Shown here in pieces: positions 1 to 64,000 of a stretch of 64,000 nucleotides of DNA. Each line of letters begins with the position of its first letter. Positions within the stretch are counted from its first letter, which is position 1. Source of the stretch: Cognatiluteimonas sedimenti (GTDB lineage Bacteria > Pseudomonadota > Gammaproteobacteria > Xanthomonadales > Xanthomonadaceae). Location of the stretch: NCBI RefSeq assembly GCF_022808325.1, contig NZ_JALGCL010000002.1, positions 246,947 through 310,946 of the forward strand, given 5' to 3'. Position numbers and translations under genes: made by a program. A model generated the notes under the pieces. That model saw only the letters and a list, made by a program, of their open reading frames with translations. It did no database searches and was not told the origin of the DNA.

Positions 1-2
1 AC

Positions 3-842
3 GAAGAGGCTTTCGCGCGCGGGGCCACCGTTACGGTGGACAACATTGAAGCGCTGCAACGCTGGCCCGACGTGTTCGAAGGCCGTGGGTTGTGGCTGCG
101 CCTGGACCTGGGCCGCGGCGAAGGCCACCACGCCAAGGTCCGCACCGGCGGCAGCCAGGCCAAGTTCGGCTTGCCGCTGCCGCGGCTGGACGCCTTCGTC
201 GCCCAGGCGCGCGCGCTGGACGCGCGCATCGCCGGCCTGCATGCGCACCTGGGCAGCGGGGTCGAACTGCCGTCGCACTGGCGCGAGGTCTACGCCGAAC
301 TCGCAGCCCATGCCGATCGCATCGGCACCGTCGCCACGATCGACATCGGTGGCGGCCTGCCGGTGCCGTACCTCCCCGATGCGGCGCCGCTGGACCTCGA
401 GGCGTGGGCGCGCGGGCTGGCCGAGGTCAAGGCGCTGTATCCGCAGTACGCGCTGGCGGTGGAGCCGGGCCGCTTCCTGGTCGCCGAGTGCGGCGTGCTG
501 TTGCTGCACGTGACCCAGGTGGTGGAGAAGGACGGCATGCGCCGCGTCGGCTGCGACGCGGGCATGAACGCCTTGCTGCGCCCGGCGCTGTACGACGCCT
601 TCCACGCCATCGCCAACCTGTCGCGGCCCGGCGGTGATACGGCGCAAGGCGACGGCGTGCTGGCCTTCGACGTGGTGGGTCCGGTGTGCGAATCCGGCGA
701 CGTGCTCGGCCGCCAGCGGCTGCTCCCGGCCGCCACCAGCGAAGGCGACGTGCTGCTGGTCGCCGATGCCGGTGCCTATGGCATGGCGATGGCCAATACC
801 TACAACCTGCGGGCGCTGCCGGCGGAGGACGTGATCGAATGA
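3..842 (+). CDS. lysA: Diaminopimelate decarboxylase-type PLP enzyme, C-terminal part (5' truncated by window)
   Basis: The open frame enters from the window edge in the third phase and ends at TGA 840-842, so only about 280 C-terminal residues are visible. Fold-III PLP decarboxylase motifs are present in the family order: HLGSG (phosphate and substrate region), the glycine loop IGGGLPVPY, EPGRFLVAE, and GPVCESGDVLG with the active-site cysteine of the partner subunit, followed by a C-terminal DAGAYGM. These fit meso-diaminopimelate decarboxylase (last step of lysine synthesis). In xanthomonads this domain can be fused to an aspartokinase; the missing N-terminus prevents telling. It overlaps murL by four bases (ATGA), so the three cell-wall or lysine genes are probably cotranscribed. 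An ornithine/arginine decarboxylase-like role cannot be excluded. Confidence 0.8.
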   Translation, partial: EEAFARGATVTVDNIEALQRWPDVFEGRGLWLRLDLGRGEGHHAKVRTGGSQAKFGLPLPRLDAFVAQARALDARIAGLHAHLGSGVELPSHWREVYAELAAHADRIGTVATIDIGGGLPVPYLPDAAPLDLEAWARGLAEVKALYPQYALAVEPGRFLVAECGVLLLHVTQVVEKDGMRRVGCDAGMNALLRPALYDAFHAIANLSRPGGDTAQGDGVLAFDVVGPVCESGDVLGRQRLLPAATSEGDVLLVADAGAYGMAMANTYNLRALPAEDVIE

Positions 843-2195
843 AAGAGTGGCAGTTCCAGCGCGACGCAATCCGCACGTTCCGCTTCGTGCGTTGCGGTTT
901 CGACCCCGCCAACGGCATCGCGCGACTGGTGTACGCGTTCGACGACGGGCCGGAACTGGTCGAGACGGTGACGGTGCCCGGGGCGCCGTTCGTGCTCGAC
1001 GAGGCGCGCGCGGCGGCGGCGGAGCGGGCGTTGCGGCTGCTGCACCTGATCGCCGGCGTGAGCTATTACAAGGCCGCGGTCGCGCCGGAGCTCCGGATCG
1101 ACGGCTACGCGATCGATGCCGCCACGGCCGCGCTGCTGGAGACGATCTACCGCAACGGCCTGGGCGAGTTCGCGTACCGCAACGGCCTGGACCTGCACGA
1201 CCGCATCCGCTTCCCGCACGGCGATGCCACGCAGGCGCCGGTGCCGGCGCTGGGACTGCGCGCGCACGCGCTGGTCGCGATCGGTGGCGGCAAGGACTCG
1301 CTGGTGTCGATCGAAGCCCTGCGCGGCGCCGGCGTCGACCAGACCGTGACCTGGATCGGCGGCTCGCAACTGATCGCCGCCTGCGCGGCGCGCACCGGGC
1401 TGCCGACGCTCAACATCGGCCGCCAGCTGGCGCCGCAGCTGTTCGACTACAACCGGCAGGGTGCCTGGAACGGCCATATCCCGGTCACCGTGCTGAACTC
1501 GGCGATCATGGTGTTCGCCGCGGTGCTGCTTGGAGTCGACCAGGTCGTGTTCTCCAATGAGCGATCGGCCAGCTACGGCAGCCTGATCCTCGCCGCGGAC
1601 GGCAGCGTCACCGGCGAGGTCAACCACCAGTGGTCCAAGGGTTGGGCGTGCGAGCAGGCGTTCGGCGAGTACGTGCAGCGCCATGTCGCCGCGGACCTGC
1701 ACTACTACTCGCTGCTGCGGCCGCTGTCGGAGCTGGCGGTGGCGCGGCAGTTCGCCAGGACCGATCGCTACGACGCGCATTTCTCCAGTTGCAACCGCAA
1801 CTTCCACATCCTCGGCGAGCGCCCGGTCAACCGCTGGTGCGGCGTGTGCCCGAAGTGCCACTTCGTGTTCCTGGCGCTGGCGCCGTTCTTGTCGAAGCCG
1901 CGGCTGGTCGGGATCCTCGGCCGCAACCTGCTCGACGACCCGGCGCAGGCCGATGGCTACGACGCGCTGCTTGAATACCAGGACCACAAGCCGTTCGAGT
2001 GCGTCGGCGAAGGCCGGGAATCGCGCGCGGCGATGGCGGCGCTGGCGCAACGGCCGGAGTGGCGCGAGGATGCGCTGGTGGAACGCTTCGTCCGCGAGAT
2101 CCGTCCGCAATTGCAGGCCCAGGACCTGCGGATCGAGCCGTTGCTGGTGCTGGACGACCAGCACCGCATCCCGCCACGGCTCTGGGAGCGGCTGC

Positions 2196-2215
<20 letters not shown>
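839..2215 (+). CDS. murL: UDP-MurNAc-L-Ala-L-Glu epimerase MurL
   Basis: This 458-residue cytoplasmic protein starts at the ATG overlapping the stop of the decarboxylase. MurL, described in Xanthomonas oryzae, uses ATP to invert the terminal L-glutamate of UDP-MurNAc-L-Ala-L-Glu to D-glutamate, replacing glutamate racemase. Visible support is the nucleotide-binding motif GGGKDSL at residues 149-155 (PP-loop-like) and a cysteine cluster (SSC, CGVCPKC) at about residues 318-341. The decisive context is the directly overlapping murD2, the partner ligase. A longer in-frame extension to 686 exists but would run through the upstream gene and is rejected. Confidence 0.88.
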
Positions 2216-3593
<1,378 letters not shown>

Positions 3594-3652
3594 GTTTCAC
3601 GCCTGCGCAACAACGGTTGCGTAGGCTTCCGCCACCCGAGGAGGAAACCGCC

Positions 3653-4438
3653 ATGCGTCGATTGATTGCCGCCGTGCTCCTGGCGTCCTGCGCGCTGCCG
3701 GCGTTGGCCACGATGCAGGCCAGGCCAGTGGAATGGAAAGTCGGCGACCAGGCGTTCAGCGGCGTGCTGGTCTACGACGACGCCAACGCGATCAAGCGCC
3801 CCGGGCTGGTGATGGTGCCCGACTGGATGGGCGTCCGCGACAGCGCGGTCGCCAAGGCCAAACACATCGCCGGCAACGACTACGTGGTGCTGGTGGCCGA
3901 TGTGTATGGCAAGGGCGTGCGGCCCGGTAACAGCGACGAGGCGATGGCGCAGGTCAAGAAGATGTATGGCGATCGCGCGCAACTGCGCGCACGCGCCAAC
4001 AAGGCGCTGGACGTGCTGAAGGCGCAGGCCGGCAATGCTCCGCTGGACGCCACGAAGCTGGGCGCGATCGGCTACTGCTTCGGCGGCGCCACGGTGCTGG
4101 AGCTGGCGCGCAGCGGCGCCGACCTTGCCGGCGTGGTGACCTTCCACGGCGGCCTGGATACCTCGATGCCCGCGAAGAAGGGCGCGGTCAAGGCCAGCCT
4201 GCTGGTGCTCAACGGCGCCGACGACCAGGGCACCGCCGGCGACATCGCCGGGTTCGAGAAGGAAATGGACGATGCCGGCGCGGACTGGCAGTTCGTCAAC
4301 TTCAGCAACACGGTGCATTGCTTCGCGCTGCCGGACGCCAACAGCCCGCCGGGTTGCGTCTACCACCCGCTGTCCACGCGCCGCGCCGAACGGATGATGC
4401 ACGGCTTCTTCGCCGAGCGTTTCGGCGAGCACGAGTAG
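3653..4438 (+). CDS. Secreted dienelactone hydrolase family protein
   Basis: Alpha/beta hydrolase of 261 residues with a clear Sec signal peptide (MRRLIAAVLLASCALPALA, cleavage near residue 19). The ATG at 3653 is chosen because GAGGAGG lies just upstream; the frame also has an earlier start that would bury the signal. The cysteine nucleophile sits in GYCFGG (Cys142), with an Asp near 190 (NGADDQG) and His222 (TVHCF), the Cys-Asp-His triad of dienelactone hydrolases. The physiological substrate cannot be read from sequence; family members hydrolyse cyclic or small esters. It stands alone, convergent with ispB. Confidence 0.8.
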   Translation: MRRLIAAVLLASCALPALATMQARPVEWKVGDQAFSGVLVYDDANAIKRPGLVMVPDWMGVRDSAVAKAKHIAGNDYVVLVADVYGKGVRPGNSDEAMAQVKKMYGDRAQLRARANKALDVLKAQAGNAPLDATKLGAIGYCFGGATVLELARSGADLAGVVTFHGGLDTSMPAKKGAVKASLLVLNGADDQGTAGDIAGFEKEMDDAGADWQFVNFSNTVHCFALPDANSPPGCVYHPLSTRRAERMMHGFFAERFGEHE

Positions 4439-4795
4439 CGCCCCGGGAGGGATGCAGGTTCGCGGGCCTGAGCTGAAGCTTGCGGGGCGCCGGGTGCGGA
4501 CGCCCTTGGGCGCGAATGTCTTCCCGCGCCGGCCTTCGGCCGACGACTCCTCCTTGACTTCGCACCCAAGGACATCTGCTGCCGACGTTGCGGGTCGCGC
4601 AGTAACTCACAAGCGCAAAGCAGTGCTTTGCTTTCGGCAAGCCTGTAATCCGACGTCCCCGATGTAGCCGGCAGCCCTTCGGGGCAAAATCAAGGAGGAG
4701 GCCGCAGGCCGGGGGACATTTGCCCCGAAGGGCTGCCGGCCACATCGGGCCCGTCAGATCGCGACGCGCCCGCGATCGATCGAGCCGCTTTTGTC
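4439..4795. other. Repeat-rich intergenic spacer without a gene
   Basis: No convincing coding frame is present. The stretch holds two nested inverted-repeat systems. The first pairs 4504-4516 with 4559-4571 (13 bases, one mismatch) around a GGCCTTCGGCC mini-hairpin. The second is a much longer perfect-looking stem at 4658-4749. Such spacers between convergent genes usually hold terminators or dispersed palindromic elements; here the arms are too long for a simple terminator. Confidence 0.6.
4658..4749. repeat. 31-bp inverted repeat (one mismatch) around a 30-bp loop
   Basis: Arms 4658-4688 and 4719-4749 are complementary over 31 bases with a single A/G mismatch; the core is CCGGCAGCCCTTCGGGGC. 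The purine-rich loop (4689-4718) contains GGAGGAGG and a GGCC-GCA-GGCC mini-stem. It lies 3' of two convergent genes, so it could end both transcripts, but there is no T tract and the size suggests a dispersed palindromic element. Confidence 0.8.
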
Positions 4796-5821
4796 TTAGT
4801 GGTCCCGACTGACGGTATAGCGCGCCAGGCCACGCAGCGCGGCGAGGTATTCGTTGCCGGGCAGGCCGTCGAGCGCGCGTTCGGCGGCGCGGGCGTAGTC
4901 GCCGGCGCGCTTGCGGCTGTAGCCGAGGCTGTCGCTGGCGTGGATCGCCGCCAGTACCGCCGGCATCGCGCCCGAATCGCCGTGCTCGATCGCCGCGCGC
5001 AGCGTGGCGCGGGTCGCGGCGTCGGCGTGGGCAATGGCATGGATCAGCGGCAACGTGGCCTTGCCCTCGGCGAGGTCGTCGCCGAGGTTCTTGCCCAGCG
5101 TGCCGGCATCCGACGCATAGTCGAGGATGTCGTCGGCGATCTGGAAGGCGTAACCCAGGTTGAGCCCGTAGTCGTGCAGCGCGTCGCAGGCTGCGGCATC
5201 GGCGCCGGCCAGCAGCGCCCCCAGCCGGGTTGCGGCCGCGAACAGCACCGCGGTCTTGCGTTCGATCACCCGCAGGTAGCCGGCTTCGTCGGTGTCCGGG
5301 TTTCGCACATGCAGCAGCTGCAGCACCTCGCCCTCGGCGATGCGGTTGGTGGTATCGGCGAGGACCCGCATCACCTCCATGCGGTCCAGTTCCACCATCA
5401 TCTGGAAGCTGCGCGAATACAGGAAATCGCCGACCAGCACGCTGGCGGCATTGCCCCAGACCGCATTGGCGGTACTGCGACCGCGCCGCAGGTCGGACTC
5501 GTCCACCACGTCGTCGTGCAGCAGGGTGGAGGTGTGGATGAATTCGATCACCGCCGCCAGTTGGTGCGCGTCCGCCCCGATCCCGGCGTCGCCGCGCCTG
5601 CCCAGCGCGGCCGCGGCCAGCAGCAGCAGCATCGGGCGCAGGCGCTTGCCGCCGGCGCCGATGATGTATTCGGCGACCTGGTTGACCAGGACCACGTCGG
5701 AAGCCAGCCGGCGCCGGATCAGGGTGTCGACGGCGGCCATGTCGGCCGCGGCCAGGGCCTGGATCGCGGGCAGCTCGAGCGCGTCGGGGGCGGAAGTCCG
5801 CGGCGTGGGGGCGATGTCCAT
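4796..5821 (-). CDS. ispB: Polyprenyl (octaprenyl) diphosphate synthase
   Basis: Long-chain trans-prenyltransferase of 341 residues that extends farnesyl diphosphate with isopentenyl units to make the ubiquinone side chain. GGKRLRP is at residues 57-63, the first aspartate-rich motif DDVVDESD at 103-110, and the second FQIADDILD at 226-234, each in the expected spacing. No transmembrane segment is seen. It is transcribed alone, divergent from ssb, with a TATAAT box about 27 bases upstream of its ATG. Confidence 0.92.
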   Translation of the reverse strand: MDIAPTPRTSAPDALELPAIQALAAADMAAVDTLIRRRLASDVVLVNQVAEYIIGAGGKRLRPMLLLLAAAALGRRGDAGIGADAHQLAAVIEFIHTSTLLHDDVVDESDLRRGRSTANAVWGNAASVLVGDFLYSRSFQMMVELDRMEVMRVLADTTNRIAEGEVLQLLHVRNPDTDEAGYLRVIERKTAVLFAAATRLGALLAGADAAACDALHDYGLNLGYAFQIADDILDYASDAGTLGKNLGDDLAEGKATLPLIHAIAHADAATRATLRAAIEHGDSGAMPAVLAAIHASDSLGYSRKRAGDYARAAERALDGLPGNEYLAALRGLARYTVSRDH

Positions 5822-5847
5822 GCGGTGTCCGGGGCAGGGCAGCGGTG

Positions 5848-5853
5848 ATTATA
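5848..5853 (-). promoter_or_regulatory. -10 box of the ispB promoter
   Basis: On the minus strand this reads TATAAT, a perfect sigma-70 -10 hexamer, giving a predicted start near 5841 and a leader of about 20 bases before the ispB ATG. No convincing -35 hexamer is visible in the G+C-rich upstream sequence. Confidence 0.6.
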
Positions 5854-5930
5854 CGAAGCCCCGGCGGTGGCCCGCGGCCGGTTCCCTTACATGCCGGCGC
5901 GGTGGCGGCCGAGGGGCGTGGGGCGGCGGG

Positions 5931-5936
5931 TATAAT
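5931..5936 (+). promoter_or_regulatory. -10 box of the ssb promoter
   Basis: TATAAT on the plus strand, 44 bases before the ssb ATG; predicted start near 5943. The two perfect -10 boxes of ispB and ssb lie about 80 bases apart, back to back. The -35 region is G-rich and unlike the consensus. Confidence 0.6.
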
Positions 5937-5980
5937 CCAATGTCCCTTGCCCACTGTCGGGCGATACCGGAAGGACTGCC

Positions 5981-6445
5981 ATGGCCCGCGGCGTGAACAA
6001 AGTGATCCTGGTCGGCAACCTCGGCAACGATCCCGAGATGAAGTACACCCAGGGCGGCATGGCCATCTGCACGCTCTCGCTGGCGACCACCAGCGTGCGC
6101 AAGGACAAGGACGGCAACACCCAGGAGCGCACCGAGTGGCACCGGGTGAAGCTGTTCGGCAAGCTCGGCGAGATCGCCGGCGAGTACCTGAAGAAGGGTC
6201 GCCAGGTCTACATCGAGGGCTCGATCCGTTATGACAAGTTCACCGGCCAGGACGGGGTCGAGAAGTATTTCACCGACATCGTCGCCGACGAGATGCAGAT
6301 GCTCGGAGGCGGCGAAGGCCGCGGCGAAGCGCGCGCCGAGCGCAGCGAGCGCCCGCAGCGCAGCGCGCCGCCGCGGCGCGAGGTGCCGGCCGCGGCCAAG
6401 GCGGACTTCGCCGATGACTTCGCGGACGACGACATTCCGTTCTGA
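5981..6445 (+). CDS. ssb: Single-stranded DNA-binding protein
   Basis: SSB of 154 residues. It coats single-stranded DNA in replication, repair and recombination. The N-terminal OB fold runs to about residue 107 (start ARGVNKVILVGNLGNDPE, then WHRVKLFGKLGE and GRQVYIEGSIRYDKF). A disordered, Arg/Glu/Ala-rich linker follows, and the acidic tip ends in DDDIPF, the partner-recruiting tail. Length and layout are normal for gammaproteobacteria. Confidence 0.96.
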   Translation: MARGVNKVILVGNLGNDPEMKYTQGGMAICTLSLATTSVRKDKDGNTQERTEWHRVKLFGKLGEIAGEYLKKGRQVYIEGSIRYDKFTGQDGVEKYFTDIVADEMQMLGGGEGRGEARAERSERPQRSAPPRREVPAAAKADFADDFADDDIPF

Positions 6446-6487
6446 TCGTCGCCTGTTGTCGATGGCCTGGCTCCACCGGCAGCCCCA

Positions 6488-6510
6488 CGGGATTATTCCC
6501 GGCAATTTTT
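6488..6510 (+). terminator. Weak intrinsic terminator after ssb
   Basis: A 5-bp stem CGGGA/TCCCG (6488-6492 with 6497-6501, loop TTAT) is followed by GCAATTTTT. The stem is short, so some read-through into rfbB is likely. Confidence 0.4.
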
Positions 6511-6528
6511 CCTGACACGGAGGTTTGC

Positions 6529-7602
6529 GTGCCGACTTGGCTCGTCACCGGCGGCGCCGGTTTCATCGGTGGAAATTTCGTGCTCGAGGCCGTCGCCTCG
6601 GGCGTGCGCATCGTCAACCTGGATGCCCTCACGTACGCCGGCAACCGCGACACCCTGGCGTCGCTGGAAGGCAACCCGGACCACCTGTTCGTGCACGGCG
6701 ACATCGGCGACGGCGCGCTGGTGGCCAGGCTCCTGGCCGAACACCGCCCGGATGCGGTCGTCAATTTCGCCGCCGAGAGCCACGTCGACCGCTCGATCGA
6801 CGGCCCGGCCGCGTTCGTGCAGACCAACGTCGTCGGCACGCTCGCCCTGCTGGAAGCGGCCCGCGATTACTGGAAGGCGCTCGACGGCGCGGCGAAGGAG
6901 GGGGCTTCAAAGGAGAGCTTCCGCTTCCTGCACGTCTCCACCGACGAGGTCTACGGCTCGCTCGGCGACACCGGCAAGTTCACCGAGCAGACCGCCTATG
7001 CGCCGAACTCGCCGTATTCGGCCTCGAAGGCCGCGTCCGACCACCTGGTGCGCGCCTTCCACCACACCTACGGCCTGCCGGTGCTGACCACCAACTGCTC
7101 CAACAACTACGGCCCGTACCAGTTCCCGGAAAAGCTCATCCCCCTGATCATCGCCCGCGCCCTGGCCGGGGAGCCGCTGCCGGTTTACGGCGACGGCATG
7201 AACGTGCGCGACTGGCTCTACGTCGGCGACCACTGTGCCGCGATCCGCGCGGTGCTGGAACGCGGGCGCGTCGGCGAAACCTACAACGTCGGCGGCGACG
7301 CCGAGATGCGGAACATCGACGTGGTCAACACCATCTGCGCATTGCTGGACCAGCGCCGCCCGCGCGAGGACGGCAAGCCGCGCAACAGCCAGATCACCTA
7401 TGTCGCCGATCGCCCGGGCCATGACCGCCGCTACGCGATCGATGCCGGCAAGCTGAAGTCCGAACTTGGCTGGCAGCCGGCGCACAGCTTCGAACAGGGC
7501 ATCGCCGGCACGGTCGACTGGTACCTCGGACACCAGGACTGGGTACGGCGCGTGCTGGACGGCAGCTATCGGCTCGAGCGCATCGGCGGAGTCGCGGCAT
7601 GA
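6529..7602 (+). CDS. rfbB: dTDP-glucose 4,6-dehydratase
   Basis: First enzyme after nucleotide activation in dTDP-L-rhamnose synthesis: it oxidises, dehydrates and reduces dTDP-glucose to the 4-keto-6-deoxy sugar using bound NAD. Extended SDR of 357 residues starting at GTG 6529, with GGAGG six bases upstream. The NAD motif GGAGFIGGN is at 8-16, the catalytic Thr-Asp-Glu in STDEVYG at 138-140, and Tyr163/Lys167 in YSASK. A short Ala/Lys/Glu-rich insertion (about residues 117-127) precedes the catalytic strand. The stop overlaps rfbA by ATGA. Confidence 0.95.
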
Positions 7603-8504
7603 CTGCCGCGGCGGCGACCAGCCCACGCAAGGGCATCATCCTGGCCGGCGGCTCGGGCACGAGGCTGTATCCGATCACCCAGGCGATCAGCAAGCAGCTG
7701 CTGCCGGTGTACGACAAGCCGATGATCTACTACCCGCTCAGCGTGCTGATGCTGGCGGGGATCCGCGAGGTCCTGGTCATCAACACCCCGCACGAGCAGG
7801 CCCTGTTCAGGAGCCTGCTCGGCGACGGCGCGCAATGGGGCATGAAGATCGAGTACGCGGTGCAGCCGAGCCCGGACGGCCTGGCCCAGGCCTACCTGAT
7901 CGGTCGCGAGTTCCTCGCCGGCCAGCCGAGCTGCCTGGTGCTGGGCGACAACATCTTCCATGGCCAGGGCCTGACGCAGCTGCTGCGGCGCGCGGGCGAG
8001 CGCGACGAGGGCGCCACCGTGTTCGGCTACTGGGTGCGCGATCCCGAGCGCTACGGCGTGGCCGAGTTCGACGCCGACGGCAAGGTGGTCGGGCTGGAGG
8101 AGAAGCCGGCGAACCCGCGCTCCAACTACGCCGTCACCGGCCTGTACTTCTACGACGGCCGCGCCAGCGATTACGCGGCCCGGCTCGAGCCATCGCCGCG
8201 CGGCGAGCTGGAGATCACCGACCTCAACCGCTGCTACCTGGAGCAGGGCAACCTGCGACTGGAGAAGCTCGGCCGCGGCTACGCCTGGCTCGACACCGGC
8301 ACCCACGAGTCGCTGGTCGAGGCCTCGACCTACATCGAGACCATCGAAAAGCGCCAGGGCCTTCGGGTGTGCTGTCCCGAGGAGATCGCCTACTTCAATC
8401 GCTGGATCGACGCCGCGCAGCTGCGCGAACTTGCTCGGCCGCTGGCGAAGAACGGCTACGGCCAGTACCTGCTGGGCCTGCTCGAACACGGGCGGGTGGA
8501 ATGA
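7599..8504 (+). CDS. rfbA: Glucose-1-phosphate thymidylyltransferase
   Basis: Nucleotidyltransferase of 301 residues that makes dTDP-glucose from dTTP and glucose-1-phosphate, the committed and feedback-regulated step of dTDP-rhamnose synthesis. The nucleotide loop GGSGTRLYP lies near residues 17-25, followed by [25 protein letters not shown] with the metal-binding Asp, and EKP and TGLYFYD motifs. The length is typical of RmlA short-form enzymes. The ATG overlaps the rfbB stop; rfbC follows after 10 bases, so the order BACD is a single operon. Confidence 0.95.
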
Positions 8505-8514
8505 AGGCGGCGCC

Positions 8515-9072
8515 ATGAAGGTCATCCAGACCGACCTGCCGGGTTGCCTGGTGCTGGAGCCGCAGGTGTTCGGCGACGAGCGCGGCTACTTCTACGAATC
8601 CTTCAACCGCGACAAGCTCGCGGCGGCCGGCCTGGCGCCCGATTTCGTGCAGGGCAACGTCTCCTCGTCCACGCGCGGCGTGCTGCGCGGACTGCATTAC
8701 CAGTGGCCGAAACCACAGGGCAAGCTGGTGTCGGTGCTGGAAGGCGAGGTCTGGGACGTGGCGGTCGACATCCGCCGCGGTTCGCCGACCTTCGGCCGCT
8801 GGGCCGCGGCGATATTGAGCGCCGACAACAAACGCCATTTCTGGATCCCGGAAGGCTACGCGCACGGCTTCGTGACCCTGAGCGAGCGCGCGCTGTTCAC
8901 CTACCTGTGCACGGCGACCTACGACCGCGACGCCGATGCCGGCATCCGCTGGAACGATGCCGACCTCGCCATCGACTGGCCCGTGGGGGCGCCGGTATTG
9001 TCGGACAAGGACGCCCGCGCCCCGTTCCTGGCGGAGGTGGCGCAGGAGCGGTTGCCGGTCTACGAGGCGTGA
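8515..9072 (+). CDS. rfbC: dTDP-4-dehydrorhamnose 3,5-epimerase
   Basis: Cupin-fold epimerase of 185 residues that inverts C3 and C5 of the 4-keto-6-deoxy sugar. The ATG at 8515 is used, because the longer frame begins inside rfbA. The catalytic base His61 lies in RGLHYQWP and the catalytic Tyr near 130 in LFTYLCT; IPEGYAHGF and the substrate-contacting GDERGYF are also present. Located between rfbA and rfbD in one operon. Confidence 0.94.
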   Translation: MKVIQTDLPGCLVLEPQVFGDERGYFYESFNRDKLAAAGLAPDFVQGNVSSSTRGVLRGLHYQWPKPQGKLVSVLEGEVWDVAVDIRRGSPTFGRWAAAILSADNKRHFWIPEGYAHGFVTLSERALFTYLCTATYDRDADAGIRWNDADLAIDWPVGAPVLSDKDARAPFLAEVAQERLPVYEA

Positions 9073-9082
9073 GCAAGCGCGC

Positions 9083-9982
9083 ATGAGGATCCTGCTGTTC
9101 GGCGGCAACGGACAGGTCGGCGGCGAGCTGCGCCGCAGCCTGGCGGCGCTGGGCGAGGTGGTCGCGGCCACGCGCAGCGGCACGCTCGAGGACGGCACGG
9201 CCTGCGAGCGTGCGGACTTCGACGCACCCGGGTCCCTGCCGGCGCTGGTGGCCCGCATCGCGCCGGACATCGTCGTCAACGCCGCCGCGCACACCGCGGT
9301 GGACCGCGCCGAAAGCGAGCCGGAGGCCGCGTTCCGGGCCAATGCACAGGCGCCGCTGGCGATCGCCGAGGCCTGCGCGCGGCGCGACGCGCTGCTGGTG
9401 CATTACTCCACCGATTACGTGTTCGACGGTCGCGGCACGCGTCCCTATCGCGAGGATGACCCGGCCGCGCCGGCCAGCGTCTACGGTGCCAGCAAGCTTG
9501 CCGGCGAGGAAGCGATCCGGGCCAGCGGCGCGCGCCACCTGGTGCTGCGCACGGCGTGGGTGTACGCGGCGCACGGCCGGAATTTCCTGCACACGATGCT
9601 GCGCCTTGCCGGCGAGCGCGACGAGTTGCGGGTGGTCGCGGACCAGGTCGGGACGCCGACAGCCGCGGCGCTGATCGCCGGCACCACCGCGCAGCTGCTG
9701 GCCCGGCCGCCATCGCGATCAGGCACCTGGCACCTGACCGCGACCGGCGCCACCACCTGGCACGGCTTCGCCGAGGCCATCATGCATGGCGCGCATGCAC
9801 GCGGCCTGATCGCGCGCGTGCCGCGCGTGTTGCCGATCGCCACCGCCGACTATCCGACGCCCGCGGCGCGGCCCGCCTACTCCGTGCTCGACTGCAGCGC
9901 GCTGCAACGCGAATTCCGGGTCGCCCTGCCGGGCTGGCAGGAAGGGCTGTCGCGCACGCTGGACGACCTCGCGGGCTGGTAG
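9083..9982 (+). CDS. rfbD: dTDP-4-dehydrorhamnose reductase
   Basis: NAD(P)H-dependent SDR of 299 residues making dTDP-L-rhamnose for LPS or exopolysaccharide. The start is ATG 9083, giving MRILLFGGNGQVGGEL with the dinucleotide motif at residues 7-14. STDYVFDG and Tyr134-x3-Lys138 (YGASK) form the active site; RTAWVY follows. It closes the rfbBACD operon and ends two bases from the convergent peptide transporter, leaving no room for a separate terminator. Confidence 0.94.
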   Translation: MRILLFGGNGQVGGELRRSLAALGEVVAATRSGTLEDGTACERADFDAPGSLPALVARIAPDIVVNAAAHTAVDRAESEPEAAFRANAQAPLAIAEACARRDALLVHYSTDYVFDGRGTRPYREDDPAAPASVYGASKLAGEEAIRASGARHLVLRTAWVYAAHGRNFLHTMLRLAGERDELRVVADQVGTPTAAALIAGTTAQLLARPPSRSGTWHLTATGATTWHGFAEAIMHGAHARGLIARVPRVLPIATADYPTPAARPAYSVLDCSALQREFRVALPGWQEGLSRTLDDLAGW

Positions 9983-9984
9983 GG

Positions 9985-11712
9985 CTACTTCACCCCGTGC
10001 ATCCCGCGTCGCAGCAGCGGCGCCAGCAGCAGGAACAGCAGCGCCGCACCCAGCCCGACCCACAGCAGCAGCTGGAACAGGCTTCCGTACTTGCCTGCGG
10101 CCTCGACGACGTCGATCGCGCCGCTTTCCGGGATGTCCAGCGACGCCAGCTTGCCGAACTGCGCGGCCAGCATTTCCGAATACGCCGTCGCCAGCCAGAA
10201 GCCGCCCATCATCAACCCGACCACGCGCGCCACCGATAGCTGCGTGACCGCCGACAGCCCGATCGGCGACAGGCACATCTCGCCGATCTCGAGGATGAAG
10301 TAGGCCAGCACCAGCCACCACACGCTGGCCATCGTGCCCGGCGCGACCGCATGCGCGGCGGCCATCAGCGGCAGGAACGACAACGCCGCGAACAGCAGCC
10401 CGATCGCGCTCTTCATCGGCTTGCTCGGGTTGCGGCCGCGCGCCTCCAGCCACGGCCACAGCCACGCGAACAGCGGCGACAGCAGCACGATGAAGAACGA
10501 TCCCAGGAAGGTCAGCGAGCCGGCGGTCTGCGGTACCAGCACGACGTCGCGGAAGCAGGCCACGGCCATGCCCGCGACCATCAGCGCCACCAGCCAGGCC
10601 GCCAGCGCGCGGTTGCCGCGATCGCTGGCGCGCAAGGCCAGCACCATCAATGGCACGCTCGCGGCCATCAGGTACAGCGACCACGGCAGGGTGCCGCTGC
10701 TGTCGCTGGCCAGCGACGGGAACATGTCCTTGGTCATCAGCCGGTCGGTGAAGGTCAGCCACGAGCCGTACGTCTGCTCGTACAGGGTGAAGAACACCAG
10801 CACGCCGAGGATCATCACCAGCAGCGACAACATCTGCCCGCGCTCGACCCGGTTGCAGCGGCGCACCAGGAACCACGCGAACCATGCGACGAACGCCAGC
10901 GCCACCAGGTGCATCGCCCCCTGCACGGTCCAGGTGCGCTGGATCAACTGCCAGACCACGGCGACGCCGCCCAGCGAGCCCAGGTAGATCCACCACTCGC
11001 GCGAAAGCCCGCCAACGCGTTCGCGAAGTTTCGCCGGATCCTTCGGCTCGGCGTGGCCGTGCAGGTATTTCTGTCCCCACAGGAACATGCCCAGGCCCGC
11101 GATCATGCCGATGCCGGCGGCGCCGAAGCCGTATTTCCAGCCGTAGGTCTCGCCCAGGAACGCGCAGATCAGGCCGGCGAACAGGCCGCCGACGTTGATC
11201 CCGGCGTAGAACAGGGTGAAGCCCGAGTCCCGCCGCGGATCGCCTTCCGCATAGAGCTTGCCGACGATGGTGGAGATGTTGGGCTTGAGGAAGCCCACGC
11301 CCATGACGATCAGCGCCAGCGACAGGTAGAACACCTGCAGCGCACCCTCGTCGCGCACCACCACGCCGTTCACCACCTGCGCGTCGGCGCCTTCCACCGT
11401 CATGCCCAGGTGCCCGAGACACAGCAGGATGCCGCCCAGCACGACCGCCTTGCGCATTCCCAGCCAGCGGTCGGCGAGCAGGCCGCCGATCACCGGCACC
11501 GCATACACCAGGCCGCCGTAGGCGCCGATCAGGTCGTAGCCGGCGTCATCGCCGAACCGGTGGTGCTTGAGCAGGTACAACAGCAGCAGCGCCTTCATCC
11601 CGTAGAACGAGAAGCGCTCCCACATCTCGGTGAAGAAGCAGACGAAGACGCCCTTGGGGTGTCCGAGGAATTCCCCGCGCGCCGGGATGTCGCTGAAGGT
11701 GGTGGCTGGCAC
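9985..11712 (-). CDS. Proton-dependent di/tripeptide transporter (POT/PTR family)
   Basis: Inner-membrane carrier of 575 residues with many hydrophobic segments. The N-terminal motif EMWERFSFYGM contains the ExxER proton-coupling signature of the POT family, and FYAGINVGGL matches the second family signature. The length is at the upper end for bacterial POT proteins, with extra helices expected between the two six-helix bundles. Divergent from an OPT transporter and near a secreted S9 peptidase, it probably takes up peptides released by extracellular proteolysis. It has no separate terminator from rfbD. Confidence 0.9.
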   Translation of the reverse strand: MPATTFSDIPARGEFLGHPKGVFVCFFTEMWERFSFYGMKALLLLYLLKHHRFGDDAGYDLIGAYGGLVYAVPVIGGLLADRWLGMRKAVVLGGILLCLGHLGMTVEGADAQVVNGVVVRDEGALQVFYLSLALIVMGVGFLKPNISTIVGKLYAEGDPRRDSGFTLFYAGINVGGLFAGLICAFLGETYGWKYGFGAAGIGMIAGLGMFLWGQKYLHGHAEPKDPAKLRERVGGLSREWWIYLGSLGGVAVVWQLIQRTWTVQGAMHLVALAFVAWFAWFLVRRCNRVERGQMLSLLVMILGVLVFFTLYEQTYGSWLTFTDRLMTKDMFPSLASDSSGTLPWSLYLMAASVPLMVLALRASDRGNRALAAWLVALMVAGMAVACFRDVVLVPQTAGSLTFLGSFFIVLLSPLFAWLWPWLEARGRNPSKPMKSAIGLLFAALSFLPLMAAAHAVAPGTMASVWWLVLAYFILEIGEMCLSPIGLSAVTQLSVARVVGLMMGGFWLATAYSEMLAAQFGKLASLDIPESGAIDVVEAAGKYGSLFQLLLWVGLGAALLFLLLAPLLRRGMHGVK

Positions 11713-11981
11713 GGCGCGCTCCGGGCGAAGTCGCCGGAGTATAGCGATGGAGCGCTCGCCTCCCGCAGGCGCGAACCGGTCGTGGTCCGCGATCCCGTGC
11801 GCGAGCGCGGCTGCCGGGCCACGATCGCCGTGACCGCACCCTGCCGTACTCCGGGCGGCGAGGTGTTCCGCGGCCCGGGCGCAGCCTTTTGCGCCTGCCG
11901 GCGGCGGATGCCATCATCGACGGGTTGTTGCCGGCCGCGCGCAGCGGCCGGGCGCCCATCCACCCGCAGGGGAACTACTCG

Positions 11982-13991
11982 ATGAGCAGCACCGATCCGG
12001 GCCAGCCAGCTCCGCAGACACGCGTTCCGCAGCTCACCTTCCGCGCCATCGTGCTTTCGGTGGTTCTGGCGATGATCCTCGCCGCGGCCAACGCCTACCT
12101 CGGGCTGTTCGCCGGGCTGACCATCGCCACGGCGATCCCCGCGGCCGTGGTCTCGATGGGCGTGCTGCGCCTGCTTGGCGGCGGCACGATCCTGGAAAAC
12201 AACATCGTCCAGACCGGTGCTTCGGCCGGCAGCTCGATCGCCGCCGGCGTGATCTTCACCATTCCCGCTCTGATCATCCTGGGCTACTGGGACACCTTCC
12301 AGTATTCGTGGGTGCTGGCGATCGCCGGCCTCGGCGGCCTGCTCGGGGTCCTGTTCTCGGTGCCGCTGCGGCGCACCATGATCGTGGAGGAACCGCTGCC
12401 GTTCCCCGAGGGCAAGGCCGCGGCGGAGGTACTCAAGGCTGGCGAGAACCCGGGCCCGGGCTTGAAGATCCTTGCCCTGTCGGCGGTCATCGGCGGCGCG
12501 TTCAAGCTCGCCGCCGCCAGCGGCATGCGCATGCTGCCCGACACCGCCGCCGGCGCCGGTTTCATGGGTCGCTACCTGGGCTACCTGGGCACCAACCTGT
12601 CGCCTGCGCTGCTCGGCGTGGGCTACATCGTCGGCCTCAATATCGGCATCGTGGTGCTCTCGGGCAGCATCCTGTCCTGGCACATCGCCATCCCGATCTA
12701 CCACGCCTTCTTCCAGGGCACTGACCCGGCGCTGGCCGCGTCGATCGCGGGCGCCTCGGCGGAAGACGCCGCGTTCGCGATCTGGAGCGCGAAGATCCGG
12801 TACCTCGGCGTCGGCGCGATGCTGGTCGGCGGCGTCTGGACGCTGTTCTCGCTGCGCAAGTCACTGTTGTCCGGGATCCGCAGCGGCATCGCCGCAGCGC
12901 GCAAGGGCAGCAGCGCGACCATCGCCGAGACTGAGCGCGACCTGCCGATGAAGTGGATGCTGGTGGCGCTGGTCGCGTTCGTGGTGCCGCTGCTGCTGCT
13001 CTACCAGGCGATCGTCGGCATGTGGCACGTCAGCGTGCCGATGGCGATCATCATGATCGTCGCCGGTTTCCTGTTCGTGTCGGTGTCGGCCTACCTGGCC
13101 GGCCTCGTCGGCTCCTCGAACAACCCGGTCTCGGGCATCACCATCGCCACCATCCTGTTCGCCTCGGCGGTGCTGATGGTGCTGCTGGGCGAGGCGGGGA
13201 AGATGGCGGTAGGCATCTCCGGGGCGCCGCTGGGCGCCGTCGCGGCGATCATGATCGGCGCGGTGGTGTGCTGCGCCGCGGCGGTCGGCGGCGACAACCT
13301 GCAGGACCTCAAGGCCGGCTACCTGGTCGGGGCCACGCCATGGAAGCAGCAGCTGATGCTGATGATCGGCGCGTTCTCCTGCGCGCTGATCATGGCGCCG
13401 GTGCTGAACCTGCTGGCCGAGGCCTACGGCATCGGCGCGCCCACCGCCGAGCATCCCAACCCGTTGTCGGCGCCGCAGGCGACACTGATGGCATCGGTGG
13501 CCAAGGGCATGTTCGGCGGCGAGCTGCCCTGGAACATGATCGTGATCGGCGGCGTGGTCGGCGCGTTGATCATCGCCTTCGACGGCTGGCTGAAGTCGCG
13601 CAATTCCAGCTTCCGCGTGCCGGTGCTGGCGGCGGCGATCGGCATCTACCTGCCGCTGGAGCTGATGGTGCCGATCTTCCTCGGCGGCCTGCTGGCGTAC
13701 TTCGTCGAGCGACGCCACGGCGCGGTCGGCAGCACGGACGAGTCGCTGCGCGACCGCATCCACCGCCCCGGCACCCTGTTCGCGGCCGGCCTGATCACCG
13801 GCGAGGCGCTGATGGGCATCCTGATCGCGATCCCGATCGTCACCAGCGGCCGCGCCGACGTGCTGGCGCTGCCGGAGCAGTGGCAGTTCGGCAAGTGGGT
13901 CGGCCTGGCGGTGCTGGCGTTGGTGGCCTGGCTGCTGTATCGCAGCGGCACCCGCCGCGCGCTGGGCGATGCCGAACCCGGGCCGATGTGA
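11982..13991 (+). CDS. OPT family oligopeptide transporter
   Basis: Polytopic inner-membrane protein of 669 residues with about 15-16 hydrophobic stretches, matching the OPT family, which moves oligopeptides or metal-peptide conjugates by proton symport. Family-like segments are AYLGLFAGLTIATAIPA, ENNIVQTGASAGSS and the DNLQDLKAGYLVGATPWKQQ loop (given here in part). The ATG 11982 follows CAGGGGAA; a longer frame to 11889 lacks support. The 269-bp spacer to the divergent POT gene carries the promoters of both; I could not define them. The S9 peptidase lies 65 bases downstream. Confidence 0.88.
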   Translation: MSSTDPGQPAPQTRVPQLTFRAIVLSVVLAMILAAANAYLGLFAGLTIATAIPAAVVSMGVLRLLGGGTILENNIVQTGASAGSSIAAGVIFTIPALIILGYWDTFQYSWVLAIAGLGGLLGVLFSVPLRRTMIVEEPLPFPEGKAAAEVLKAGENPGPGLKILALSAVIGGAFKLAAASGMRMLPDTAAGAGFMGRYLGYLGTNLSPALLGVGYIVGLNIGIVVLSGSILSWHIAIPIYHAFFQGTDPALAASIAGASAEDAAFAIWSAKIRYLGVGAMLVGGVWTLFSLRKSLLSGIRSGIAAARKGSSATIAETERDLPMKWMLVALVAFVVPLLLLYQAIVGMWHVSVPMAIIMIVAGFLFVSVSAYLAGLVGSSNNPVSGITIATILFASAVLMVLLGEAGKMAVGISGAPLGAVAAIMIGAVVCCAAAVGGDNLQDLKAGYLVGATPWKQQLMLMIGAFSCALIMAPVLNLLAEAYGIGAPTAEHPNPLSAPQATLMASVAKGMFGGELPWNMIVIGGVVGALIIAFDGWLKSRNSSFRVPVLAAAIGIYLPLELMVPIFLGGLLAYFVERRHGAVGSTDESLRDRIHRPGTLFAAGLITGEALMGILIAIPIVTSGRADVLALPEQWQFGKWVGLAVLALVAWLLYRSGTRRALGDAEPGPM

Positions 13992-14056
13992 GCCCCTCGA
14001 CGTCACCCAGGCGCAGCATCGCCACGACCTTTCCGCAGACCAGTCCAGGAGCCGCC

Positions 14057-16135
14057 ATGAACCTTCGTCCCGCCTTGCTCGGCGCCGCGCTCGCCCTCGC
14101 CTTGCCGACGCTGGCGATGGCGTCTTCGCCCGCCCGGGCCGCGCGCGGCTTCCAGGCCAGCGACCTGGTATCGATGGACCGTTACTCCTCGCCGGTGTTG
14201 TCGCCGGACGGCCGCAAGCTGGTATTCGCCAGGCGCGTGGTCGACATGGCCACGAACAAGGCCACGACTTCGCTCTGGATCGAGGACCTGTTCGCACGCG
14301 ATGCGGCGCCGCCGGTGCGGCTCACGCCGGAAGGCTGGAACGTGAACTCGCCGGCCTTCTCCAGGGATGGCGCCACCGTCTTTTTCCTCAGTGGCAAGAA
14401 CGGCAGCTCGCAGCTGTACGCGATCCCGGCCGCGGGCGGCACGCCGGTGCAGGCCACCGATTTCGCGCTCGACATCGACGGCTATTCCCTGTCACCTGAC
14501 GGCAAGCATGTCGCTTTCGCCGCCGGCGCGTTCCCGGACTGCAAGGGCGACCTCGACTGCACGAAGAAGAAGCTCGACGCCAAGCCCGCGAGCAGCGGCG
14601 TGGTCTTCGACCGCCTGTTCATCCGCCACTGGGACACCTGGGCCGACGGCCGCCTCAATCGCATCTTCGTCGCCAGCCTCGACGGCAAGGGGCCGGTGAA
14701 GGCGGCCACGCTGGTCGGCGCCGACCTGCTCGCCGACGTGCCATCCAAGCCGTTTGGCGGCATGGACGACGTCGCCTGGGCGCCGGACGGCAAATCGCTG
14801 GTGGCCAGCGCGCGCCTGTCCAACGGCGACGAGCCGCGCTCGACCAACTTCGACCTGTACCGGTTGCAGGCCGACGGCAGCGGCAAGGCCCGCAACCTCA
14901 CCGCGGCCAACCTGGCTTGGGATGCCGGCCCGGTGTTCAGCGCCGACGGCAGCACGCTGTACTACCGCGCGATGAAGCGACCCGGCTTCGAGGCCGACCG
15001 CTTCGCGCTGATGGCGATGGACCTGGGCAGCGGCAAGACCCGCGAGATCGATCCGCAGTGGGACCGCTCCGCCGATGGCATCGTGCTGTCGGCCGACGGC
15101 AGGACCATCTACACCACCGCGCAGGACATGGGCGAGCATCCGTTGTTCGCGGTGGACATCGCCAGCGGCGTCGCCACCGAAGTCATCGGCAACGGCAGCA
15201 TCGGCGACTTCTCGATCGCGGGCCCGACCGCGGCCTTCACCCGCAATTCGATGAAGAGCGGCGCGCAGGTGTTCGCCGGCGGGATCGGCGGGATGCCCGA
15301 GCGCGCGATCACCCCGAGCGCGGGCGAGATGCTCCCTGACGTCCGGTTCGGCGACTACGAGCAGTTCTCGTTCAAGGGCTGGAACGGCGAGACCGTGCAC
15401 GGCTACGTGGTCAAGCCGTGGAACTACGAGCAAGGCAAGGCGTATCCGGTCGCGTTCCTGATCCACGGCGGCCCGCAGGGCAGCTTCGGCGATGGCTGGA
15501 GCTATCGCTGGAACCCGCAGACCTACGCCGGGCAGGGCTATGCCGCGGTGATGATCGATTTCCACGGCAGTACCGGTTATGGCCAGGCGTTCACCGACGC
15601 GATCAGCCAGCACTGGGGCGATCGCCCGCTGGAAGACCTGCAGAAGGGCTGGGCCGCGGCCCAGGACAAGTACGCGTTCCTCGACGGCGACAAGGCCTGC
15701 GCGCTGGGTGCCAGCTACGGCGGCTACATGGTGTACTGGATCGCCGGGGTCTGGAACCAGCCGTGGAAATGCCTCGTCGACCATGACGGCGTGTTCGACA
15801 ACCGCATGATGGGCTACGCCACCGAAGAACTCTGGTTCAGCGAGTGGGAGAACGGTGGCACCCCGTACGACAACCCCGAGGGCTACGAGAAGTTCAACCC
15901 GGTCAACCATGTCAAGGACTGGCGCGTGCCGATGCTGGTGGTGCACAGCCAGCAGGACCTGCGGATCCCGGTGGAGCAGGGGATCGCCGCGTTCACCGCG
16001 TTGCAGCGCAAGGGGATCGAGTCGAAGTTCCTGTACTTCCCGGACGAGAACCATTGGGTGCTGAAGCCGGCCAACAGCCTGCTCTGGCACGATACCGTCA
16101 ACGCGTGGCTGCGCCAGCACATCGGCCAGCCGTGA
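14057..16135 (+). CDS. Secreted S9 (prolyl oligopeptidase family) serine peptidase
   Basis: Peptidase of 692 residues with a signal peptide (MNLRPALLGAALALALP, Ala-rich cleavage near 22-30). The N-terminal two thirds form a TolB/DPP-like beta-propeller with repeated SPDGR-type blades; the C-terminal alpha/beta-hydrolase domain holds Ser553 (GASYGGY), Asp634 (HSQQDLR) and His666 (ENHW). Probably periplasmic, it cleaves short peptides, perhaps dipeptides after proline or alanine. It follows the OPT gene, consistent with a peptide-utilisation group. The frame runs far upstream through the OPT gene; the ATG 14057 after CCAGGAG is the plausible start. Confidence 0.92.
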   Translation: MNLRPALLGAALALALPTLAMASSPARAARGFQASDLVSMDRYSSPVLSPDGRKLVFARRVVDMATNKATTSLWIEDLFARDAAPPVRLTPEGWNVNSPAFSRDGATVFFLSGKNGSSQLYAIPAAGGTPVQATDFALDIDGYSLSPDGKHVAFAAGAFPDCKGDLDCTKKKLDAKPASSGVVFDRLFIRHWDTWADGRLNRIFVASLDGKGPVKAATLVGADLLADVPSKPFGGMDDVAWAPDGKSLVASARLSNGDEPRSTNFDLYRLQADGSGKARNLTAANLAWDAGPVFSADGSTLYYRAMKRPGFEADRFALMAMDLGSGKTREIDPQWDRSADGIVLSADGRTIYTTAQDMGEHPLFAVDIASGVATEVIGNGSIGDFSIAGPTAAFTRNSMKSGAQVFAGGIGGMPERAITPSAGEMLPDVRFGDYEQFSFKGWNGETVHGYVVKPWNYEQGKAYPVAFLIHGGPQGSFGDGWSYRWNPQTYAGQGYAAVMIDFHGSTGYGQAFTDAISQHWGDRPLEDLQKGWAAAQDKYAFLDGDKACALGASYGGYMVYWIAGVWNQPWKCLVDHDGVFDNRMMGYATEELWFSEWENGGTPYDNPEGYEKFNPVNHVKDWRVPMLVVHSQQDLRIPVEQGIAAFTALQRKGIESKFLYFPDENHWVLKPANSLLWHDTVNAWLRQHIGQP

Positions 16136-16183
16136 GCTTCGCGCCGGGCATGGGCTCGACCAGCCCGGCGCGGAGTCGAACCT

Positions 16184-16193
16184 GGGGGGGGGG
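16184..16193 (+). repeat. G10 homopolymer in the leader of the next gene
   Basis: Ten consecutive G lie 19 bases before the ATG of the small arginine-rich protein and just upstream of its ribosome binding site. A 9-bp inverted repeat (16141-16149 with 16163-16171) precedes it and may end the S9 peptidase transcript. Confidence 0.85.
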
Positions 16194-16211
16194 CCCCGCC
16201 GGAGGTGGGTA

Positions 16212-16403
16212 ATGGTGGATGATCCGTTCAAGGCGAAGGAACCGGAACAGCGTTACCGCGGCCCGGAACGGCGCAGCGGCAAGGATCGTCGCCAGCACGG
16301 CGACCGGCGCGAGGAAATCCGCTTCGAACTCAAGGGCGGCGACCGGCGCAGCGGCAAGGACCGGCGCAAGCACGGCAGCTGGGACGATGCCCCGATCCGC
16401 TGA
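16212..16403 (+). CDS. Small arginine-rich protein with duplicated RRSGKDRR motif
   Basis: Unrecognised 63-residue protein. It begins at ATG 16212 after a strong GGAGGTGG site. It is a tandem duplication: PERRSGKDRRQHGDRRE near residues 18-34 and GDRRSGKDRRKHG near 43-55, each rich in Arg, Lys, Gly and Asp. No membrane segment or cysteine is present. The charge pattern suggests binding to RNA, DNA or acidic surfaces, but this is inference. It lies 12 bases before a diguanylate cyclase gene and is probably cotranscribed with it. Confidence 0.65.
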   Translation: MVDDPFKAKEPEQRYRGPERRSGKDRRQHGDRREEIRFELKGGDRRSGKDRRKHGSWDDAPIR

Positions 16404-16415
16404 AGGGGGCCGCCA

Positions 16416-17594
16416 TTGAACGGCGGCCAAGACGAGACCGAGCGTTGGTGGGAGCGGGTGGCGCAGGGCACGATGCGCTCGGCCTTGCGGCATCCCACGC
16501 AATACTGGGGCCGGCAGTGGCTGCGCCACCTGAGCCCCGAGGATCGTGCGCGGCTGACGGCGGTGCAGGTGACCGCGACCCGGCCGGCGTTCACCGCGGT
16601 GCTGGTCGGCGGCGCCGGCATGCTGGCCGCGGTCGCGCTGCTGCAGGTCGCCGGCCTTGCCCCCGGCATCGGCTATCCGGTGTGGATGGAGTTGCTGGCC
16701 GCGATCGGCGTCGTGCTGCTGGCCTGGCTGAACTGGCGCATGCGCAGCTGGCGGTTGCGGCTGGTGGCGTTGATGTCGAGCATGGTCCTGCTGGGCGTGT
16801 TCCTGTCGGTGCCGATGCCCGGCTCGGGGCTGGTGGCGGGCGCGCAATACCCGATCCGCACCGGCCTGTTCCACCTCATCCCGATCGCGTTGCTCGCGCT
16901 GACCGTGCGCGCGGTGTCGACGCTGTCGCTGGTGCTGGTGCTGGTGGCGTTGTCGGTCCTGCGCGTGCAGCTGCATGGCGCGCCGCCCTCCGGCGCCGCG
17001 TTGTACTGGCTGTACACGGCCACCACGGTCGTTTTCGGCCTGATGCTCTCCGGGTACCGTACCGATTTCGCGGTCGAGGCCTACCGCGTGCGCCACCTGC
17101 TGTGGAAGCAGGCGGCCACCGATGCCCTGACCGGACTGTTCAACCGCGCAGGCTGGGAGCGCGACGCCACCCGGGTCTATGCCGATGCCGGCGCGCGCGA
17201 AGCACCGCGCAGCCTGGTGTTCTTCGATGTCGACCACTTCAAGCGGGTCAACGACCGTTGGGGCCACGAACGTGGCGACGACGTGCTGCGCGTACTGGGC
17301 CAGGTGATCGCATCGCGGCTGGGGCCCGACAGCTACGCTGCGCGCCTGGGGGGCGAGGAATTCATCGTGCTGATGGTGGACGCCGCGCCGGTGGCGGTCG
17401 AGCGTTTCGCGCAGCGGGTGCGCGAGGACTTCGCGCATGCGACCAGCGAACTGGGCTGCACGCTCAGCGCCGGGATCGCGTTCGCCAGTCGCGGCGAGGA
17501 GCTGGCCGCGAGCCTGCGCCGCGCCGATGGCGCGCTATACGCGGCCAAGGAAGGCGGCCGCGACCGCATCGTGGTCGCCGCCGCGCCGCAATGA
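16416..17594 (+). CDS. Membrane-anchored diguanylate cyclase (GGDEF)
   Basis: 392-residue c-di-GMP synthase. About five to six hydrophobic segments occupy residues 48-220, followed by a C-terminal GGDEF domain. The active-site motif is GGEEF at residues 312-316, and DVDHFKRVNDRWGHERGD supplies the metal and substrate residues, so the enzyme looks active. The usual inhibitory RxxD five residues before the motif is not present in register (the segment reads RLGPDSYAARL). The start is TTG 16416 with AAGGGGG upstream; an ATG 18 codons later is possible. The sensed signal is unknown, as the N-terminal region is not a named domain I recognise. Confidence 0.87.
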   Translation: MNGGQDETERWWERVAQGTMRSALRHPTQYWGRQWLRHLSPEDRARLTAVQVTATRPAFTAVLVGGAGMLAAVALLQVAGLAPGIGYPVWMELLAAIGVVLLAWLNWRMRSWRLRLVALMSSMVLLGVFLSVPMPGSGLVAGAQYPIRTGLFHLIPIALLALTVRAVSTLSLVLVLVALSVLRVQLHGAPPSGAALYWLYTATTVVFGLMLSGYRTDFAVEAYRVRHLLWKQAATDALTGLFNRAGWERDATRVYADAGAREAPRSLVFFDVDHFKRVNDRWGHERGDDVLRVLGQVIASRLGPDSYAARLGGEEFIVLMVDAAPVAVERFAQRVREDFAHATSELGCTLSAGIAFASRGEELAASLRRADGALYAAKEGGRDRIVVAAAPQ

Positions 17595-17639
17595 GGGGGG
17601 CGATCCCGCGTGCTGCACCAGGACGCCTGCAGCGCGCGG

Positions 17640-18638
17640 CTAGAGCCAGCGCACCTTCCTGAGGTAGCGGTAGAGCCCCAGGCAGACCACCGCCACCACG
17701 CCGACCAGGACGTAGTAGCTGTAACGCCCGTGCAGCTCCGGCATGTAGCGGAAGTTCATGCCGTACCAGCTCGCGATCAGCGTCGGCGCCGCCAGCAGCG
17801 CCGCCCAGCCGGCCAGGCGCTTGACCACCTCGCCCTGCCGGATCGTCACCAGCGACAGGTTGACGCTCATTGCCGCGGTCAGCATCTCGCGCATGGTGTC
17901 GGTGGATTCGTTCACCCGCAGCGCATGGTCGAGCACGTCGCGGAAGTACGGCCGCACTTCGCCGGGCACCAGGTCGCCGTGCATGCGCGTGAGCTGGGCG
18001 AGGATGTCCTGCAGCGGCGCCACGGCCAGCCGCAACTGCGTCAGTTCGCGCTTGAGGTCGTAGAGCTTGAGGATGGTGTCGCGACGGAACTCCTCGGCGA
18101 AGATGTCCTTTTCCAGCGCGATCAGGGCTTCATGGAACTCGCCCACGATGGGCAGGTAGTTGTCGACGATGGAATCGAGCACCGCGTACAGCCCGTAACT
18201 CGGGCCGAGCGCGAGCAGTTCCGGCTCGCGCTCGACCTGCGCGCGCACCGGTGCATACGACGCCGAGGCGCCGTGCCGGACCGTGACCAGGTAGCGCTTG
18301 CCGAGGAAGGCATGGGTTTCGCCGAAACGGATGCGGCCGCCATCCGCCGCCTGCGCGGTATGGGCGACCAGGAACAGCGAATCGCCATAAGCCTCGATCT
18401 TGGGGCGCTGGTGCGCGTGCTGCGCGTCCTCGATGGCGAGGTCATGCAGGCCGAACTCCTCCTGCAGCTTGTCCAGGAGCACGTCTTCGGGCTCGTACAG
18501 CCCGACCCAGACGAAGCTGCCATCCTCCACCGCCAGCACGTCGCTGATCTGGTCCAGGGTGATGTCCCGGCGACGGCCTTCGAGGTCGTACACCACGCAG
18601 TTGATCACGCAGCTGGGCAGGGGGCCGGCATCGTTCAT
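17640..18638 (-). CDS. corA: Magnesium/cobalt transport protein CorA
   Basis: Divalent cation channel of 332 residues. The signature YGMNF, followed by MPEL, lies between the two C-terminal transmembrane helices, and the protein ends in a basic RYLRKVRWL tail. The N-terminal cytoplasmic funnel domain has the expected acidic and helical content. The ATG at 18638 is preferred (AGGA eight bases upstream); an ATG at 18647 and a TTG at 18674 are in frame. It follows the DUF4105 gene after 40 bases and is convergent with the diguanylate cyclase. Confidence 0.92.
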   Translation of the reverse strand: MNDAGPLPSCVINCVVYDLEGRRRDITLDQISDVLAVEDGSFVWVGLYEPEDVLLDKLQEEFGLHDLAIEDAQHAHQRPKIEAYGDSLFLVAHTAQAADGGRIRFGETHAFLGKRYLVTVRHGASASYAPVRAQVEREPELLALGPSYGLYAVLDSIVDNYLPIVGEFHEALIALEKDIFAEEFRRDTILKLYDLKRELTQLRLAVAPLQDILAQLTRMHGDLVPGEVRPYFRDVLDHALRVNESTDTMREMLTAAMSVNLSLVTIRQGEVVKRLAGWAALLAAPTLIASWYGMNFRYMPELHGRYSYYVLVGVVAVVCLGLYRYLRKVRWL

Positions 18639-18678
18639 GCCGGGCATCCTGCTCCGCACGGGCGCCAGCGGCAAGCGC

Positions 18679-19950
18679 TCAGCGCCGGCGCAGGCGCACG
18701 TAGAGCGCCAGGTGCAGCGGCAGCAGCAGCGCGATCCACGGCTGGTTGACCTGCGAGAACAGCAGCACCCATTTCAGCAGCAGCGCCGCGGCCGCGCCGA
18801 GTGCCACCGCAGCAAGCACAGCGTGGAACAGGCGGCCGCCGCCGCGGCCGCGGGCAATGCGCCAGGCGCCTGGCAACAGCAGCAGGCACAGCGGACTGAA
18901 CAGCAGCAGGTTCTCGTTGCCCCAGCCGGCGCGGTGTTCGGTGCCCAGCCAGATGAACAGTTCCAGCGCGCCCAGCAGGCCGCACGCCAGCCAGAATGCG
19001 CTCGCGACAGCCGCGAGCAGGCGCGGCCGCAGGGCGCCGAGCAGCAGCGCCGCCGCCGCGAGCGCCAGCCCCGCCAGCAGCCATGGCCACCACGGGCGCG
19101 CCGACTCCGGTGGTTGCGGCGCGATCCGGTGCGGCAGCAGCACCTGTTCCCCGGCGACCAGCGGGCGGCCGTCCGGGAGCATGGTCTCGTCGAGGCTGTC
19201 GGCCAGGCGCATCGGCACGAAGGCTTCTTCCCAGCGCGACAGTTGGCGGTCCGCGCGGCGCGACAAGCCGATGTCGAAACCCAGCCACATCCATGGTGCC
19301 GGCGACGCCAGCCGTACCGCTTCGCTGCGATAGGTGTTGCCGCGCGAGCGGCCGGCGATCATGTGGTGCAGCCAGCCGCCGAGTGCATCATCGAGGGCGT
19401 CCCGCACCTTGGTCGCGCAGTTGGCGGTGAAGTAGTCGTAGCGGTAGCGTGCGTTCTCCGGCCGCGCTTCTTCCGCAAGCGCCTGCGCCAGCCGACTCGC
19501 CTGAGCCGCGTTGAGGTTGAGCCACTGGATCGACACGCCGCGGCCTTCCTCGCGGTAGGTCGCCAGGTCCTGCTGCAAAGGCAGCGCCACCAGCATGTAC
19601 TGCATGCGGCCGCGCACGAAGTTGCCGAAGAACCCGGGCTCGGAAGGGTCGAAGAAGCCGAAGTTGTACGAGGTGGCCGCGCCCGTGGCCGGGTCCGCGA
19701 CCACGATCGCATCGTGGCCGAAGCGCTCCCAGAAGATCACGCCAGGCTGCATCGTCATCACGCCGATGCGCGGGGTCGCGGCGGAGGCGGGAGGCACCGC
19801 GGCCGGCGCGGCTGCCGGGGCAGGCGCGCGGGCGGCTGGCGCCTTTGCCGCGGGTGTACCCGCATGGGCCTGCGCGAACGCGGCCTGCTGCAACGACAGC
19901 GCCAGCAGCATGAACGCCAGCAACAGGATGCGTAGGGGGTTAGAAGCCAC
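18679..19950 (-). CDS. DUF4105 (Lnb N-terminal periplasmic-like) membrane protein
   Basis: About 423 residues. The GTG 19950 is preferred, as AAAGGAA sits seven bases upstream; an ATG at 19983 is in frame. A signal or anchor segment (LRILLLAFMLLALSLQQAAFA) and an Ala/Pro-rich linker precede the DUF4105 domain, recognisable by TMQPGVIFWERFGHDAI, YNFGFFDPSEP and the NCATKVRDALD motif with Cys. The C-terminal third has four to five transmembrane helices. The family resembles the N-terminal domain of lacto-N-biosidase-type lipoproteins; its function is unknown. It lies between corC and corA on the same strand. Confidence 0.8.
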   Translation of the reverse strand: MASNPLRILLLAFMLLALSLQQAAFAQAHAGTPAAKAPAARAPAPAAAPAAVPPASAATPRIGVMTMQPGVIFWERFGHDAIVVADPATGAATSYNFGFFDPSEPGFFGNFVRGRMQYMLVALPLQQDLATYREEGRGVSIQWLNLNAAQASRLAQALAEEARPENARYRYDYFTANCATKVRDALDDALGGWLHHMIAGRSRGNTYRSEAVRLASPAPWMWLGFDIGLSRRADRQLSRWEEAFVPMRLADSLDETMLPDGRPLVAGEQVLLPHRIAPQPPESARPWWPWLLAGLALAAAALLLGALRPRLLAAVASAFWLACGLLGALELFIWLGTEHRAGWGNENLLLFSPLCLLLLPGAWRIARGRGGGRLFHAVLAAVALGAAAALLLKWVLLFSQVNQPWIALLLPLHLALYVRLRRR

Positions 19951-20084
19951 GAAAGCTTCCTTTCGCTGCAGGCCGATCCGCATGGTCGTTGCTGCCGCGA
20001 TGATAGCGATGCGCGTGCTGTCCACGGATGGCAATGGGCCAGCAGGTCCCTCGCCAGGCCTGCGATGACAGTCGATGGATTGCC

Positions 20085-20978
20085 TCAATCTCCATGCACG
20101 CTCACGTGCAACGCATGCAGCCGCCGCGCATCGGCGCGCGCGACCCGGAACCCGAAGCGCCCGAGCGTCAGCTCCTCGCCCGCCTCGGGCAGGTGCCCGA
20201 TGGCGGCGGTCACCAGGCCGCCGATGGTGTCGTATTCGTCGTCGTCGAAATCGGCGCCGAAGCGCTCGTTGAAATCGTCGATCGGGGTCAGCGCGTCGAC
20301 CACGTACTGGCCGTCGGCCTGCGCCGCGATCAGCGCATCCGGGTCCTCGGCATCGTCGTGCTCGTCGTCGATCTCGCCGACGATCTGCTCCAGCACGTCC
20401 TCGATCGTCAACAGGCCGGCGACGCCGCCGTATTCGTCGATCACGATCGCCATGTGGTTGCGCGACTGGCGGAACTCGCGCAGCAGCACGTTGAGCTTCT
20501 TCGATTCGGGGATCAGCACCGCCGGGCGCAACAACTCGCGCACATTGCCATGGCTGAGGTCGTGGTCGGCGACCACGCCGCGCAACAGGTCCTTGGCCAG
20601 CAGGATGCCGAGGATCTCGTCGCGGTCCTCGCCATGCACGGGGAAGCGCGAATGCCCGGATTCCACCACCTGGCGCATCAGCTCCAGGAACGGTTCCTGG
20701 GCCGACAGCGCCACCATCTGCGCGCGCGGGATCATCACGTCGCCGACGCTGAGGTCGGACACCGCGATCGCGCCCTCCATCATCCGCAGGGTATCGGCCT
20801 GGATCAGGCCGTCGGACTGGGTGTCGCGCAGCAGCTCGACCAGGTCCTCGCGGGTACTCGGCTCGCCCGACAGCATCGCGCCGATGCGGTCCAGCCATGA
20901 GCGGCGTTCGGGGCGAAGCTTGTCGGCGCCGGCCGGTGCGGGAGAGCTACTACTGTCGTCCTCGGACATTGCGTTCAT
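20085..20978 (-). CDS. corC: CorC/YbeX-type CBS-domain protein
   Basis: 297 residues, without the membrane DUF21 part, as in E. coli CorC (YbeX). After an acidic Ser-rich start come the conserved VGDVMIPRAQMV segment, two CBS domains (HSRFPVHGEDRDEILGILL and MAIVIDEYGGVAGLLTIED, about residues 80-210) and the C-terminal CorC_HlyC domain. The family is linked to magnesium and cobalt efflux and to ribosome-related phenotypes. In many proteobacteria it follows ybeY directly; here an esterase on the opposite strand intervenes. An alternative start is at 20969. Confidence 0.9.
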   Translation of the reverse strand: MNAMSEDDSSSSPAPAGADKLRPERRSWLDRIGAMLSGEPSTREDLVELLRDTQSDGLIQADTLRMMEGAIAVSDLSVGDVMIPRAQMVALSAQEPFLELMRQVVESGHSRFPVHGEDRDEILGILLAKDLLRGVVADHDLSHGNVRELLRPAVLIPESKKLNVLLREFRQSRNHMAIVIDEYGGVAGLLTIEDVLEQIVGEIDDEHDDAEDPDALIAAQADGQYVVDALTPIDDFNERFGADFDDDEYDTIGGLVTAAIGHLPEAGEELTLGRFGFRVARADARRLHALHVSVHGD

Positions 20979-21400
20979 GCAGGCGCCACGACGGGCGACT
21001 GGAGAAGTCTAGCGCGGGCGGCTGGCAGGCAGGTAAATGCGGCCATGGCGGACCGGGAGTCCGCCCCCCGCAGCCTGTGATTGGCGGTTGGGCGGGCCTT
21101 CCGCCAGTTCCGGAAACGCGCACGCGGGTCCTTGCCCGCGGCAGCCATCCCGGCACGCCAGGAAGCGAAGACCCGGGCGGTGCCGGGCGGGAAGCCCGGC
21201 GAAGGTCCCGCCCATCTGGTCCCGCCGAAAGTGGATACGCGACCACGATCACCTTCTGTCCGCCTCCGGCATCGCGGTTCGCGGCCCGGGATCTTGCAGG
21301 GCGCGTCCGCGCTGCGCGATGTGTGCGCTGATGCCCAATTCGGGCGAGGTGCGATTGCTAGCATCGCGCACCGCTCACCACCCCCTGTGTGCAAATGTCC
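20979..21400. other. Intergenic region with competing hairpins and a direct repeat
   Basis: No credible gene is seen. CCCGGCAC (21149-21156) can pair with GTGCCGGG (21180-21187), while GCCGGGC (21182-21188) can instead pair with GCCCGGC (21194-21200). The two hairpins share bases and exclude each other. Downstream the nonamer GGTCCCGCC occurs twice (21204-21212 and 21218-21226), a 14-bp period, as a possible regulator site. The region would contain the divergent promoters of corC and the esterase. Confidence 0.5.
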
Positions 21401-22318
21401 ATGAATTCCCTGAGATTCAAGCTCGCATTGGTCCTCCTGGCCATGCTCGCCTGGTCCGCCGGCGACGCCCGGACCCGCGCCTTGCCGCAAGGCCGCGTCT
21501 GCACTTCGGCGACGCCGAGCTCCAAGCACTCTTTGCCCGCGAACATGTGCTTCCAGTTCGATGTCGCCTACGGCAGCAACGCGAAGGAGAAGTTGGACGT
21601 CTACATGCCGCCCAAGATGGTGCCGGGGGCGCCTGCGATCCTGATGGTGCACGGCGGCGGCTGGTGGCAGGGCGACAAGCTCGATACGCCCGTGGTGCGC
21701 AACAAGGTCGAGGCCTGGGTGCCGACCGGCGTCGTCTTCATTTCGGTCAACTATCCGCTGGTGCCCAACGCCAACCCGTTGCAGCAGGCGCAGAGCGTGG
21801 CCAAGGCACTCGCCTACGCGCAACGCAATGCCGCGACGTGGGGTGCCGATCCGGACAGGTTCATCGTGATGGGATTCTCGGCCGGCGGACACCTGGTGTC
21901 GTTGCTGGCCGCGCAGCCTTCGCTGGCGACCGCGCAGGGCGCGAGGCCGTGGCTGGGTACCGTCGCGCTGGACAGCGCGGTGTACGACGTTCCCGCGGTC
22001 ATGAACAACCCCTACCATCAAACCCTCTACGACCAGGCGTTCGGTACCGATCCCGCGCTGTGGAGTGCGGCATCGCCGATGACGCAACTGCGTGGCCGCA
22101 TCGCGCCGTTCCTGGCCGTGTGCACGACCCAGGAGGCAAACTCCTGCGTCCGCGCGCAACAGTTCGTCGACAAGGCCATGAGCTACGGCACGGCGGCCAG
22201 CGTGCTGCCGCAGAACCTGACGCATGGGCAGATCAATGACACCCTCGGGCTGCCTTCGGCCTACACCACGCAGGTGTCCGGGTTCATGTCCTCCCTGTAC
22301 AACGGGACCGTGCGCTGA
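21401..22318 (+). CDS. Secreted alpha/beta hydrolase (esterase, HGGGW type)
   Basis: 305-residue esterase or lipase-like protein with an N-terminal signal segment (LALVLLAMLAWSAGDA). The oxyanion-hole motif HGGGWW begins at His84, the nucleophile Ser160 lies in GFSAGG, and His275 in LTHGQ completes a likely triad. Two nearby upstream starts (21389, 21395) are in frame; none has a good ribosome site. It is a plus-strand insert between minus-strand ybeY and corC, sharing a terminator with ybeY. The substrate is unknown; carboxylester hydrolases and polyester depolymerase-like enzymes share these motifs. Confidence 0.82.
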   Translation: MNSLRFKLALVLLAMLAWSAGDARTRALPQGRVCTSATPSSKHSLPANMCFQFDVAYGSNAKEKLDVYMPPKMVPGAPAILMVHGGGWWQGDKLDTPVVRNKVEAWVPTGVVFISVNYPLVPNANPLQQAQSVAKALAYAQRNAATWGADPDRFIVMGFSAGGHLVSLLAAQPSLATAQGARPWLGTVALDSAVYDVPAVMNNPYHQTLYDQAFGTDPALWSAASPMTQLRGRIAPFLAVCTTQEANSCVRAQQFVDKAMSYGTAASVLPQNLTHGQINDTLGLPSAYTTQVSGFMSSLYNGTVR

Positions 22319-22384
22319 GGGACCAGGGGCTGCATGCCGCCTGATCCGTTCGACAAAAATCGCGGCAAACCGACTGGACCAACG

Positions 22385-22411
22385 AAATGCCCGCCAACCG
22401 GCGGGCATTTT
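22385..22411. terminator. Bidirectional terminator between esterase gene and ybeY
   Basis: Perfect 11-bp stem AAATGCCCGCC/GGCGGGCATTT (22385-22395 with 22400-22410), loop AACC, followed by TTTT on the plus strand and ATTTCGTT on the minus strand. It serves both convergent genes. Confidence 0.85.
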
Positions 22412-22433
22412 GCCGTCTGCGGGCGAGCCTGCT

Positions 22434-22922
22434 TCAGCGCTCGAGGTAAGGATCCTCGATCCCGAGCCCGGCGAGGATCGCGCGCTCCAGCTTCTCCATG
22501 CACTCGGCGTCGCATTCGTCCTCGTGGTCCCAGCCCAACAGGTGCAGGGTGCCGTGCACGGTGAGGTGGGCGTAGTGCGCGTTCAGCGGCTTGCCCTGCT
22601 CGCGCGCCTCCCTGGCCACCACCGGCGCGCAGATCACCAGGTCGCCCAGCAGCGGCATCTTCACGCCCTTCGGCAGCTTGACGCCCTCGGCGACATCGGC
22701 CGGGAAGCTCAGCACGTTGGTGGCGTAGTCCTTGCCGCGGTAGTGGCGGTTGAGGGCGCGGCCTTCCTTCGCATCGACGATGCGGATCGCGAGATCGGCC
22801 TCGCGGATGCGGCTTTCGAGCGCGGCGGCGACCCACTTGCGGAAACTGGTGGCCGCTGGCAGGCCGGCGCGCGGCAGTGCGTAGCCGACGGAAACATCGA
22901 GGCGGGTTGGGCCGCGGGTCAT
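22434..22922 (-). CDS. ybeY: Endoribonuclease YbeY (16S rRNA maturation)
   Basis: 162-residue single-strand endoribonuclease acting in 16S rRNA 3'-end processing and ribosome quality control. The zinc motif H-x3-H-x5-H is intact in [11 protein letters not shown] near residues 122-132, preceded by [13 protein letters not shown] with the conserved Arg. The length is typical. The ATG is 35 bases after the phoH stop, so both are in one operon. Confidence 0.95.
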
Positions 22923-22957
22923 GGGGACTGCTCCAACGCTAGCCGGTCGCGGCCATG

Positions 22958-23941
22958 TTACGCCGGCCCGGTGGCGGCGTCGTGGCCGTCGCGGGCGTCG
23001 TAGGCGTTGACGATCCGCGCCACCAGCGGGTGCCGCACCACGTCCTTCGATTCGAAGAAGGTGAAGCCGATTCCATCGACGTCGCGCAGCACGTCGAGCG
23101 CATCGCGCAGCCCCGATTTCTGGTGCTTGGGCAGGTCGATCTGGGTGAGGTCGCCGGTGACCACGGCGGTCGAGCCGAAGCCGATGCGGGTCAGGAACAT
23201 CTTCATCTGCTCGATCGAGGTGTTCTGCGCCTCGTCGAGGATCACGAACGCGTCGTTGAGCGTGCGGCCGCGCATGTAGGCCAGCGGCGCGATCTCGATG
23301 ACGTTCTTCTCCAGCAGCTTGACTACCTTCTCCACGCCCAGCATCTCGTACAGCGCGTCGTAGAGCGGGCGCAGGTAGGGGTCGACCTTCTGGGTGAGGT
23401 CGCCGGGCAGGAAGCCGAGCTTCTCGCCGGCCTCCACCGCGGGGCGCACCAGGATCAGGCGCTGCACCCGCGATTCGTTCAATGCTTCCACCGCCATCGC
23501 CACCGCGAGGAAGGTCTTGCCAGTGCCGGCGGGGCCGATGCCGAAGTTGATGTCGTGGGTGGCGATCGCATGCAGGTATTTGGCCTGGTTGGCGCCGCGG
23601 CCGCGGATGGTGCCGCGCTTGACCCGGATCGCGACTTCCTGCGGCTCGATGTCCTCCTCGACGACGCGGTCCACCGCGGCTTCACCCAGGCGCAGGTGGA
23701 TCGCCGCTTCGTCCAGGGGTTCGCCGGCGGCATCGCGCCAGAGTTCGTGCAGCAGCTTGCCGGCCTTCGCCACGGCGGTGGCGGGCCCGCTGACGCGGAA
23801 GATGTTGCCGCGGTTGCCGACTTCCACGCCCAGTCGCAGTTCGAGCAGGCGCAGGTGCGCGTCGAACGGGCCGGCGAGGTTGGCCAGGCGCTCGGCGTCG
23901 GGCGGGTCAAGGACGAATTCGGACGTGCTGCGTTGTGGCAT
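22958..23941 (-). CDS. ybeZ: PhoH-family ATPase YbeZ
   Basis: 327-residue RNA-associated ATPase, partner of YbeY. Walker A is GPAGTGKT, followed by [18 protein letters not shown] and the Walker B-like FVILDEAQN. The N-terminal quarter has the KH/R3H-like segment seen in PhoH. The start at 23941 (MPQRSTSEF) fits the family length; a longer frame would overlap the divergent amidohydrolase gene and is not used. Confidence 0.93.
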
Positions 23942-24000
23942 CGGTGCTGGCGTGGCGGATTGGCGTGGCGTGCGGGCCTGGGGCGACGGCGTGCCCGGGC

Positions 24001-24014
24001 GCGCAAGCTTGCGC
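24001..24014. promoter_or_regulatory. Perfect 14-bp palindrome in the ybeZ/amidohydrolase divergent spacer
   Basis: GCGCAAGCTTGCGC is exactly self-complementary and lies midway between two divergent starts (23941 and 24069). This is a candidate operator; no matching regulator gene is adjacent. Confidence 0.4.
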
Positions 24015-24068
24015 CCGGCGGTGGTTTTTCGCAAAGTGCTGCGATACCTGGGAGGCGAGGGGAACGCA

Positions 24069-25772
24069 ATGCGCGGATCGCGGAGTGTGCTGGGCGCAAT
24101 GGTGATGGCGCTGTGTGCGCTGACGTCGTCGCCCTCGATGGCGGCGCAGGTCACGGTCCTGACGGCCGCGCGCATCGACACGATGGACGTCGCCCAGCCC
24201 CGCGCGCAGGCGATGGCCTTCGACGGGTCCGGACGGATCCTCGCGCTCGGCGCGGGCGATGAACTGCTGGCGCGCTATCCCGGCGCACGCCGGATCGATG
24301 CCGGCAGCGCGACCGTGGTCCCCGGCCTGATCGATGCGCACGGGCACATGTCCGGCCTCGGCATGACCCATCTCACCGCCGACCTGGTCGGCACCGGCAG
24401 CAAGGACGAAGTGTTGCAGCGCCTGCGGGAGTTCGCGCGCGAGTTGCCGGCGGATGCGTGGCTGGTCGGTCGCGGCTGGGACCAGAACGACTGGCCGCCC
24501 GGTGTTGATCAAGCGCGGGATTTCCCGACCGCCGCCGACCTCGACGCCGCGTTTCCCGAGCGCCCGGTCTGGCTGAGCAGGATCGACGGCCACGCCGGCT
24601 GGGCCAATGGCGCGGCGATGCGCGCCGTGGGCAAGGACCTGTCGGGCGACTGGCAGCCAGACGGTGGCCGCATCGTGCGCGACGCCCGGGGCCAGGCCAG
24701 CGGCGTGTTCGTCGACGCCGCGATGGCCCTGGTCGATGGCGTGGTGCCGGCGCCGGACGCGGCTACGGTGGAGCGCGCGTTGAAGCTGGCGATGCGGGAC
24801 GCCGTTGCCCACGGCCTTACCGGGGTGCACGACGCGGGCATCGCGTTGTCGGAGCTGCGCATCTACCAGGCGCTGGCCGATCGCGGCGAGATGCCGATGC
24901 GGGTTACCGCTTTCGCCGACGGCGACAGCGATGCGCTGGCCTGGCTGTGCGACAACGGCCTGTACCAGCATCCTTCGCACCGGCTGAAGATGCGCACGGT
25001 CAAGTTGTACATCGACGGCGCGCTCGGCAGCCGCGGCGCGGCCCTGCTGCAGGATTACAGCGACGACCACGGCAACCGCGGCCTGCTGATGATGTCGCCG
25101 CAGCAGATGGACGCGGTCGCGGCGCGCGCGAAGGGATGCGGCGTGCAGGTCGCCACCCACGCGATCGGCGACCGCGGCAACCACGTGGTGGTCGAGGCCT
25201 ACGCCAAGGTGCTCGGCGCGGATGCAGCGGGCACCGACCATCGCTGGCGGATCGAACACGCGCAGGTACTGGCGCCCGGCGACCTGCCGCGGCTGGCGCA
25301 GCTGCACGTGATCGCTTCGATGCAGCCGACCCATGCGACCTCCGACATGCCCTGGGCGCAGGACAGGCTCGGGCCGCAGCGGATCGTCGGCGCCTACGCC
25401 TGGCGGCAGTTGCGCGACAGCGGCGCACGGCTGGCGCTGGGCTCGGACTTCCCGGTCGAGTCGGTCGATCCGCGGCTGGGTTTGTATGCCGCGGCCACCC
25501 GCACCGATGCGCAGGGGCAGCCGGCCGGGGGCTGGCATCCCGAGGAGTTGCTGACCAATTACGAAGCGCTGCGCGGCTTCACCCTGGATGCCGCTTATGC
25601 CGGTTTCGCCGAGGACGAGGTGGGCAGCCTGGCCGTCGGCAAGCGCGCGGACTTCGTGCTGCTGGCGCAGGATCCGCTGGCGGTCGCCCCGGCGCGATTG
25701 CGCGACCTTGCGGTGCTGGCCACCTATGTCGACGGCAAGCCGGTGTACGAGGCGGACAAGCCGGCGCGCTAG
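24069..25772 (+). CDS. Secreted amidohydrolase (amidohydrolase-3, YtcJ type)
   Basis: 567-residue metal-dependent hydrolase. The ATG 24069 follows GGGAGGCGAGGGGA; the upstream part of the frame is a shadow of ybeZ. A signal peptide (LGAMVMALCALTSSPSMAA) implies periplasmic location. Metal-binding motifs are HGHM (DAHGHMSG), HAIGDRGNH, EHAQV and GSDFPVE with the last Asp. Relatives hydrolyse N-formylated or cyclic amides; no substrate can be assigned. It is plus-strand DNA inside the miaB-ybeZYX row. No terminator is visible before the tetR gene, but that gene has its own promoter. Confidence 0.85.
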   Translation: MRGSRSVLGAMVMALCALTSSPSMAAQVTVLTAARIDTMDVAQPRAQAMAFDGSGRILALGAGDELLARYPGARRIDAGSATVVPGLIDAHGHMSGLGMTHLTADLVGTGSKDEVLQRLREFARELPADAWLVGRGWDQNDWPPGVDQARDFPTAADLDAAFPERPVWLSRIDGHAGWANGAAMRAVGKDLSGDWQPDGGRIVRDARGQASGVFVDAAMALVDGVVPAPDAATVERALKLAMRDAVAHGLTGVHDAGIALSELRIYQALADRGEMPMRVTAFADGDSDALAWLCDNGLYQHPSHRLKMRTVKLYIDGALGSRGAALLQDYSDDHGNRGLLMMSPQQMDAVAARAKGCGVQVATHAIGDRGNHVVVEAYAKVLGADAAGTDHRWRIEHAQVLAPGDLPRLAQLHVIASMQPTHATSDMPWAQDRLGPQRIVGAYAWRQLRDSGARLALGSDFPVESVDPRLGLYAAATRTDAQGQPAGGWHPEELLTNYEALRGFTLDAAYAGFAEDEVGSLAVGKRADFVLLAQDPLAVAPARLRDLAVLATYVDGKPVYEADKPAR

Positions 25773-25813
25773 CCAACCTGTCATCGCCGTCCCTGCTCCG
25801 GCAACAGCCGCGC

Positions 25814-25843
25814 TTGCAACTAAATTAATCATGTGGTTAATAT
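25814..25843 (+). promoter_or_regulatory. Promoter and imperfect operator of the tetR/ABC exporter operon
   Basis: TTGCAA (25814-25819) and TAATAT (25838-25843) are 18 bases apart; the start would fall at about 25850, on or beside the tetR ATG (25851), giving a leaderless mRNA. An imperfect 18-bp palindrome (25824-25841, half-sites ATTAATCAT and ATTAACCAC when read inward) lies between and over the elements, a natural site for autorepression by the encoded TetR protein. The A+T-rich stretch stands out locally. Confidence 0.6.
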
Positions 25844-25850
25844 TGCCTGC

Positions 25851-26528
25851 ATGAGCGCTCCCCGACCCGTGAAAGTGGCCACCCGGCCCGCGCGCAAGCC
25901 CGCGCGTCGCGCCGGCCGCCCCGCGGGCGACGCCCCGGACCTGCGCCCGCGCCTGCTCGATGCGGCGATCGCCTGCTACGTCCGGACCGGGATCGCCGCG
26001 ACCTCGCTGCGCGCGATCGCCGCCGAAGCGGCGGTCACGCCGGCGCTGCTGCATTACTACTTCGGCGACAAGGCCCAGTTGCAGCAGGCGGTGGTCGAGG
26101 AGCGGCTGGTTCCCGCATTCGCCGAACTGCGCGAGCCGCTGCTGCGTGCGGGCGACGATGTCGCCGCGCTGGTCGCGGCCTTCGTCCGCGGCATCGGCGA
26201 CCTGGTCGCGCGGCACCCGTGGTTGCCGTCGCTGTGGGTGCGCGAAGTGCTGTGCGAGGGTGGCGCCCTGCGCGAGCTGATGCTCACGCGGATCGGGCCG
26301 CAGCTGCCGGCGCAGCTGGCGGCGCGCTTCGCCCGTGCGCAGCGCAACGGCCAGCTCGACCCGGCACTGGATCCGCGCCTGCTGGTGGTGTCGCTGGTCG
26401 GACTGACGCTGTTTCCGGCCGCGGGGGCGCCGATCTGGCGCCAGTTCTTCGATGCGTCCGATCTCGATGCGGTGGCCCTGCGCGACCACACCATCGCACT
26501 GCTGGATCGCGGCATTGGCGCCGGCTGA
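25851..26528 (+). CDS. TetR/AcrR family repressor (CecR/YbiH-like)
   Basis: 225-residue regulator. After a basic Arg/Pro/Ala tail, the helix-turn-helix occupies about residues 33-75 (TSLRAIAAEAAVTPALLHYYF with the family LHYYF end, cited in part). The rest is a helical ligand domain. It leads an operon of HlyD-type adaptor, ABC ATPase and permease, the same arrangement as E. coli ybiH-ybhGFSR, whose regulator responds to drugs such as chloramphenicol or cefoperazone. Autorepression via the promoter palindrome is likely. The ligand is unknown. Confidence 0.85.
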   Translation: MSAPRPVKVATRPARKPARRAGRPAGDAPDLRPRLLDAAIACYVRTGIAATSLRAIAAEAAVTPALLHYYFGDKAQLQQAVVEERLVPAFAELREPLLRAGDDVAALVAAFVRGIGDLVARHPWLPSLWVREVLCEGGALRELMLTRIGPQLPAQLAARFARAQRNGQLDPALDPRLLVVSLVGLTLFPAAGAPIWRQFFDASDLDAVALRDHTIALLDRGIGAG

Positions 26529-26549
26529 CGCCGGCAAGGGGTGCAAGGC

Positions 26550-27509
26550 ATGGGCTTGAAGTCACTGATCCTGGTCGCTGCCGCGTTGCTGGCCATGGTG
26601 CTGCCCGGCTGCAGCGAGCCCCCGCCGCAGGCATTGGGCACGCTCGAGTACGACCGCATCGCGGTACCGGCGCCGGTCGCCGAGCGCATCGTCGCCATCG
26701 ATGTCCGCGAGGGCGAGGAAGTGGCGGCCGGGCAGGCGCTGCTGCGGCTGGAGTCGACGCGCGTCGCCGCGACCACGCAGGCCGCTCAGGCACAGGCGCA
26801 ACGCCAAAGCGCCGCGCTGGCCGAACTCGAAGCCGGGCCGCGCAGTGAACGCATCGCCCAGGCGAGGGCGCAGCTCGCTGCGGCACGGGCGCAGGCGCGC
26901 GACGCGCAGGCCTACTACGCGCGCCTGCAACCGCTCGGTGCACGCCAACTGGTGGCAGCGGCCGATGTCGACCGGGCCCGCGCGGCGGCCGGCAACGCGC
27001 GGGCGCAGGCAAGCGCCGCGCAGTCGGCGCTGGATGAACTCGAGCACGGAACCCGCAGCGAACAGATCGCCCAGGGCGAGTCAGCGTTGCGTGCGTCCCA
27101 GGCCCAGGCCACGGCCGAGCAGGCGACGCTGGCGAAGCTGTCGCTGGTCGCGCCGCGCGCCGGGATCGTGGACAGCCTGCCTTACCGGCTCGGCGACCAG
27201 GCCCCGGTGGGCGCGCCGCTGGCGATCCTGCTGGTCGGCGACGCGCCGCATGCCCGCGTGTACGTGCCCGAGCCGATCCGCGCCGACGTGCGCGTCGGCA
27301 GCGCCGCGCGCGTCTTCGTCGAGGGGCGGGAAGCCGCGCTCGCGGGCAAGGTGCGGATGATCCGCAGCGAACCCAGCTTCACCCCGTATTACGCGCTGGT
27401 GGGCAAGGACGCGGCGCGCCTGAGTTACCTGGCCGAGATCGCGCTCGACGGCGAGGACGCGCGGCAACTGCCGGCCGGGTTGCCGGTGCGGGTCGAGTTC
27501 GGGCCGTGA
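26550..27509 (+). CDS. HlyD-family membrane fusion lipoprotein (YbhG-like)
   Basis: 319-residue periplasmic adaptor of an ABC exporter. The N-terminus is a lipoprotein signal with lipobox LPGC (Cys21). A lipoyl-like half-domain (AERIVAIDVREGEEVAAGQ) precedes a long alpha-helical hairpin at about residues 75-205, made of two related stretches beginning GPRSERIAQ and GTRSEQIAQ; the second lipoyl half (LSLVAPRAGIVDSLPYR) and a beta-barrel follow. The stop overlaps the ATPase start (GTGA). Confidence 0.88.
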   Translation: MGLKSLILVAAALLAMVLPGCSEPPPQALGTLEYDRIAVPAPVAERIVAIDVREGEEVAAGQALLRLESTRVAATTQAAQAQAQRQSAALAELEAGPRSERIAQARAQLAAARAQARDAQAYYARLQPLGARQLVAAADVDRARAAAGNARAQASAAQSALDELEHGTRSEQIAQGESALRASQAQATAEQATLAKLSLVAPRAGIVDSLPYRLGDQAPVGAPLAILLVGDAPHARVYVPEPIRADVRVGSAARVFVEGREAALAGKVRMIRSEPSFTPYYALVGKDAARLSYLAEIALDGEDARQLPAGLPVRVEFGP

Positions 27510-28462
27510 GCGACGTCGCCATCCGCGCGCGCGGGCTGACGCGACGCTTCGGCGAGCTGGTCGCGGTGGACCACATCGACCTCGACGTGCCGCGCGCCGC
27601 CGTCTACGGCTTCCTGGGCCCGAACGGTTCCGGCAAGTCGACCAGCATCCGCATGTTGTGCGGCCTGCTGACGCCAACCGCAGGCGAGATCGAGGTGCTA
27701 GGGCTGCGCATCCCCGAACAGGCCGAGGCATTGCGCCGGCGCATCGGTTACATGACGCAGAAGTTCTCGCTGTTCGAGGACCTGGGCGTGCGCGAGAACC
27801 TGGAATTCCTGGCCGCGGTGCAGGGCGTGCCGAAGGCGCGTACCCGCGCGCGCGTCGACCAGCTGGTGGAGGAATACGACTTCGCCGATCGCCAGCGCCA
27901 GCTCGCCGGTACCCTCAGCGGTGGCCAGAAGCAGCGGCTGGCACTGGCCGGCGCGATCGTGCACGCGCCGGAAATGCTGTTCCTCGACGAACCGACCAGC
28001 GCGGTCGATCCCGAATCGCGCCGCGACTTCTGGGAAAAGCTGTTCGGGCTCGCCGACGGCGGCACCACCCTGCTGGTGTCCACCCACTACATGGACGAGG
28101 CCGAGCGCTGCCACCGGCTGGCGATCCTCGACCGCGGCGCGCTGGTGGCCGACGGCACGCCGCTGGAGCTGACCGGTGCGCTGGCCGGGCGCACGTTCGA
28201 GGTGCGCGCCGCACAACCGCGCAAGGCGCAACAGGCGCTGCGCGGCGTCGACGGCATGCTCAGCGCCGCGCAGATCGGCAACGCGCTGCGGGTGCTGGTG
28301 GATGCCGGCGCCGGCGACATCGAGTCGCGCCTGCGCCAGGCGCTGTCGTCGGCCGGCGTCGAAGCCGAGCTTGCCGCCGTGCAGCCCAACCTCGAGGACG
28401 TGTTCGTCGCCGCCACCCAGCGCGGAGATGACGAGGCCGACGCGCAGGGGCGCGCGGCATGA
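27506..28462 (+). CDS. ABC exporter ATP-binding protein (YbhF-like)
   Basis: 318-residue single-NBD ATPase, start GTG 27506. Walker A is GPNGSGKST, the signature LSGGQKQR, Walker B LFLDEPTS, and the switch histidine lies in STHYMDEAERC. E. coli YbhF has two fused NBDs; this one has a single NBD with a C-terminal DUF4162-like tail (RAAQPRKAQQALRGVDGML) common in ABC-2 exporters. ATGA overlap with the permease gene. Confidence 0.92.
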   Translation: MSDVAIRARGLTRRFGELVAVDHIDLDVPRAAVYGFLGPNGSGKSTSIRMLCGLLTPTAGEIEVLGLRIPEQAEALRRRIGYMTQKFSLFEDLGVRENLEFLAAVQGVPKARTRARVDQLVEEYDFADRQRQLAGTLSGGQKQRLALAGAIVHAPEMLFLDEPTSAVDPESRRDFWEKLFGLADGGTTLLVSTHYMDEAERCHRLAILDRGALVADGTPLELTGALAGRTFEVRAAQPRKAQQALRGVDGMLSAAQIGNALRVLVDAGAGDIESRLRQALSSAGVEAELAAVQPNLEDVFVAATQRGDDEADAQGRAA

Positions 28463-29574
28463 ACTGGCGCCGGCTCTGGGCGGTGATGCTCAAGGAGGTA
28501 CGGCAATTGCGCCGCGACCGCATCACCCTGGCCATGATCATCGGCATCCCGGTGCTGCAGCTGGTGCTGTTCGGTTACGCGATCAACCTCAACCTGCGCG
28601 GCCTGGATGCCGCCATCGCCGACCAGGCCGGCAGCGCCGGGTCGCGCGCGCTGGTGATGGACATGCTCGCCACCGACGTGATCGTGCCCGTGCGCGAGGC
28701 GCGCACGCCGCAGGAACTGATGGCGCTGCTGAAGCGCGGCGAGATCAGCGTCGGGATCGCCATCCCCGCCGATTTCGAGCGCCGTCGCATCGATGGCCGC
28801 GCGGTGGCGCAGGTGCTGGTGGACGGCACCGACACCGTGGTCCAGAGCGCCGCGCTGCAACTGGCGCAGGTGCCGCTCGACACCACGCCCTCGGCCAATG
28901 CCGGGCCGCTGCGCGACGCCGGCCTGTCCGCGGCGCAGCGGATCAGCGTGGTCAGTTTCTACAATCCGGAGCGGCGTTCGGCGGTCAATATCGTGCCGGG
29001 CCTGATCGGCATCATCCTGACCATGACCATGGTGATGTTCACCTCGGTGGCGATCGTGCGCGAACGCGAGCGCGGGAACATGGAGCTGCTGATCGCGACG
29101 CCGCTCAGCCGTAGCGAGCTGATGGTCGGCAAGGTGCTGCCGTACGCGCTGATCGGCCTGGTCCAGACTACGCTGGTGCTGCTGCTGGGCATCTGGCTGT
29201 TCCAGGTGCCGATCCGCGGAAGCCTGCTCGACGTCTACCTCGCCTCGATCCTGCTGATCGTCGCCAACCTGACCATGGGGCTGCTGATCTCGACCAAGGC
29301 GCGCTCGCAGTTCCAGTCGATGCAGATGACGTTCTTCGTGTTCCTGCCGTCGATCCTGCTGTCGGGCTTCATGTTCCCGTTCGCGGGCATGCCGAAAATC
29401 GTGCAGTGGCTGGCGGAACTGCTGCCGCTGACCCATTTCCTGCGCCTGATCCGCGGGGTGATGCTGCGCGGCGCGGGGCTGTTCGAGTTGTGGCCGGAAG
29501 TGCTGGCGCTGGTGGTGTTCACCGTGGCGATGATGGCGCTGGCGATCCTGCGCTTCCGCAAGCGGCTGGACTGA
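28459..29574 (+). CDS. ABC-2 type permease (YbhS/YbhR-like)
   Basis: 371-residue inner-membrane subunit: one N-terminal helix, a large periplasmic domain (residues about 45-175), then five C-terminal helices. The family signature ERERGNMELLIATPLSRSEL is present (cited as the ERGxxE motif). The operon contains one permease rather than the YbhS and YbhR pair, so the channel is probably a homodimer. Likely export of a drug or hydrophobic compound, by analogy only. Confidence 0.88.
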   Translation: MNWRRLWAVMLKEVRQLRRDRITLAMIIGIPVLQLVLFGYAINLNLRGLDAAIADQAGSAGSRALVMDMLATDVIVPVREARTPQELMALLKRGEISVGIAIPADFERRRIDGRAVAQVLVDGTDTVVQSAALQLAQVPLDTTPSANAGPLRDAGLSAAQRISVVSFYNPERRSAVNIVPGLIGIILTMTMVMFTSVAIVRERERGNMELLIATPLSRSELMVGKVLPYALIGLVQTTLVLLLGIWLFQVPIRGSLLDVYLASILLIVANLTMGLLISTKARSQFQSMQMTFFVFLPSILLSGFMFPFAGMPKIVQWLAELLPLTHFLRLIRGVMLRGAGLFELWPEVLALVVFTVAMMALAILRFRKRLD

Positions 29575-29647
29575 CGCACTGCATCGGGGCCGGCACCCGG
29601 CGACTCGCCCGGGGATGGCGGGGCCTGCTTCCCCTGCGGCCTGTTCC

Positions 29648-29869
29648 CTATCGTCGGCGGCGCAGCTCGCGCAGCAGCAGCGCGACGCCGGACAGGCCGG
29701 TGGCGCAGGTGCCGGCCAGCCACAGCCACGCGACCAGGCTTGGCGCACATGTCCCCGTCGCGCACGCGGCGCGATGGAATTCGATCGCGCCGAGGGCCGC
29801 TATCCCGCATAGCCAGAGTCCGAGCGCGTAGCGCCGCAGCAGGCCCGGTGCCGGCGCTGGGGCTGGCAT
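29648..29869 (-). CDS. Possible small two-helix membrane protein downstream of miaB
   Basis: A 73-codon frame beginning six bases after the miaB stop on the same strand. Two hydrophobic stretches (YALGLWLCGIAALGAI and LVAWLWLAGTCATGLSGVALL) are joined by a short Cys-containing loop (RAACATGTCAP) and end in a RELRRRR tail, a positive-inside topology. No good ribosome site is visible, so translation would depend on coupling to miaB. No family is recognised; it could be a chance frame. Confidence 0.4.
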   Translation of the reverse strand: MPAPAPAPGLLRRYALGLWLCGIAALGAIEFHRAACATGTCAPSLVAWLWLAGTCATGLSGVALLLRELRRRR

Positions 29870-29875
29870 CGGCGC

Positions 29876-31273
29876 TCAGGCGGCCGCGGCGTCGTCCGCC
29901 ACGATCCGGCCGCGCAGGGAATTCGACAGCGCCGCGGTGATCGCGACATCGACGAACTGCCCGACCAGGTGCGCGGGCCCGGCGAAGTTCACCGAGCGCA
30001 TGTTCTCGGTCTTGCCGGTGAGCTCGTTGGGATCCTTGCGCGACGGGCCCTCGACCAGCACCGACTGCACGCTGCCGACCATCGCCTCGGAAATCGTTGC
30101 CGCCTGCGCGTTGATGCGCGCCTGCAGGCGTTCGAGGCGCGCGTGTTTTTCGGCGTCGCTGGTGCCGTCCTCGAGGTCGGCGGCCGGGGTGCCGGGGCGC
30201 CGCGAATAAATGAAGCTGAAGCTCTGGTCGAACCCCACATCCTCGATCAGCTGCATGGTCCGGTCGAAGTCGGCCTGGGTCTCGCCGGGGAATCCGACGA
30301 TGAAGTCCGAGGAGATCGAGATGCCCGGGCGCACCGCGCGCAACTTGCGGATCTTCTGCTTGAACTCGAGCGTGGTGTAGCCACGCTTCATCGCCGCGAG
30401 GATGCGGTCGCTGCCCGATTGCACCGGCAGGTGCAGGTAATCGGCCAGCTTGGGCACGTCGCGGTACGCCTCGACCAGCGAGTCGGAGAATTCCAGCGGA
30501 TGCGAGGTGGTGAAGCGGATCCGGTCGATGCCGTCAATCTGGGCGATGGCGCGGATCAGCAGCGCGAGGTCGGCGACTTCCGGCTCCGCGCCCGGGACGG
30601 ACGCAGCGCCTTCCACCGGTGAGATCGGCCCGCGGTAGGCGTTGACGTTCTGGCCCAGCAGGTTGACCTCGCGCACGCCCTGGGCCGCCAGTTGCGCGAC
30701 CTCCACCAGCACGTCCTCGAACGGCCGGCTGACTTCCTCGCCGCGGGTGTAGGGCACCACGCAGAACGAGCAGTACTTGCTGCAGCCTTCCATGATCGAG
30801 ACGAAGGCGCTGGGGCCGGAGGCGGTCGGCTCGGGCAGGCGGTCGAATTTCTCGATCTCGGGGAAGCTGATGTCCACCTGCGGCGTGCCGGATTCGCGGC
30901 GCGCGGCGATCAGCTCGGGCAGCCGGTGCAGGGTCTGCGGCCCGAACACGAGGTCGACATGGGGCGCGCGCTTGACGATCGCCGCGCCCTCCTGGCTGGC
31001 GACGCAGCCGCCCACGCCGATCAGCACCGGCCGGTCGCCCTGCTTGAGGGCTTTCCAGCGGCCCAGCTGACTGAAGACCTTTTCCTGCGCTTTTTCGCGG
31101 ATCGAGCAGGTATTGACCAGGATCACGTCGGCTTCTTCGACGTTCGTGGTCAACTCCAGGCCATCGGAGGCGGCCAGCACGTCGGCCATCCGCGCCGAGT
31201 CGTATTCGTTCATCTGGCAGCCGTGGGTCTGGATGAACAGCTTGCCGCGGGACGGCCGGGCAGGGGAAGCCAT
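29876..31273 (-). CDS. miaB: tRNA-2-methylthio-N6-dimethylallyladenosine synthase
   Basis: 465-residue radical-SAM methylthiotransferase that converts i6A37 to ms2i6A37 in tRNAs reading codons beginning with U. The N-terminal cluster cysteines are in [19 protein letters not shown] and GGCVASQ; the radical-SAM motif CSKYCSFC lies near residues 159-166; a C-terminal TRAM domain closes the protein. Full length. It starts the miaB-ybeZ-ybeY-corC row typical of gammaproteobacteria, though 5.9 kb of plus-strand genes now separate it from ybeZ. Confidence 0.95.
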
Positions 31274-31411
31274 GTGCGTTATCCGGGAAGGCGGCGGTCA
31301 ATCCGCGCCGGGTGGCTAGTTTAAGGCGAGGTGCGATGAGGCTGAACACCAATTGCGTTCAGCAAAATCAAATACTTGTCACGGCGACGTGATGGTAGGA
31401 CACTCGCTGCC

Positions 31412-32299
31412 ATGAAGGGGGCACGGGGAATCCTGGCACTGACCTGCCTGCTGCTGACGGCTCCGGCCGTGGCCGGCACCGTGTACCGCTGCGACAGCGC
31501 CGACGGCGGCCGCAGCTATTCCAGCAAGCGTGTTCCCGGTGCCAAGTGCACGGCGGTCAGCAGCTACAAGACCAAGGCGTACAAGTCGCCCGCGGCGCCC
31601 GTCGCGGCCGGTAGCGCCACGCTCGACAGCACGGCGGAAGGGTCCCCGGTGTCGGCCAGCCTGCCGGCGCCGGCGTCGCCGGTCGCGCCCCCCGCGCAGA
31701 AGCCCTGGCAGGCGCCGCGGCTGGTCCAAGGGCAGGTCTACTCCTACATCCAGAACGGCGTGCGCCACTACACCAGCACGCGGCCACGCGGACAGTCCGG
31801 GGTCAGCGCGGTAAGGACGATCAAGTACAGCTACATGGAGACCTGCTACGCCTGCGCGGCCAAGCCGGGCGTCAATTTCGGTTCCGTGCGCCTGAACACC
31901 ACCGCCTACAACGACGAGATCCACAGCGCGGCCAGGGCCTACGGTGTCGACGAGGCGATCGTGCGCGCCATCATCCATGCCGAGTCCGCCTTCAACCCGA
32001 ATGCGCTGTCGCGGGTCGGCGCGCAGGGCCTGATGCAGCTGATGCCGGCAACCGCGCGCCGTTTCGGGGTCGGCAACGCCTTCGACGCCGGCCAGAACAT
32101 CCGCGGCGGCGTCCAGTACCTGGCCTGGCTGCTCAAGCGCTTCGACGGCAACCTCACCCTGGCGGCTGCCGGCTACAACGCCGGCGAGGGCGCGGTCGAC
32201 AAGTACAAGGGCGTGCCGCCCTACAGCGAAACCCAGCGCTACGTGCAGCGCGTCGGGGTGCTGGCCGAGCGCTATCGCGGCACCCTGGCCGCGCGCTGA
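31412..32299 (+). CDS. Periplasmic lytic transglycosylase (SLT domain)
   Basis: 295-residue peptidoglycan lytic enzyme with signal peptide (GILALTCLLLTAPAVAG). An N-terminal DUF4124-like stretch (VYRCDSADGGRSYSSKR) and a Pro/Ala linker lead to the goose-type lysozyme fold: Glu191 in HAESAFNP is the catalytic acid, then GLMQLMPATARRFG and AAGYNAGEGAV. ATG 31412 is chosen for the signal peptide. It stands alone between miaB (divergent) and the pet operon. Role: cell-wall turnover or cutting wall for envelope machines. Confidence 0.9.
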   Translation: MKGARGILALTCLLLTAPAVAGTVYRCDSADGGRSYSSKRVPGAKCTAVSSYKTKAYKSPAAPVAAGSATLDSTAEGSPVSASLPAPASPVAPPAQKPWQAPRLVQGQVYSYIQNGVRHYTSTRPRGQSGVSAVRTIKYSYMETCYACAAKPGVNFGSVRLNTTAYNDEIHSAARAYGVDEAIVRAIIHAESAFNPNALSRVGAQGLMQLMPATARRFGVGNAFDAGQNIRGGVQYLAWLLKRFDGNLTLAAAGYNAGEGAVDKYKGVPPYSETQRYVQRVGVLAERYRGTLAAR

Positions 32300-32331
32300 G
32301 CCGCTTTCGGCCCGTTCCGGGGCCGCAAATA

Positions 32332-32361
32332 TTGTCGGCCTAATTCACGTTCCGTTACACT
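32332..32361 (+). promoter_or_regulatory. Predicted petABC promoter
   Basis: TTGTCG (32332-32337) and TACACT (32356-32361) with an 18-base spacer, 89 bases before the petA ATG. The tRNA-Val promoter in this window has nearly the same elements (TTGTCC, 18 bases, TACACT), which supports both. Confidence 0.5.
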
Positions 32362-32449
32362 TCCCCGTCTTTGCGGCCGCCTGCCGCCGTGCGTTCGTCG
32401 CATGCGTGCCGGTGGCCGGGTCCGATATCGAGTCTTTGCGGAGTGCCTG

Positions 32450-33067
32450 ATGGGCAATGATGGGGTCGAAAACCAGGGCCGGCGCCGGTTCCTGACCGCG
32501 ACCACGGCCGTGGTCGGTGCCGTGGGCGCCGGGTTCGTGGCGGTGCCGTTCATCAAGTCGTGGAATCCCAGCGCCCGCGCCAAGCTGGCCGGCGCCCCGG
32601 TGACCACGGACGTCAGCGCCCTGCCCGAAGGGCAGCAACTGACGCTGAAGTGGCGTGGGCAGCCGGTGTACGTGTCGCACCGCTCCAAGGCGATGCTGGA
32701 CATCCTGCCGACGATGGACGGCCTGCTGCTCGACCCCAAGTCGGACAACACCGACCAGCAGCCCGAATACGCGAAGAACGAGTATCGCTCGATCAAGCCC
32801 GAGTACATGGTGCTGGTCGCGGTCTGCACCCACCTGGGCTGCGCCCCGGAGTTCATCCCGGAGCTCAAGCCGCAGCCGTTCGACCCGGAGTGGAAGGGCG
32901 GCTACTTCTGCCCGTGCCACAAGTCGCGTTACGACCTGGCCGGCCGCGTCTATTCCGGCATGCCCGCCCCGGCCAACCTGCCGGTGCCGCCGTACCACTT
33001 CGAGAACGACGCCACGATCGTGATCGGCGTGGATCCCGCGTCCGCCAAAAGCGCAGGAGCCGCCTGA
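32450..33067 (+). CDS. petA: Ubiquinol-cytochrome c reductase, Rieske iron-sulfur subunit
   Basis: 205-residue subunit of the bc1 complex, passing electrons from ubiquinol to cytochrome c1. A twin-arginine signal anchor (GRRRFLTATTAVVGAVGAG) starts at residue 10; the Rieske [2Fe-2S] ligands are in CTHLGC and CPCHKS, the paired boxes of the family. ATG 32450 is preferred over an upstream in-frame ATG. First gene of petABC, three bases before petB. Confidence 0.95.
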   Translation: MGNDGVENQGRRRFLTATTAVVGAVGAGFVAVPFIKSWNPSARAKLAGAPVTTDVSALPEGQQLTLKWRGQPVYVSHRSKAMLDILPTMDGLLLDPKSDNTDQQPEYAKNEYRSIKPEYMVLVAVCTHLGCAPEFIPELKPQPFDPEWKGGYFCPCHKSRYDLAGRVYSGMPAPANLPVPPYHFENDATIVIGVDPASAKSAGAA

Positions 33068-33070
33068 GCC

Positions 33071-34342
33071 ATGGCCAATGTCTTCTCCCGTACCGCCGAC
33101 ACCGTGATGGACTGGGTCAATGCGCGCGCGCCCGGCATGATGCCGATGTACCGCAAGCACATGACCGAGTACTACGCGCCGAAGAACTTCAACTTCTGGT
33201 ACTTCTTCGGCTCGCTCGCGCTGCTGGTGCTGGTCAACCAGATCGTCACCGGCATCTTCCTGACGATGCACTTCAAGCCGTCCGCGGCGGAAGCGTTCTC
33301 GTCGGTCGAATACATCATGCGCGACGTCGAGTGGGGCTGGCTGATCCGCTACATGCACAGCACCGGCGCCTCGCTGTTCTTCATCGTCGTCTACCTGCAC
33401 ATGTTCCGCGGCCTGATGTACGGCTCGTACAAGAAGCCGCGCGAGCTGGTGTGGCTGCTCGGCATGACCATCTACCTGGTGCTGATGGCCGAGGCGTTCA
33501 TGGGCTACGTGCTGCCGTGGGGGCAGATGTCGTTCTGGGGCGCGAAGGTCATCATCTCGCTGTTCGGCGCGATCCCGGTCATCGGCAACGGCCTGACCGA
33601 GTGGATCATGGGCGACTACATCCCGTCCGACGCCACCCTCAACCGCTTCTTCGCGCTGCACGTCATCGCGCTGCCGCTGGTGCTGCTGCTGCTGGTGGTG
33701 CTGCACCTGGGCGCGCTGCACGAGGTCGGCTCCAATAATCCCGACGGCGTCGAGATCAAGAAGGGCCCGAAGGGCAACCGCTGGTCGACCACCGCGCCCA
33801 CCGACGGCATTCCGTTCCATCCGTACTACACGGTCAAGGACATGGTCGGCGTCGGCTTCTTCCTGATGCTGGCGGCCTTCATCATCTTCTTCGCCCCGAC
33901 CTTCGGCGGCTGGTTCCTGGAGCACGACAACTTCACCGAGGCCAACCCGCTGGTGACGCCGGCGCACATCAAGCCGGTCTGGTACTTCACCCCGTACTAC
34001 GCGATGTTGCGGGTGGTGCCGTCGTTCTTCGGCATCAAGCTGTGGGGCGTGCTGGTGATGTTCGGCGCGATCGTGCTGCTGTTCCTGGTGCCGTGGCTGG
34101 ACAAGAGCAAGGTCAAGTCCTACCGCTACCGCGGCAAGCTGTCGTGGCTGATGCTCGGCGTGTTCGTGGTGTCGTTCCTGTGGCTGATGAAGATCGGCGC
34201 GGGCCCCGGCACCGATCCGGTCGAGACCATCATCGGCCGCATCCTGACCTTCCTCTACTACGCCTTCTTCATCAGCATGCCCATTTGGACCAAGCTCGAC
34301 AGGACCAAGCCGGTGCCGGAACGGGTGACGACGCATGACTAA
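33071..34342 (+). CDS. petB: Cytochrome b of the bc1 complex
   Basis: 423-residue, eight-helix membrane subunit carrying both b haems and the quinone sites. RYMHSTGASLFFIVVYLHM and the later LHVIALPLVLLLLVVLHLG hold the four haem histidines (cited in part); GYVLPWGQMSFWGAKVI and the Qo-site segment with PxxW-type residues are present. The length exceeds that of mitochondrial forms by a C-terminal extension. Overlaps petC by eight bases, implying coupled translation. Confidence 0.95.
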   Translation: MANVFSRTADTVMDWVNARAPGMMPMYRKHMTEYYAPKNFNFWYFFGSLALLVLVNQIVTGIFLTMHFKPSAAEAFSSVEYIMRDVEWGWLIRYMHSTGASLFFIVVYLHMFRGLMYGSYKKPRELVWLLGMTIYLVLMAEAFMGYVLPWGQMSFWGAKVIISLFGAIPVIGNGLTEWIMGDYIPSDATLNRFFALHVIALPLVLLLLVVLHLGALHEVGSNNPDGVEIKKGPKGNRWSTTAPTDGIPFHPYYTVKDMVGVGFFLMLAAFIIFFAPTFGGWFLEHDNFTEANPLVTPAHIKPVWYFTPYYAMLRVVPSFFGIKLWGVLVMFGAIVLLFLVPWLDKSKVKSYRYRGKLSWLMLGVFVVSFLWLMKIGAGPGTDPVETIIGRILTFLYYAFFISMPIWTKLDRTKPVPERVTTHD

Positions 34343-35078
34343 GTTCCTCGCCACGATCCTCGCGGCCACGTTCGCACTCGGTTTCGCCGCGGCCCCGGCG
34401 AAGGCGGCCGAAGGCGAAGCCCTGCCGCACGCCGGCACCGACCTCGGCGACAAGGCCTCGCTGCAGCGCGGCGCGCGCGACTTCATGAACTACTGCTCGG
34501 GCTGCCATTCGCTGTCGTACCTGCGCTATTCGCGCATGGCCGAGGACCTGGGCCTGAGCGAGGACGACGTCCAGGCCAACCTCAACTTCACCGGCGGCAA
34601 GCCCGGCGAGCAGGTCCACGTGGCGCTGACCGAGGCCGACGGCACCCAGTTCTTCGGCAAGATGCCGCCGGACCTGAGCGTGATCGCGCGCGTGCGCGGC
34701 AGCGACTGGATCTACAGCTACCTGAAGTCGTTCTACCTCGACGAGTCGCGCCCGCTGGGCTGGAACAACAAGCTGTTCCCGAATGCCTCGATGCCCAACC
34801 CGTTGTGGGAGCTGCAGGGCCTGCAGCACGCCGAGTACGGCGAGGCGACGGCCGGGGGCGACCGCGCGATCGAGAAGCTGGTGCTGGCGCAGCCGGGCAC
34901 GCAGACGCCCGCGCAGTTCGACCAGACCGTGCGCGACATTACCGCTTTCCTCGAGTACGCCGGCGAACCGGCCGCCCTCAAGCGCCAGAGCCTGGGCGTC
35001 TGGGTGATCCTGTTCCTGGCGTTCTTCACGTTCCTCGCCTTCCTGCTGAAGAAGGAATACTGGCGCGACGTGCATTGA
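34335..35078 (+). CDS. petC: Cytochrome c1
   Basis: 247-residue periplasmic c-type cytochrome anchored by a C-terminal helix (VILFLAFFTFLAFLL) with the basic KKEYWRDVH tail. The signal peptide is MTKFLATILAATFALGFAA; the haem motif CSGCH is at 54-58 and the distal Met ligand region contains KMPPDLS. Last gene of petABC, ended by a hairpin terminator 26 bases downstream. Confidence 0.95.
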   Translation: MTKFLATILAATFALGFAAAPAKAAEGEALPHAGTDLGDKASLQRGARDFMNYCSGCHSLSYLRYSRMAEDLGLSEDDVQANLNFTGGKPGEQVHVALTEADGTQFFGKMPPDLSVIARVRGSDWIYSYLKSFYLDESRPLGWNNKLFPNASMPNPLWELQGLQHAEYGEATAGGDRAIEKLVLAQPGTQTPAQFDQTVRDITAFLEYAGEPAALKRQSLGVWVILFLAFFTFLAFLLKKEYWRDVH

Positions 35079-35103
35079 TGCGTGGTGCGGATCCCTGCGC
35101 AAC

Positions 35104-35130
35104 AGCCCGGCCAGCGACGACCGGGCTTTT
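35104..35130 (+). terminator. Intrinsic terminator of petABC
   Basis: Stem AGCCCGG/CCGGGCT (35104-35110 with 35121-35127) with a ten-base loop, ending in TTTT. The following sspA has its own leader of about 130 bases. Confidence 0.75.
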
Positions 35131-35258
35131 CGCGGAACCGCCGCTGGCATAGGGCGATTCCGGCAGGGATGCATCCCGCGGCTCGGGAACCGTGGCGACC
35201 GCCTGCAAGGGGCAGGCGGCGTCGGTGCGACCGGCGGTTCCGGTCGCCGGAGAAGCCC

Positions 35259-35897
35259 ATGATGGCGACGAGTCCGCGCATGCGTAACGCACTGACCCTG
35301 TTTTCTTCCGTCGACGACGTGTTGTGCCACCGCGTGCGCCTGGTGCTGGCCGCGAAGGGCGTCACCTACGACTTCATCCCGGTCGACCCGCAGAACCCGC
35401 CGGAAGACCTGATCGACCTCAACCCCTACCACTCGGTGCCGACCCTGGTCGAGCGCGAGCTGGTGCTGTACGCGGCCAGCGTGGTCAGCGAATACCTCGA
35501 CGAGCGCTATCCGCACCCGCCGCTGATGCCGGTCGATCCGCTCTCCCGCGCGCGCCTGCGCCTGGCGATGCTGCGGATCGAGCACGACTGGGTGCCGCAG
35601 GTGCAGGCGATCCAGCTGGGCAACAAGCAGCAGGTCGAGGCCGGGCGCAAGCGCCTGAAGGAGCTGCTGACCGCCTCGGTGCCGCTGTTCAAGGCCAGCA
35701 AGTTCTTCCTCAACCCGGAGATGAGCCTGGCCGACTGCGCGATGGCCCCGATCATCTGGCGCCTGGACTCGCTGGGCATCGGCCTGCCCAAGGACGGCAA
35801 GTCGATCGAGGATTACGGCAACCGCATCTTCCGCAATCCCGGCTTCGCCCGCAGCCTGACGCCGCAGGAAAAGACCCTGCGCGAACTGCCGGCCTAG
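35259..35897 (+). CDS. sspA: Stringent starvation protein A (GST fold)
   Basis: 212-residue glutathione-S-transferase-like protein that binds RNA polymerase and adjusts transcription in stationary phase and stress. It has the N-terminal thioredoxin-like half (TLFSSVDDVLCHRVRLVL, then DLNPYHSVPTLVERELVLY) and the helical C-terminal half. Tandem ATG codons at 35259 and 35262, with another at 35280. Immediately followed by sspB, the usual pair, after petABC. Confidence 0.9.
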   Translation: MMATSPRMRNALTLFSSVDDVLCHRVRLVLAAKGVTYDFIPVDPQNPPEDLIDLNPYHSVPTLVERELVLYAASVVSEYLDERYPHPPLMPVDPLSRARLRLAMLRIEHDWVPQVQAIQLGNKQQVEAGRKRLKELLTASVPLFKASKFFLNPEMSLADCAMAPIIWRLDSLGIGLPKDGKSIEDYGNRIFRNPGFARSLTPQEKTLRELPA

Positions 35898-35977
35898 ACC
35901 CGGCGCGAGCCGGGGTGGCCGCTTCCGCATGCGCCGTGCGGACTTTCAAAACGCCACCGCGGCGCTAGACTGCCGGC

Positions 35978-36442
35978 ATGAGCGATGCATCGTCGATGAC
36001 CAGCCACCGCCCGTACCTGCTGCGGGCGCTGTACGAGTGGATTGCCGACAACGGCATGACCGCACACCTGCTGGTGGATGCGACCCAGCCGGGCGTGCGG
36101 GTGCCGGCGCACACCGTCAAGGAGGGCAAGGTCGTGCTCAACATCGCCACGCGCGCGGTCGCGCACCTGGACCTGGGCAATGATGCGGTGGCGTTTACCG
36201 CGCGCTTCGGCGGCGTCAGCCACGCCGTGATCGTGCCGCTGCCCGCGGTGCTGGCGATCTATGCGCGCGAGACCGGGCAGGGCATGGCGCTACCGGAGGA
36301 TGTAGCCGGCGCGGCCGGTTCCGGGGATGGCACGGCAGGCGCGCCCGAAGCGCGCGGCGAGCAAGCCGCATCCGACGACGACGGTGGCGACGACGAGCCG
36401 CCCGCGCCCAGGCGTGGCGCGCACCTGCGGATCGTGAAGTAG
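35978..36442 (+). CDS. sspB: ClpXP specificity-enhancing factor SspB
   Basis: 154-residue adaptor that delivers ssrA-tagged proteins to ClpXP. The substrate-binding core covers residues about 8-105 (RPYLLRALYEWIADNGMT, DATQPGVRVPAHTV, LNIATRAVAHLDLGND, FGGVSHAVIVP). An acidic Ala/Gly/Asp-rich linker leads to the C-terminal ClpX-docking tail RGAHLRIVK. The TAG stop forms part of a REP palindrome, an odd placement. Confidence 0.93.
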   Translation: MSDASSMTSHRPYLLRALYEWIADNGMTAHLLVDATQPGVRVPAHTVKEGKVVLNIATRAVAHLDLGNDAVAFTARFGGVSHAVIVPLPAVLAIYARETGQGMALPEDVAGAAGSGDGTAGAPEARGEQAASDDDGGDDEPPAPRRGAHLRIVK

Positions 36443-36516
36443 GAGCGGCTTTTAGCCGCGAGCTTTTCTGCACGCTCGCTGCAGGCAAAGAGCTCGCGGC
36501 TACAAGCCGCTCCTAC
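36439..36516. repeat. REP-type palindrome copy 1 (GTAGGAGCGGCTT family)
   Basis: 26-base arms (36439-36464 and 36491-36516) complementary except for one base, loop of 26. The arm begins GTAGGAGCGGCTTTTAGCCG and overlaps the sspB stop. Members of the same family occur at 56339-56414 and 59583-59659. Confidence 0.9.
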
Positions 36517-36566
36517 CAGGCCGGCATTCGCGGGGGCGTCCCCTTCTACCCCAGTTGCCGCCCCCG

Positions 36567-36893
36567 TCAGTGCAGGGTCACCACCGGCGTCGCGCGCATC
36601 GGCCCGCTGAAGGCGACCAGTTGGCCGCCGCGCAGCACCAGCCGGCCGACGTGTCGGTCACTGCCATCCTCCGAATACTCGAAGCGGAAGCTGCGTTCGA
36701 ATCCGAGCCGCCCGTCGCCACCACGGCGCAGGCGCAGGCCGTTGGCGTGGACGGTCTGGTCCAGCCATTGCACGCCCGCGGCCTGGCAGGCGTCGCGGCC
36801 CATGACTTCGGCGCGCTCGGCGGCGTCGCGGGCGGCGCTCCAGAATGCGAACGCCATCGCAGCGCAGATCATCAGGATCAGTAGAGTCGGCAT
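36567..36893 (-). CDS. DUF3301 domain protein
   Basis: 108 residues: a single N-terminal membrane anchor (LLILMICAAMAFAFWSA) followed by the DUF3301 core with the family motifs QAAGVQWLDQTV, RLRRGGDGRLGFERSFRFEYS and GRLVLRGGQL. The function of the family is unknown. Divergent from the FHA gene. The ATG 36893 fits the family; the rest of the frame upstream is a shadow. Confidence 0.82.
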   Translation of the reverse strand: MPTLLILMICAAMAFAFWSAARDAAERAEVMGRDACQAAGVQWLDQTVHANGLRLRRGGDGRLGFERSFRFEYSEDGSDRHVGRLVLRGGQLVAFSGPMRATPVVTLH

Positions 36894-37038
36894 CCGCGCA
36901 ATGTGCGGCCTGCGGGCGGGTTTGCCAAGCATGCCCACCCGGGCGCCGGCGGGATAGAATCGCCGCCGCGTTGGCGCGGGATTCACGCCGCTCGCCGCAA
37001 TCTCATCGCCCAGCGACCCAAACGGACCGGGTACCCGC

Positions 37039-37821
37039 ATGAAACTTGTCTTTCCCGGCGGCGAACACCCCCAGGTGCTGCTCGGCCCGGGCGTCAACCG
37101 CGTCGGCTCCGATCCGCAGGCCAATATCGTGCTCGATCGCCCCGGCGTGTTGCCGCAGCATTGCGAGCTGCACGTCACGGCGCACGGGGTGATGCTGCAG
37201 GTGCCGCATGGCACGACGGTCAGCGTCAACGGTCGCAGCGTCGACGGCCTGATCGCGTTGCGTCCCGGCGACAGCGTCAGTTTCGACGGCATCCAGGCGC
37301 GGTTGTCCACGATCGAGGCCGCGGCGCCGGGCCGCCACCACGTCGGCACCTTGCCGCCGCCGGCCAACGACGATCCGGGCGCCACCGCGGTCCGCCCGGT
37401 GCTGCCCAAGTACGTGTTGCGCGGGGTTTCGGGCGAAAGTTTCGGCCGCACCCACGCGCTGCTCGGGCCAACCCTGGTCGGGCGCGCGCCGGAGTGCAAC
37501 CTGCGCATGGACGAGGCCGGACTGTCGCGCCAGCACGCGCGGCTGGTTCCCACCAACACCGGCGTCCAGGTCGAGGATCTCGGCTCGACCAACGGCAGCT
37601 TCATCAATGGCAAGCGCGTCCAGCACGGCTTCGCCGCGCCGGGCGACGAGATCGGTTTCGATACCCTGCGCTTCCGGCTCGCCGAGCCCGGGCAGCAGCA
37701 CGAACCGGCACCGGCCGCCGCGGTCGCCGTCGCGCCGCGCCCCGGGATTTCGCCATGGTGGTGGGTCGCGCTGGCCGCGGCCGGGCTGGCGGCGATCTGG
37801 ATAGGGGCGCTGCTGCGCTAG
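37039..37821 (+). CDS. Tandem FHA-domain protein with C-terminal membrane anchor
   Basis: 260 residues. Two forkhead-associated domains are visible: residues about 1-93 (degenerate, VGSDPQANIVLD then QHCELHV) and 118-215 (canonical, LVGRAPECNLRMDEAGLSRQHARL then DLGSTNGSFING). A Pro/Ala linker and a terminal helix (WWWVALAAAGLAAIWIGALL) tether it to the inner membrane. FHA domains bind phosphothreonine; no Ser/Thr kinase gene is nearby, so the partner is unknown. Confidence 0.88.
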   Translation: MKLVFPGGEHPQVLLGPGVNRVGSDPQANIVLDRPGVLPQHCELHVTAHGVMLQVPHGTTVSVNGRSVDGLIALRPGDSVSFDGIQARLSTIEAAAPGRHHVGTLPPPANDDPGATAVRPVLPKYVLRGVSGESFGRTHALLGPTLVGRAPECNLRMDEAGLSRQHARLVPTNTGVQVEDLGSTNGSFINGKRVQHGFAAPGDEIGFDTLRFRLAEPGQQHEPAPAAAVAVAPRPGISPWWWVALAAAGLAAIWIGALLR

Positions 37822-37869
37822 CGGATCCGCGGGGGACTGCCACCAGCCGCGCAGGCGGGAATCATGCCC

Positions 37870-38739
37870 TCAGCGCGGCGGCTCCCCCAGCTTCATCGAC
37901 AGGTCGATCGCGCGCACGTGCTTGGTCAGGGCGCCGATCGAAATGCAGTCCACGCCGTCCTCGGCGATCGCGCGCAATCCGGCCAGGTCGACGCTTCCGG
38001 ACACCTCCAGCGGGATCATGCGGTTGAATGGCGCGCCGGATGCGATGCGCACCGCCTCGCGCCGGCTGGCGCCATCGAAGTCGTCGATCAGGATGCGATC
38101 GCAGCCCGCCGTGAGCGCTTCGCGCAGTTGCGCCAGCGTTTCCACCTCCACGACCAGCGGCAGCGCCGGATGCCAGTCGCGCGCGGCGGCGACCGCGGCG
38201 GCGATCGAGCCGGCGGCGCGGACGTGGTTCTCCTTCAGCATCACCGCGTCGTAAAGGCCCATGCGGTGGTTGTCGCCGCCGCCCACGCGCACCGCGTACT
38301 TCTGCGCCAGGCGCAGGCCGGGGATGGTCTTGCGGGTGTCGAGGATGCGTGCGCCGGTGCCGCGGACGGCATCGACGTGTGCTGCCGTCGTCGTCGCCGT
38401 GCCGCTGAGCGTCTGCAGGAAATTGAGCGCGGTGCGCTCGGCGCTGACCAGTGCGCGGCTGCGGCCGGCGAGGGTGGCCAGCACGGTGCCGGCGGCGACG
38501 CGATCGCCTTCGGCCACGCGCCAGTCGATGCGCACGGCAGGATCGAGCCGGCGGTGGCAGCTGTCGAACCAGGGCCGGCCGCAGACCACGGCCGCCTCCT
38601 TGCACAGCAGGTAGGCGATGTCGGGCGCGTCGGGCAGCAACGATGCGGTGACGTCGCCGCTGCCGATGTCCTCGGCCAGCGCGCGGGTGACATCGGCGTC
38701 GACTTCCGCCTGCGGCGGCGGTGCGAAGTCCCTGCTCAT
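37870..38739 (-). CDS. nadC: Nicotinate-nucleotide pyrophosphorylase (quinolinate phosphoribosyltransferase)
   Basis: 289-residue enzyme of de novo NAD synthesis, converting quinolinate and PRPP to nicotinate mononucleotide. Motifs: [10 protein letters not shown] near residue 22, [41 protein letters not shown] and EVETLAQ. The start at 38739 fits; an in-frame extension would overlap the Trm112 gene located 10 bases upstream, with which it is probably cotranscribed. Confidence 0.93.
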
Positions 38740-38749
38740 GCCCGAAGGC

Positions 38750-39019
38750 TCACGGTCGCGGGAAGCCGGCCACCTGCGCGGTGGCGATGGCTTCCTCCAC
38801 CAGCAGCACCGGGATGCCGTCGTCGATGCGGTAGACCAGCTTGCGGTCGCGCGTGACCAGCGCCTCGCGCAGCGGTTCGGATTGCGCGCCGTCGTCGACG
38901 CGGTGGACGCTGCCGCCGGCAATCGCCTGGTTCAGCGCGTCCAGCCCGGCCTTGTCGAGCAGCGCCAGTGGCTGGCGCGTGGCCGGGCAGGCGAGGATGT
39001 CGAGCAGCTTGCGGTCCAT
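38750..39019 (-). CDS. Trm112/YcaR-family small protein with reduced zinc site
   Basis: 89 residues, starting [18 protein letters not shown], the typical opening of bacterial Trm112-like proteins. Most members have CPxCxGPL; here only one cysteine (Cys11) remains, the second position being Thr-Arg, so zinc binding is unlikely. The ending [15 protein letters not shown] is conserved. Family members can activate methyltransferases. It lies just before nadC; the divergent neighbour is purE. Confidence 0.85.
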
Positions 39020-39133
39020 GGCGGGTGCCGGTGCGTGGGTTGGCCGCTAGAATACCGTTTTGGGCGCGCAGGTTCGGTCAGGCCGCGGGACGCTGGGCCG
39101 ATCCGGACGGGACGCGTCGACACCGGAGCAGCC

Positions 39134-39637
39134 ATGGTCGCCACTGGGGATAGCCCGCTCGTCGGCATCGTGATGGGATCGCGCTCGGACTGGGAGACGA
39201 TGCAGCATGCCGTCGCCCGGCTCGAGCAGCTCGGCGTGGCGCACGAAGTCCGCGTGGTATCGGCGCACCGCACCCCGGACGCGTTGTTCGACTACGCCGC
39301 CACCGCGCAGGCGCGCGGGTTGCGGGCGATCATCGCCGGGGCCGGCGGCGCCGCGCACCTGCCGGGCATGCTCGCGGCCAAGACCATGGTGCCGGTGCTC
39401 GGCGTGCCGGTGCAGAGCAAGGCGCTCAACGGCATGGATTCGCTGCTGTCGATCGTGCAGATGCCGGCCGGGATCCCGGTCGCGACCTTCGCCATCGGAA
39501 ATGCGGGCGCCGCCAACGCGGCGCTGTTCGCCGCGGCGATGCTGGCCGCCGAGCATCCGTCGGTCGCCTCCGCGCTTGCCCGTTTCCGCGAGCAGCAGAC
39601 CGACGAAGTCGCCAGCAACGACGACCCGCGCAAATGA
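39134..39637 (+). CDS. purE: N5-carboxyaminoimidazole ribonucleotide mutase
   Basis: 167-residue class I PurE of purine synthesis, which moves the carboxyl group of N5-CAIR to C4. Motifs: [10 protein letters not shown] (residues 15-24), VVSAHRTPD with the catalytic His, [14 protein letters not shown] and [21 protein letters not shown] 39134 gives the normal length. The ATGA overlap with purK marks a two-gene operon. Confidence 0.95.
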
Positions 39638-40785
39638 CCACCGTCGGCATCCTCGGCGGCGGGCAGCTGGCCCGCATGCTCGCGCTTTCCGGCGCGCCGC
39701 TGGGATTGCGCTTCCTGGTGATGGACACCGCGGCCGACGCCTGCGCCGGGCAGTTCGCCCCCATGGTGGTCGGCGATTACCGCGACGAGGCGGCGCTGGG
39801 CGAGTTCGCCTCGCGCATCGACGTGGCGACGTTCGATTTCGAGAACGTGCCGGCCGAGTCGGCGCGCTGGCTGACCGCGCGGGTGCCGGTGTTTCCCAGC
39901 CCGCGTGCACTGGCGACCGCGCAGGACCGGCTGGCGGAAAAGACCCTGTTCCGCGAACTCGACATCCCGGTGCCCGAGTTCGCCGCGGTCACTTCCCGTG
40001 CCGACCTGGATGCCGCGATCGGGGCGATCGGCACGCCCTGCATCCTCAAGACGCGGCGGCTCGGCTACGACGGCAAGGGCCAGTTCCGGATCAAGGTGCC
40101 GGCCGACGCCGCTGCCGCCTGGGATGCGCTCGGCGCACAGGCGCAGACGGTCGGCCTGATCCTGGAAGCCTTCGTGCCGTTCCAGCGCGAGCTGTCGGTG
40201 GTTTCGGTGCGCGGCCGCGACGGCGAATTCCGCGCCTGGCCGCTGACCGAGAACTGGCACGTCGACGGCGTGCTCTCGGCCAGCCTGGCGCCGGCCAGCG
40301 TCGATGCCGCGCTCGCCGCCACCGCGATCGACCATGCCCGCAAGCTCGCCGACGCGCTGGACTACGTCGGCGTGTTCGCGCTGGAACTGTTCTGCAGGGA
40401 CGGCGTGCTGCTGGCCAACGAGTTGGCGCCGCGCGTGCACAACTCCGGACACTGGACGATCGAAGGCAGCGAGACGTCGCAGTTCCAGAACCACCTGCGC
40501 GCCGTGCTTGGCCTGCCGCTGGGCGAACCGCGCATGCTTGGCCATGCCTGCATGCTCAACTGGATCGGCGCGATGCCGGATGCAACCGCGGTGCTGCGCG
40601 AACCCGCCGGGCACTGGCACGACTACGGCAAGGCCCCACGCGCCGGGCGCAAGGTCGGGCACGCGACCCTGCGCTGCGATGATCCGTTGTCGCTGGCCGA
40701 TGCGCTGGCACGCGTGGGCAGTGCGCTCGGGCGCGAAGCGCAGGTCGCGCCGGTCATCGAACGCTTGCGCGCGCGCAACGCCTGA
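39634..40785 (+). CDS. purK: N5-carboxyaminoimidazole ribonucleotide synthase
   Basis: 383-residue ATP-grasp enzyme making N5-CAIR from AIR, bicarbonate and [15 protein letters not shown] opens the pre-ATP-grasp domain, followed by [47 protein letters not shown] with metal-binding Glu and Asn (cited in part), and [11 protein letters not shown]. Normal length. Convergent with sodB, sharing a hairpin terminator. Confidence 0.95.
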
Positions 40786-40851
40786 GCCAGGCAATACGTG
40801 TCGTTCCATCCCTGCTGCGGCGCGGGATGGGCCGCGCGCGGCGCAAAGCGG

Positions 40852-40875
40852 AACGGCCGGGTTTCCCCGGCCGTT
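40852..40875. terminator. Bidirectional terminator between purK and sodB
   Basis: Perfect 10-bp stem AACGGCCGGG/CCCGGCCGTT (40852-40861 with 40866-40875), loop TTTC, tail TTGCG. T content of the tail is low, but the hairpin sits exactly between the convergent stops. Confidence 0.7.
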
Positions 40876-40903
40876 TTGCGCCACGCAAGCACGGCGATCG
40901 CGC

Positions 40904-41482
40904 TCAGCGCAGGTTCGCGGCCACGAAATCCCAGTTGACCAGGTTCCAGAACGCCTCCACGTACTTCGGTCGCGCGTTGCGGTAATCGATGTAGTACGCG
41001 TGCTCCCAGACGTCGCAGGTCAGCAGCGCGGTGTCCTCGCCGGTCAGCGGGGTGGCGGCGTTGGGCGTCGACGCCAGCGCCAGCGCGCCGTCCGGGCGCT
41101 GCACCAGCCAGGCCCAGCCCGAACCGAAGGTCTTGGCCGCGGTGTCGGAGAACTGTTCCTTGAACTTCGCGAAGTCGCCGAAGCCCTTGGCGATGGCGTC
41201 GGCCACCTTGCCGCTGGGCTCGCCGCCACCGTTGGGGTTGAGGCAGTTCCAGTAGAAGGTGTGGTTCCAGACCTGCGCGGCGTTGTTGAACATGGCGCCC
41301 TGCGCCTTGCGGACGATGTCCTCCAGCGCCATGTCGGCGAATTCGGTGCCGGCGATCATCTTGTTGAGGTTGTCGACGTAGGCCTTGTGGTGCTTGCCGT
41401 AGTGGTAGTCGATGGTTTCGCCGGAGATGTGCGGCTCCAGCGCGGTGCGGTCGTAGGGCAGGGCAGGCAGTTCGATGGCCAT
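40904..41482 (-). CDS. sodB: Superoxide dismutase, iron type
   Basis: 192-residue cytoplasmic enzyme dismutating superoxide. Metal ligands: His27 (HYGKHHKAY), His near 74 ([11 protein letters not shown]), and Asp/His in [11 protein letters not shown]. The Gln of NNAAQVWNH is characteristic of the Fe rather than the Mn form. It starts [11 protein letters not shown] at 41482 after GGAGCC. Standalone gene, divergent from glutaredoxin, itself linked to iron-sulfur handling; I could not find a clear Fur box in the 227-bp spacer. Confidence 0.95.
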
Positions 41483-41634
41483 GGCGGGCTCCTGGGTCGG
41501 GAATGGGTGGACTCCCGCTCGTCCGCGTGCGGGCCCAGGGCCGGAGTCGAAGGGTGCCCTTCCGACAACGGGCGGGTCCCTGGACTTCGCGCCATTGGCG
41601 CTGCGCACAGGAAGAACGGAGGGCTGGCAAGCCT

Positions 41635-41640
41635 TACAAT
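41635..41640 (+). promoter_or_regulatory. -10 box of the grxD promoter
   Basis: TACAAT 70 bases before the grxD ATG, in an otherwise G+C-rich spacer. The upstream -35 region (about 41612-41617) is unlike TTGACA. Confidence 0.45.
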
Positions 41641-41709
41641 GGCGATTCTACCCCCACGCTCCGTTGCCGGCCCGTCAAAGGCCGCAGCCGGGCATTGCAG
41701 GAGACGGTC

Positions 41710-42030
41710 ATGCAGGTGTCGCAACGGATCCAGGCCGAGGTCGAAGGCCATCCGGTGGTTCTTTTCATGAAGGGCACGCCGCAGTTCCCCATGTGCGGAT
41801 TTTCCAGCCGCACGGTGCAGGCGCTCAAGGCCGCCGGCGCCGGCGAGCTGCACACCGTCAACGTGCTGGAAGAGCCCGAAGTACGCGCCAACCTGCCGCG
41901 CTATTCCAACTGGCCGACGTTCCCGCAGCTTTTCATCAATGGCGAACTGATCGGCGGTTGCGACATCACCCTGGAGTTGCTCGAATCCGGCGAGCTCGCG
42001 CGCATGCTGGCGGAGGCGCACAAGGCGTGA
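41710..42030 (+). CDS. grxD: Monothiol glutaredoxin, Grx4 family
   Basis: 106-residue CGFS glutaredoxin that carries or transfers [2Fe-2S] clusters. The active site is Cys29-Gly-Phe-Ser (PMCGFSSRTVQ), and FMKGTPQFP, NWPTFPQLFINGELIGGCDI complete the fold. ATG 41710 follows GGAG. It overlaps the next gene by GTGA, so the three genes grxD, SDR and marC are a coupled operon. Confidence 0.94.
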   Translation: MQVSQRIQAEVEGHPVVLFMKGTPQFPMCGFSSRTVQALKAAGAGELHTVNVLEEPEVRANLPRYSNWPTFPQLFINGELIGGCDITLELLESGELARMLAEAHKA

Positions 42031-42791
42031 CCGCGGCCGTCGCCAACCCGCAGGCCGGGCCGGCGGCGGATGCGCACGCACTGGCCGGTCGCGTGGTGCT
42101 GGTGGCTGGCGCCCACGGCGGCCTCGGCAGTGCCGCGTCGCTGGCTTGCGCCCGTGCCGGGGCGACGGTGGTCCTGCTCGGGCGCCGCCTGCCGAAGTTG
42201 AACCGGCTCTATGACGAAATCGCGGCCTCGGGCCCGGAACCGTTGCTGTATCCGCTGGACCTGGAAGGCGCGGCGCCCGACGACTACGCCGAACTGGCCA
42301 CGCGCCTCGAAGCCGAACTCGGGCGCCTCGACGGCCTCCTGCATTGCGCCGCCGAATTCCGCGGCCTGACCCCGCTGCTGCACACCGACCCGGCCGATTT
42401 CGCGCGCGCCCTGCATGTCGGCCTGACCGCGCAATGGTGGCTGACCCAGGCCTGCCTGCCGTTGCTGTCGCAGGCGCCCGACGCCGCGGTGGTGTTCACC
42501 ATCGACGACCTGTCACGCGTCGGTCAGGCCTACTGGGGCGGCTACGGCCTGGCCCAGCACGGGCTTGCCGCCCTGGTCGGGATGCTGCATGCCGAACACG
42601 CCAATTCCCGCGTGCGCGTCGCCGGCCTGCGCCCGGGGCCGATGCGCACCGCGTTGCGCGCCCGCGCCTTCGTCGCCACCGACGACCGCGTCGCGCGCGA
42701 GCCGGCGGCCTACGCCGGAGCCTGCGTCGAACTGCTGTCGCCTGCCGGTGCCGTCCATCGTGGCCAGGTGTGGGCGCCGCCGCCGAAATGA
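42027..42791 (+). CDS. Short-chain dehydrogenase-like protein lacking catalytic Ser and Lys
   Basis: 254-residue SDR-fold protein, start GTG 42027 overlapping the grxD stop. The nucleotide loop VAGAHGGLG (residues 26-34), LHCAAEF (NAAG-like) and GLRPGPMRTALR (PG motif) are normal and resemble the YciK subgroup. However, in the catalytic segment Tyr173 is followed by GLAQ, giving YxxxQ instead of YxxxK, and the serine expected 12-13 residues before Tyr is Asp (160-161). It may bind NADPH without classical catalysis. Adjacent marC overlaps by ATGA. Confidence 0.85.
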   Translation: MTAAVANPQAGPAADAHALAGRVVLVAGAHGGLGSAASLACARAGATVVLLGRRLPKLNRLYDEIAASGPEPLLYPLDLEGAAPDDYAELATRLEAELGRLDGLLHCAAEFRGLTPLLHTDPADFARALHVGLTAQWWLTQACLPLLSQAPDAAVVFTIDDLSRVGQAYWGGYGLAQHGLAALVGMLHAEHANSRVRVAGLRPGPMRTALRARAFVATDDRVAREPAAYAGACVELLSPAGAVHRGQVWAPPPK

Positions 42792-43393
42792 CCATCGCCT
42801 CGGCCGCGCTGCTGCTGTTCCTGATCCTGGATCCGCTGGGCAACATCCCGGTGTTCCTGAGCCTGCTGCGCGGGATGCCGCCGCATCGCCAGCGGGTGGT
42901 GCTGGTGCGCGAGATGCTGATCGCGCTCGGCGTGCTGATGGCGTTCCTGTGGGGCGGCCGCTATGCACTGGAACTGATGCACCTGCGCCAGGAGTCGGTC
43001 TCGATTGCCGGCGGCATCGTCCTGTTCCTGATCGGCCTGCGGATGATCTTCCCGCCGCCGGAGGGCCTCATGGGCGAGCTCCCCGATGGCGAACCCTTCA
43101 TCGTGCCGATGGCGATCCCGCTGGTCGCCGGCCCCTCCGGCATGGCCGCGGTGATGCTGATGGGCAGCCAGGAACCCGACCGCATGGGCGCCTGGAGCTT
43201 GGCCCTGCTGATCGCCTGGGCGGCGACCGCGGCGATCCTGTTCTCGGCCACGTACCTCTACAAGTGGCTGGGCGGGCGGGTGTTGACCGCGATCGAGCGG
43301 CTGATGGGCATGGTGATCGTGGCCATCTCGGTGCAGATGCTGCTCGACGGACTGGCGGCGTACCTTGCGATCCTGCCCGCGTCCACGGGCTGA
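42788..43393 (+). CDS. MarC family integral membrane protein
   Basis: 201 residues and six predicted helices. The family motifs are LFLILDPLGNIPVFL at the N-terminus, GGIVLFLIGLRMIF in the middle and PLVAGPSGMAAVML. Despite the name, MarC proteins have no proven antibiotic role; a transport or efflux role is only inferred. Last gene of the grxD-SDR-marC operon. Confidence 0.9.
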   Translation: MTIASAALLLFLILDPLGNIPVFLSLLRGMPPHRQRVVLVREMLIALGVLMAFLWGGRYALELMHLRQESVSIAGGIVLFLIGLRMIFPPPEGLMGELPDGEPFIVPMAIPLVAGPSGMAAVMLMGSQEPDRMGAWSLALLIAWAATAAILFSATYLYKWLGGRVLTAIERLMGMVIVAISVQMLLDGLAAYLAILPASTG

Positions 43394-43587
43394 GCCGGCT
43401 CCGGCGGTCTCCCCGCAGGGGTCACGCGCCTGTCATCGATGCCGGCTAGGGTGTTAAACTGGCGTTAACCCGTGCGGCACCGCATGGGTTGGGGACACCA
43501 CTGTTTGAGGCCGGCGCCGTGCGTTTCCTGCGGGCGCTCGACCTGCGCCGCACCCGCCACCAAATCCTGCATGTCGAGGTTAACCAG

Positions 43588-46500
43588 ATGACCCACCGCA
43601 ATCGCGCCCGGCTGTCGAAGCTGTCGCTCGCCCTGATCATGGCGCTTGCCGCCGCCCCCGCGTTCGCGCAGAGCACCTCCGCAGGCCTGACCGGCCATGT
43701 CGCCGCGGCCGACGGCCAAGCCGTGGCCGGCGCCGAGGTCACCATCACCCACGTCGAGTCGGGTACCGTCAGCCGCGCCACCACCGACGCCAACGGCAAC
43801 TACAGTGCCCGCGGCCTGCGCGTCGGCGGACCGTACACGATCACGGTCAGCAAGGAAGGTGCCGGCAGCAGCACCCAGAGCGACGTCTACCTGAGCCTGA
43901 ACCAGGTCGCCGACGTCGATGCCACCCTCAATGCCGACGTCACCACCCTGGGCGGTGTCGCGGTCTACGCCGATGCCACGGCCGACATCTTCAGCTCGAA
44001 CAACAAGGGCGTGGGCACCTCCGTCGACGGCCGCCAGCTCGAGCTGACGCCGCAAGGCAACCGCTCGCTGGATGACATCGCGCGCCTCGACCCGCGCATC
44101 CAGGTGACCGACGCCGGCGACGGCTCCATCTCGGTCGCAGGCGTCAACAACCGTTACAACAACATTTCCGTCGATGGCATGTCGCAGGGCGATCCCTTCG
44201 GCCTCAACGCCAACGGCATGCCCTACATCGGCACCCCGATCTCGGTCGACACCATCGCCGCCTACGATCTCAAGGTTTCCGACTACGACGTCGCCAGCGA
44301 CACCGTGGGCGCCACCGTCAACGCGGTCACCAAGTCCGGCACCAACGAGTTCCATGGCTCGGTCTACACCGCGATGCGCGACGCCGACTGGATGGGCAAG
44401 CTCGACGACGACAAGTACACCGGCTTCGACACCGATCGGACCTGGGGCGCGACCCTGGGTGGCCCGATCGTCAAGGACAAGCTGTTCTTCTTCGCCTCGT
44501 ACGAAGAGCAGACGATCAAGAACTTCGGCGGTTCGTCCTCGTCCGATGGCGTCGCCAACGGCAACGTCACCCAGGACGAAGTCAACGAGGCGATCGCAAT
44601 CGCCAACGATGTCGGAATGCAGCCCGGCAACTATGGCTCCACCGGCGTCAACCTCGAGAACAAGCGCTACCTGGCCAAGATCGACTGGAACATCAACGAT
44701 TCCCACCGTGCCAGCCTGACCTACCAGCAGACCGAGGAATTCCGTCCCTCGCCCTACGACGCGTTCTCCGACACCGTGGTGCTCAGCAGCCACTGGTACA
44801 ACATCGACAACATCACCAAGAACGTCTCGCTGCAACTGTTCAGTGACTGGTCCGAGAACTTCTCGACCGAGGTCAAGCTGAGCCAGCAGAAGTTCGACCA
44901 GGTCAACGGCAACCCGATCAACCAGCCGGAAGTCGAAGTCGAGACCGCGAACGGTGGCTCGATCTTCATCGGCGAGGACAACAACCGCCACGAGAACCAG
45001 ATCAACACCGAGCGGCTCTCGGCCACGGTGTCGGGCACGTACTACGCCGGCGACCACACCATCAAGGGCGGCTTCGACTACCTGCGCCACGACGTCTACA
45101 ACCTGTACGGGCGCGACCTGCACGGTTCGTACGTGTTCACCAGCCTCGAGGACTTCGCCAACGGCGCCTACGACGTCTACAACCTGCGCACGCCGGCCCC
45201 GGGGTTCGGCGTGGAGGACACCGCCGCGGCGCTGGTGTACAGCCAGTTCAGCCCCTACATCCAGGACACCTGGCAGGCCACCGACAACCTGTCCATGACC
45301 TACGGCTTGCGCGTCAACATCCCGAAGGTCAACAAGGCTCCGGTGCAGACGCCTGGCTTCGAGGAAGCGTTCGGTTTCCCGAACGACTACAAGCTCGGCT
45401 CCGGCAACAAGGTCGTGCTGCCGCGCTTCTCGTTCAATTACGCATTCGACACCGAGCGCAGCTCGCAGCTGCGCGGCGGCATCGGTGCGTTCCAGAGCGT
45501 CCCGCCGTTCGTGTGGCTGGCCAATCCCTACCAGAACAACGGCGTGACCTCGTTGTCGTACCGCTCCTTCGATCCGGCCGATGCGCCGTTCAGCCCGGAT
45601 CCGTACAACCAGAACGTCCCCGCCGGTGGCGAGCCGAACCTGCAGATCGACTCCATCGACCCGGACTTCAAGCTGCCGACCGTGTGGAAGGCGAGCCTCG
45701 GCTACGACGCCGAGCTGCCGTGGTACGGGCTGGTCGGCTCGGTCGAGCTGCAGACCATCCGCGCGCGCGACGCGGCGTTCTACCAGGCGCTGAACATCGG
45801 CCAGGTGCAGGGCACCATGGCCGATGGCCGCAACAGCTACTGGTGCGAGCTCGGCGGCTCCAATTCGAGCTCGAACAAGAACTGCGACCGCAACGCGGCG
45901 TTTGACTATCGCTCCACCGTGCTCACCAACACGGACAAGGGTGCCTCCACTTCGGTGACCTTCTCGCTGAACAAGCCGCTGGCCAACGACTGGTACGGCA
46001 ACCTCAGCTACACCCGTACCCGCGCGACGGAAGTGGGGTCGGACGCCAGCTCGCAGGCGTGGTCCAGCTACCAGTACGTGTCCCGCCTCAACCCCAACGA
46101 GGAAATCACCGCCACCGCCAGCCGCGAGATCCGCGATTCGTTCAAGGCGTCGCTGGGCTGGGAGCACGCGTTCTTCGGCGACTACAAGACCAGCGTCGCC
46201 GCGTACTACAACGGTCGCAGCGGCCTGCCGTACACCTGGATCGTGAATGGCGACGCCAACGGCGACAACATCTACCAGGATCCGGCGTACATCCCGCTGG
46301 TCAACGACCCGAACGTGAGCTACATCGACGTCAACGGCAACGCCGCGACCCCCGAACAGATCGCCGCGTTCCAGGCGTTCATCGACGGCGACTCTTACCT
46401 GTCGTCGCATCGCGGCCAGGTCGCGCGGCGCAATGACGGCCGCCTGCCGTGGGTGAACCAGGTCGACCTCGGCATCCAGCAGGAACTGCCGGGCTTGATG

Positions 46501-46800
46501 GATGGCCACAAGTCGGTCGTCCGCCTGGACATCTACAACTTCCTCAACATGCTCAACAACGACTGGGGCGTGACCGAGGAAATCGGCGGCTTCGACACCC
46601 GCTACCTTGCCGGACTGGGTTGCACCAGCTCCGACAGTTGCGACGTGTTCGTCAACCCGACGACCGCCGATGGCGGCTACACCTACAACCTCGGCAGCAG
46701 CAACCGCCCGTCGTGGCAGAACCTGCGTCCGTACGAGGGAAGGGTGCCGCGCGTGGTCTCGCGCTGGTCGCTGCTGCTGACGCTGCGCTACGAGTTCTGA
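43588..46800 (+). CDS. Oar-like TonB-dependent receptor with carboxypeptidase-like domain
   Basis: 1070-residue outer-membrane protein. The ATG 43588 yields a signal peptide (LSLALIMALAAAPAFAQ). A CarboxypepD_reg domain (residues about 33-110, GLTGHVAAADGQAVAGAEV, DANGNYSARGL) precedes the plug (LDDIARLDPRI, DGMSQGDPFGLN, GATVNAVTKSGTNEFHG) and a large 20-plus-strand beta barrel ending in the C-terminal Phe (LTLRYEF), as outer-membrane insertion needs. Oar-like receptors are common in xanthomonads and myxobacteria and handle large or protein substrates. The ligand is unknown. A strong hairpin terminator follows. Confidence 0.93.
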   Translation: MTHRNRARLSKLSLALIMALAAAPAFAQSTSAGLTGHVAAADGQAVAGAEVTITHVESGTVSRATTDANGNYSARGLRVGGPYTITVSKEGAGSSTQSDVYLSLNQVADVDATLNADVTTLGGVAVYADATADIFSSNNKGVGTSVDGRQLELTPQGNRSLDDIARLDPRIQVTDAGDGSISVAGVNNRYNNISVDGMSQGDPFGLNANGMPYIGTPISVDTIAAYDLKVSDYDVASDTVGATVNAVTKSGTNEFHGSVYTAMRDADWMGKLDDDKYTGFDTDRTWGATLGGPIVKDKLFFFASYEEQTIKNFGGSSSSDGVANGNVTQDEVNEAIAIANDVGMQPGNYGSTGVNLENKRYLAKIDWNINDSHRASLTYQQTEEFRPSPYDAFSDTVVLSSHWYNIDNITKNVSLQLFSDWSENFSTEVKLSQQKFDQVNGNPINQPEVEVETANGGSIFIGEDNNRHENQINTERLSATVSGTYYAGDHTIKGGFDYLRHDVYNLYGRDLHGSYVFTSLEDFANGAYDVYNLRTPAPGFGVEDTAAALVYSQFSPYIQDTWQATDNLSMTYGLRVNIPKVNKAPVQTPGFEEAFGFPNDYKLGSGNKVVLPRFSFNYAFDTERSSQLRGGIGAFQSVPPFVWLANPYQNNGVTSLSYRSFDPADAPFSPDPYNQNVPAGGEPNLQIDSIDPDFKLPTVWKASLGYDAELPWYGLVGSVELQTIRARDAAFYQALNIGQVQGTMADGRNSYWCELGGSNSSSNKNCDRNAAFDYRSTVLTNTDKGASTSVTFSLNKPLANDWYGNLSYTRTRATEVGSDASSQAWSSYQYVSRLNPNEEITATASREIRDSFKASLGWEHAFFGDYKTSVAAYYNGRSGLPYTWIVNGDANGDNIYQDPAYIPLVNDPNVSYIDVNGNAATPEQIAAFQAFIDGDSYLSSHRGQVARRNDGRLPWVNQVDLGIQQELPGLMDGHKSVVRLDIYNFLNMLNNDWGVTEEIGGFDTRYLAGLGCTSSDSCDVFVNPTTADGGYTYNLGSSNRPSWQNLRPYEGRVPRVVSRWSLLLTLRYEF

Positions 46801-46825
46801 TCGACGCCACCGCGGCAAGCTGCAC

Positions 46826-46855
46826 GCGAACGGCCGGGGCGACCCGGCCGTTCGC
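46826..46855 (+). terminator. Terminator after the Oar-like receptor gene
   Basis: Perfect 13-bp stem GCGAACGGCCGGG/CCCGGCCGTTCGC (46826-46838 with 46843-46855), loop GCGA, followed by ATTTC. Confidence 0.75.
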
Positions 46856-46954
46856 ATTTCGCGGCCCTGGCCACCAATGGCCGGGATCCCGACAGACCCG
46901 GATGCACCCCGTCCCGGGCCGCGTTACAGTTCCCGGTCATCAAGGATGCCCCGA

Positions 46955-48337
46955 ATGAACGACATCGCCACCCCCGCGCTGCCTACCGTCGACGCCCGCA
47001 TCTACCCGCGCGGCGGCCTCGACGTGCTGTCGCGCGAGGAGGTGGCGCGCCTGCGCGACGCCTCCGCCGGTGGCATGCACGAACTGCTGCGGCGCTGTGC
47101 GCTGGCGGTGCTCACCACGGGCAGCACCAGCGACGACCCCCGCGCCGCGCGCGAGCTGTATCCGGACTTCGACATCCAGGTGCAGCAGCAGGACCGCGGC
47201 GTGCGCCTGGACCTGTCCAATGCACCGTCGATGGCGTTCGTCGACGGCCAGATCATCCGCGGCGTCGCCGAACTGCTCAACGCGGTGGTGCGCGACCTGA
47301 TCTATACCTCGGTCGAGCTGGCGCCGGAGTATGCCGACGAGCTCAACACCTCGGCCGGCGTCAGCGACGCGGTGTTCCGGCTGCTGCGCAACGCGCGCGT
47401 GCTGCAGCCCGGGGATCCCAACCTGGTGGTGTGCTGGGGCGGCCACTCGATCAACCGCGACGAGTACATGTACACCAAGGAAGTGGGTTACCAGCTCGGC
47501 CTGCGTGGCCTGGACATCTGCACCGGCTGCGGCCCCGGCGCGATGAAGGGGCCGATGAAGGGCGCCACCATCGCCCACGCCAAGCAGCGCCACCGCCGCC
47601 CGCGCTACATCGGCATCACCGAGCCGGGGATCATCGCCGCCGAATCGCCGAACCCGATCGTCAACCACCTGGTGATCATGCCGGACATCGAGAAGCGGCT
47701 GGAATCGTTCGTGCGCCTGGGCCACGGCATCATCGTGTTCCCCGGCGGCGTCGGCACCGCCGAGGAGATCCTGTACCTGCTCGGGATCCTGCTGCGGGAG
47801 CAGAACGAGCACCTGCCGTTCCCGCTGATCCTGACCGGGCCGGCCGGGTCCGCACCGTACTTCGAGCGGATCGACCAGTTCCTGCGGCTGACCCTGGGCG
47901 ATGCCGCCACCCAGCGCTACCGCATCGTCGTCGGCGACCCGCCCGAAGTCGCGCGGCAGATGGCCGACGGCATCCACCGCGTCCGCCAGTACCGCATCGA
48001 GCAGAAGGATTCGTTCTACTTCAACTGGTCGCTGGACGTGCCGCTGCAGTTCCAGCAACCATTCGTGCCGACCCACGAGGCGATGGCCGCGCTCGACCTG
48101 CACCACGGCCGCAAGCCGCACGAACTGGCCGCCGACCTGCGGCGGGCGTTCTCCGGCATCGTCGCCGGCAACGTCAAGGAAGAAGGCATGCGCCGGGTCG
48201 AGGAGTTCGGGCCGTACCAGATCCACGGCGACCCGGACATGATGCAGGCGCTGGACGCGCTGCTGCGCGCCTTCGTCGAGCAGCGGCGGATGAAGATCTC
48301 CGGGGAGTACCGGCCGTGCTACGAGATCGTGGCCTGA
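46955..48337 (+). CDS. ppnN: Nucleotide 5'-monophosphate nucleosidase PpnN (LOG family)
   Basis: 460-residue enzyme that splits purine and pyrimidine monophosphates to base and ribose-5-phosphate; the E. coli enzyme is activated by (p)ppGpp. The central LOG domain contains CWGGHSINRDEYMYTKEVG, TGCGPGAMKGPMKGA and the signature PGGVGTAEEILYLLGI (cited in parts); long N- and C-terminal extensions match PpnN/YgdH, not short LOG cytokinin enzymes. AAGGA is eight bases before ATG 46955; an ATG nine bases earlier is in frame. Confidence 0.92.
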   Translation: MNDIATPALPTVDARIYPRGGLDVLSREEVARLRDASAGGMHELLRRCALAVLTTGSTSDDPRAARELYPDFDIQVQQQDRGVRLDLSNAPSMAFVDGQIIRGVAELLNAVVRDLIYTSVELAPEYADELNTSAGVSDAVFRLLRNARVLQPGDPNLVVCWGGHSINRDEYMYTKEVGYQLGLRGLDICTGCGPGAMKGPMKGATIAHAKQRHRRPRYIGITEPGIIAAESPNPIVNHLVIMPDIEKRLESFVRLGHGIIVFPGGVGTAEEILYLLGILLREQNEHLPFPLILTGPAGSAPYFERIDQFLRLTLGDAATQRYRIVVGDPPEVARQMADGIHRVRQYRIEQKDSFYFNWSLDVPLQFQQPFVPTHEAMAALDLHHGRKPHELAADLRRAFSGIVAGNVKEEGMRRVEEFGPYQIHGDPDMMQALDALLRAFVEQRRMKISGEYRPCYEIVA

Positions 48338-48338
48338 G

Positions 48339-48410
48339 CGGGCAAGGCCGCTGCGTGCCGCGGCAATGCGAAACGCGGCTTGCCCGAAGTGGTTGCCCCG
48401 TTTGGCGGGG
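48339..48410. terminator. Structured region downstream of ppnN
   Basis: CGGGCAAG-g-CCG (48339-48350) pairs with CGGCTTGCCCG (48376-48386) with one bulge, enclosing the small palindrome TGCCGCGGCA; a second hairpin CCCCG/CGGGG (48396-48410) follows. There is no T tract, so this may end transcription with Rho or protect the 3' end. The remaining spacer to 48602 shows nothing further. Confidence 0.45.
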
Positions 48411-48602
48411 AGCGGGGGGTACCCCGCGCGAAGCCAAGGTGCGCTAGGCCGCTTTTTCGCTGATGGCTGCCACCGCCGACCCACGGCGGCATCGGCCGCA
48501 TACGCTCATCCCGCCCAAGCCACCGCCCGTCCGTCGCGGCTTGCATGCCCGGGTGCAATGGCCAAGAGTGCAGCCTGGGCAAATCGCCGGAGTCGGCTGC
48601 GC

Positions 48603-49187
48603 ATGGGGACGTTTCGCCAGGGGATGCTTCGCCAACGGGTGCTTGGGCAGCGCGGCTTCACGCTGATCGAGCTCATGGTGACGATCTCCGTTGCCGCCAT
48701 CGTGCTGATGCTGGCCATTCCGAGCTTTGAATCCGCCATCAATTCGAACAAGCTGGCCGGCGCGGCCAACGAGATGATCGCCTCGCTGCAGAGCGCTCGC
48801 ATGGAGGCCATGCGACGCGGCCGCCGCACCGTGGTCTGCCTCAGCGCCAATGCCAATGCCGGCGACAGCGCGACGTGCGCCGCGGGTGGCATCAACGGCT
48901 GGATCACGTTTGTGGACGTCAACCGGAATGGCGCCTTCGACAAAGGCACCGACGAGTTCCTGCGCAACACCACGGTCGACCAGCGGGTACAGGTGTCCGG
49001 CAGTACGAGCAGCCTGACCTATCGGAGCGACGGATTCGCCCGCACCTCGGCGGGCGCCCTGGTCAATGCCTCCCTGGAAATGTGCATACCGACTTCCCAG
49101 CCGGCGGAGAACCTGCGCCGCGTCAACATCGGTTCCGGCAGCCGGGTCTCGCTGGAGCCGATCGACAACGGCGGCTCCTGCAGCTAG
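48603..49187 (+). CDS. fimT: Type IV pilus minor pilin, GspH/FimT/FimU type
   Basis: 194 residues. A basic leader ends in QRG, followed by FTLIELMVTISVAAIVLMLAIP, the class III prepilin signal cut by PilD after Gly; Glu at +5 is present. The mature part is a pseudopilin with paired cysteines near the end. The start is uncertain: ATG 48603 (18-residue leader) or ATG 48624 (11-residue leader), neither with a good ribosome site. First gene of the fimT-pilV-pilW-pilX-pilY1-pilE cluster, which primes pilus assembly. Confidence 0.85.
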   Translation: MGTFRQGMLRQRVLGQRGFTLIELMVTISVAAIVLMLAIPSFESAINSNKLAGAANEMIASLQSARMEAMRRGRRTVVCLSANANAGDSATCAAGGINGWITFVDVNRNGAFDKGTDEFLRNTTVDQRVQVSGSTSSLTYRSDGFARTSAGALVNASLEMCIPTSQPAENLRRVNIGSGSRVSLEPIDNGGSCS

Positions 49188-49200
49188 GCCAAGACACGAC

Positions 49201-49665
49201 ATGACCACAATGAACGCGCCTTCCATCCCCCCTCGCTGCATCGCCGGCGTCGGCCTGATCGAGGTCCTGATCGCGGTAGCGATCCTTGCCTTCGGCATGC
49301 TCGGCATCGCCGCGCTGCAGGCCACCGCGCTGCGCAACGGGCAGAGTTCCAACGAGCGCAGCCAGGCGGTGACCTTGACCTACTCCATCCTCGACCGCAT
49401 GCGCGCCAACCTCGACGTGGCCCGCATCGGTGGCTACAACATCCCGGAAACATGCGACGCCCCTGCCACCGGCGACCAGGCCGCGAGCGACCTCCACGAC
49501 TGGATTGCCGGGCTGGACGAGGTCCTGGGATCCAGTGCCTGCGGCACCATCAACTGCAAGACCAACGTGCTTACGCGTGAGTGCACGATCACGGTCAAGT
49601 GGGACGACTCGCGTGGCACCAAGGGAGATGCGGCGCAGACCCTGACCACGAGGACCGCCCTATGA
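49201..49665 (+). CDS. pilV: Type IV pilus modification protein PilV
   Basis: 154-residue minor pilin. Prepilin signal CIAG followed by VGLIEVLIAVAILAFGMLG, cut after Gly, keeping Glu at +5; Val replaces the usual Phe at +1. Cysteine pairs (DAPATGD region Cys, SSACGTINC) suggest a disulfide-stapled tip domain. ATG 49201 lies 13 bases after the fimT stop. It overlaps pilW by ATGA. Confidence 0.88.
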   Translation: MTTMNAPSIPPRCIAGVGLIEVLIAVAILAFGMLGIAALQATALRNGQSSNERSQAVTLTYSILDRMRANLDVARIGGYNIPETCDAPATGDQAASDLHDWIAGLDEVLGSSACGTINCKTNVLTRECTITVKWDDSRGTKGDAAQTLTTRTAL

Positions 49666-50690
49666 GCCCCTCCCGCAGCCGCGTCCGTGGCGGCACCCGC
49701 GCTGGCCAGCGTGGCGTCACCCTGATCGAACTGATGGTCGCGCTGGTGCTGGGCCTGATCGTGACCGGAGCCGCGCTCGCGCTGTTCGCGACCAACCGCA
49801 AGACCTATGTCGCGGCGGAAAACCTCGACCGCATCCAGGAAAGCTCGCGCACCGCCTTCGAGTTGATGGCCCGCGACCTGCGTGAAGCCGATGGCAATCC
49901 CTGCAGCAACGAACTTGCGTATGACGGCACGAATCCGGGCACGAACGGGACATTCCGGAATGTCCTGAAAGGTGCATCCACTCCGTATGCGTGGTGGAGC
50001 AATTGGGGCAATGGCGCGGGACTGCGCGGCTACACCGGCGCCCAGGCATTCGCGGATGACGGCTTCGGCACCGCGCCGCTCAAGCGCGTAGCCGGAACCC
50101 CTGCAGTCGAACTGTGGACCGCGACGCCCACCGACGGGGTGCTCAAGGCCGCCATGGTCAACACCACGGACGACCTGGTCGTTTCCGACACCAGTGGCAT
50201 CGCCGCCAACGACATCCTCGTGATCTGCGACTACGGCCATGGCACCATTTTCCAGGCAAGCAGCGTTGGCGCCGACACGATCGAGCACCATGCCGGCGGC
50301 ACACCTGGAAACATCGACGGCACCCTGCCGCCGGACATCTACAAGCCCAACTCGGTGATCTCCAGGCTGCATGCGGTGCGATGGTATATCGGCTACAACG
50401 GCCGCACCGACGCCGACGGTAACCTCACCCGGTCCCTCTATCGCACCGGTGCCAGCGGTCCGGACGCCAAGCCGGCGCCCGACGAGATCGTCGAGGACGT
50501 GACCGGCATGACCCTGAAGTACCACGTCAAGGGCGGCGCCACCTACGACGACGTTCCGGCCAACTGGAAGGATGTCGACGCCGTGCAGATCCGCCTGACC
50601 ATGGCCGGCCGCGACAAGGTCGGCACGGACAGCAAGGTGTTCACTCGCAACTACGACTACGTCGTTGCCATCAGGAGCCGCGCCCAATGA
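49662..50690 (+). CDS. pilW: Type IV pilus assembly protein PilW
   Basis: 342-residue minor pilin. Leader RAGQRG then VTLIELMVALVLGLIVTGAALALF, the prepilin helix. The large C-terminal domain has GspJ-like character (TAFELMARDLREADGNPCSN). It forms the initiation complex with FimU/PilV/PilX/PilY1. ATGA overlaps with both neighbours mark strict cotranslation. Confidence 0.88.
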   Translation: MSPSRSRVRGGTRAGQRGVTLIELMVALVLGLIVTGAALALFATNRKTYVAAENLDRIQESSRTAFELMARDLREADGNPCSNELAYDGTNPGTNGTFRNVLKGASTPYAWWSNWGNGAGLRGYTGAQAFADDGFGTAPLKRVAGTPAVELWTATPTDGVLKAAMVNTTDDLVVSDTSGIAANDILVICDYGHGTIFQASSVGADTIEHHAGGTPGNIDGTLPPDIYKPNSVISRLHAVRWYIGYNGRTDADGNLTRSLYRTGASGPDAKPAPDEIVEDVTGMTLKYHVKGGATYDDVPANWKDVDAVQIRLTMAGRDKVGTDSKVFTRNYDYVVAIRSRAQ

Positions 50691-51244
50691 CCCGCCGCAA
50701 TCCCGCCCGTCAGCCACGCGCTGCCGCTTCGAGTCGCGGGCGCCAGCGTGGTGTCGCCCTCGCCGTCGTGCTGATCCTGCTGGTGGTGATGACGCTGCTC
50801 GCGCTGGTGTCGATGCGGGGCACGCTGCTGCAGGAGCGCATGAGCGCCAACCAGTACGACCGCAGCCTGGGGTTCCAGGCCGCCGAGGCCGCGTTGCGCG
50901 AGGCCGAATCGATCGCCAGCGCGAAGCCTGCGGTTCCGGGTAGTGGTTGCGCCAACGGCGTCTGCGCCGCGCCCATTCCCACCGATACCCCGCGCTGGCT
51001 CGACGATGCCAACTGGAACACCATCTCCAAGGAAGCCACCGACGCCAGCCTCGGCAACCTCGCCGTGAAGCCGCGCTACATCATCGAGTGGATGGGGTTG
51101 TTTCCCGGTCCCGGCTGCACCACCAGTGGCGATATTTCCGAAACCGGTTGTTCCACGCTGGAAAACCGCTACCGCATCACCGCCCGCAGTCGCAATGCCG
51201 ATCGCGCCGACGTCAGCCTGCAGACCAATTTCGCGGTGCCGTAA
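50687..51244 (+). CDS. pilX: Type IV pilus assembly protein PilX
   Basis: 185-residue minor pilin. After a basic leader (RGRQRG) comes VALAVVLILLVVMTLLALVSM. Glu at +5 is absent, as in other PilX proteins. Conserved QERMSANQYDRSLGFQAAEAAL and Cys-rich loops follow. Next gene pilY1 starts 18 bases downstream after CCCGGAGCCCG. Confidence 0.88.
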   Translation: MTRRNPARQPRAAASSRGRQRGVALAVVLILLVVMTLLALVSMRGTLLQERMSANQYDRSLGFQAAEAALREAESIASAKPAVPGSGCANGVCAAPIPTDTPRWLDDANWNTISKEATDASLGNLAVKPRYIIEWMGLFPGPGCTTSGDISETGCSTLENRYRITARSRNADRADVSLQTNFAVP

Positions 51245-51262
51245 GCCGGCCCGGAGCCCGAC

Positions 51263-54200
51263 ATGAACAGCCAAGCCAAGCCTGAGTCTTCCCTCCGCCG
51301 CCCGCCGGCCATGCCCCGGCGCAGCCGCGTGCTCCCGTTCGCCGCAACCTGCCTGGCAACGTTGCTGGCATTGCCGGTGAATGCCGCGGTCGTGTTCCCC
51401 GACAACCCGCTGCAGACCGGTGCCGCCTACCCGCCGCCCAACGTCATGTTCATCCTCGACGACTCGGGTTCGATGGCCTTCGATTTCATGCCTGGCGCCA
51501 ATTCTTCCAGCGAAGTGCCGAAGACCAGCCCGCAACAGATCCAGTTGCAGGCCTATCCCCGTAACACGCTCTATTACAACCCCAACACCACCTACCAGCC
51601 CTGGCTCAAGGCCGACGGCAGCCGCTATACCGGCGGTACCGACTACACCGAGGTGTACACCAGCGATACGCTGCTGAGCGGTTCCTACGACCTTTCGGAC
51701 AACACCCAGACCTTCTACGTGCCCAAGTCGGACGCTACCGACCTGTCCGACAGCCGCCAGTACGAGCGCTACGACATCAAGAAGGTCAGCGGAACGCTTC
51801 GCGTCATCAAGAGCGCCACGCTCGCCAGCGGCGCCTGGGACAACCAGGACGTCGGCAAGAACAACTGGAAGTACTTCTCGCTGAGTGTCCCGGCGGGCGC
51901 GACACGGCTGGACGTGGATGCCAACGACGACAAGGACAACGGCGACCTGTACGTGCGTTACAACCAGCAACCGGACAAAGCCAACTCAGACTGCAGCGAC
52001 ACCAGCGGCAAGAGCAAGAGCTGCGGCGTCGATAATCCCGCGGCCGGTACCTGGTACATCGGGATCTACGGCAACAGCAAGGTCGACAATATCGATATTT
52101 CCTACATCGTCAACTCGGTCTCCTATTCGACCCCGACGGGTCGCTCCGAGAGCGACGAGATCAAGAACTTCGCCACTTGGTATTCCTACTACCGCACCCG
52201 CAGCAAGATGGCCAAGGGCGCGGCCAGCGAGGCGTTCGGCCAGATCGGCAGCAACATCCGTGTGGGCTTCGATACCATCTGGAACCGGAGTCCCTACAAC
52301 ATCCCGGTCGGCACCGACAACGGCCAATTCGTCAACACCAACCGCAGCACCTGGTTCAGCCGCCTGCAGAACGCCACCGCCAACAATGGCACTCCGCTGA
52401 AGGGTGCGCTGCAGCGCACCGGCAAGTATTACGAGGGCAGCAGCAGCAGCGGCCCCTGGGGCCCGGAGAGCGGCAGCGACCAGCTGACCTGCCGCCAGAG
52501 CTTTGCCATCCTGACCACCGACGGCTACTGGAACAGCGACAACGATTATGACGGCACCATAAACGATGCCGATGACACAGATGGCGCGGTGATCACTTCG
52601 TCCGACGGCAAGAGCACAGGCCAGTACAAGGCCGAGCCGCCGTACTCCGACAAGAACGGCCACGCCAGTTCGGGCAAGTATTTCGACACCCTGGCCGACA
52701 TCGCCAACCACTACTGGAAGCGTGACCTGCGCACCACGCTGGACAACAACGTGCCGGCCTCGAGCGGCGATCCGGCCTTCTGGCAGCACATGACGACGTT
52801 CGGCCTGGCCATCGGCCAGTCCGGCACGTTGAACCCCGACGTCGACCTGGTATCGATCAAGAACGGCAGCAAGTACTGGCCCAAGCCGGTCGCGGACGAG
52901 GCGTCAACCATCGACGACCTCTGGCACGCGTCGATCAACGGCCATGGCAGCTTCGTCGCCGCCAGCAACCCGACCAAGTTCGCCCAGGGCCTGGTGAACG
53001 CGCTGGCCACGGTGGCCGCGCGAAACGGATCGGCGTCGAACGTGACCGCCAACAGCACCTCGTTCCAGTCCGATACCGCGGTCTACCAGGCGAGCTACGT
53101 ATCGGGCAAGTGGAACGGCGAATTGGCCTCGTACGCCGTCAGTTCCGCCGGTGTCGCCACGGATGCCAATGGCGACCCGATCGCCACGTGGAAGGCATCG
53201 GAGCACATCCCGGCCTATCCCGGGAGGGCGGCGCGTATCATGACGTGGAACGGCACCGCGGGTGCAACCTTCCCGACTGGCGCGCAGAGCACGGCACTCG
53301 CGCGTGCGGGTGGCCTGGCCCCGGTGACGGGCGTGGACAACGCCAATTACATCAAGGGCGACCAGAGCAACGAAAAGCAGAACGGCAAGCTGTTGCGCGA
53401 CCGCATCCAGACAGTGCTCGGTGACATCGTCGATTCCTCGCCCCTGTTCCTCAAGGAGACCGCGACCGGGACGCAGACGATCTTCGTCGGCGCGAACGAC
53501 GGCATGCTGCACGCGTTCAACGCGCAGACCGGCGCCGAGCAGTTCGCGTACATTCCAGGTGGTCTCGACCTCGCCAACCTGGCTTCGCTGAGCGATCCGC
53601 AATACGTGCACAAGTGGTTCGTCGACGGGCCGGTGGTGGTCTCCACCCAGTCCAAGACCCCGGGCGTCAACTACCTTGTAGGCGCGCTGGGCCGCGGCGG
53701 CAGGGGCCTGTACGGCCTGGATGTGTCCGACCCCGCCAACTTCGGCACTGGCAGCGTGCTCTGGGACAAGACCGGCAGTGCGGCCCCGGCCAACATGGGC
53801 CAGGTGCTGGGCGAGCCGCTGATCGCGAAGTTCAACGACGGCACCACCGGCATCATCGCCAGCAACGGCATCAACAGCAGTACCGGAGCTGCGTCCTTGT
53901 TCATCATCAACATTGCCACCGGCGCGCCGATCAAGGAGCTTGATACGGGCGCCACCGGCGGAAACGGCCTTTCCGCACCGCGAGGTTGGGACAATGACGG
54001 CAATGGCACCGTGGACTACGTCTATGCCGGCGACCTCAAGGGCAACTTGTGGAAGTTTGACCTCACCGCTGGCAGCAGCAGCGGGTGGACGGTCGCCAAC
54101 AGCGGCGCGCCGATGTTCGTCGCCAAGGACAAGTCCAACAACCGCCAGCCGATCACTTCCGGCCTGGCGTTGGCAAAGGACCCGGCGACCGGCAAGCGCT

Positions 54201-54844
54201 GGGTGTTCATCGGTACCGGTTCGTTCATGAGCAATGGCGATGTCACCGACAAGAGCGTGCAGTCCATGTACGGCGTGATCGACGACGGCAGCGTCGTCAC
54301 CGGCCGGACCTCGGGTGGCGACGGCGACCTGCAGAAGCGCGAGATCATCCTCATCGACGGCACCCAGAAGTACCGCGGGTTCGAGGCCAACGGTACGCTC
54401 GATGCCGCCAAGAAGGGCTGGTACATCGACCTGCTGACGCCGCCTTCGCCGGGCACTGCCGAGGGCGAGCGCATCGTCAACCGGCCCATCGTGAGCGGCA
54501 CCGTCCTGGTCACCGCCAGCATGATCCCGCCGACAGGTGAGACCTGTGAAGCCGGCGGTCGCGGTTACATCAACGCGCTCGACGCTTTCAGTGGCACCAG
54601 CACCAAGGATTCATACTTCGACACCAACCACAATGGCGACTTCAGCGATGACGTCATCGGCCCGGACGGTGCGCAGGTTCCGATCGGCTCGGTCGACCTG
54701 GGGGTAGGCATGCCGACACTGCCGACGATCATCGATAACCTGCTGGTGGTTGGTGGTTCGACCGGCGAGATGGGCCAGATCAAGATCAACCCGCAGAGCG
54801 CGGGCGCAAGGCGCATTACTTGGCGCGAAATCCTGAGGGACTGA
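51263..54844 (+). CDS. pilY1: Type IV pilus tip adhesin PilY1 with an inserted PPC-like domain
   Basis: 1193-residue secreted protein with signal peptide (VLPFAATCLATLLALPVNA). A von Willebrand A MIDAS motif (Asp66-x-Ser68-x-Ser70, ILDDSGSM) starts the N-terminal domain. Residues about 187-283 read like a bacterial pre-peptidase C-terminal domain (NWKYFSLSVPAGATRLDV, DNGDLYVRYNQQP, AAGTWYIGIYG) inserted before the rest of that domain. The C-terminal half is the PilY1 beta-propeller (FVGANDGMLHAFNAQTG, GALGRGGRGLYGLDV) with a calcium loop in WDNDGNGTVDYVYAGDLKG (near residues 910-928) and a second acidic loop DTNHNGDFSDD near 1120. Role: tip adhesion, pilus dynamics and surface sensing. Confidence 0.93.
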   Translation: MNSQAKPESSLRRPPAMPRRSRVLPFAATCLATLLALPVNAAVVFPDNPLQTGAAYPPPNVMFILDDSGSMAFDFMPGANSSSEVPKTSPQQIQLQAYPRNTLYYNPNTTYQPWLKADGSRYTGGTDYTEVYTSDTLLSGSYDLSDNTQTFYVPKSDATDLSDSRQYERYDIKKVSGTLRVIKSATLASGAWDNQDVGKNNWKYFSLSVPAGATRLDVDANDDKDNGDLYVRYNQQPDKANSDCSDTSGKSKSCGVDNPAAGTWYIGIYGNSKVDNIDISYIVNSVSYSTPTGRSESDEIKNFATWYSYYRTRSKMAKGAASEAFGQIGSNIRVGFDTIWNRSPYNIPVGTDNGQFVNTNRSTWFSRLQNATANNGTPLKGALQRTGKYYEGSSSSGPWGPESGSDQLTCRQSFAILTTDGYWNSDNDYDGTINDADDTDGAVITSSDGKSTGQYKAEPPYSDKNGHASSGKYFDTLADIANHYWKRDLRTTLDNNVPASSGDPAFWQHMTTFGLAIGQSGTLNPDVDLVSIKNGSKYWPKPVADEASTIDDLWHASINGHGSFVAASNPTKFAQGLVNALATVAARNGSASNVTANSTSFQSDTAVYQASYVSGKWNGELASYAVSSAGVATDANGDPIATWKASEHIPAYPGRAARIMTWNGTAGATFPTGAQSTALARAGGLAPVTGVDNANYIKGDQSNEKQNGKLLRDRIQTVLGDIVDSSPLFLKETATGTQTIFVGANDGMLHAFNAQTGAEQFAYIPGGLDLANLASLSDPQYVHKWFVDGPVVVSTQSKTPGVNYLVGALGRGGRGLYGLDVSDPANFGTGSVLWDKTGSAAPANMGQVLGEPLIAKFNDGTTGIIASNGINSSTGAASLFIINIATGAPIKELDTGATGGNGLSAPRGWDNDGNGTVDYVYAGDLKGNLWKFDLTAGSSSGWTVANSGAPMFVAKDKSNNRQPITSGLALAKDPATGKRWVFIGTGSFMSNGDVTDKSVQSMYGVIDDGSVVTGRTSGGDGDLQKREIILIDGTQKYRGFEANGTLDAAKKGWYIDLLTPPSPGTAEGERIVNRPIVSGTVLVTASMIPPTGETCEAGGRGYINALDAFSGTSTKDSYFDTNHNGDFSDDVIGPDGAQVPIGSVDLGVGMPTLPTIIDNLLVVGGSTGEMGQIKINPQSAGARRITWREILRD

Positions 54845-54845
54845 A

Positions 54846-55313
54846 ATGACGCGTTTTCCGATCCGCATGCTGCAACACCCGCGCGCCCTCAACCGAGGGC
54901 GTACGGCGGCGGGCTTCACCCTGATCGAACTGATGATCGTGGTCGCGATCGTTGCGATCCTGGTCGCTGCCGCCGTCGCCAGCTACCGCTGGGCCGTGGT
55001 CAAGTCCCATCGCGGCGCGGCCAAGGGCTGTCTGATGGAATCGGCGCAATACATGGAGCGCTTCTATACGACCAACATGGCCTACGACAAGGACATGGCC
55101 GGAACAGCGGTTGCCCTGCCGGGTACCTGTTCGACCGATGCCGGTGATTTCTACAACATGGGCTTCGTTGGCACGCCGACGGCTACCACGTTTGCCATTC
55201 AGGCGGTCCCGATCAGCGGCAAGCAGGACGACAGCCTGTGCGGCACCCTGACGATCGACCAGGCCGGCACCAAGGGCGCCAGCGGCAGCGGCGGAGTGGA
55301 CAGCTGCTGGTGA
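54846..55313 (+). CDS. pilE: Type IV pilin-like minor pilin PilE
   Basis: 155 residues. Leader ending in RTAAG, then FTLIELMIVVAIVAILVAAAV with Glu at +5. The mature domain resembles PilE (GAAKGCLMESAQYMERFYTTN, then YNMGFVG) with a C-terminal disulfide loop (CGTLTID...SCW). The start lies one base after the pilY1 stop; a second ATG seven codons later is possible. It ends the operon, convergent with tRNA-Asn. Confidence 0.88.
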   Translation: MTRFPIRMLQHPRALNRGRTAAGFTLIELMIVVAIVAILVAAAVASYRWAVVKSHRGAAKGCLMESAQYMERFYTTNMAYDKDMAGTAVALPGTCSTDAGDFYNMGFVGTPTATTFAIQAVPISGKQDDSLCGTLTIDQAGTKGASGSGGVDSCW

Positions 55314-55337
55314 CGGCGATGAATTGAGGCAAACAAA

Positions 55338-55359
55338 AAGGCCGCGCATGCGCGGCCTT
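55338..55359. terminator. 22-bp perfect palindrome terminator shared by pilE and tRNA-Asn
   Basis: The 22-mer 55338-55359 (AAGGCCGCGCA and its complement) is fully self-complementary. On the minus strand it is followed by TTTTGTTT, a strong intrinsic terminator for tRNA-Asn; on the plus strand it is followed by CTCCTTAT, weaker for pilE. Confidence 0.9.
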
Positions 55360-55368
55360 CTCCTTATC

Positions 55369-55445
55369 TGGCGCCCGAAGTTGGACTCGAACCAACGACC
55401 CCCTGATTAACAGTCAAGTGCTCTAACCGGCTGAGCTATTCGGGC
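55369..55445 (-). tRNA. tRNA-Asn (anticodon GTT)
   Basis: 77 bases with encoded CCA. The acceptor stem GCCCGAA/TTCGGGC, D-arm AGCTCAGCCGGTTAGAGC, anticodon loop CTGTTAA, variable loop of five and T-loop GGTTCGAGTCC all fold. Transcribed opposite to the pilus operon. Confidence 0.98.
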
Positions 55446-55455
55446 GGGGGGCGTC

Positions 55456-55484
55456 ATTGTGCCGTCGGCCGTGCGAGGGCGCAA
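55456..55484 (-). promoter_or_regulatory. Predicted tRNA-Asn promoter
   Basis: Read on the minus strand: TTGCGC (55484-55479) and CACAAT (55461-55456) separated by 17 bases; the start would fall about five bases before the mature tRNA 5' end. Confidence 0.5.
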
Positions 55485-55524
55485 CATGCGGACCCTTGCC
55501 GGGAACATCCGGGCAAGCCCCCTG

Positions 55525-55589
55525 TCGTCACGAGCACAGCGAAAGGCCTGATTTTCCCGGCAATTCCCTCGCTGCGCTCGGGATGACGA
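55525..55589. repeat. Imperfect palindromic element (GCTGCGCTCGGGATGACG type)
   Basis: CGTCACGAGCACAGCGA on the left is an imperfect inverted copy of TCGCTGCGCTCGGGATGACG on the right, around TTTTCCCGGCAATT. This looks like a second class of dispersed intergenic palindrome. The spacer 55446-55664 shows no coding frame of note. Confidence 0.5.
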
Positions 55590-55664
55590 GGCTAATCTCG
55601 GAATGGCAGGACAGCGCGATCACAGGGGTGCTCCCCGGATGACACCAGACTCGTCCACGCCTCC

Positions 55665-56210
55665 CTAGGGCATCTGCAGGCAGTCCTGCGCGGCCTCCGG
55701 CGACGCCGCGTCCTGGCGGATGCGTCCGCTGTTGGCGAGCACCACCGTGGTCGCCTTTGCCGCTCCGCGCCCGTCGCAAAGCGTGAACGTCACGTTGGAG
55801 CCGGCCGCCGCGCCGCCATGCGGCTGGAACACGACCCGGGTGCGGCCGCTGGTGCTGCGCAGGCGGGTGTCGCCGGCCAATGCCGGGTCCCGGCGGAGCA
55901 TGGTTTCGCCGGCACCATGGGCCCGGTCGGCATCCAGGTCGGCGAAGGCGATCCAGCCGCCGCTCCAGTTGCTGCTGCCGCTGCAGGACGCACCGTCGCC
56001 ACTGGGGCAGACCACGACCTCCGCTCCGGTGACCGTGCTGTGCTCGAGGGCGGCGAGCAGGGTGGACACGATCCGCGCCTTGGCGTCCCCGCTGCGGGTG
56101 GCGGCAAACGCGGCGCCGACCGCGGGCACCGCGATGGCCAGCAGCAAGGCGACGATGGCCATGGCGATGATCGCCTCGATCAGGGTGAACCCACGGGATG
56201 CGCTGTGCAT
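55665..56210 (-). CDS. GspH/FimT-family pseudopilin (second copy)
   Basis: 181 residues. Prepilin signal SASRG then FTLIEAIIAMAIVALLLAIAVP, cut after Gly7, Glu at +5. The body resembles GspH/FimT (AKARIVSTLLAALEHSTVTGAEVVVCPSGDG, cited in part) with two pairs of cysteines; it is related to the fimT at 48603 but transcribed oppositely, beyond tRNA-Asn. It may be an alternative tip-priming pilin. Its upstream region (56211-56338) contains no clear promoter. Confidence 0.85.
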   Translation of the reverse strand: MHSASRGFTLIEAIIAMAIVALLLAIAVPAVGAAFAATRSGDAKARIVSTLLAALEHSTVTGAEVVVCPSGDGASCSGSSNWSGGWIAFADLDADRAHGAGETMLRRDPALAGDTRLRSTSGRTRVVFQPHGGAAAGSNVTFTLCDGRGAAKATTVVLANSGRIRQDAASPEAAQDCLQMP

Positions 56211-56338
56211 TGACGGCTCCTTGTGCGACGGCGATCACGTTAGGCGGCGCGCTCGGCGGAGGGCATCGGGTGATGCCGGCGGAGCGGGTAGGGAAACCCC
56301 GGCGCCTGGTATAGGCCTCGCTTCGGAGCGCGGCTCTT

Positions 56339-56414
56339 GTGGGAGCGGCTTCAGCCGCGAGCTTTTCCAGTTTGCCCGCCTGTGGCAAGAGCTCGCGGCT
56401 GAAGCCGCTCCCAC
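56339..56414. repeat. REP-type palindrome copy 2 (with an extra half-site)
   Basis: Perfect 25-base arms (56339-56363 and 56390-56414, beginning GTGGGAGCGGCTTCAGCCGC) around a 26-base loop; an extra GGCCGCTCCCAC half-site follows at 56418-56429. Lies in the spacer before uvrB. Confidence 0.92.
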
Positions 56415-56507
56415 GAAGGCCGCTCCCACGGACCCGCGCCGACAGGCAAGGGTCAGCTTGAACCCGCGCGCGGCGATACACTGGCCGATCCCCCGCGACG
56501 CCATGCC

Positions 56508-58544
56508 ATGAACGACACGATCCATCCCGCAGGCTTCCAGCTGGTCGCGCCGTATTCCCCGGCGGGCGACCAGCCGCCGGCGATCGACAAGCTGGTCGCC
56601 GGGTTCGAGTCGGGCTTGGCGCGGCAGACGCTGCTCGGGGTCACCGGTTCGGGCAAGACCTACACCATCGCCAACGTCGTCCAGCAGGTGCAGAAGCCGA
56701 CCCTGGTGATGGCGCCCAACAAGACCCTGGCCGCGCAGCTGTACGGCGAGTTCCGCTCGTTCTTCCCGCACAACGCGGTCGAGTACTTCGTCAGCTATTA
56801 CGACTACTACCAGCCCGAGGCCTACATCCCGTCGTCGGACACCTTCATCGACAAGGACAGCTCGGTCAACGAGCACATCGAGCAGATGCGGCTTTCGGCG
56901 ACCAAGGCGCTGCTGGAGCGGCGCGACTCGATCATCGTCTGCACGGTGTCGGCGATCTACGGCCTCGGCGACCCGGGCGAATACCACAAGATGGTGCTGC
57001 ACATGGTCCGCGGCGAGCGCATCGACCAGCGCGAGCTGATCCGCCGCCTGACCGAGATGCAGTACGACCGCAACGAGATGGACCTGGCCCGCGGCACTTT
57101 CCGCGTGCGCGGCGAGGTGATCGACGTGCACCCGGCCGAATCGGATGTCGAGGCGCTGCGGATCGAGCTGTTCGACGGCGAGATCGAGAACCTCACCCTG
57201 TTCGATCCGCTCACCGGCGAGACCATCCGCAAGCTGCCGCGCTACACCATCTACCCGGGTTCGCACTACGTGACCTCGCGCCGCACCGTGCTGGACGCGG
57301 TCGAGACCATCAAGGTTGAGTTGCGCGAACGGCTGGAATGGCTGTACGCGCAGAACAAGCTGGTCGAGGCGCAGCGCCTGGCGCAGCGCACCCAGTTCGA
57401 CCTGGAGATGATGGCCGAAGTCGGCTACTGCAACGGCATCGAGAACTACTCGCGCCATCTCACCGGCTACATGCCAGGCGAGCCGCCGCCGTGCCTGTTC
57501 GACTACCTGCCGCCGGACGCGCTGCTGGTGGTCGACGAGTCGCACGTCACCGTCCCGCAGATCGGCGCGATGTACAAGGGCGACCGCTCGCGCAAGGAGA
57601 CGCTGGTGGAATTCGGCTTCCGGCTGCCGTCGGCGCTGGACAACCGGCCGCTGAAGTTCGAGGAGTGGGAAGGCCGCGCGCCGCGCGCCATTTTCGTCTC
57701 CGCCACGCCGGGCCCGTACGAACTGCGGATGTCGGAAGGCGAGGTCACCGAACTGGTGGTGCGCCCGACCGGGTTGATCGACCCGGAAGTGGAGATCCGC
57801 CCGGTCGCCACCCAGGTCGACGACGTGCTCGGCGAGATCAACCTGCGGGTGGCGATGGGCGACCGCGTGCTGATCACCACGCTGACCAAGCGCATGGCCG
57901 AGAACCTGACCGAATACCTGGCCGAACACGACGTGCGCGTGCGCTACCTGCACTCGGACGTGGACACGGTCGAGCGTGTCGAGATCATCCGCGACCTGCG
58001 GCTGGGCAAGTTCGACGTGCTGGTGGGCATCAACCTGCTGCGCGAGGGCCTGGACATGCCGGAGGTGTCGCTGGTCGCGATCCTGGACGCCGACAAGGAA
58101 GGTTTCCTGCGCTCGGCCGGATCGCTGATCCAGACCATCGGCCGCGCCGCCCGCAACCTGCGCGGCAAGGCGATCCTGTACGCCGACCGGGTCACCAATT
58201 CGATGCAGAAGGCGATCGAAGAAACCGACCGCCGCCGCGCCAGGCAGGTCGAGTACAACGCCGAGCACGGGATCACCCCGCAGAGCATCCAGCGGGCGGT
58301 GATGGACGTGATGGAAGGCGCGCGCACCGAGCCCGGCACGCTCAAGGGCAAGGGCCGCGGCAAGTCGCGGCGCGTGGCCGAGGCGCCCGAAGACTACGCG
58401 TTGCTGAGCCCGGCACAGCGCAATGCCCGGCTGCGCGAACTGGAGCAGCAGATGTACCAGCACGCCCGGGACCTGGAGTTCGAGCAGGCCGCACTGGTGC
58501 GCGACCGGATCCGCCAGCTCAAGGAGGCCGCGCTGGCGGGGTGA
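56508..58544 (+). CDS. uvrB: UvrABC excinuclease subunit B
   Basis: 678-residue damage-verifying helicase of nucleotide excision repair. Walker A GVTGSGKT near 42-49; the beta-hairpin [11 protein letters not shown] near 95-105; DESHVT (motif II) and the helicase motif [27 protein letters not shown] (cited in part). The C-terminal UVR domain ([20 protein letters not shown]) binds UvrC. Normal length. No upstream gene in the operon; a LexA box is not evident. Confidence 0.97.
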
Positions 58545-58614
58545 AGCCTCCCTTGACCGGCCACTAACGCCGGCAGTGTCACCGTTCCGGTTCCCCCACG
58601 AAACGAGGTGCGAC

Positions 58615-59157
58615 ATGGGACTTTTCGACTTCATGAAGGACGCCGGCGCGAAGATCTTCGGCAAGGACCACGACGGCGACGTCACCAAGCCCCTGAGCCA
58701 GCACCTGCGTGAGCACGGGATCGATCCGACCCCGATCGATTTCACCTTCGGCGGCGACGGCACCGTGACCATGCGCGGCACGGTCAAGGACCAGGACACC
58801 CGCGAGAAAGCGGTGCTGATCGTCGGCAATGTCGAGGGCGTGTCGCGGGTGGACGACCAGCTGCGCATCGCCCAGGCCGGCGCCGACTTCGGCAACGTGG
58901 TCGCCCGCGCCGACACCGTCAGCGCCAGCCCGGCGGGAAGCAGCGGTTCGGTGGCGCAGGCCTCGGCCGGCGGCAATGGCGGCTGGAGCTCGCGGACCTA
59001 CACCGTGAAGTCCGGAGACACCCTGTCCGGGATCGCGACGGAGGTCTACGGCAATGCCGGCAAGTACCAGCAGATCTTCGAGGCCAACCGGCCGATGCTG
59101 AAGGACCCTGACCACATCTACCCGGGCCAGGTCCTGCGGATCCCGCCGCAAGCCTGA
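58615..59157 (+). CDS. BON-LysM protein, Kbp/YgaU-like
   Basis: 180 residues. The BON domain occupies about residues 22-88 (LREHGIDPTPIDFTFGGDG, VSRVDDQLRI), a Ser/Gly/Ala linker 95-125, and a LysM domain the C-terminus (RTYTVKSGDTLSGIATEVYGN, YPGQVLRIP). Layout and N-terminal GLFDFMKDAGAKIF match E. coli Kbp, a cytoplasmic potassium-binding protein. No signal peptide. GAGGTG precedes the ATG at 58615. Confidence 0.9.
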   Translation: MGLFDFMKDAGAKIFGKDHDGDVTKPLSQHLREHGIDPTPIDFTFGGDGTVTMRGTVKDQDTREKAVLIVGNVEGVSRVDDQLRIAQAGADFGNVVARADTVSASPAGSSGSVAQASAGGNGGWSSRTYTVKSGDTLSGIATEVYGNAGKYQQIFEANRPMLKDPDHIYPGQVLRIPPQA

Positions 59158-59173
59158 GCTGGCGCCGGTTCTG

Positions 59174-59203
59174 TTGTCCCCGGGCCGGCCGCTGGGCTAC
59201 ACT
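59174..59203 (+). promoter_or_regulatory. Predicted tRNA-Val promoter
   Basis: TTGTCC (59174-59179) and TACACT (59198-59203), 18-base spacer, about 30 bases before the tRNA 5' end. Confidence 0.55.
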
Positions 59204-59239
59204 GCGCGCCCCCTCGCCGGCGCTTGCCTGCGGCGAAAC

Positions 59240-59314
59240 GGGCGGTTAGCTCAGCGGTAGAGCACTACCTTGACATGGTAGGGGTCACAGGTTCGAACCC
59301 TGTACCGCCCACCA
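59240..59314 (+). tRNA. tRNA-Val (anticodon GAC)
   Basis: 75 bases with encoded CCA. Acceptor GGGCGGT/ACCGCCC, D-arm AGCTCAGCGGTAGAGC, anticodon loop TTGACAT, T-arm CAGGTTCGAACCCTG. Confidence 0.98.
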
Positions 59315-59340
59315 CGCTTCCACCAGCGTGATGTCCTGAT

Positions 59341-59361
59341 CGGCCGGGCCTGTCCCGGCCG
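59341..59361 (+). terminator. tRNA-Val terminator
   Basis: 8-bp stem CGGCCGGG/CCCGGCCG (59341-59348 with 59354-59361), loop CCTGT, followed by TTCCGTTTT. Confidence 0.75.
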
Positions 59362-59397
59362 TTCCGTTTTCCGGGGTCGGCGATCGTGGCGGAGGCG

Positions 59398-59426
59398 TTG
59401 ACGCCGCCGCTGCCAACCCCTAGCTT
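59398..59426 (+). promoter_or_regulatory. Predicted promoter of the thrS operon leader
   Basis: TTGACG (59398-59403) and TAGCTT (59421-59426) with the optimal 17-base spacer. The start would be near 59433, so the leader RNA would be about 250 bases to the thrS ATG. It lies after the tRNA-Val terminator, arguing for separate transcription of thrS. Confidence 0.5.
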
Positions 59427-59480
59427 GTCTTGCCAAGCATCCCAAGGGTGGCCCGCGGAAACGCCGGCCGAGCGTGCGAC

Positions 59481-59507
59481 ATGGACACTACCACCGCCCA
59501 CCGCTGA
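59481..59507 (+). CDS. thrS leader peptide (Met-Asp-Thr-Thr-Thr-Ala-His-Arg)
   Basis: Eight-codon frame ATG GAC ACT ACC ACC GCC CAC CGC TGA, with three consecutive Thr codons at positions 3-5. It ends 27 bases before a T8 terminator and is upstream of thrS. Ribosome stalling at the Thr codons when charged tRNA-Thr is scarce would favour an antiterminator: CGAGG (59515-59519) can pair with CCTCG (59539-59543), overlapping the terminator stem. Only a weak ribosome site (CGAG, about eight bases upstream) is visible. Too short for a routine gene caller. Confidence 0.6.
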   Translation: MDTTTAHR

Positions 59508-59534
59508 CCTGCCCCGAGGCTTCCGCATCCGCCG

Positions 59535-59557
59535 GCGCCCTCGTGGCGCTTTTTTTT
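59535..59557 (+). terminator. Attenuator terminator before thrS
   Basis: Stem GCGCC/GGCGC (59535-59539 with 59545-59549), loop CTCGT, followed directly by eight T (59550-59557). It ends no annotated gene upstream, which is what an attenuator in a leader does. Confidence 0.75.
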
Positions 59558-59582
59558 GTTGCACAGCGACCCGTGAAATCCC

Positions 59583-59659
59583 TGTAGGAGCGGCTTCAGC
59601 CGCGACCAGAAGCGATAAGGGCACGACAGGCACCAGTCGCGGCTGAAGCCGCTCCTACA
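59583..59659. repeat. REP-type palindrome copy 3, inside the thrS 5' leader
   Basis: Perfect 24-base arms (59583-59606 and 59636-59659, starting TGTAGGAGCGGCTTCAGCCG), loop 29 bases. It sits between the attenuator and the thrS start, ending 23 bases before the ATG, so it must be in the mRNA leader. Confidence 0.92.
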
Positions 59660-59682
59660 AGAACCGACAGCAAGCAGATCCC

Positions 59683-61587
59683 ATGATCAACATCACGCTC
59701 CCCGACGGCAGCCGCCGCGAATTCGACCAGCCCGTCTCCGTCGCCGACATCGCCGCCTCGATCGGCCCCGGCCTGGCCAAGGCCGCGCTGGCCGGCAAGG
59801 TCGACGGAGACCTGGTCGACACCAGCTTCCGCATCGACCATGACGCCGCGCTGGAAATCGTCACCGACAAGCATCCCGACGCGCTCGACGTGCTGCGCCA
59901 TTCCACCGCGCACCTGCTGGCGCAGGCGGTGCAGCGCCTGCATCCGGGTGCGCAGGTCACCATCGGCCCGGTGATCGACAACGGCTTCTACTACGACTTC
60001 GCCTACGAGCGTCCGTTCACGCCCGAAGACCTGCCGGCGATCGAAGCGGAGATGCAGAAGATCGTGAAGGAGGCGCACCCGGTCTCGCGCAGCGTCAAGG
60101 CGCGCGACGAGGCCACGAAGTTCTTCCGCGACATGGGCGAGGAGTACAAGGCCCAGATCATCGAGGCGATCCCCGCCGACCAGGAACTGTCGCTGTATTC
60201 GCAGGGCGAGTTCACCGACCTCTGCCGCGGCCCCCACGTCCCGTCCACCGACAAGCTGCGCAGCTTCAAGCTGATGAAGGTCGCCGGCGCCTACTGGCGC
60301 GGCGACCACAACAACCAGATGCTCAGCCGCATCTACGGCACCGCCTGGTTGAACGACAAGGACCTCAAGGCCTACCTGCACATGCTGGAGGAGGCCGAGA
60401 AACGCGACCACCGCCGCATCGGCAGGCAGCAGGACCTGTTCCACATCCAGGAGGAGGCGCCGGGCCTGGTGTTCTGGCACCCGAAGGGCTGGAGCGTGTG
60501 GCAGGTGGTCGAGCAGTACATGCGCAAGGTCTACCAGCGCACCGGCTACGGCGAGGTGCGCTGCCCGCAGATCCTGGACGTTTCGCTGTGGAAGCAGTCC
60601 GGCCACTGGGACAACTACCAGGACAACATGTTCTTCACCGAGTCGGAGAAGCGCACCTATGCGCTGAAGCCGATGAACTGCCCGGGCCACGTGCAGGTGT
60701 TCAAGCAGGGCCTGCACAGCTATCGCGACCTGCCGATCCGTTATGGCGAGTTCGGCGCCTGCCACCGCAACGAGCCGTCGGGCGCGCTGCACGGCATCCT
60801 GCGCGTGCGCGGCTTCACCCAGGACGATGGCCACGTCTTCTGCACCGAGGACCAGATCGAGGCCGAGGTCACGGCATTCCACGCCCAGGCCATGCAGGTG
60901 TACGCGGACTTCGGCTTCAACGACGTGCAGGTCAAGCTGGCGCTGCGCCCGGAGCCGCGCCTGGGCGATGACGCGACCTGGGACAAGGCCGAGGATGCCC
61001 TGCGTGGCGCCCTGCGGGCGGCCGGGGTGGAATGGGAGGAGCTGCCGGGCGAGGGCGCCTTCTACGGGCCCAAGATCGAGTACCACCTGCGCGACGCCAT
61101 CGGCCGCACCTGGCAGCTGGGCACGATGCAGGTCGATTTCATGATGCCGGGGCGCCTGGGCGCCGAATACGTCGACGAGCACAGCCAGAAGCGGCACCCG
61201 GTGATGCTGCACCGGGCGATCGTGGGCTCGATGGAGCGCTTCATCGGGATCCTGATCGAGCACCATGCCGGCGCCTTCCCGGCCTGGCTGGCCCCAATCC
61301 AGGCGGTGGTGATGAACATCACCGACGCCCAGGCCGACTGGGTCGAAGAGGTCCGGAAAACCCTTGCAAATCAAGGATTCAGGGTCGGTTCCGATTTGCG
61401 GAACGAGAAGATCGGCTATAAGATCCGCGAGCACGCGATGCAGCGGGTGCCCTACCTGCTGGTGGTCGGGGACCGCGAGAAGGACAATGGCGAGGTCGCC
61501 GTCCGCTCGCGCGGCGGCGAAGATCTTGGGACAATGACCGTCGCCGATTTCGCCTCGCGTTTGCGTGGGGAACAAGCCGCACTTTAG
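59683..61587 (+). CDS. thrS: Threonyl-tRNA synthetase
   Basis: 634-residue class II synthetase that charges tRNA-Thr. Domains: TGS (residues 1-60, [15 protein letters not shown]), the editing domain with HxxxH ([12 protein letters not shown], about 72-90) and [10 protein letters not shown], the catalytic core with motif 2 [15 protein letters not shown] and zinc ligands in [11 protein letters not shown] (Cys), DGHVF, and the anticodon-binding domain at the end. Typical length. It heads thrS-infC-rpmI-rplT-pheS; E. coli uses ThrRS translational feedback, here a leader attenuator is proposed. Confidence 0.97.
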
Positions 61588-61641
61588 TTCCAGGCCCGCC
61601 CGGCGATCCCGGGCGGCACGATCCATTCCGGAGATTGCAAC

Positions 61642-62166
61642 ATCAGCACCCCCGAAAAGCAGAACCGAAAGAACAACGAGATCCGCGTGCCGCGCGTACG
61701 CGTGATCGGCAGCGATGGCGAGATGATCGGCGTGCTGTCGCGCGACGAAGCCTTGAGCATGGCCGAAGAGGAAGGCCTGGACCTGGTCGAGATCCAGCCC
61801 AACGCCGATCCGCCGGTCTGCAAGATCATGGACTTCGGCAAGTTCAAGTTCGAACTGCAGAAGAAGGCCAACGAGGCCAAGAAGAAGACCAGGCAGGTCG
61901 AGATCAAGGAAGTCAAGTTCCGTCCGGTCACGGACGAGGGCGACTACCAGATCAAGCTGCGCAAGATGCGCGAGTTCCTCGAAGAGGGCGACAAGATCAA
62001 GGTCAACATCCGCTTCCGTGGCCGCGAGATGAGCCACCAGGAGCTGGGCCGCGAGATGGCCGCCCGGATCGAGACCGACCTGGGGGAGAACATCGTCATC
62101 GAATCGCGCCCGCGCCTGGAAGGCCGGCAGATGGTGATGATGATCGCGCCGAAGAAGAAGACCTGA
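61642..62166 (+). CDS. infC: Translation initiation factor IF-3 (AUC start)
   Basis: 174-residue IF-3 when started at the ATC 61642, which places GGAGAT seven bases upstream and restores the usual N-terminal [22 protein letters not shown] (61634) is out of frame, and the GTG at 61687 would cut 15 residues. Non-AUG starts are known in infC and allow autoregulation by IF-3 discrimination. IF-3 binds the 30S subunit and controls start-codon choice. The C-terminal [10 protein letters not shown] and [19 protein letters not shown] are conserved. Confidence 0.93.
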
Positions 62167-62239
62167 CGCCGGCAGGCCGGCCACGCCGGCCTCTGCGCAC
62201 GGGCCTCGTCCCCAAAGGCCTGATTCCCAAAGGAATTAA

Positions 62240-62268
62240 TTGCAAGCCGCCGTTCCAGGCCGCATAAT
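62240..62268 (+). promoter_or_regulatory. Internal promoter for rpmI-rplT
   Basis: TTGCAA (62240-62245) and CATAAT (62263-62268) with a 17-base spacer in an A+T-rich pocket. The start near 62275 gives a leader of about 160 bases before rpmI. Confidence 0.6.
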
Positions 62269-62318
62269 GTGCGGCCCGGTGCGCCGGGTTGGTGTTTGTG
62301 TCACCCAGGACCCGTCGC

Positions 62319-62398
62319 CTGATCCCTTCCGGATCAGCGACTTACCGCCGGCAAGGGCAGGACGGAAAGCGTGCCGCTCCCATGAGAATGGGGGGCAC
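62319..62398 (+). promoter_or_regulatory. Structured rpmI leader, candidate L20-type autoregulatory element
   Basis: Two hairpins: CTGATCC/GGATCAG (62319-62325 with 62331-62337), and a longer one at 62371-62398 where GTGCC pairs with GGCAC and CCCAT with ATGGG around a GAGA (GNRA-type) tetraloop. In bacteria, rpmI-rplT is repressed by L20 binding to its leader; the fold here may serve that role. The palindrome at 62174-62192 upstream may end infC transcripts. Confidence 0.45.
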
Positions 62399-62435
62399 CG
62401 CCCAGGCCAGTAGACGATTTCGCAAGGACACTCCA

Positions 62436-62633
62436 ATGCCCAAGATCAAGACCAATCGGGCGGCGGCCAAGCGCTTCCGGAAGACCGCTTCCGGCAAGTA
62501 CAAGTGCGGCCACGCCAACAAGAGCCACATCCTCACCAAGAAGGCGACCAAGCGGAAGCGCAACCTGCGGCAGACGAACCATGTTCGTGCCGAGGACGCG
62601 GGCCGCCTGGACCGCATGCTTCCGTACTTGTGA
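62436..62633 (+). CDS. rpmI: 50S ribosomal protein L35
   Basis: 65 residues, [20 protein letters not shown] start, then [23 protein letters not shown]. Very basic, normal length for L35. AAGGACA lies ahead of the ATG. Cotranscribed with rplT, whose ATG is 11 bases downstream. Confidence 0.97.
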
Positions 62634-62644
62634 GGAGATAGGAC

Positions 62645-63004
62645 ATGGCACGAGTCAAACGTGGTGTACAGGCGCGTCGGCGCCACAAGAAGGTTCTCAA
62701 GCAGGCCAAGGGCTACTACCACGCCCGCCGCAAGGTCTTCCGCGTCGCCAAGCAGGCGGTCACGAAGGCCCTGCAGTACGCCTACATCGGCCGCAAGCAG
62801 AAGAAGCGCCAGTTCCGCACCCTGTGGATCGCGCGCATCAATGCTGCCGCCCGCATCAACGGCATCAGCTACAGCCGCTTCATGAACGGCCTGATGAAGG
62901 CCGGCATCACCCTGGACCGCAAGGTGCTGGCGGACATCGCCGTGCACGACGCGTCCGGTTTTGCCGCGCTGGCAGAGAAGGCGAAGGGCGCGCTCGCAGC
63001 GTAA
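62645..63004 (+). CDS. rplT: 50S ribosomal protein L20
   Basis: 119 residues, [20 protein letters not shown] start, then [18 protein letters not shown] and the C-terminal globular part ([16 protein letters not shown]). Binds 23S rRNA early in assembly and represses its own operon in E. coli. GAGGAGATAGG precedes the ATG. Confidence 0.97.
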
Positions 63005-63068
63005 GTTGTCCGCATGGCCGCGCGGTGCCGCACGCGGCGCCCGCGATCGTTGCACAACGCGGTACACG

Positions 63069-63103
63069 CATGGGGAAGGGCGCAAGTCCTTCCCCATGTT
63101 CGT
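63069..63103 (+). terminator. Terminator after rplT
   Basis: Perfect 11-bp stem CATGGGGAAGG/CCTTCCCCATG (63069-63079 with 63088-63098), followed by TTCGTTT. Partial termination would separate pheS expression from the ribosomal genes. Confidence 0.75.
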
Positions 63104-63160
63104 TTCGGGCTTGTCATCAAGCGAAAAAAGCCGCGCCTTCGCGGGATTGACGGCAGGTGA

Positions 63161-64000
<840 letters not shown>

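Follow-up and report, generated by a model that had tools for sequence, protein, structure and literature searches.

The threonyl-tRNA synthetase (ThrRS) gene thrS of Escherichia coli is the textbook example of a synthetase that represses its own translation. As described in PMC3858243, ThrRS binds a hairpin before thrS and blocks translation; the control responds to ThrRS/tRNA-Thr supply, and the ribosome-binding site is split by a hairpin. Other synthetase genes are controlled by attenuators, and those described in PMC1262725 (pheST in gammaproteobacteria, trpS and leuS in Streptomyces) have a short frame of cognate codons, then an antiterminator and a terminator, before the synthetase gene. 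In the E. coli trp and his attenuators, as set out in PMC1183508, the position of the ribosome on regulatory codons selects antiterminator versus terminator, the antiterminator strand becomes unavailable once the ribosome reaches the stop codon, and a protector/pause hairpin (the 1:2 pairing) is present. PMC7298713 adds the leaderless trpL of Sinorhizobium meliloti. Because synthetase-gene attenuators are already known, the principle is not new.

Here we describe a conserved leader 5' of thrS in Cognatiluteimonas sedimenti that is likely, with a probability of roughly 0.8, a ribosome-mediated transcription attenuator of this gene, a reading drawn from sequence comparison and RNA folding. The window, i.e., the whole stretch of DNA analyzed, comprised 64,000 nt of the forward strand (NZ_JALGCL010000002.1, positions 246,947 to 310,946), and all coordinates given are window positions on the + strand. 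The upstream neighbor is a tRNA-Val (GAC) gene (59240 to 59314; ARAGORN, Rfam tRNA), followed in 5' to 3' order by a promoter-like pair, an AAGGGTG run, a hairpin, the frame MDTTTAHR, a CGAGG strand, a GC hairpin with eight T, a palindromic repeat, and thrS (threonine--tRNA ligase, 59683 to 61587; NCBIfam TIGR00418, 712 bits), the gene presumably regulated. On the same strand 3' of thrS lie infC, rpmI, rplT, and pheS, and all five genes were confirmed with NCBIfam. A preliminary description of this DNA had proposed amino acid attenuation of thrS; each element it listed was found at its position, and the observation proved real and far beyond chance by motif conservation, a strict frame scan, co-variation, and promoter scoring.

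Compared with the pheST, trpS, and leuS attenuators (PMC1262725), the arrangement of frame, antiterminator, terminator, and synthetase gene is alike; the differences are threonine and thrS as amino acid and gene, a frame of eight codons, a hairpin between the Shine-Dalgarno (SD)-like run and the AUG, and the absence of supported 1:2 pairing in the window's family. With the E. coli thrS operator (PMC3858243), the leader has in common the gene and, probably, a hairpin-split ribosome-binding site, and it would likewise respond to ThrRS/tRNA-Thr supply.

Between the terminator and thrS lies a palindromic pair of GTAGGAGCGGCTTCAGCCGCGA (59584 to 59605 and 59637 to 59658), a REP-like repeat found at 82 places in the genome (≤1 mismatch), with a further pair at window positions 56339 to 56414. 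Rfam microRNA matches at 59571 to 59673 correspond to this palindrome and were rejected as RNA genes; across window positions 57000 to 64000, Rfam returned the tRNA plus sub-threshold microRNA and sRNA matches only (E up to 5). In 10 loci searched at E up to 1, the Thr leader had no Rfam match (T-box, threonine operon leader, and others). The rplT-pheS gap (63005 to 63178) showed by eye no Phe-rich, pheM-like frame, unlike E. coli; its single feature was a hairpin near 63070 to 63099.

The leader frame, MDTTTAHR plus stop (ATG GAC ACT ACC ACC GCC CAC CGC TGA), occupies 59481 to 59507. As the preliminary description had it, the frame spans eight codons with three successive Thr codons, ACT ACC ACC, at 59487 to 59495; the stop codon is at 59505 to 59507. 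Using the N-terminal part of ThrRS as the query, the gene was located in 59 of 60 genomes of the family (the match in G024 was weak and in another region), and the DNA upstream of 50 family thrS loci was read as an unconditioned sample. The motif G[T/A]G[C/T]GACATG opened a short frame 5' of thrS in 48 of these loci, and Thr-Thr occurred within the leader frame in 42 of the 50; a single Thr was present in L010, L012, L023, L024, L040, and L042. Two loci without the motif, L021 and L031, carry other leaders, MTRTGYP and MTRNGPHS. These two members of the window's family bear the MTRT/MTRN leader type of families f2 and f3, which suggests either replacement or the retention of an older leader. 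Related thrS leaders thus conserve a short Thr frame and a following terminator; the preliminary description had named the lack of a Thr-rich frame or terminator in such leaders as evidence against attenuation, and this is not what was seen.

A covariance model (R1) built from 45 of the 48 motif leaders matched 168 of 299 genomes of the order at E ≤ 0.01, and the matches listed at E ≤ 1e-5 came from families f1 (that of the window) and f12 and from one f3 genome (G110). Class-wide, 17 of 369 genomes matched at E ≤ 0.01; five reached E ≤ 1e-10, all of them f1 or f12, and the next best match had an E value of 7e-5. A pattern scan of named genomes, with 80 of at least 120 stretches listed and hence no census, placed the leader among the matches listed in Xanthomonas, Stenotrophomonas, Lysobacter, Luteimonas, Pseudoxanthomonas, Arenimonas, and Thermomonas, as well as in Rhodanobacter, Dyella, Luteibacter, Frateuria, and Fulvimonas, a few metagenome bins labeled Proteobacteria, and one labeled Rhizobium. 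Of these 80 listed matches, 78 lay within 600 nt 5' of thrS; for the remaining 2, the stretch ends soon after the match. Judging by the genera, f1 would correspond to Xanthomonadaceae and f12 to Rhodanobacteraceae.

Altogether 127 distinct leaders were collected (75 f1, 51 f12, and 1 f3), only the first 50 loci being unconditioned because later loci were picked by R1 matches. The usual length was eight codons (58 of 75 f1 and 46 of 51 f12 leaders), one Thr codon alone was seen in seven f1 leaders and one f12 leader, and the residues after the Thr codons varied freely. Codon 3 was ACT in 75 of 75 f1 and 46 of 51 f12 distinct leaders. ACT makes up 1 of the 87 Thr codons in the window's uvrB, thrS, infC, rplT, and part of pheS. 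The first Thr codon of the window's leader (59487 to 59489) is this rare codon, for which slow decoding or RNA-level reasons are both possible.

In a strict scan (an ATG frame of 4 to 13 codons with at least two Thr, ending 12 to 70 nt before a terminator), the qualifying leaders numbered 63 of 75 (f1) and 48 of 51 (f12), counting distinct leaders from sets that had both been chosen by the motif; 20 of 29 loci in other families of the order also qualified, versus 1 of 69 class loci from elsewhere. Arg, the amino acid ranked next, gave 12 of 75, 15 of 51, and 4 of 29. The short frame is thus enriched in codons for the amino acid of the gene that it would regulate.

Upstream of the frame, the promoter with a 17-base spacer reported earlier was present as a predicted -35-like box, TTGACG (59398 to 59403), and a predicted -10-like box, TAGCTT (59421 to 59426), with a predicted transcription start near 59433; TTGACG-17-TAGCTT scored 8.6 versus a shuffled mean of 2.3 (sd 2.5). 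TTGACA or TTGACT boxes recur in many relatives, part of these matches falling within tRNA-Val, and many f12 leaders have TAGCGT, TAGCTT, or TAGTTT 60 to 70 nt 5' of the leader ATG. In the window and many relatives, the interval between tRNA and leader carries a promoter-like pair.

Two elements absent from the preliminary description precede the frame. The first, an AAGGGTG run (59444 to 59450), is replaced by AGGTG in most relatives; across 45 leaders, G5 and G6 of this SD-like run were invariant and T7 and G8 were conserved in at least 90%. Its conservation suggests that it is likely the ribosome-binding site of the leader, split from the AUG by the second element, a conserved hairpin (GGCC.GCG-gaaa-CGC.GGCC, 59450 to 59469). 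In this hairpin, all 7 pairs showed two-sided changes and 93.0% of cells were paired, a result equaled by 0 of 500 shuffles; the loops include GAAA, GCAA, CCAA, and others. We dropped this hairpin as a candidate anticodon mimic, its loops being unlike the Thr anticodon. In L003 and L023, which lack the hairpin, GAGGTG directly adjoins CGACATG. The nucleotides around the leader AUG are strongly conserved.

Downstream of the frame lies a predicted intrinsic terminator, GGCGCC-ctcgt-GGCGCT plus a T tract (59534 to 59557). Its hairpin spans 59534 to 59550 and its T residues 59550 to 59557, matching the stem and eight T described before. By sequence, a terminator was placed between leader frame and gene in 119 of the 127 distinct leaders (in L018 by hand), and none was found in eight (L029, L035, L039, L042, L045, L141, L147, and L155). 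All eight keep the Thr frame; in L045 and L155 the T tract looks broken.

The preliminary description had also pointed out that CGAGG (59515 to 59519) can pair with CCTCG (59539 to 59543) in competition with the terminator, and in relatives these segments co-vary. The predicted antiterminator is longer than was noted, with a 5' strand (59510 to 59519) and a 3' strand formed by the terminator loop and neighboring arms (59539 to 59548), such that 59510 to 59513 and 59515 to 59519 would pair with 59539 to 59543 and 59545 to 59548. Co-variation was assessed by a swap test that compared the region 27 to 48 nt after the A of the AUG with its own and with other leaders' terminator loop and arms; z values are given for pairing score and then duplex energy. 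Own pairs beat swapped pairs (n = 106, z 9.0 and 9.6, 0 of 20000 permutations), also when each distinct terminator was counted once (n = 54, z 5.8 and 7.4, 0 of 20000), and a cruder version with a shorter segment gave z 6.5. The signal was strong in f1 (n = 61, z 6.7 and 7.7; n = 33, z 4.4 and 6.1; 0 of 20000), weak in f12 (n = 44, z 3.9 and 3.0, 4 and 52 of 20000; n = 25, z 2.0 and 2.2, 560 and 352 of 20000), and recurred in twenty other-family leaders plus L021 and L031 (n = 22, z 4.8, 1 and 0 of 20000). Examples of such pairing are CGAGG/CCTCG (L002), CAAGG/CCTTG (L049), CCTCGGT/GCCGAGG (L027), ATTGGC/GCCAAT (L030), and CGCCACGC/GCGTGGCG (L118). Because spacer lengths differ between leaders, a MAFFT alignment of entire leaders yielded no usable consensus with RNAalifold. 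Individual folds also showed AGCG (before the AUG) paired with CGCU (leader end), a pairing that was unsupported by swaps and was set aside.

These results bear on one alternative, that the hairpin only terminates the tRNA-Val unit and the Thr frame is a chance occurrence. The tRNA-Val gene is directly upstream, and in several relatives the best promoter match lies inside it; however, the Thr enrichment, the co-varying antiterminator, and the promoter-like pair between tRNA and leader would all go unexplained, and we consider this account extremely improbable.

To place the ribosome on the leader, we used a footprint whose 3' edge lies 12 nt past the first A-site base, in agreement with the +16 toeprint given in PMC3858243. 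Folding predicted opposite terminator probabilities at two ribosome positions: for the RNA downstream of the ribosome, the window's terminator had a probability of 0.01 with codon 4 in the A site versus 0.99 at the stop codon. Across 119 leaders, the median was 0.31 for the stalled and 0.99 for the stop position, with stalling lowering the probability by >0.2 in 72 leaders and the reverse in 2, and shuffling the spacers raised the stalled mean from 0.42 to 0.75. This calculation assumes that the 5' hairpin forms first and stays. At equilibrium over the whole leader, the window showed no switch (0.04 stalled versus 0.00 at the stop) as the 5' hairpin and the terminator arms refold together, and the 119 leaders moved in the expected direction by >0.2 in 37 and in reverse in 5. 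Of the alternative structures put forward in the preliminary description, the switch was thus recovered in the RNA downstream of the ribosome and was missing from the window's whole-leader fold. An antiterminator that excludes the terminator is nevertheless indicated by co-variation together with folding of the downstream RNA. With the ribosome at the stop codon, the footprint would overlap the antiterminator strand by 3 nt or more in only 78 of 115 leaders, and with codon 4 in the A site it would touch that strand in 9 of 115; in leaders with an early stop (MSTTTA, L048), the antiterminator strand is out of reach of the stop-codon ribosome.

A standard attenuator of the trp/his type would, by contrast, form a protector (1:2) hairpin whenever the ribosome is absent or past, so that no translation leads to termination. 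Pooled duplexes of frame and antiterminator strand did beat swaps (z 1.3 and 3.3, with 3 of 5000 for z 3.3), f12 alone gave an ambiguous signal that may reflect a 1:2 pairing there (n = 48, z 1.6 and 2.6, with 27 of 5000 for z 2.6), and some single leaders can form a short hairpin (e.g., CCTC..GAGG in L033). Against this, protector pairing gave no signal in f1, the window's family (n = 68, z -1.1 and 0.4), and the window folded from the AUG without a ribosome had a terminator probability of 0.01. We regard this form of attenuation as unlikely here.

The attenuation logic that had been suggested for threonyl-tRNA synthetase is supported by frame, terminator, and antiterminator co-variation, and it is not quite of the trp/his type, as no 1:2 pairing is supported in the window's family. 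Under the attenuator that we favor, the CGAGG strand would stay free while a ribosome sits on the Thr codons for want of threonyl-tRNA; this strand would pair with the terminator loop, and RNA polymerase would read on into thrS. With threonyl-tRNA plentiful, the ribosome would run to the stop codon, where its footprint would cover 59510 to 59517, most of the antiterminator strand, and the terminator would form. Translation of the frame, termination in cells, and charged tRNA-Thr as the signal are parts that we infer. Since no protector pairing is supported in f1, the ribosome at the stop codon is likely the off switch, a detail we favor with less certainty than attenuation as such. If there is no protector hairpin, thrS should stay on when the leader is not translated, the reverse of trp/his. 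Measured against the E. coli trp and his attenuators (PMC1183508), the choice between structures by ribosome position and the masking of the antiterminator strand at the stop codon would be shared; their protector/pause hairpin has no supported counterpart in f1, and no translation should, unlike there, mean readthrough.

Beyond f1 and f12, we chose 30 genomes of families f2 to f11, which yielded 29 thrS loci after exclusion of G157 (a synthetase-like region). In 20 of the 29, a terminator was preceded by a short frame containing two or more Thr, examples being MRTTTMAIH, MCQQATTTTTP, MTRTGTPD, and MKTTTKN; no such leader was found in the other 9 (L166, L169, L172, L173, L175, L179, L183, L185, and L186). 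Eight MTRT/MTRN/MTRV leaders, among them L021 and L031, share the arrangement GTAG-hairpin-ACGATCACC-ATG. By eye, the leader ATG lies 6 to 7 nt after a TANNNT box in nine of these 20 loci (L167, L170, L171, L174, L177, L178, L180, L181, and L182), and for this reason a leaderless message starting at the AUG is predicted there. In this respect these nine resemble the leaderless trpL of S. meliloti (PMC7298713), from which they differ in amino acid (threonine) and gene (thrS). The leader of the window itself is not of the leaderless kind.

The same source describes attenuator RNAs and leader peptides with trans roles (rnTrpL/peTrpL of Sinorhizobium, PMC7298713), and the leader RNA or peptide studied here might likewise act elsewhere, the terminator mainly serving to make that RNA. 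The strong nucleotide conservation around the AUG would suit such a role; the free variation of the peptide after its Thr codons and the presence of unrelated leaders at the same place in other families fit cis regulation. As a replacement for attenuation of thrS, a trans function seems very unlikely; it could exist alongside it.

Of 114 genomes of the class that were searched, 113 had thrS; from outside the order, 69 upstream regions (29 + 40) were read, with a bias to closer ThrRS proteins because most came from the top of the listing. One of the 69 (L375, MTPRTQEITLPAF) has a Thr leader ahead of a terminator; a looser scan (ATG, GTG, or TTG starts and up to 35 codons) gave 10 of 69, versus 1 of 69 with ATG and 4 to 13 codons. 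Many class loci instead have a hairpin with a CGU or GGU loop and then CACTG before thrS. It was observed about 15 to 45 nt before the gene in L328, L337, L342, L308, and other class loci. We take this hairpin to resemble the E. coli ThrRS operator (anticodon mimicry), and it is likely a widespread relative of that operator in many gammaproteobacteria outside the order. Model R2 of this hairpin, built on 27 rows selected for pairing, matched 32 of 69 class loci at E ≤ 1e-3: the 27 rows of the model, two identical copies, and three further loci. Among 100 f1, f12, and f3 loci there were three matches (E 0.12 to 0.61), and among 29 other loci of the order there were five (E 0.15 to 0.61); one of the weak matches, L041 (E 0.61), sits upstream of thrS. 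An anticodon-like hairpin before thrS was thus not convincingly found by R2 in 129 loci of the order, and the locus does not group with translational operators of the E. coli type. The contrast with E. coli thrS control drawn in the preliminary description holds more widely than stated, as the hairpin is common elsewhere in the class and unconvincing in the order.

It might still be asked whether ThrRS itself binds the leader, for instance at the hairpin lying between the SD-like run and the AUG, and acts as a repressor in the manner of E. coli. The succession of SD, hairpin, and AUG is reminiscent of E. coli thrS with its split ribosome-binding site (PMC3858243), where ThrRS binding to a hairpin before thrS blocks translation, a type not convincing in this order. 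Here, however, the hairpin sits before the leader frame and not before thrS, its GAAA, GCAA, CCAA, and other loops do not look like the Thr anticodon, the anticodon-hairpin model lacks a convincing match in the order, and the Thr codons and antiterminator co-variation would be left unexplained, which together make repression by ThrRS very improbable.

A broader reading joins these lines. We put even odds on the joint proposal that the order swapped the synthetase feedback operator for a two-state, default-on thrS attenuator with the terminating ribosome as off switch, and that this attenuator was built repeatedly from unrelated leaders, each with a strand invading the terminator loop: hairpin-split leaders, leaders with another type of hairpin (MTRT), and leaderless forms with a message that would start at the AUG. 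In the literature we found no report of thrS attenuation by a Thr leader; Lopatovskaya et al. 2010, reportedly a survey of attenuation in synthetase operons, may predict it, and Vitreschak et al. 2004 may likewise hold an earlier prediction. Relative to the literature found and to Rfam, the thrS case, the two-state form, the unrelated leaders, and the exchange with the operator by lineage appear to be new.

If this is true, two unrelated RNA devices, divided by lineage, serve to control the same essential gene in gammaproteobacteria. The order would then offer a natural series (hairpin-split, hairpin-less, and leaderless leaders, with early and late stops) for what a minimal attenuator needs, and both the default-on prediction and the role of the rare, invariant ACT as codon 3 lend themselves to direct tests. 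The leader may also govern infC, rpmI, rplT, and pheS, which lie on the same strand 3' of thrS.
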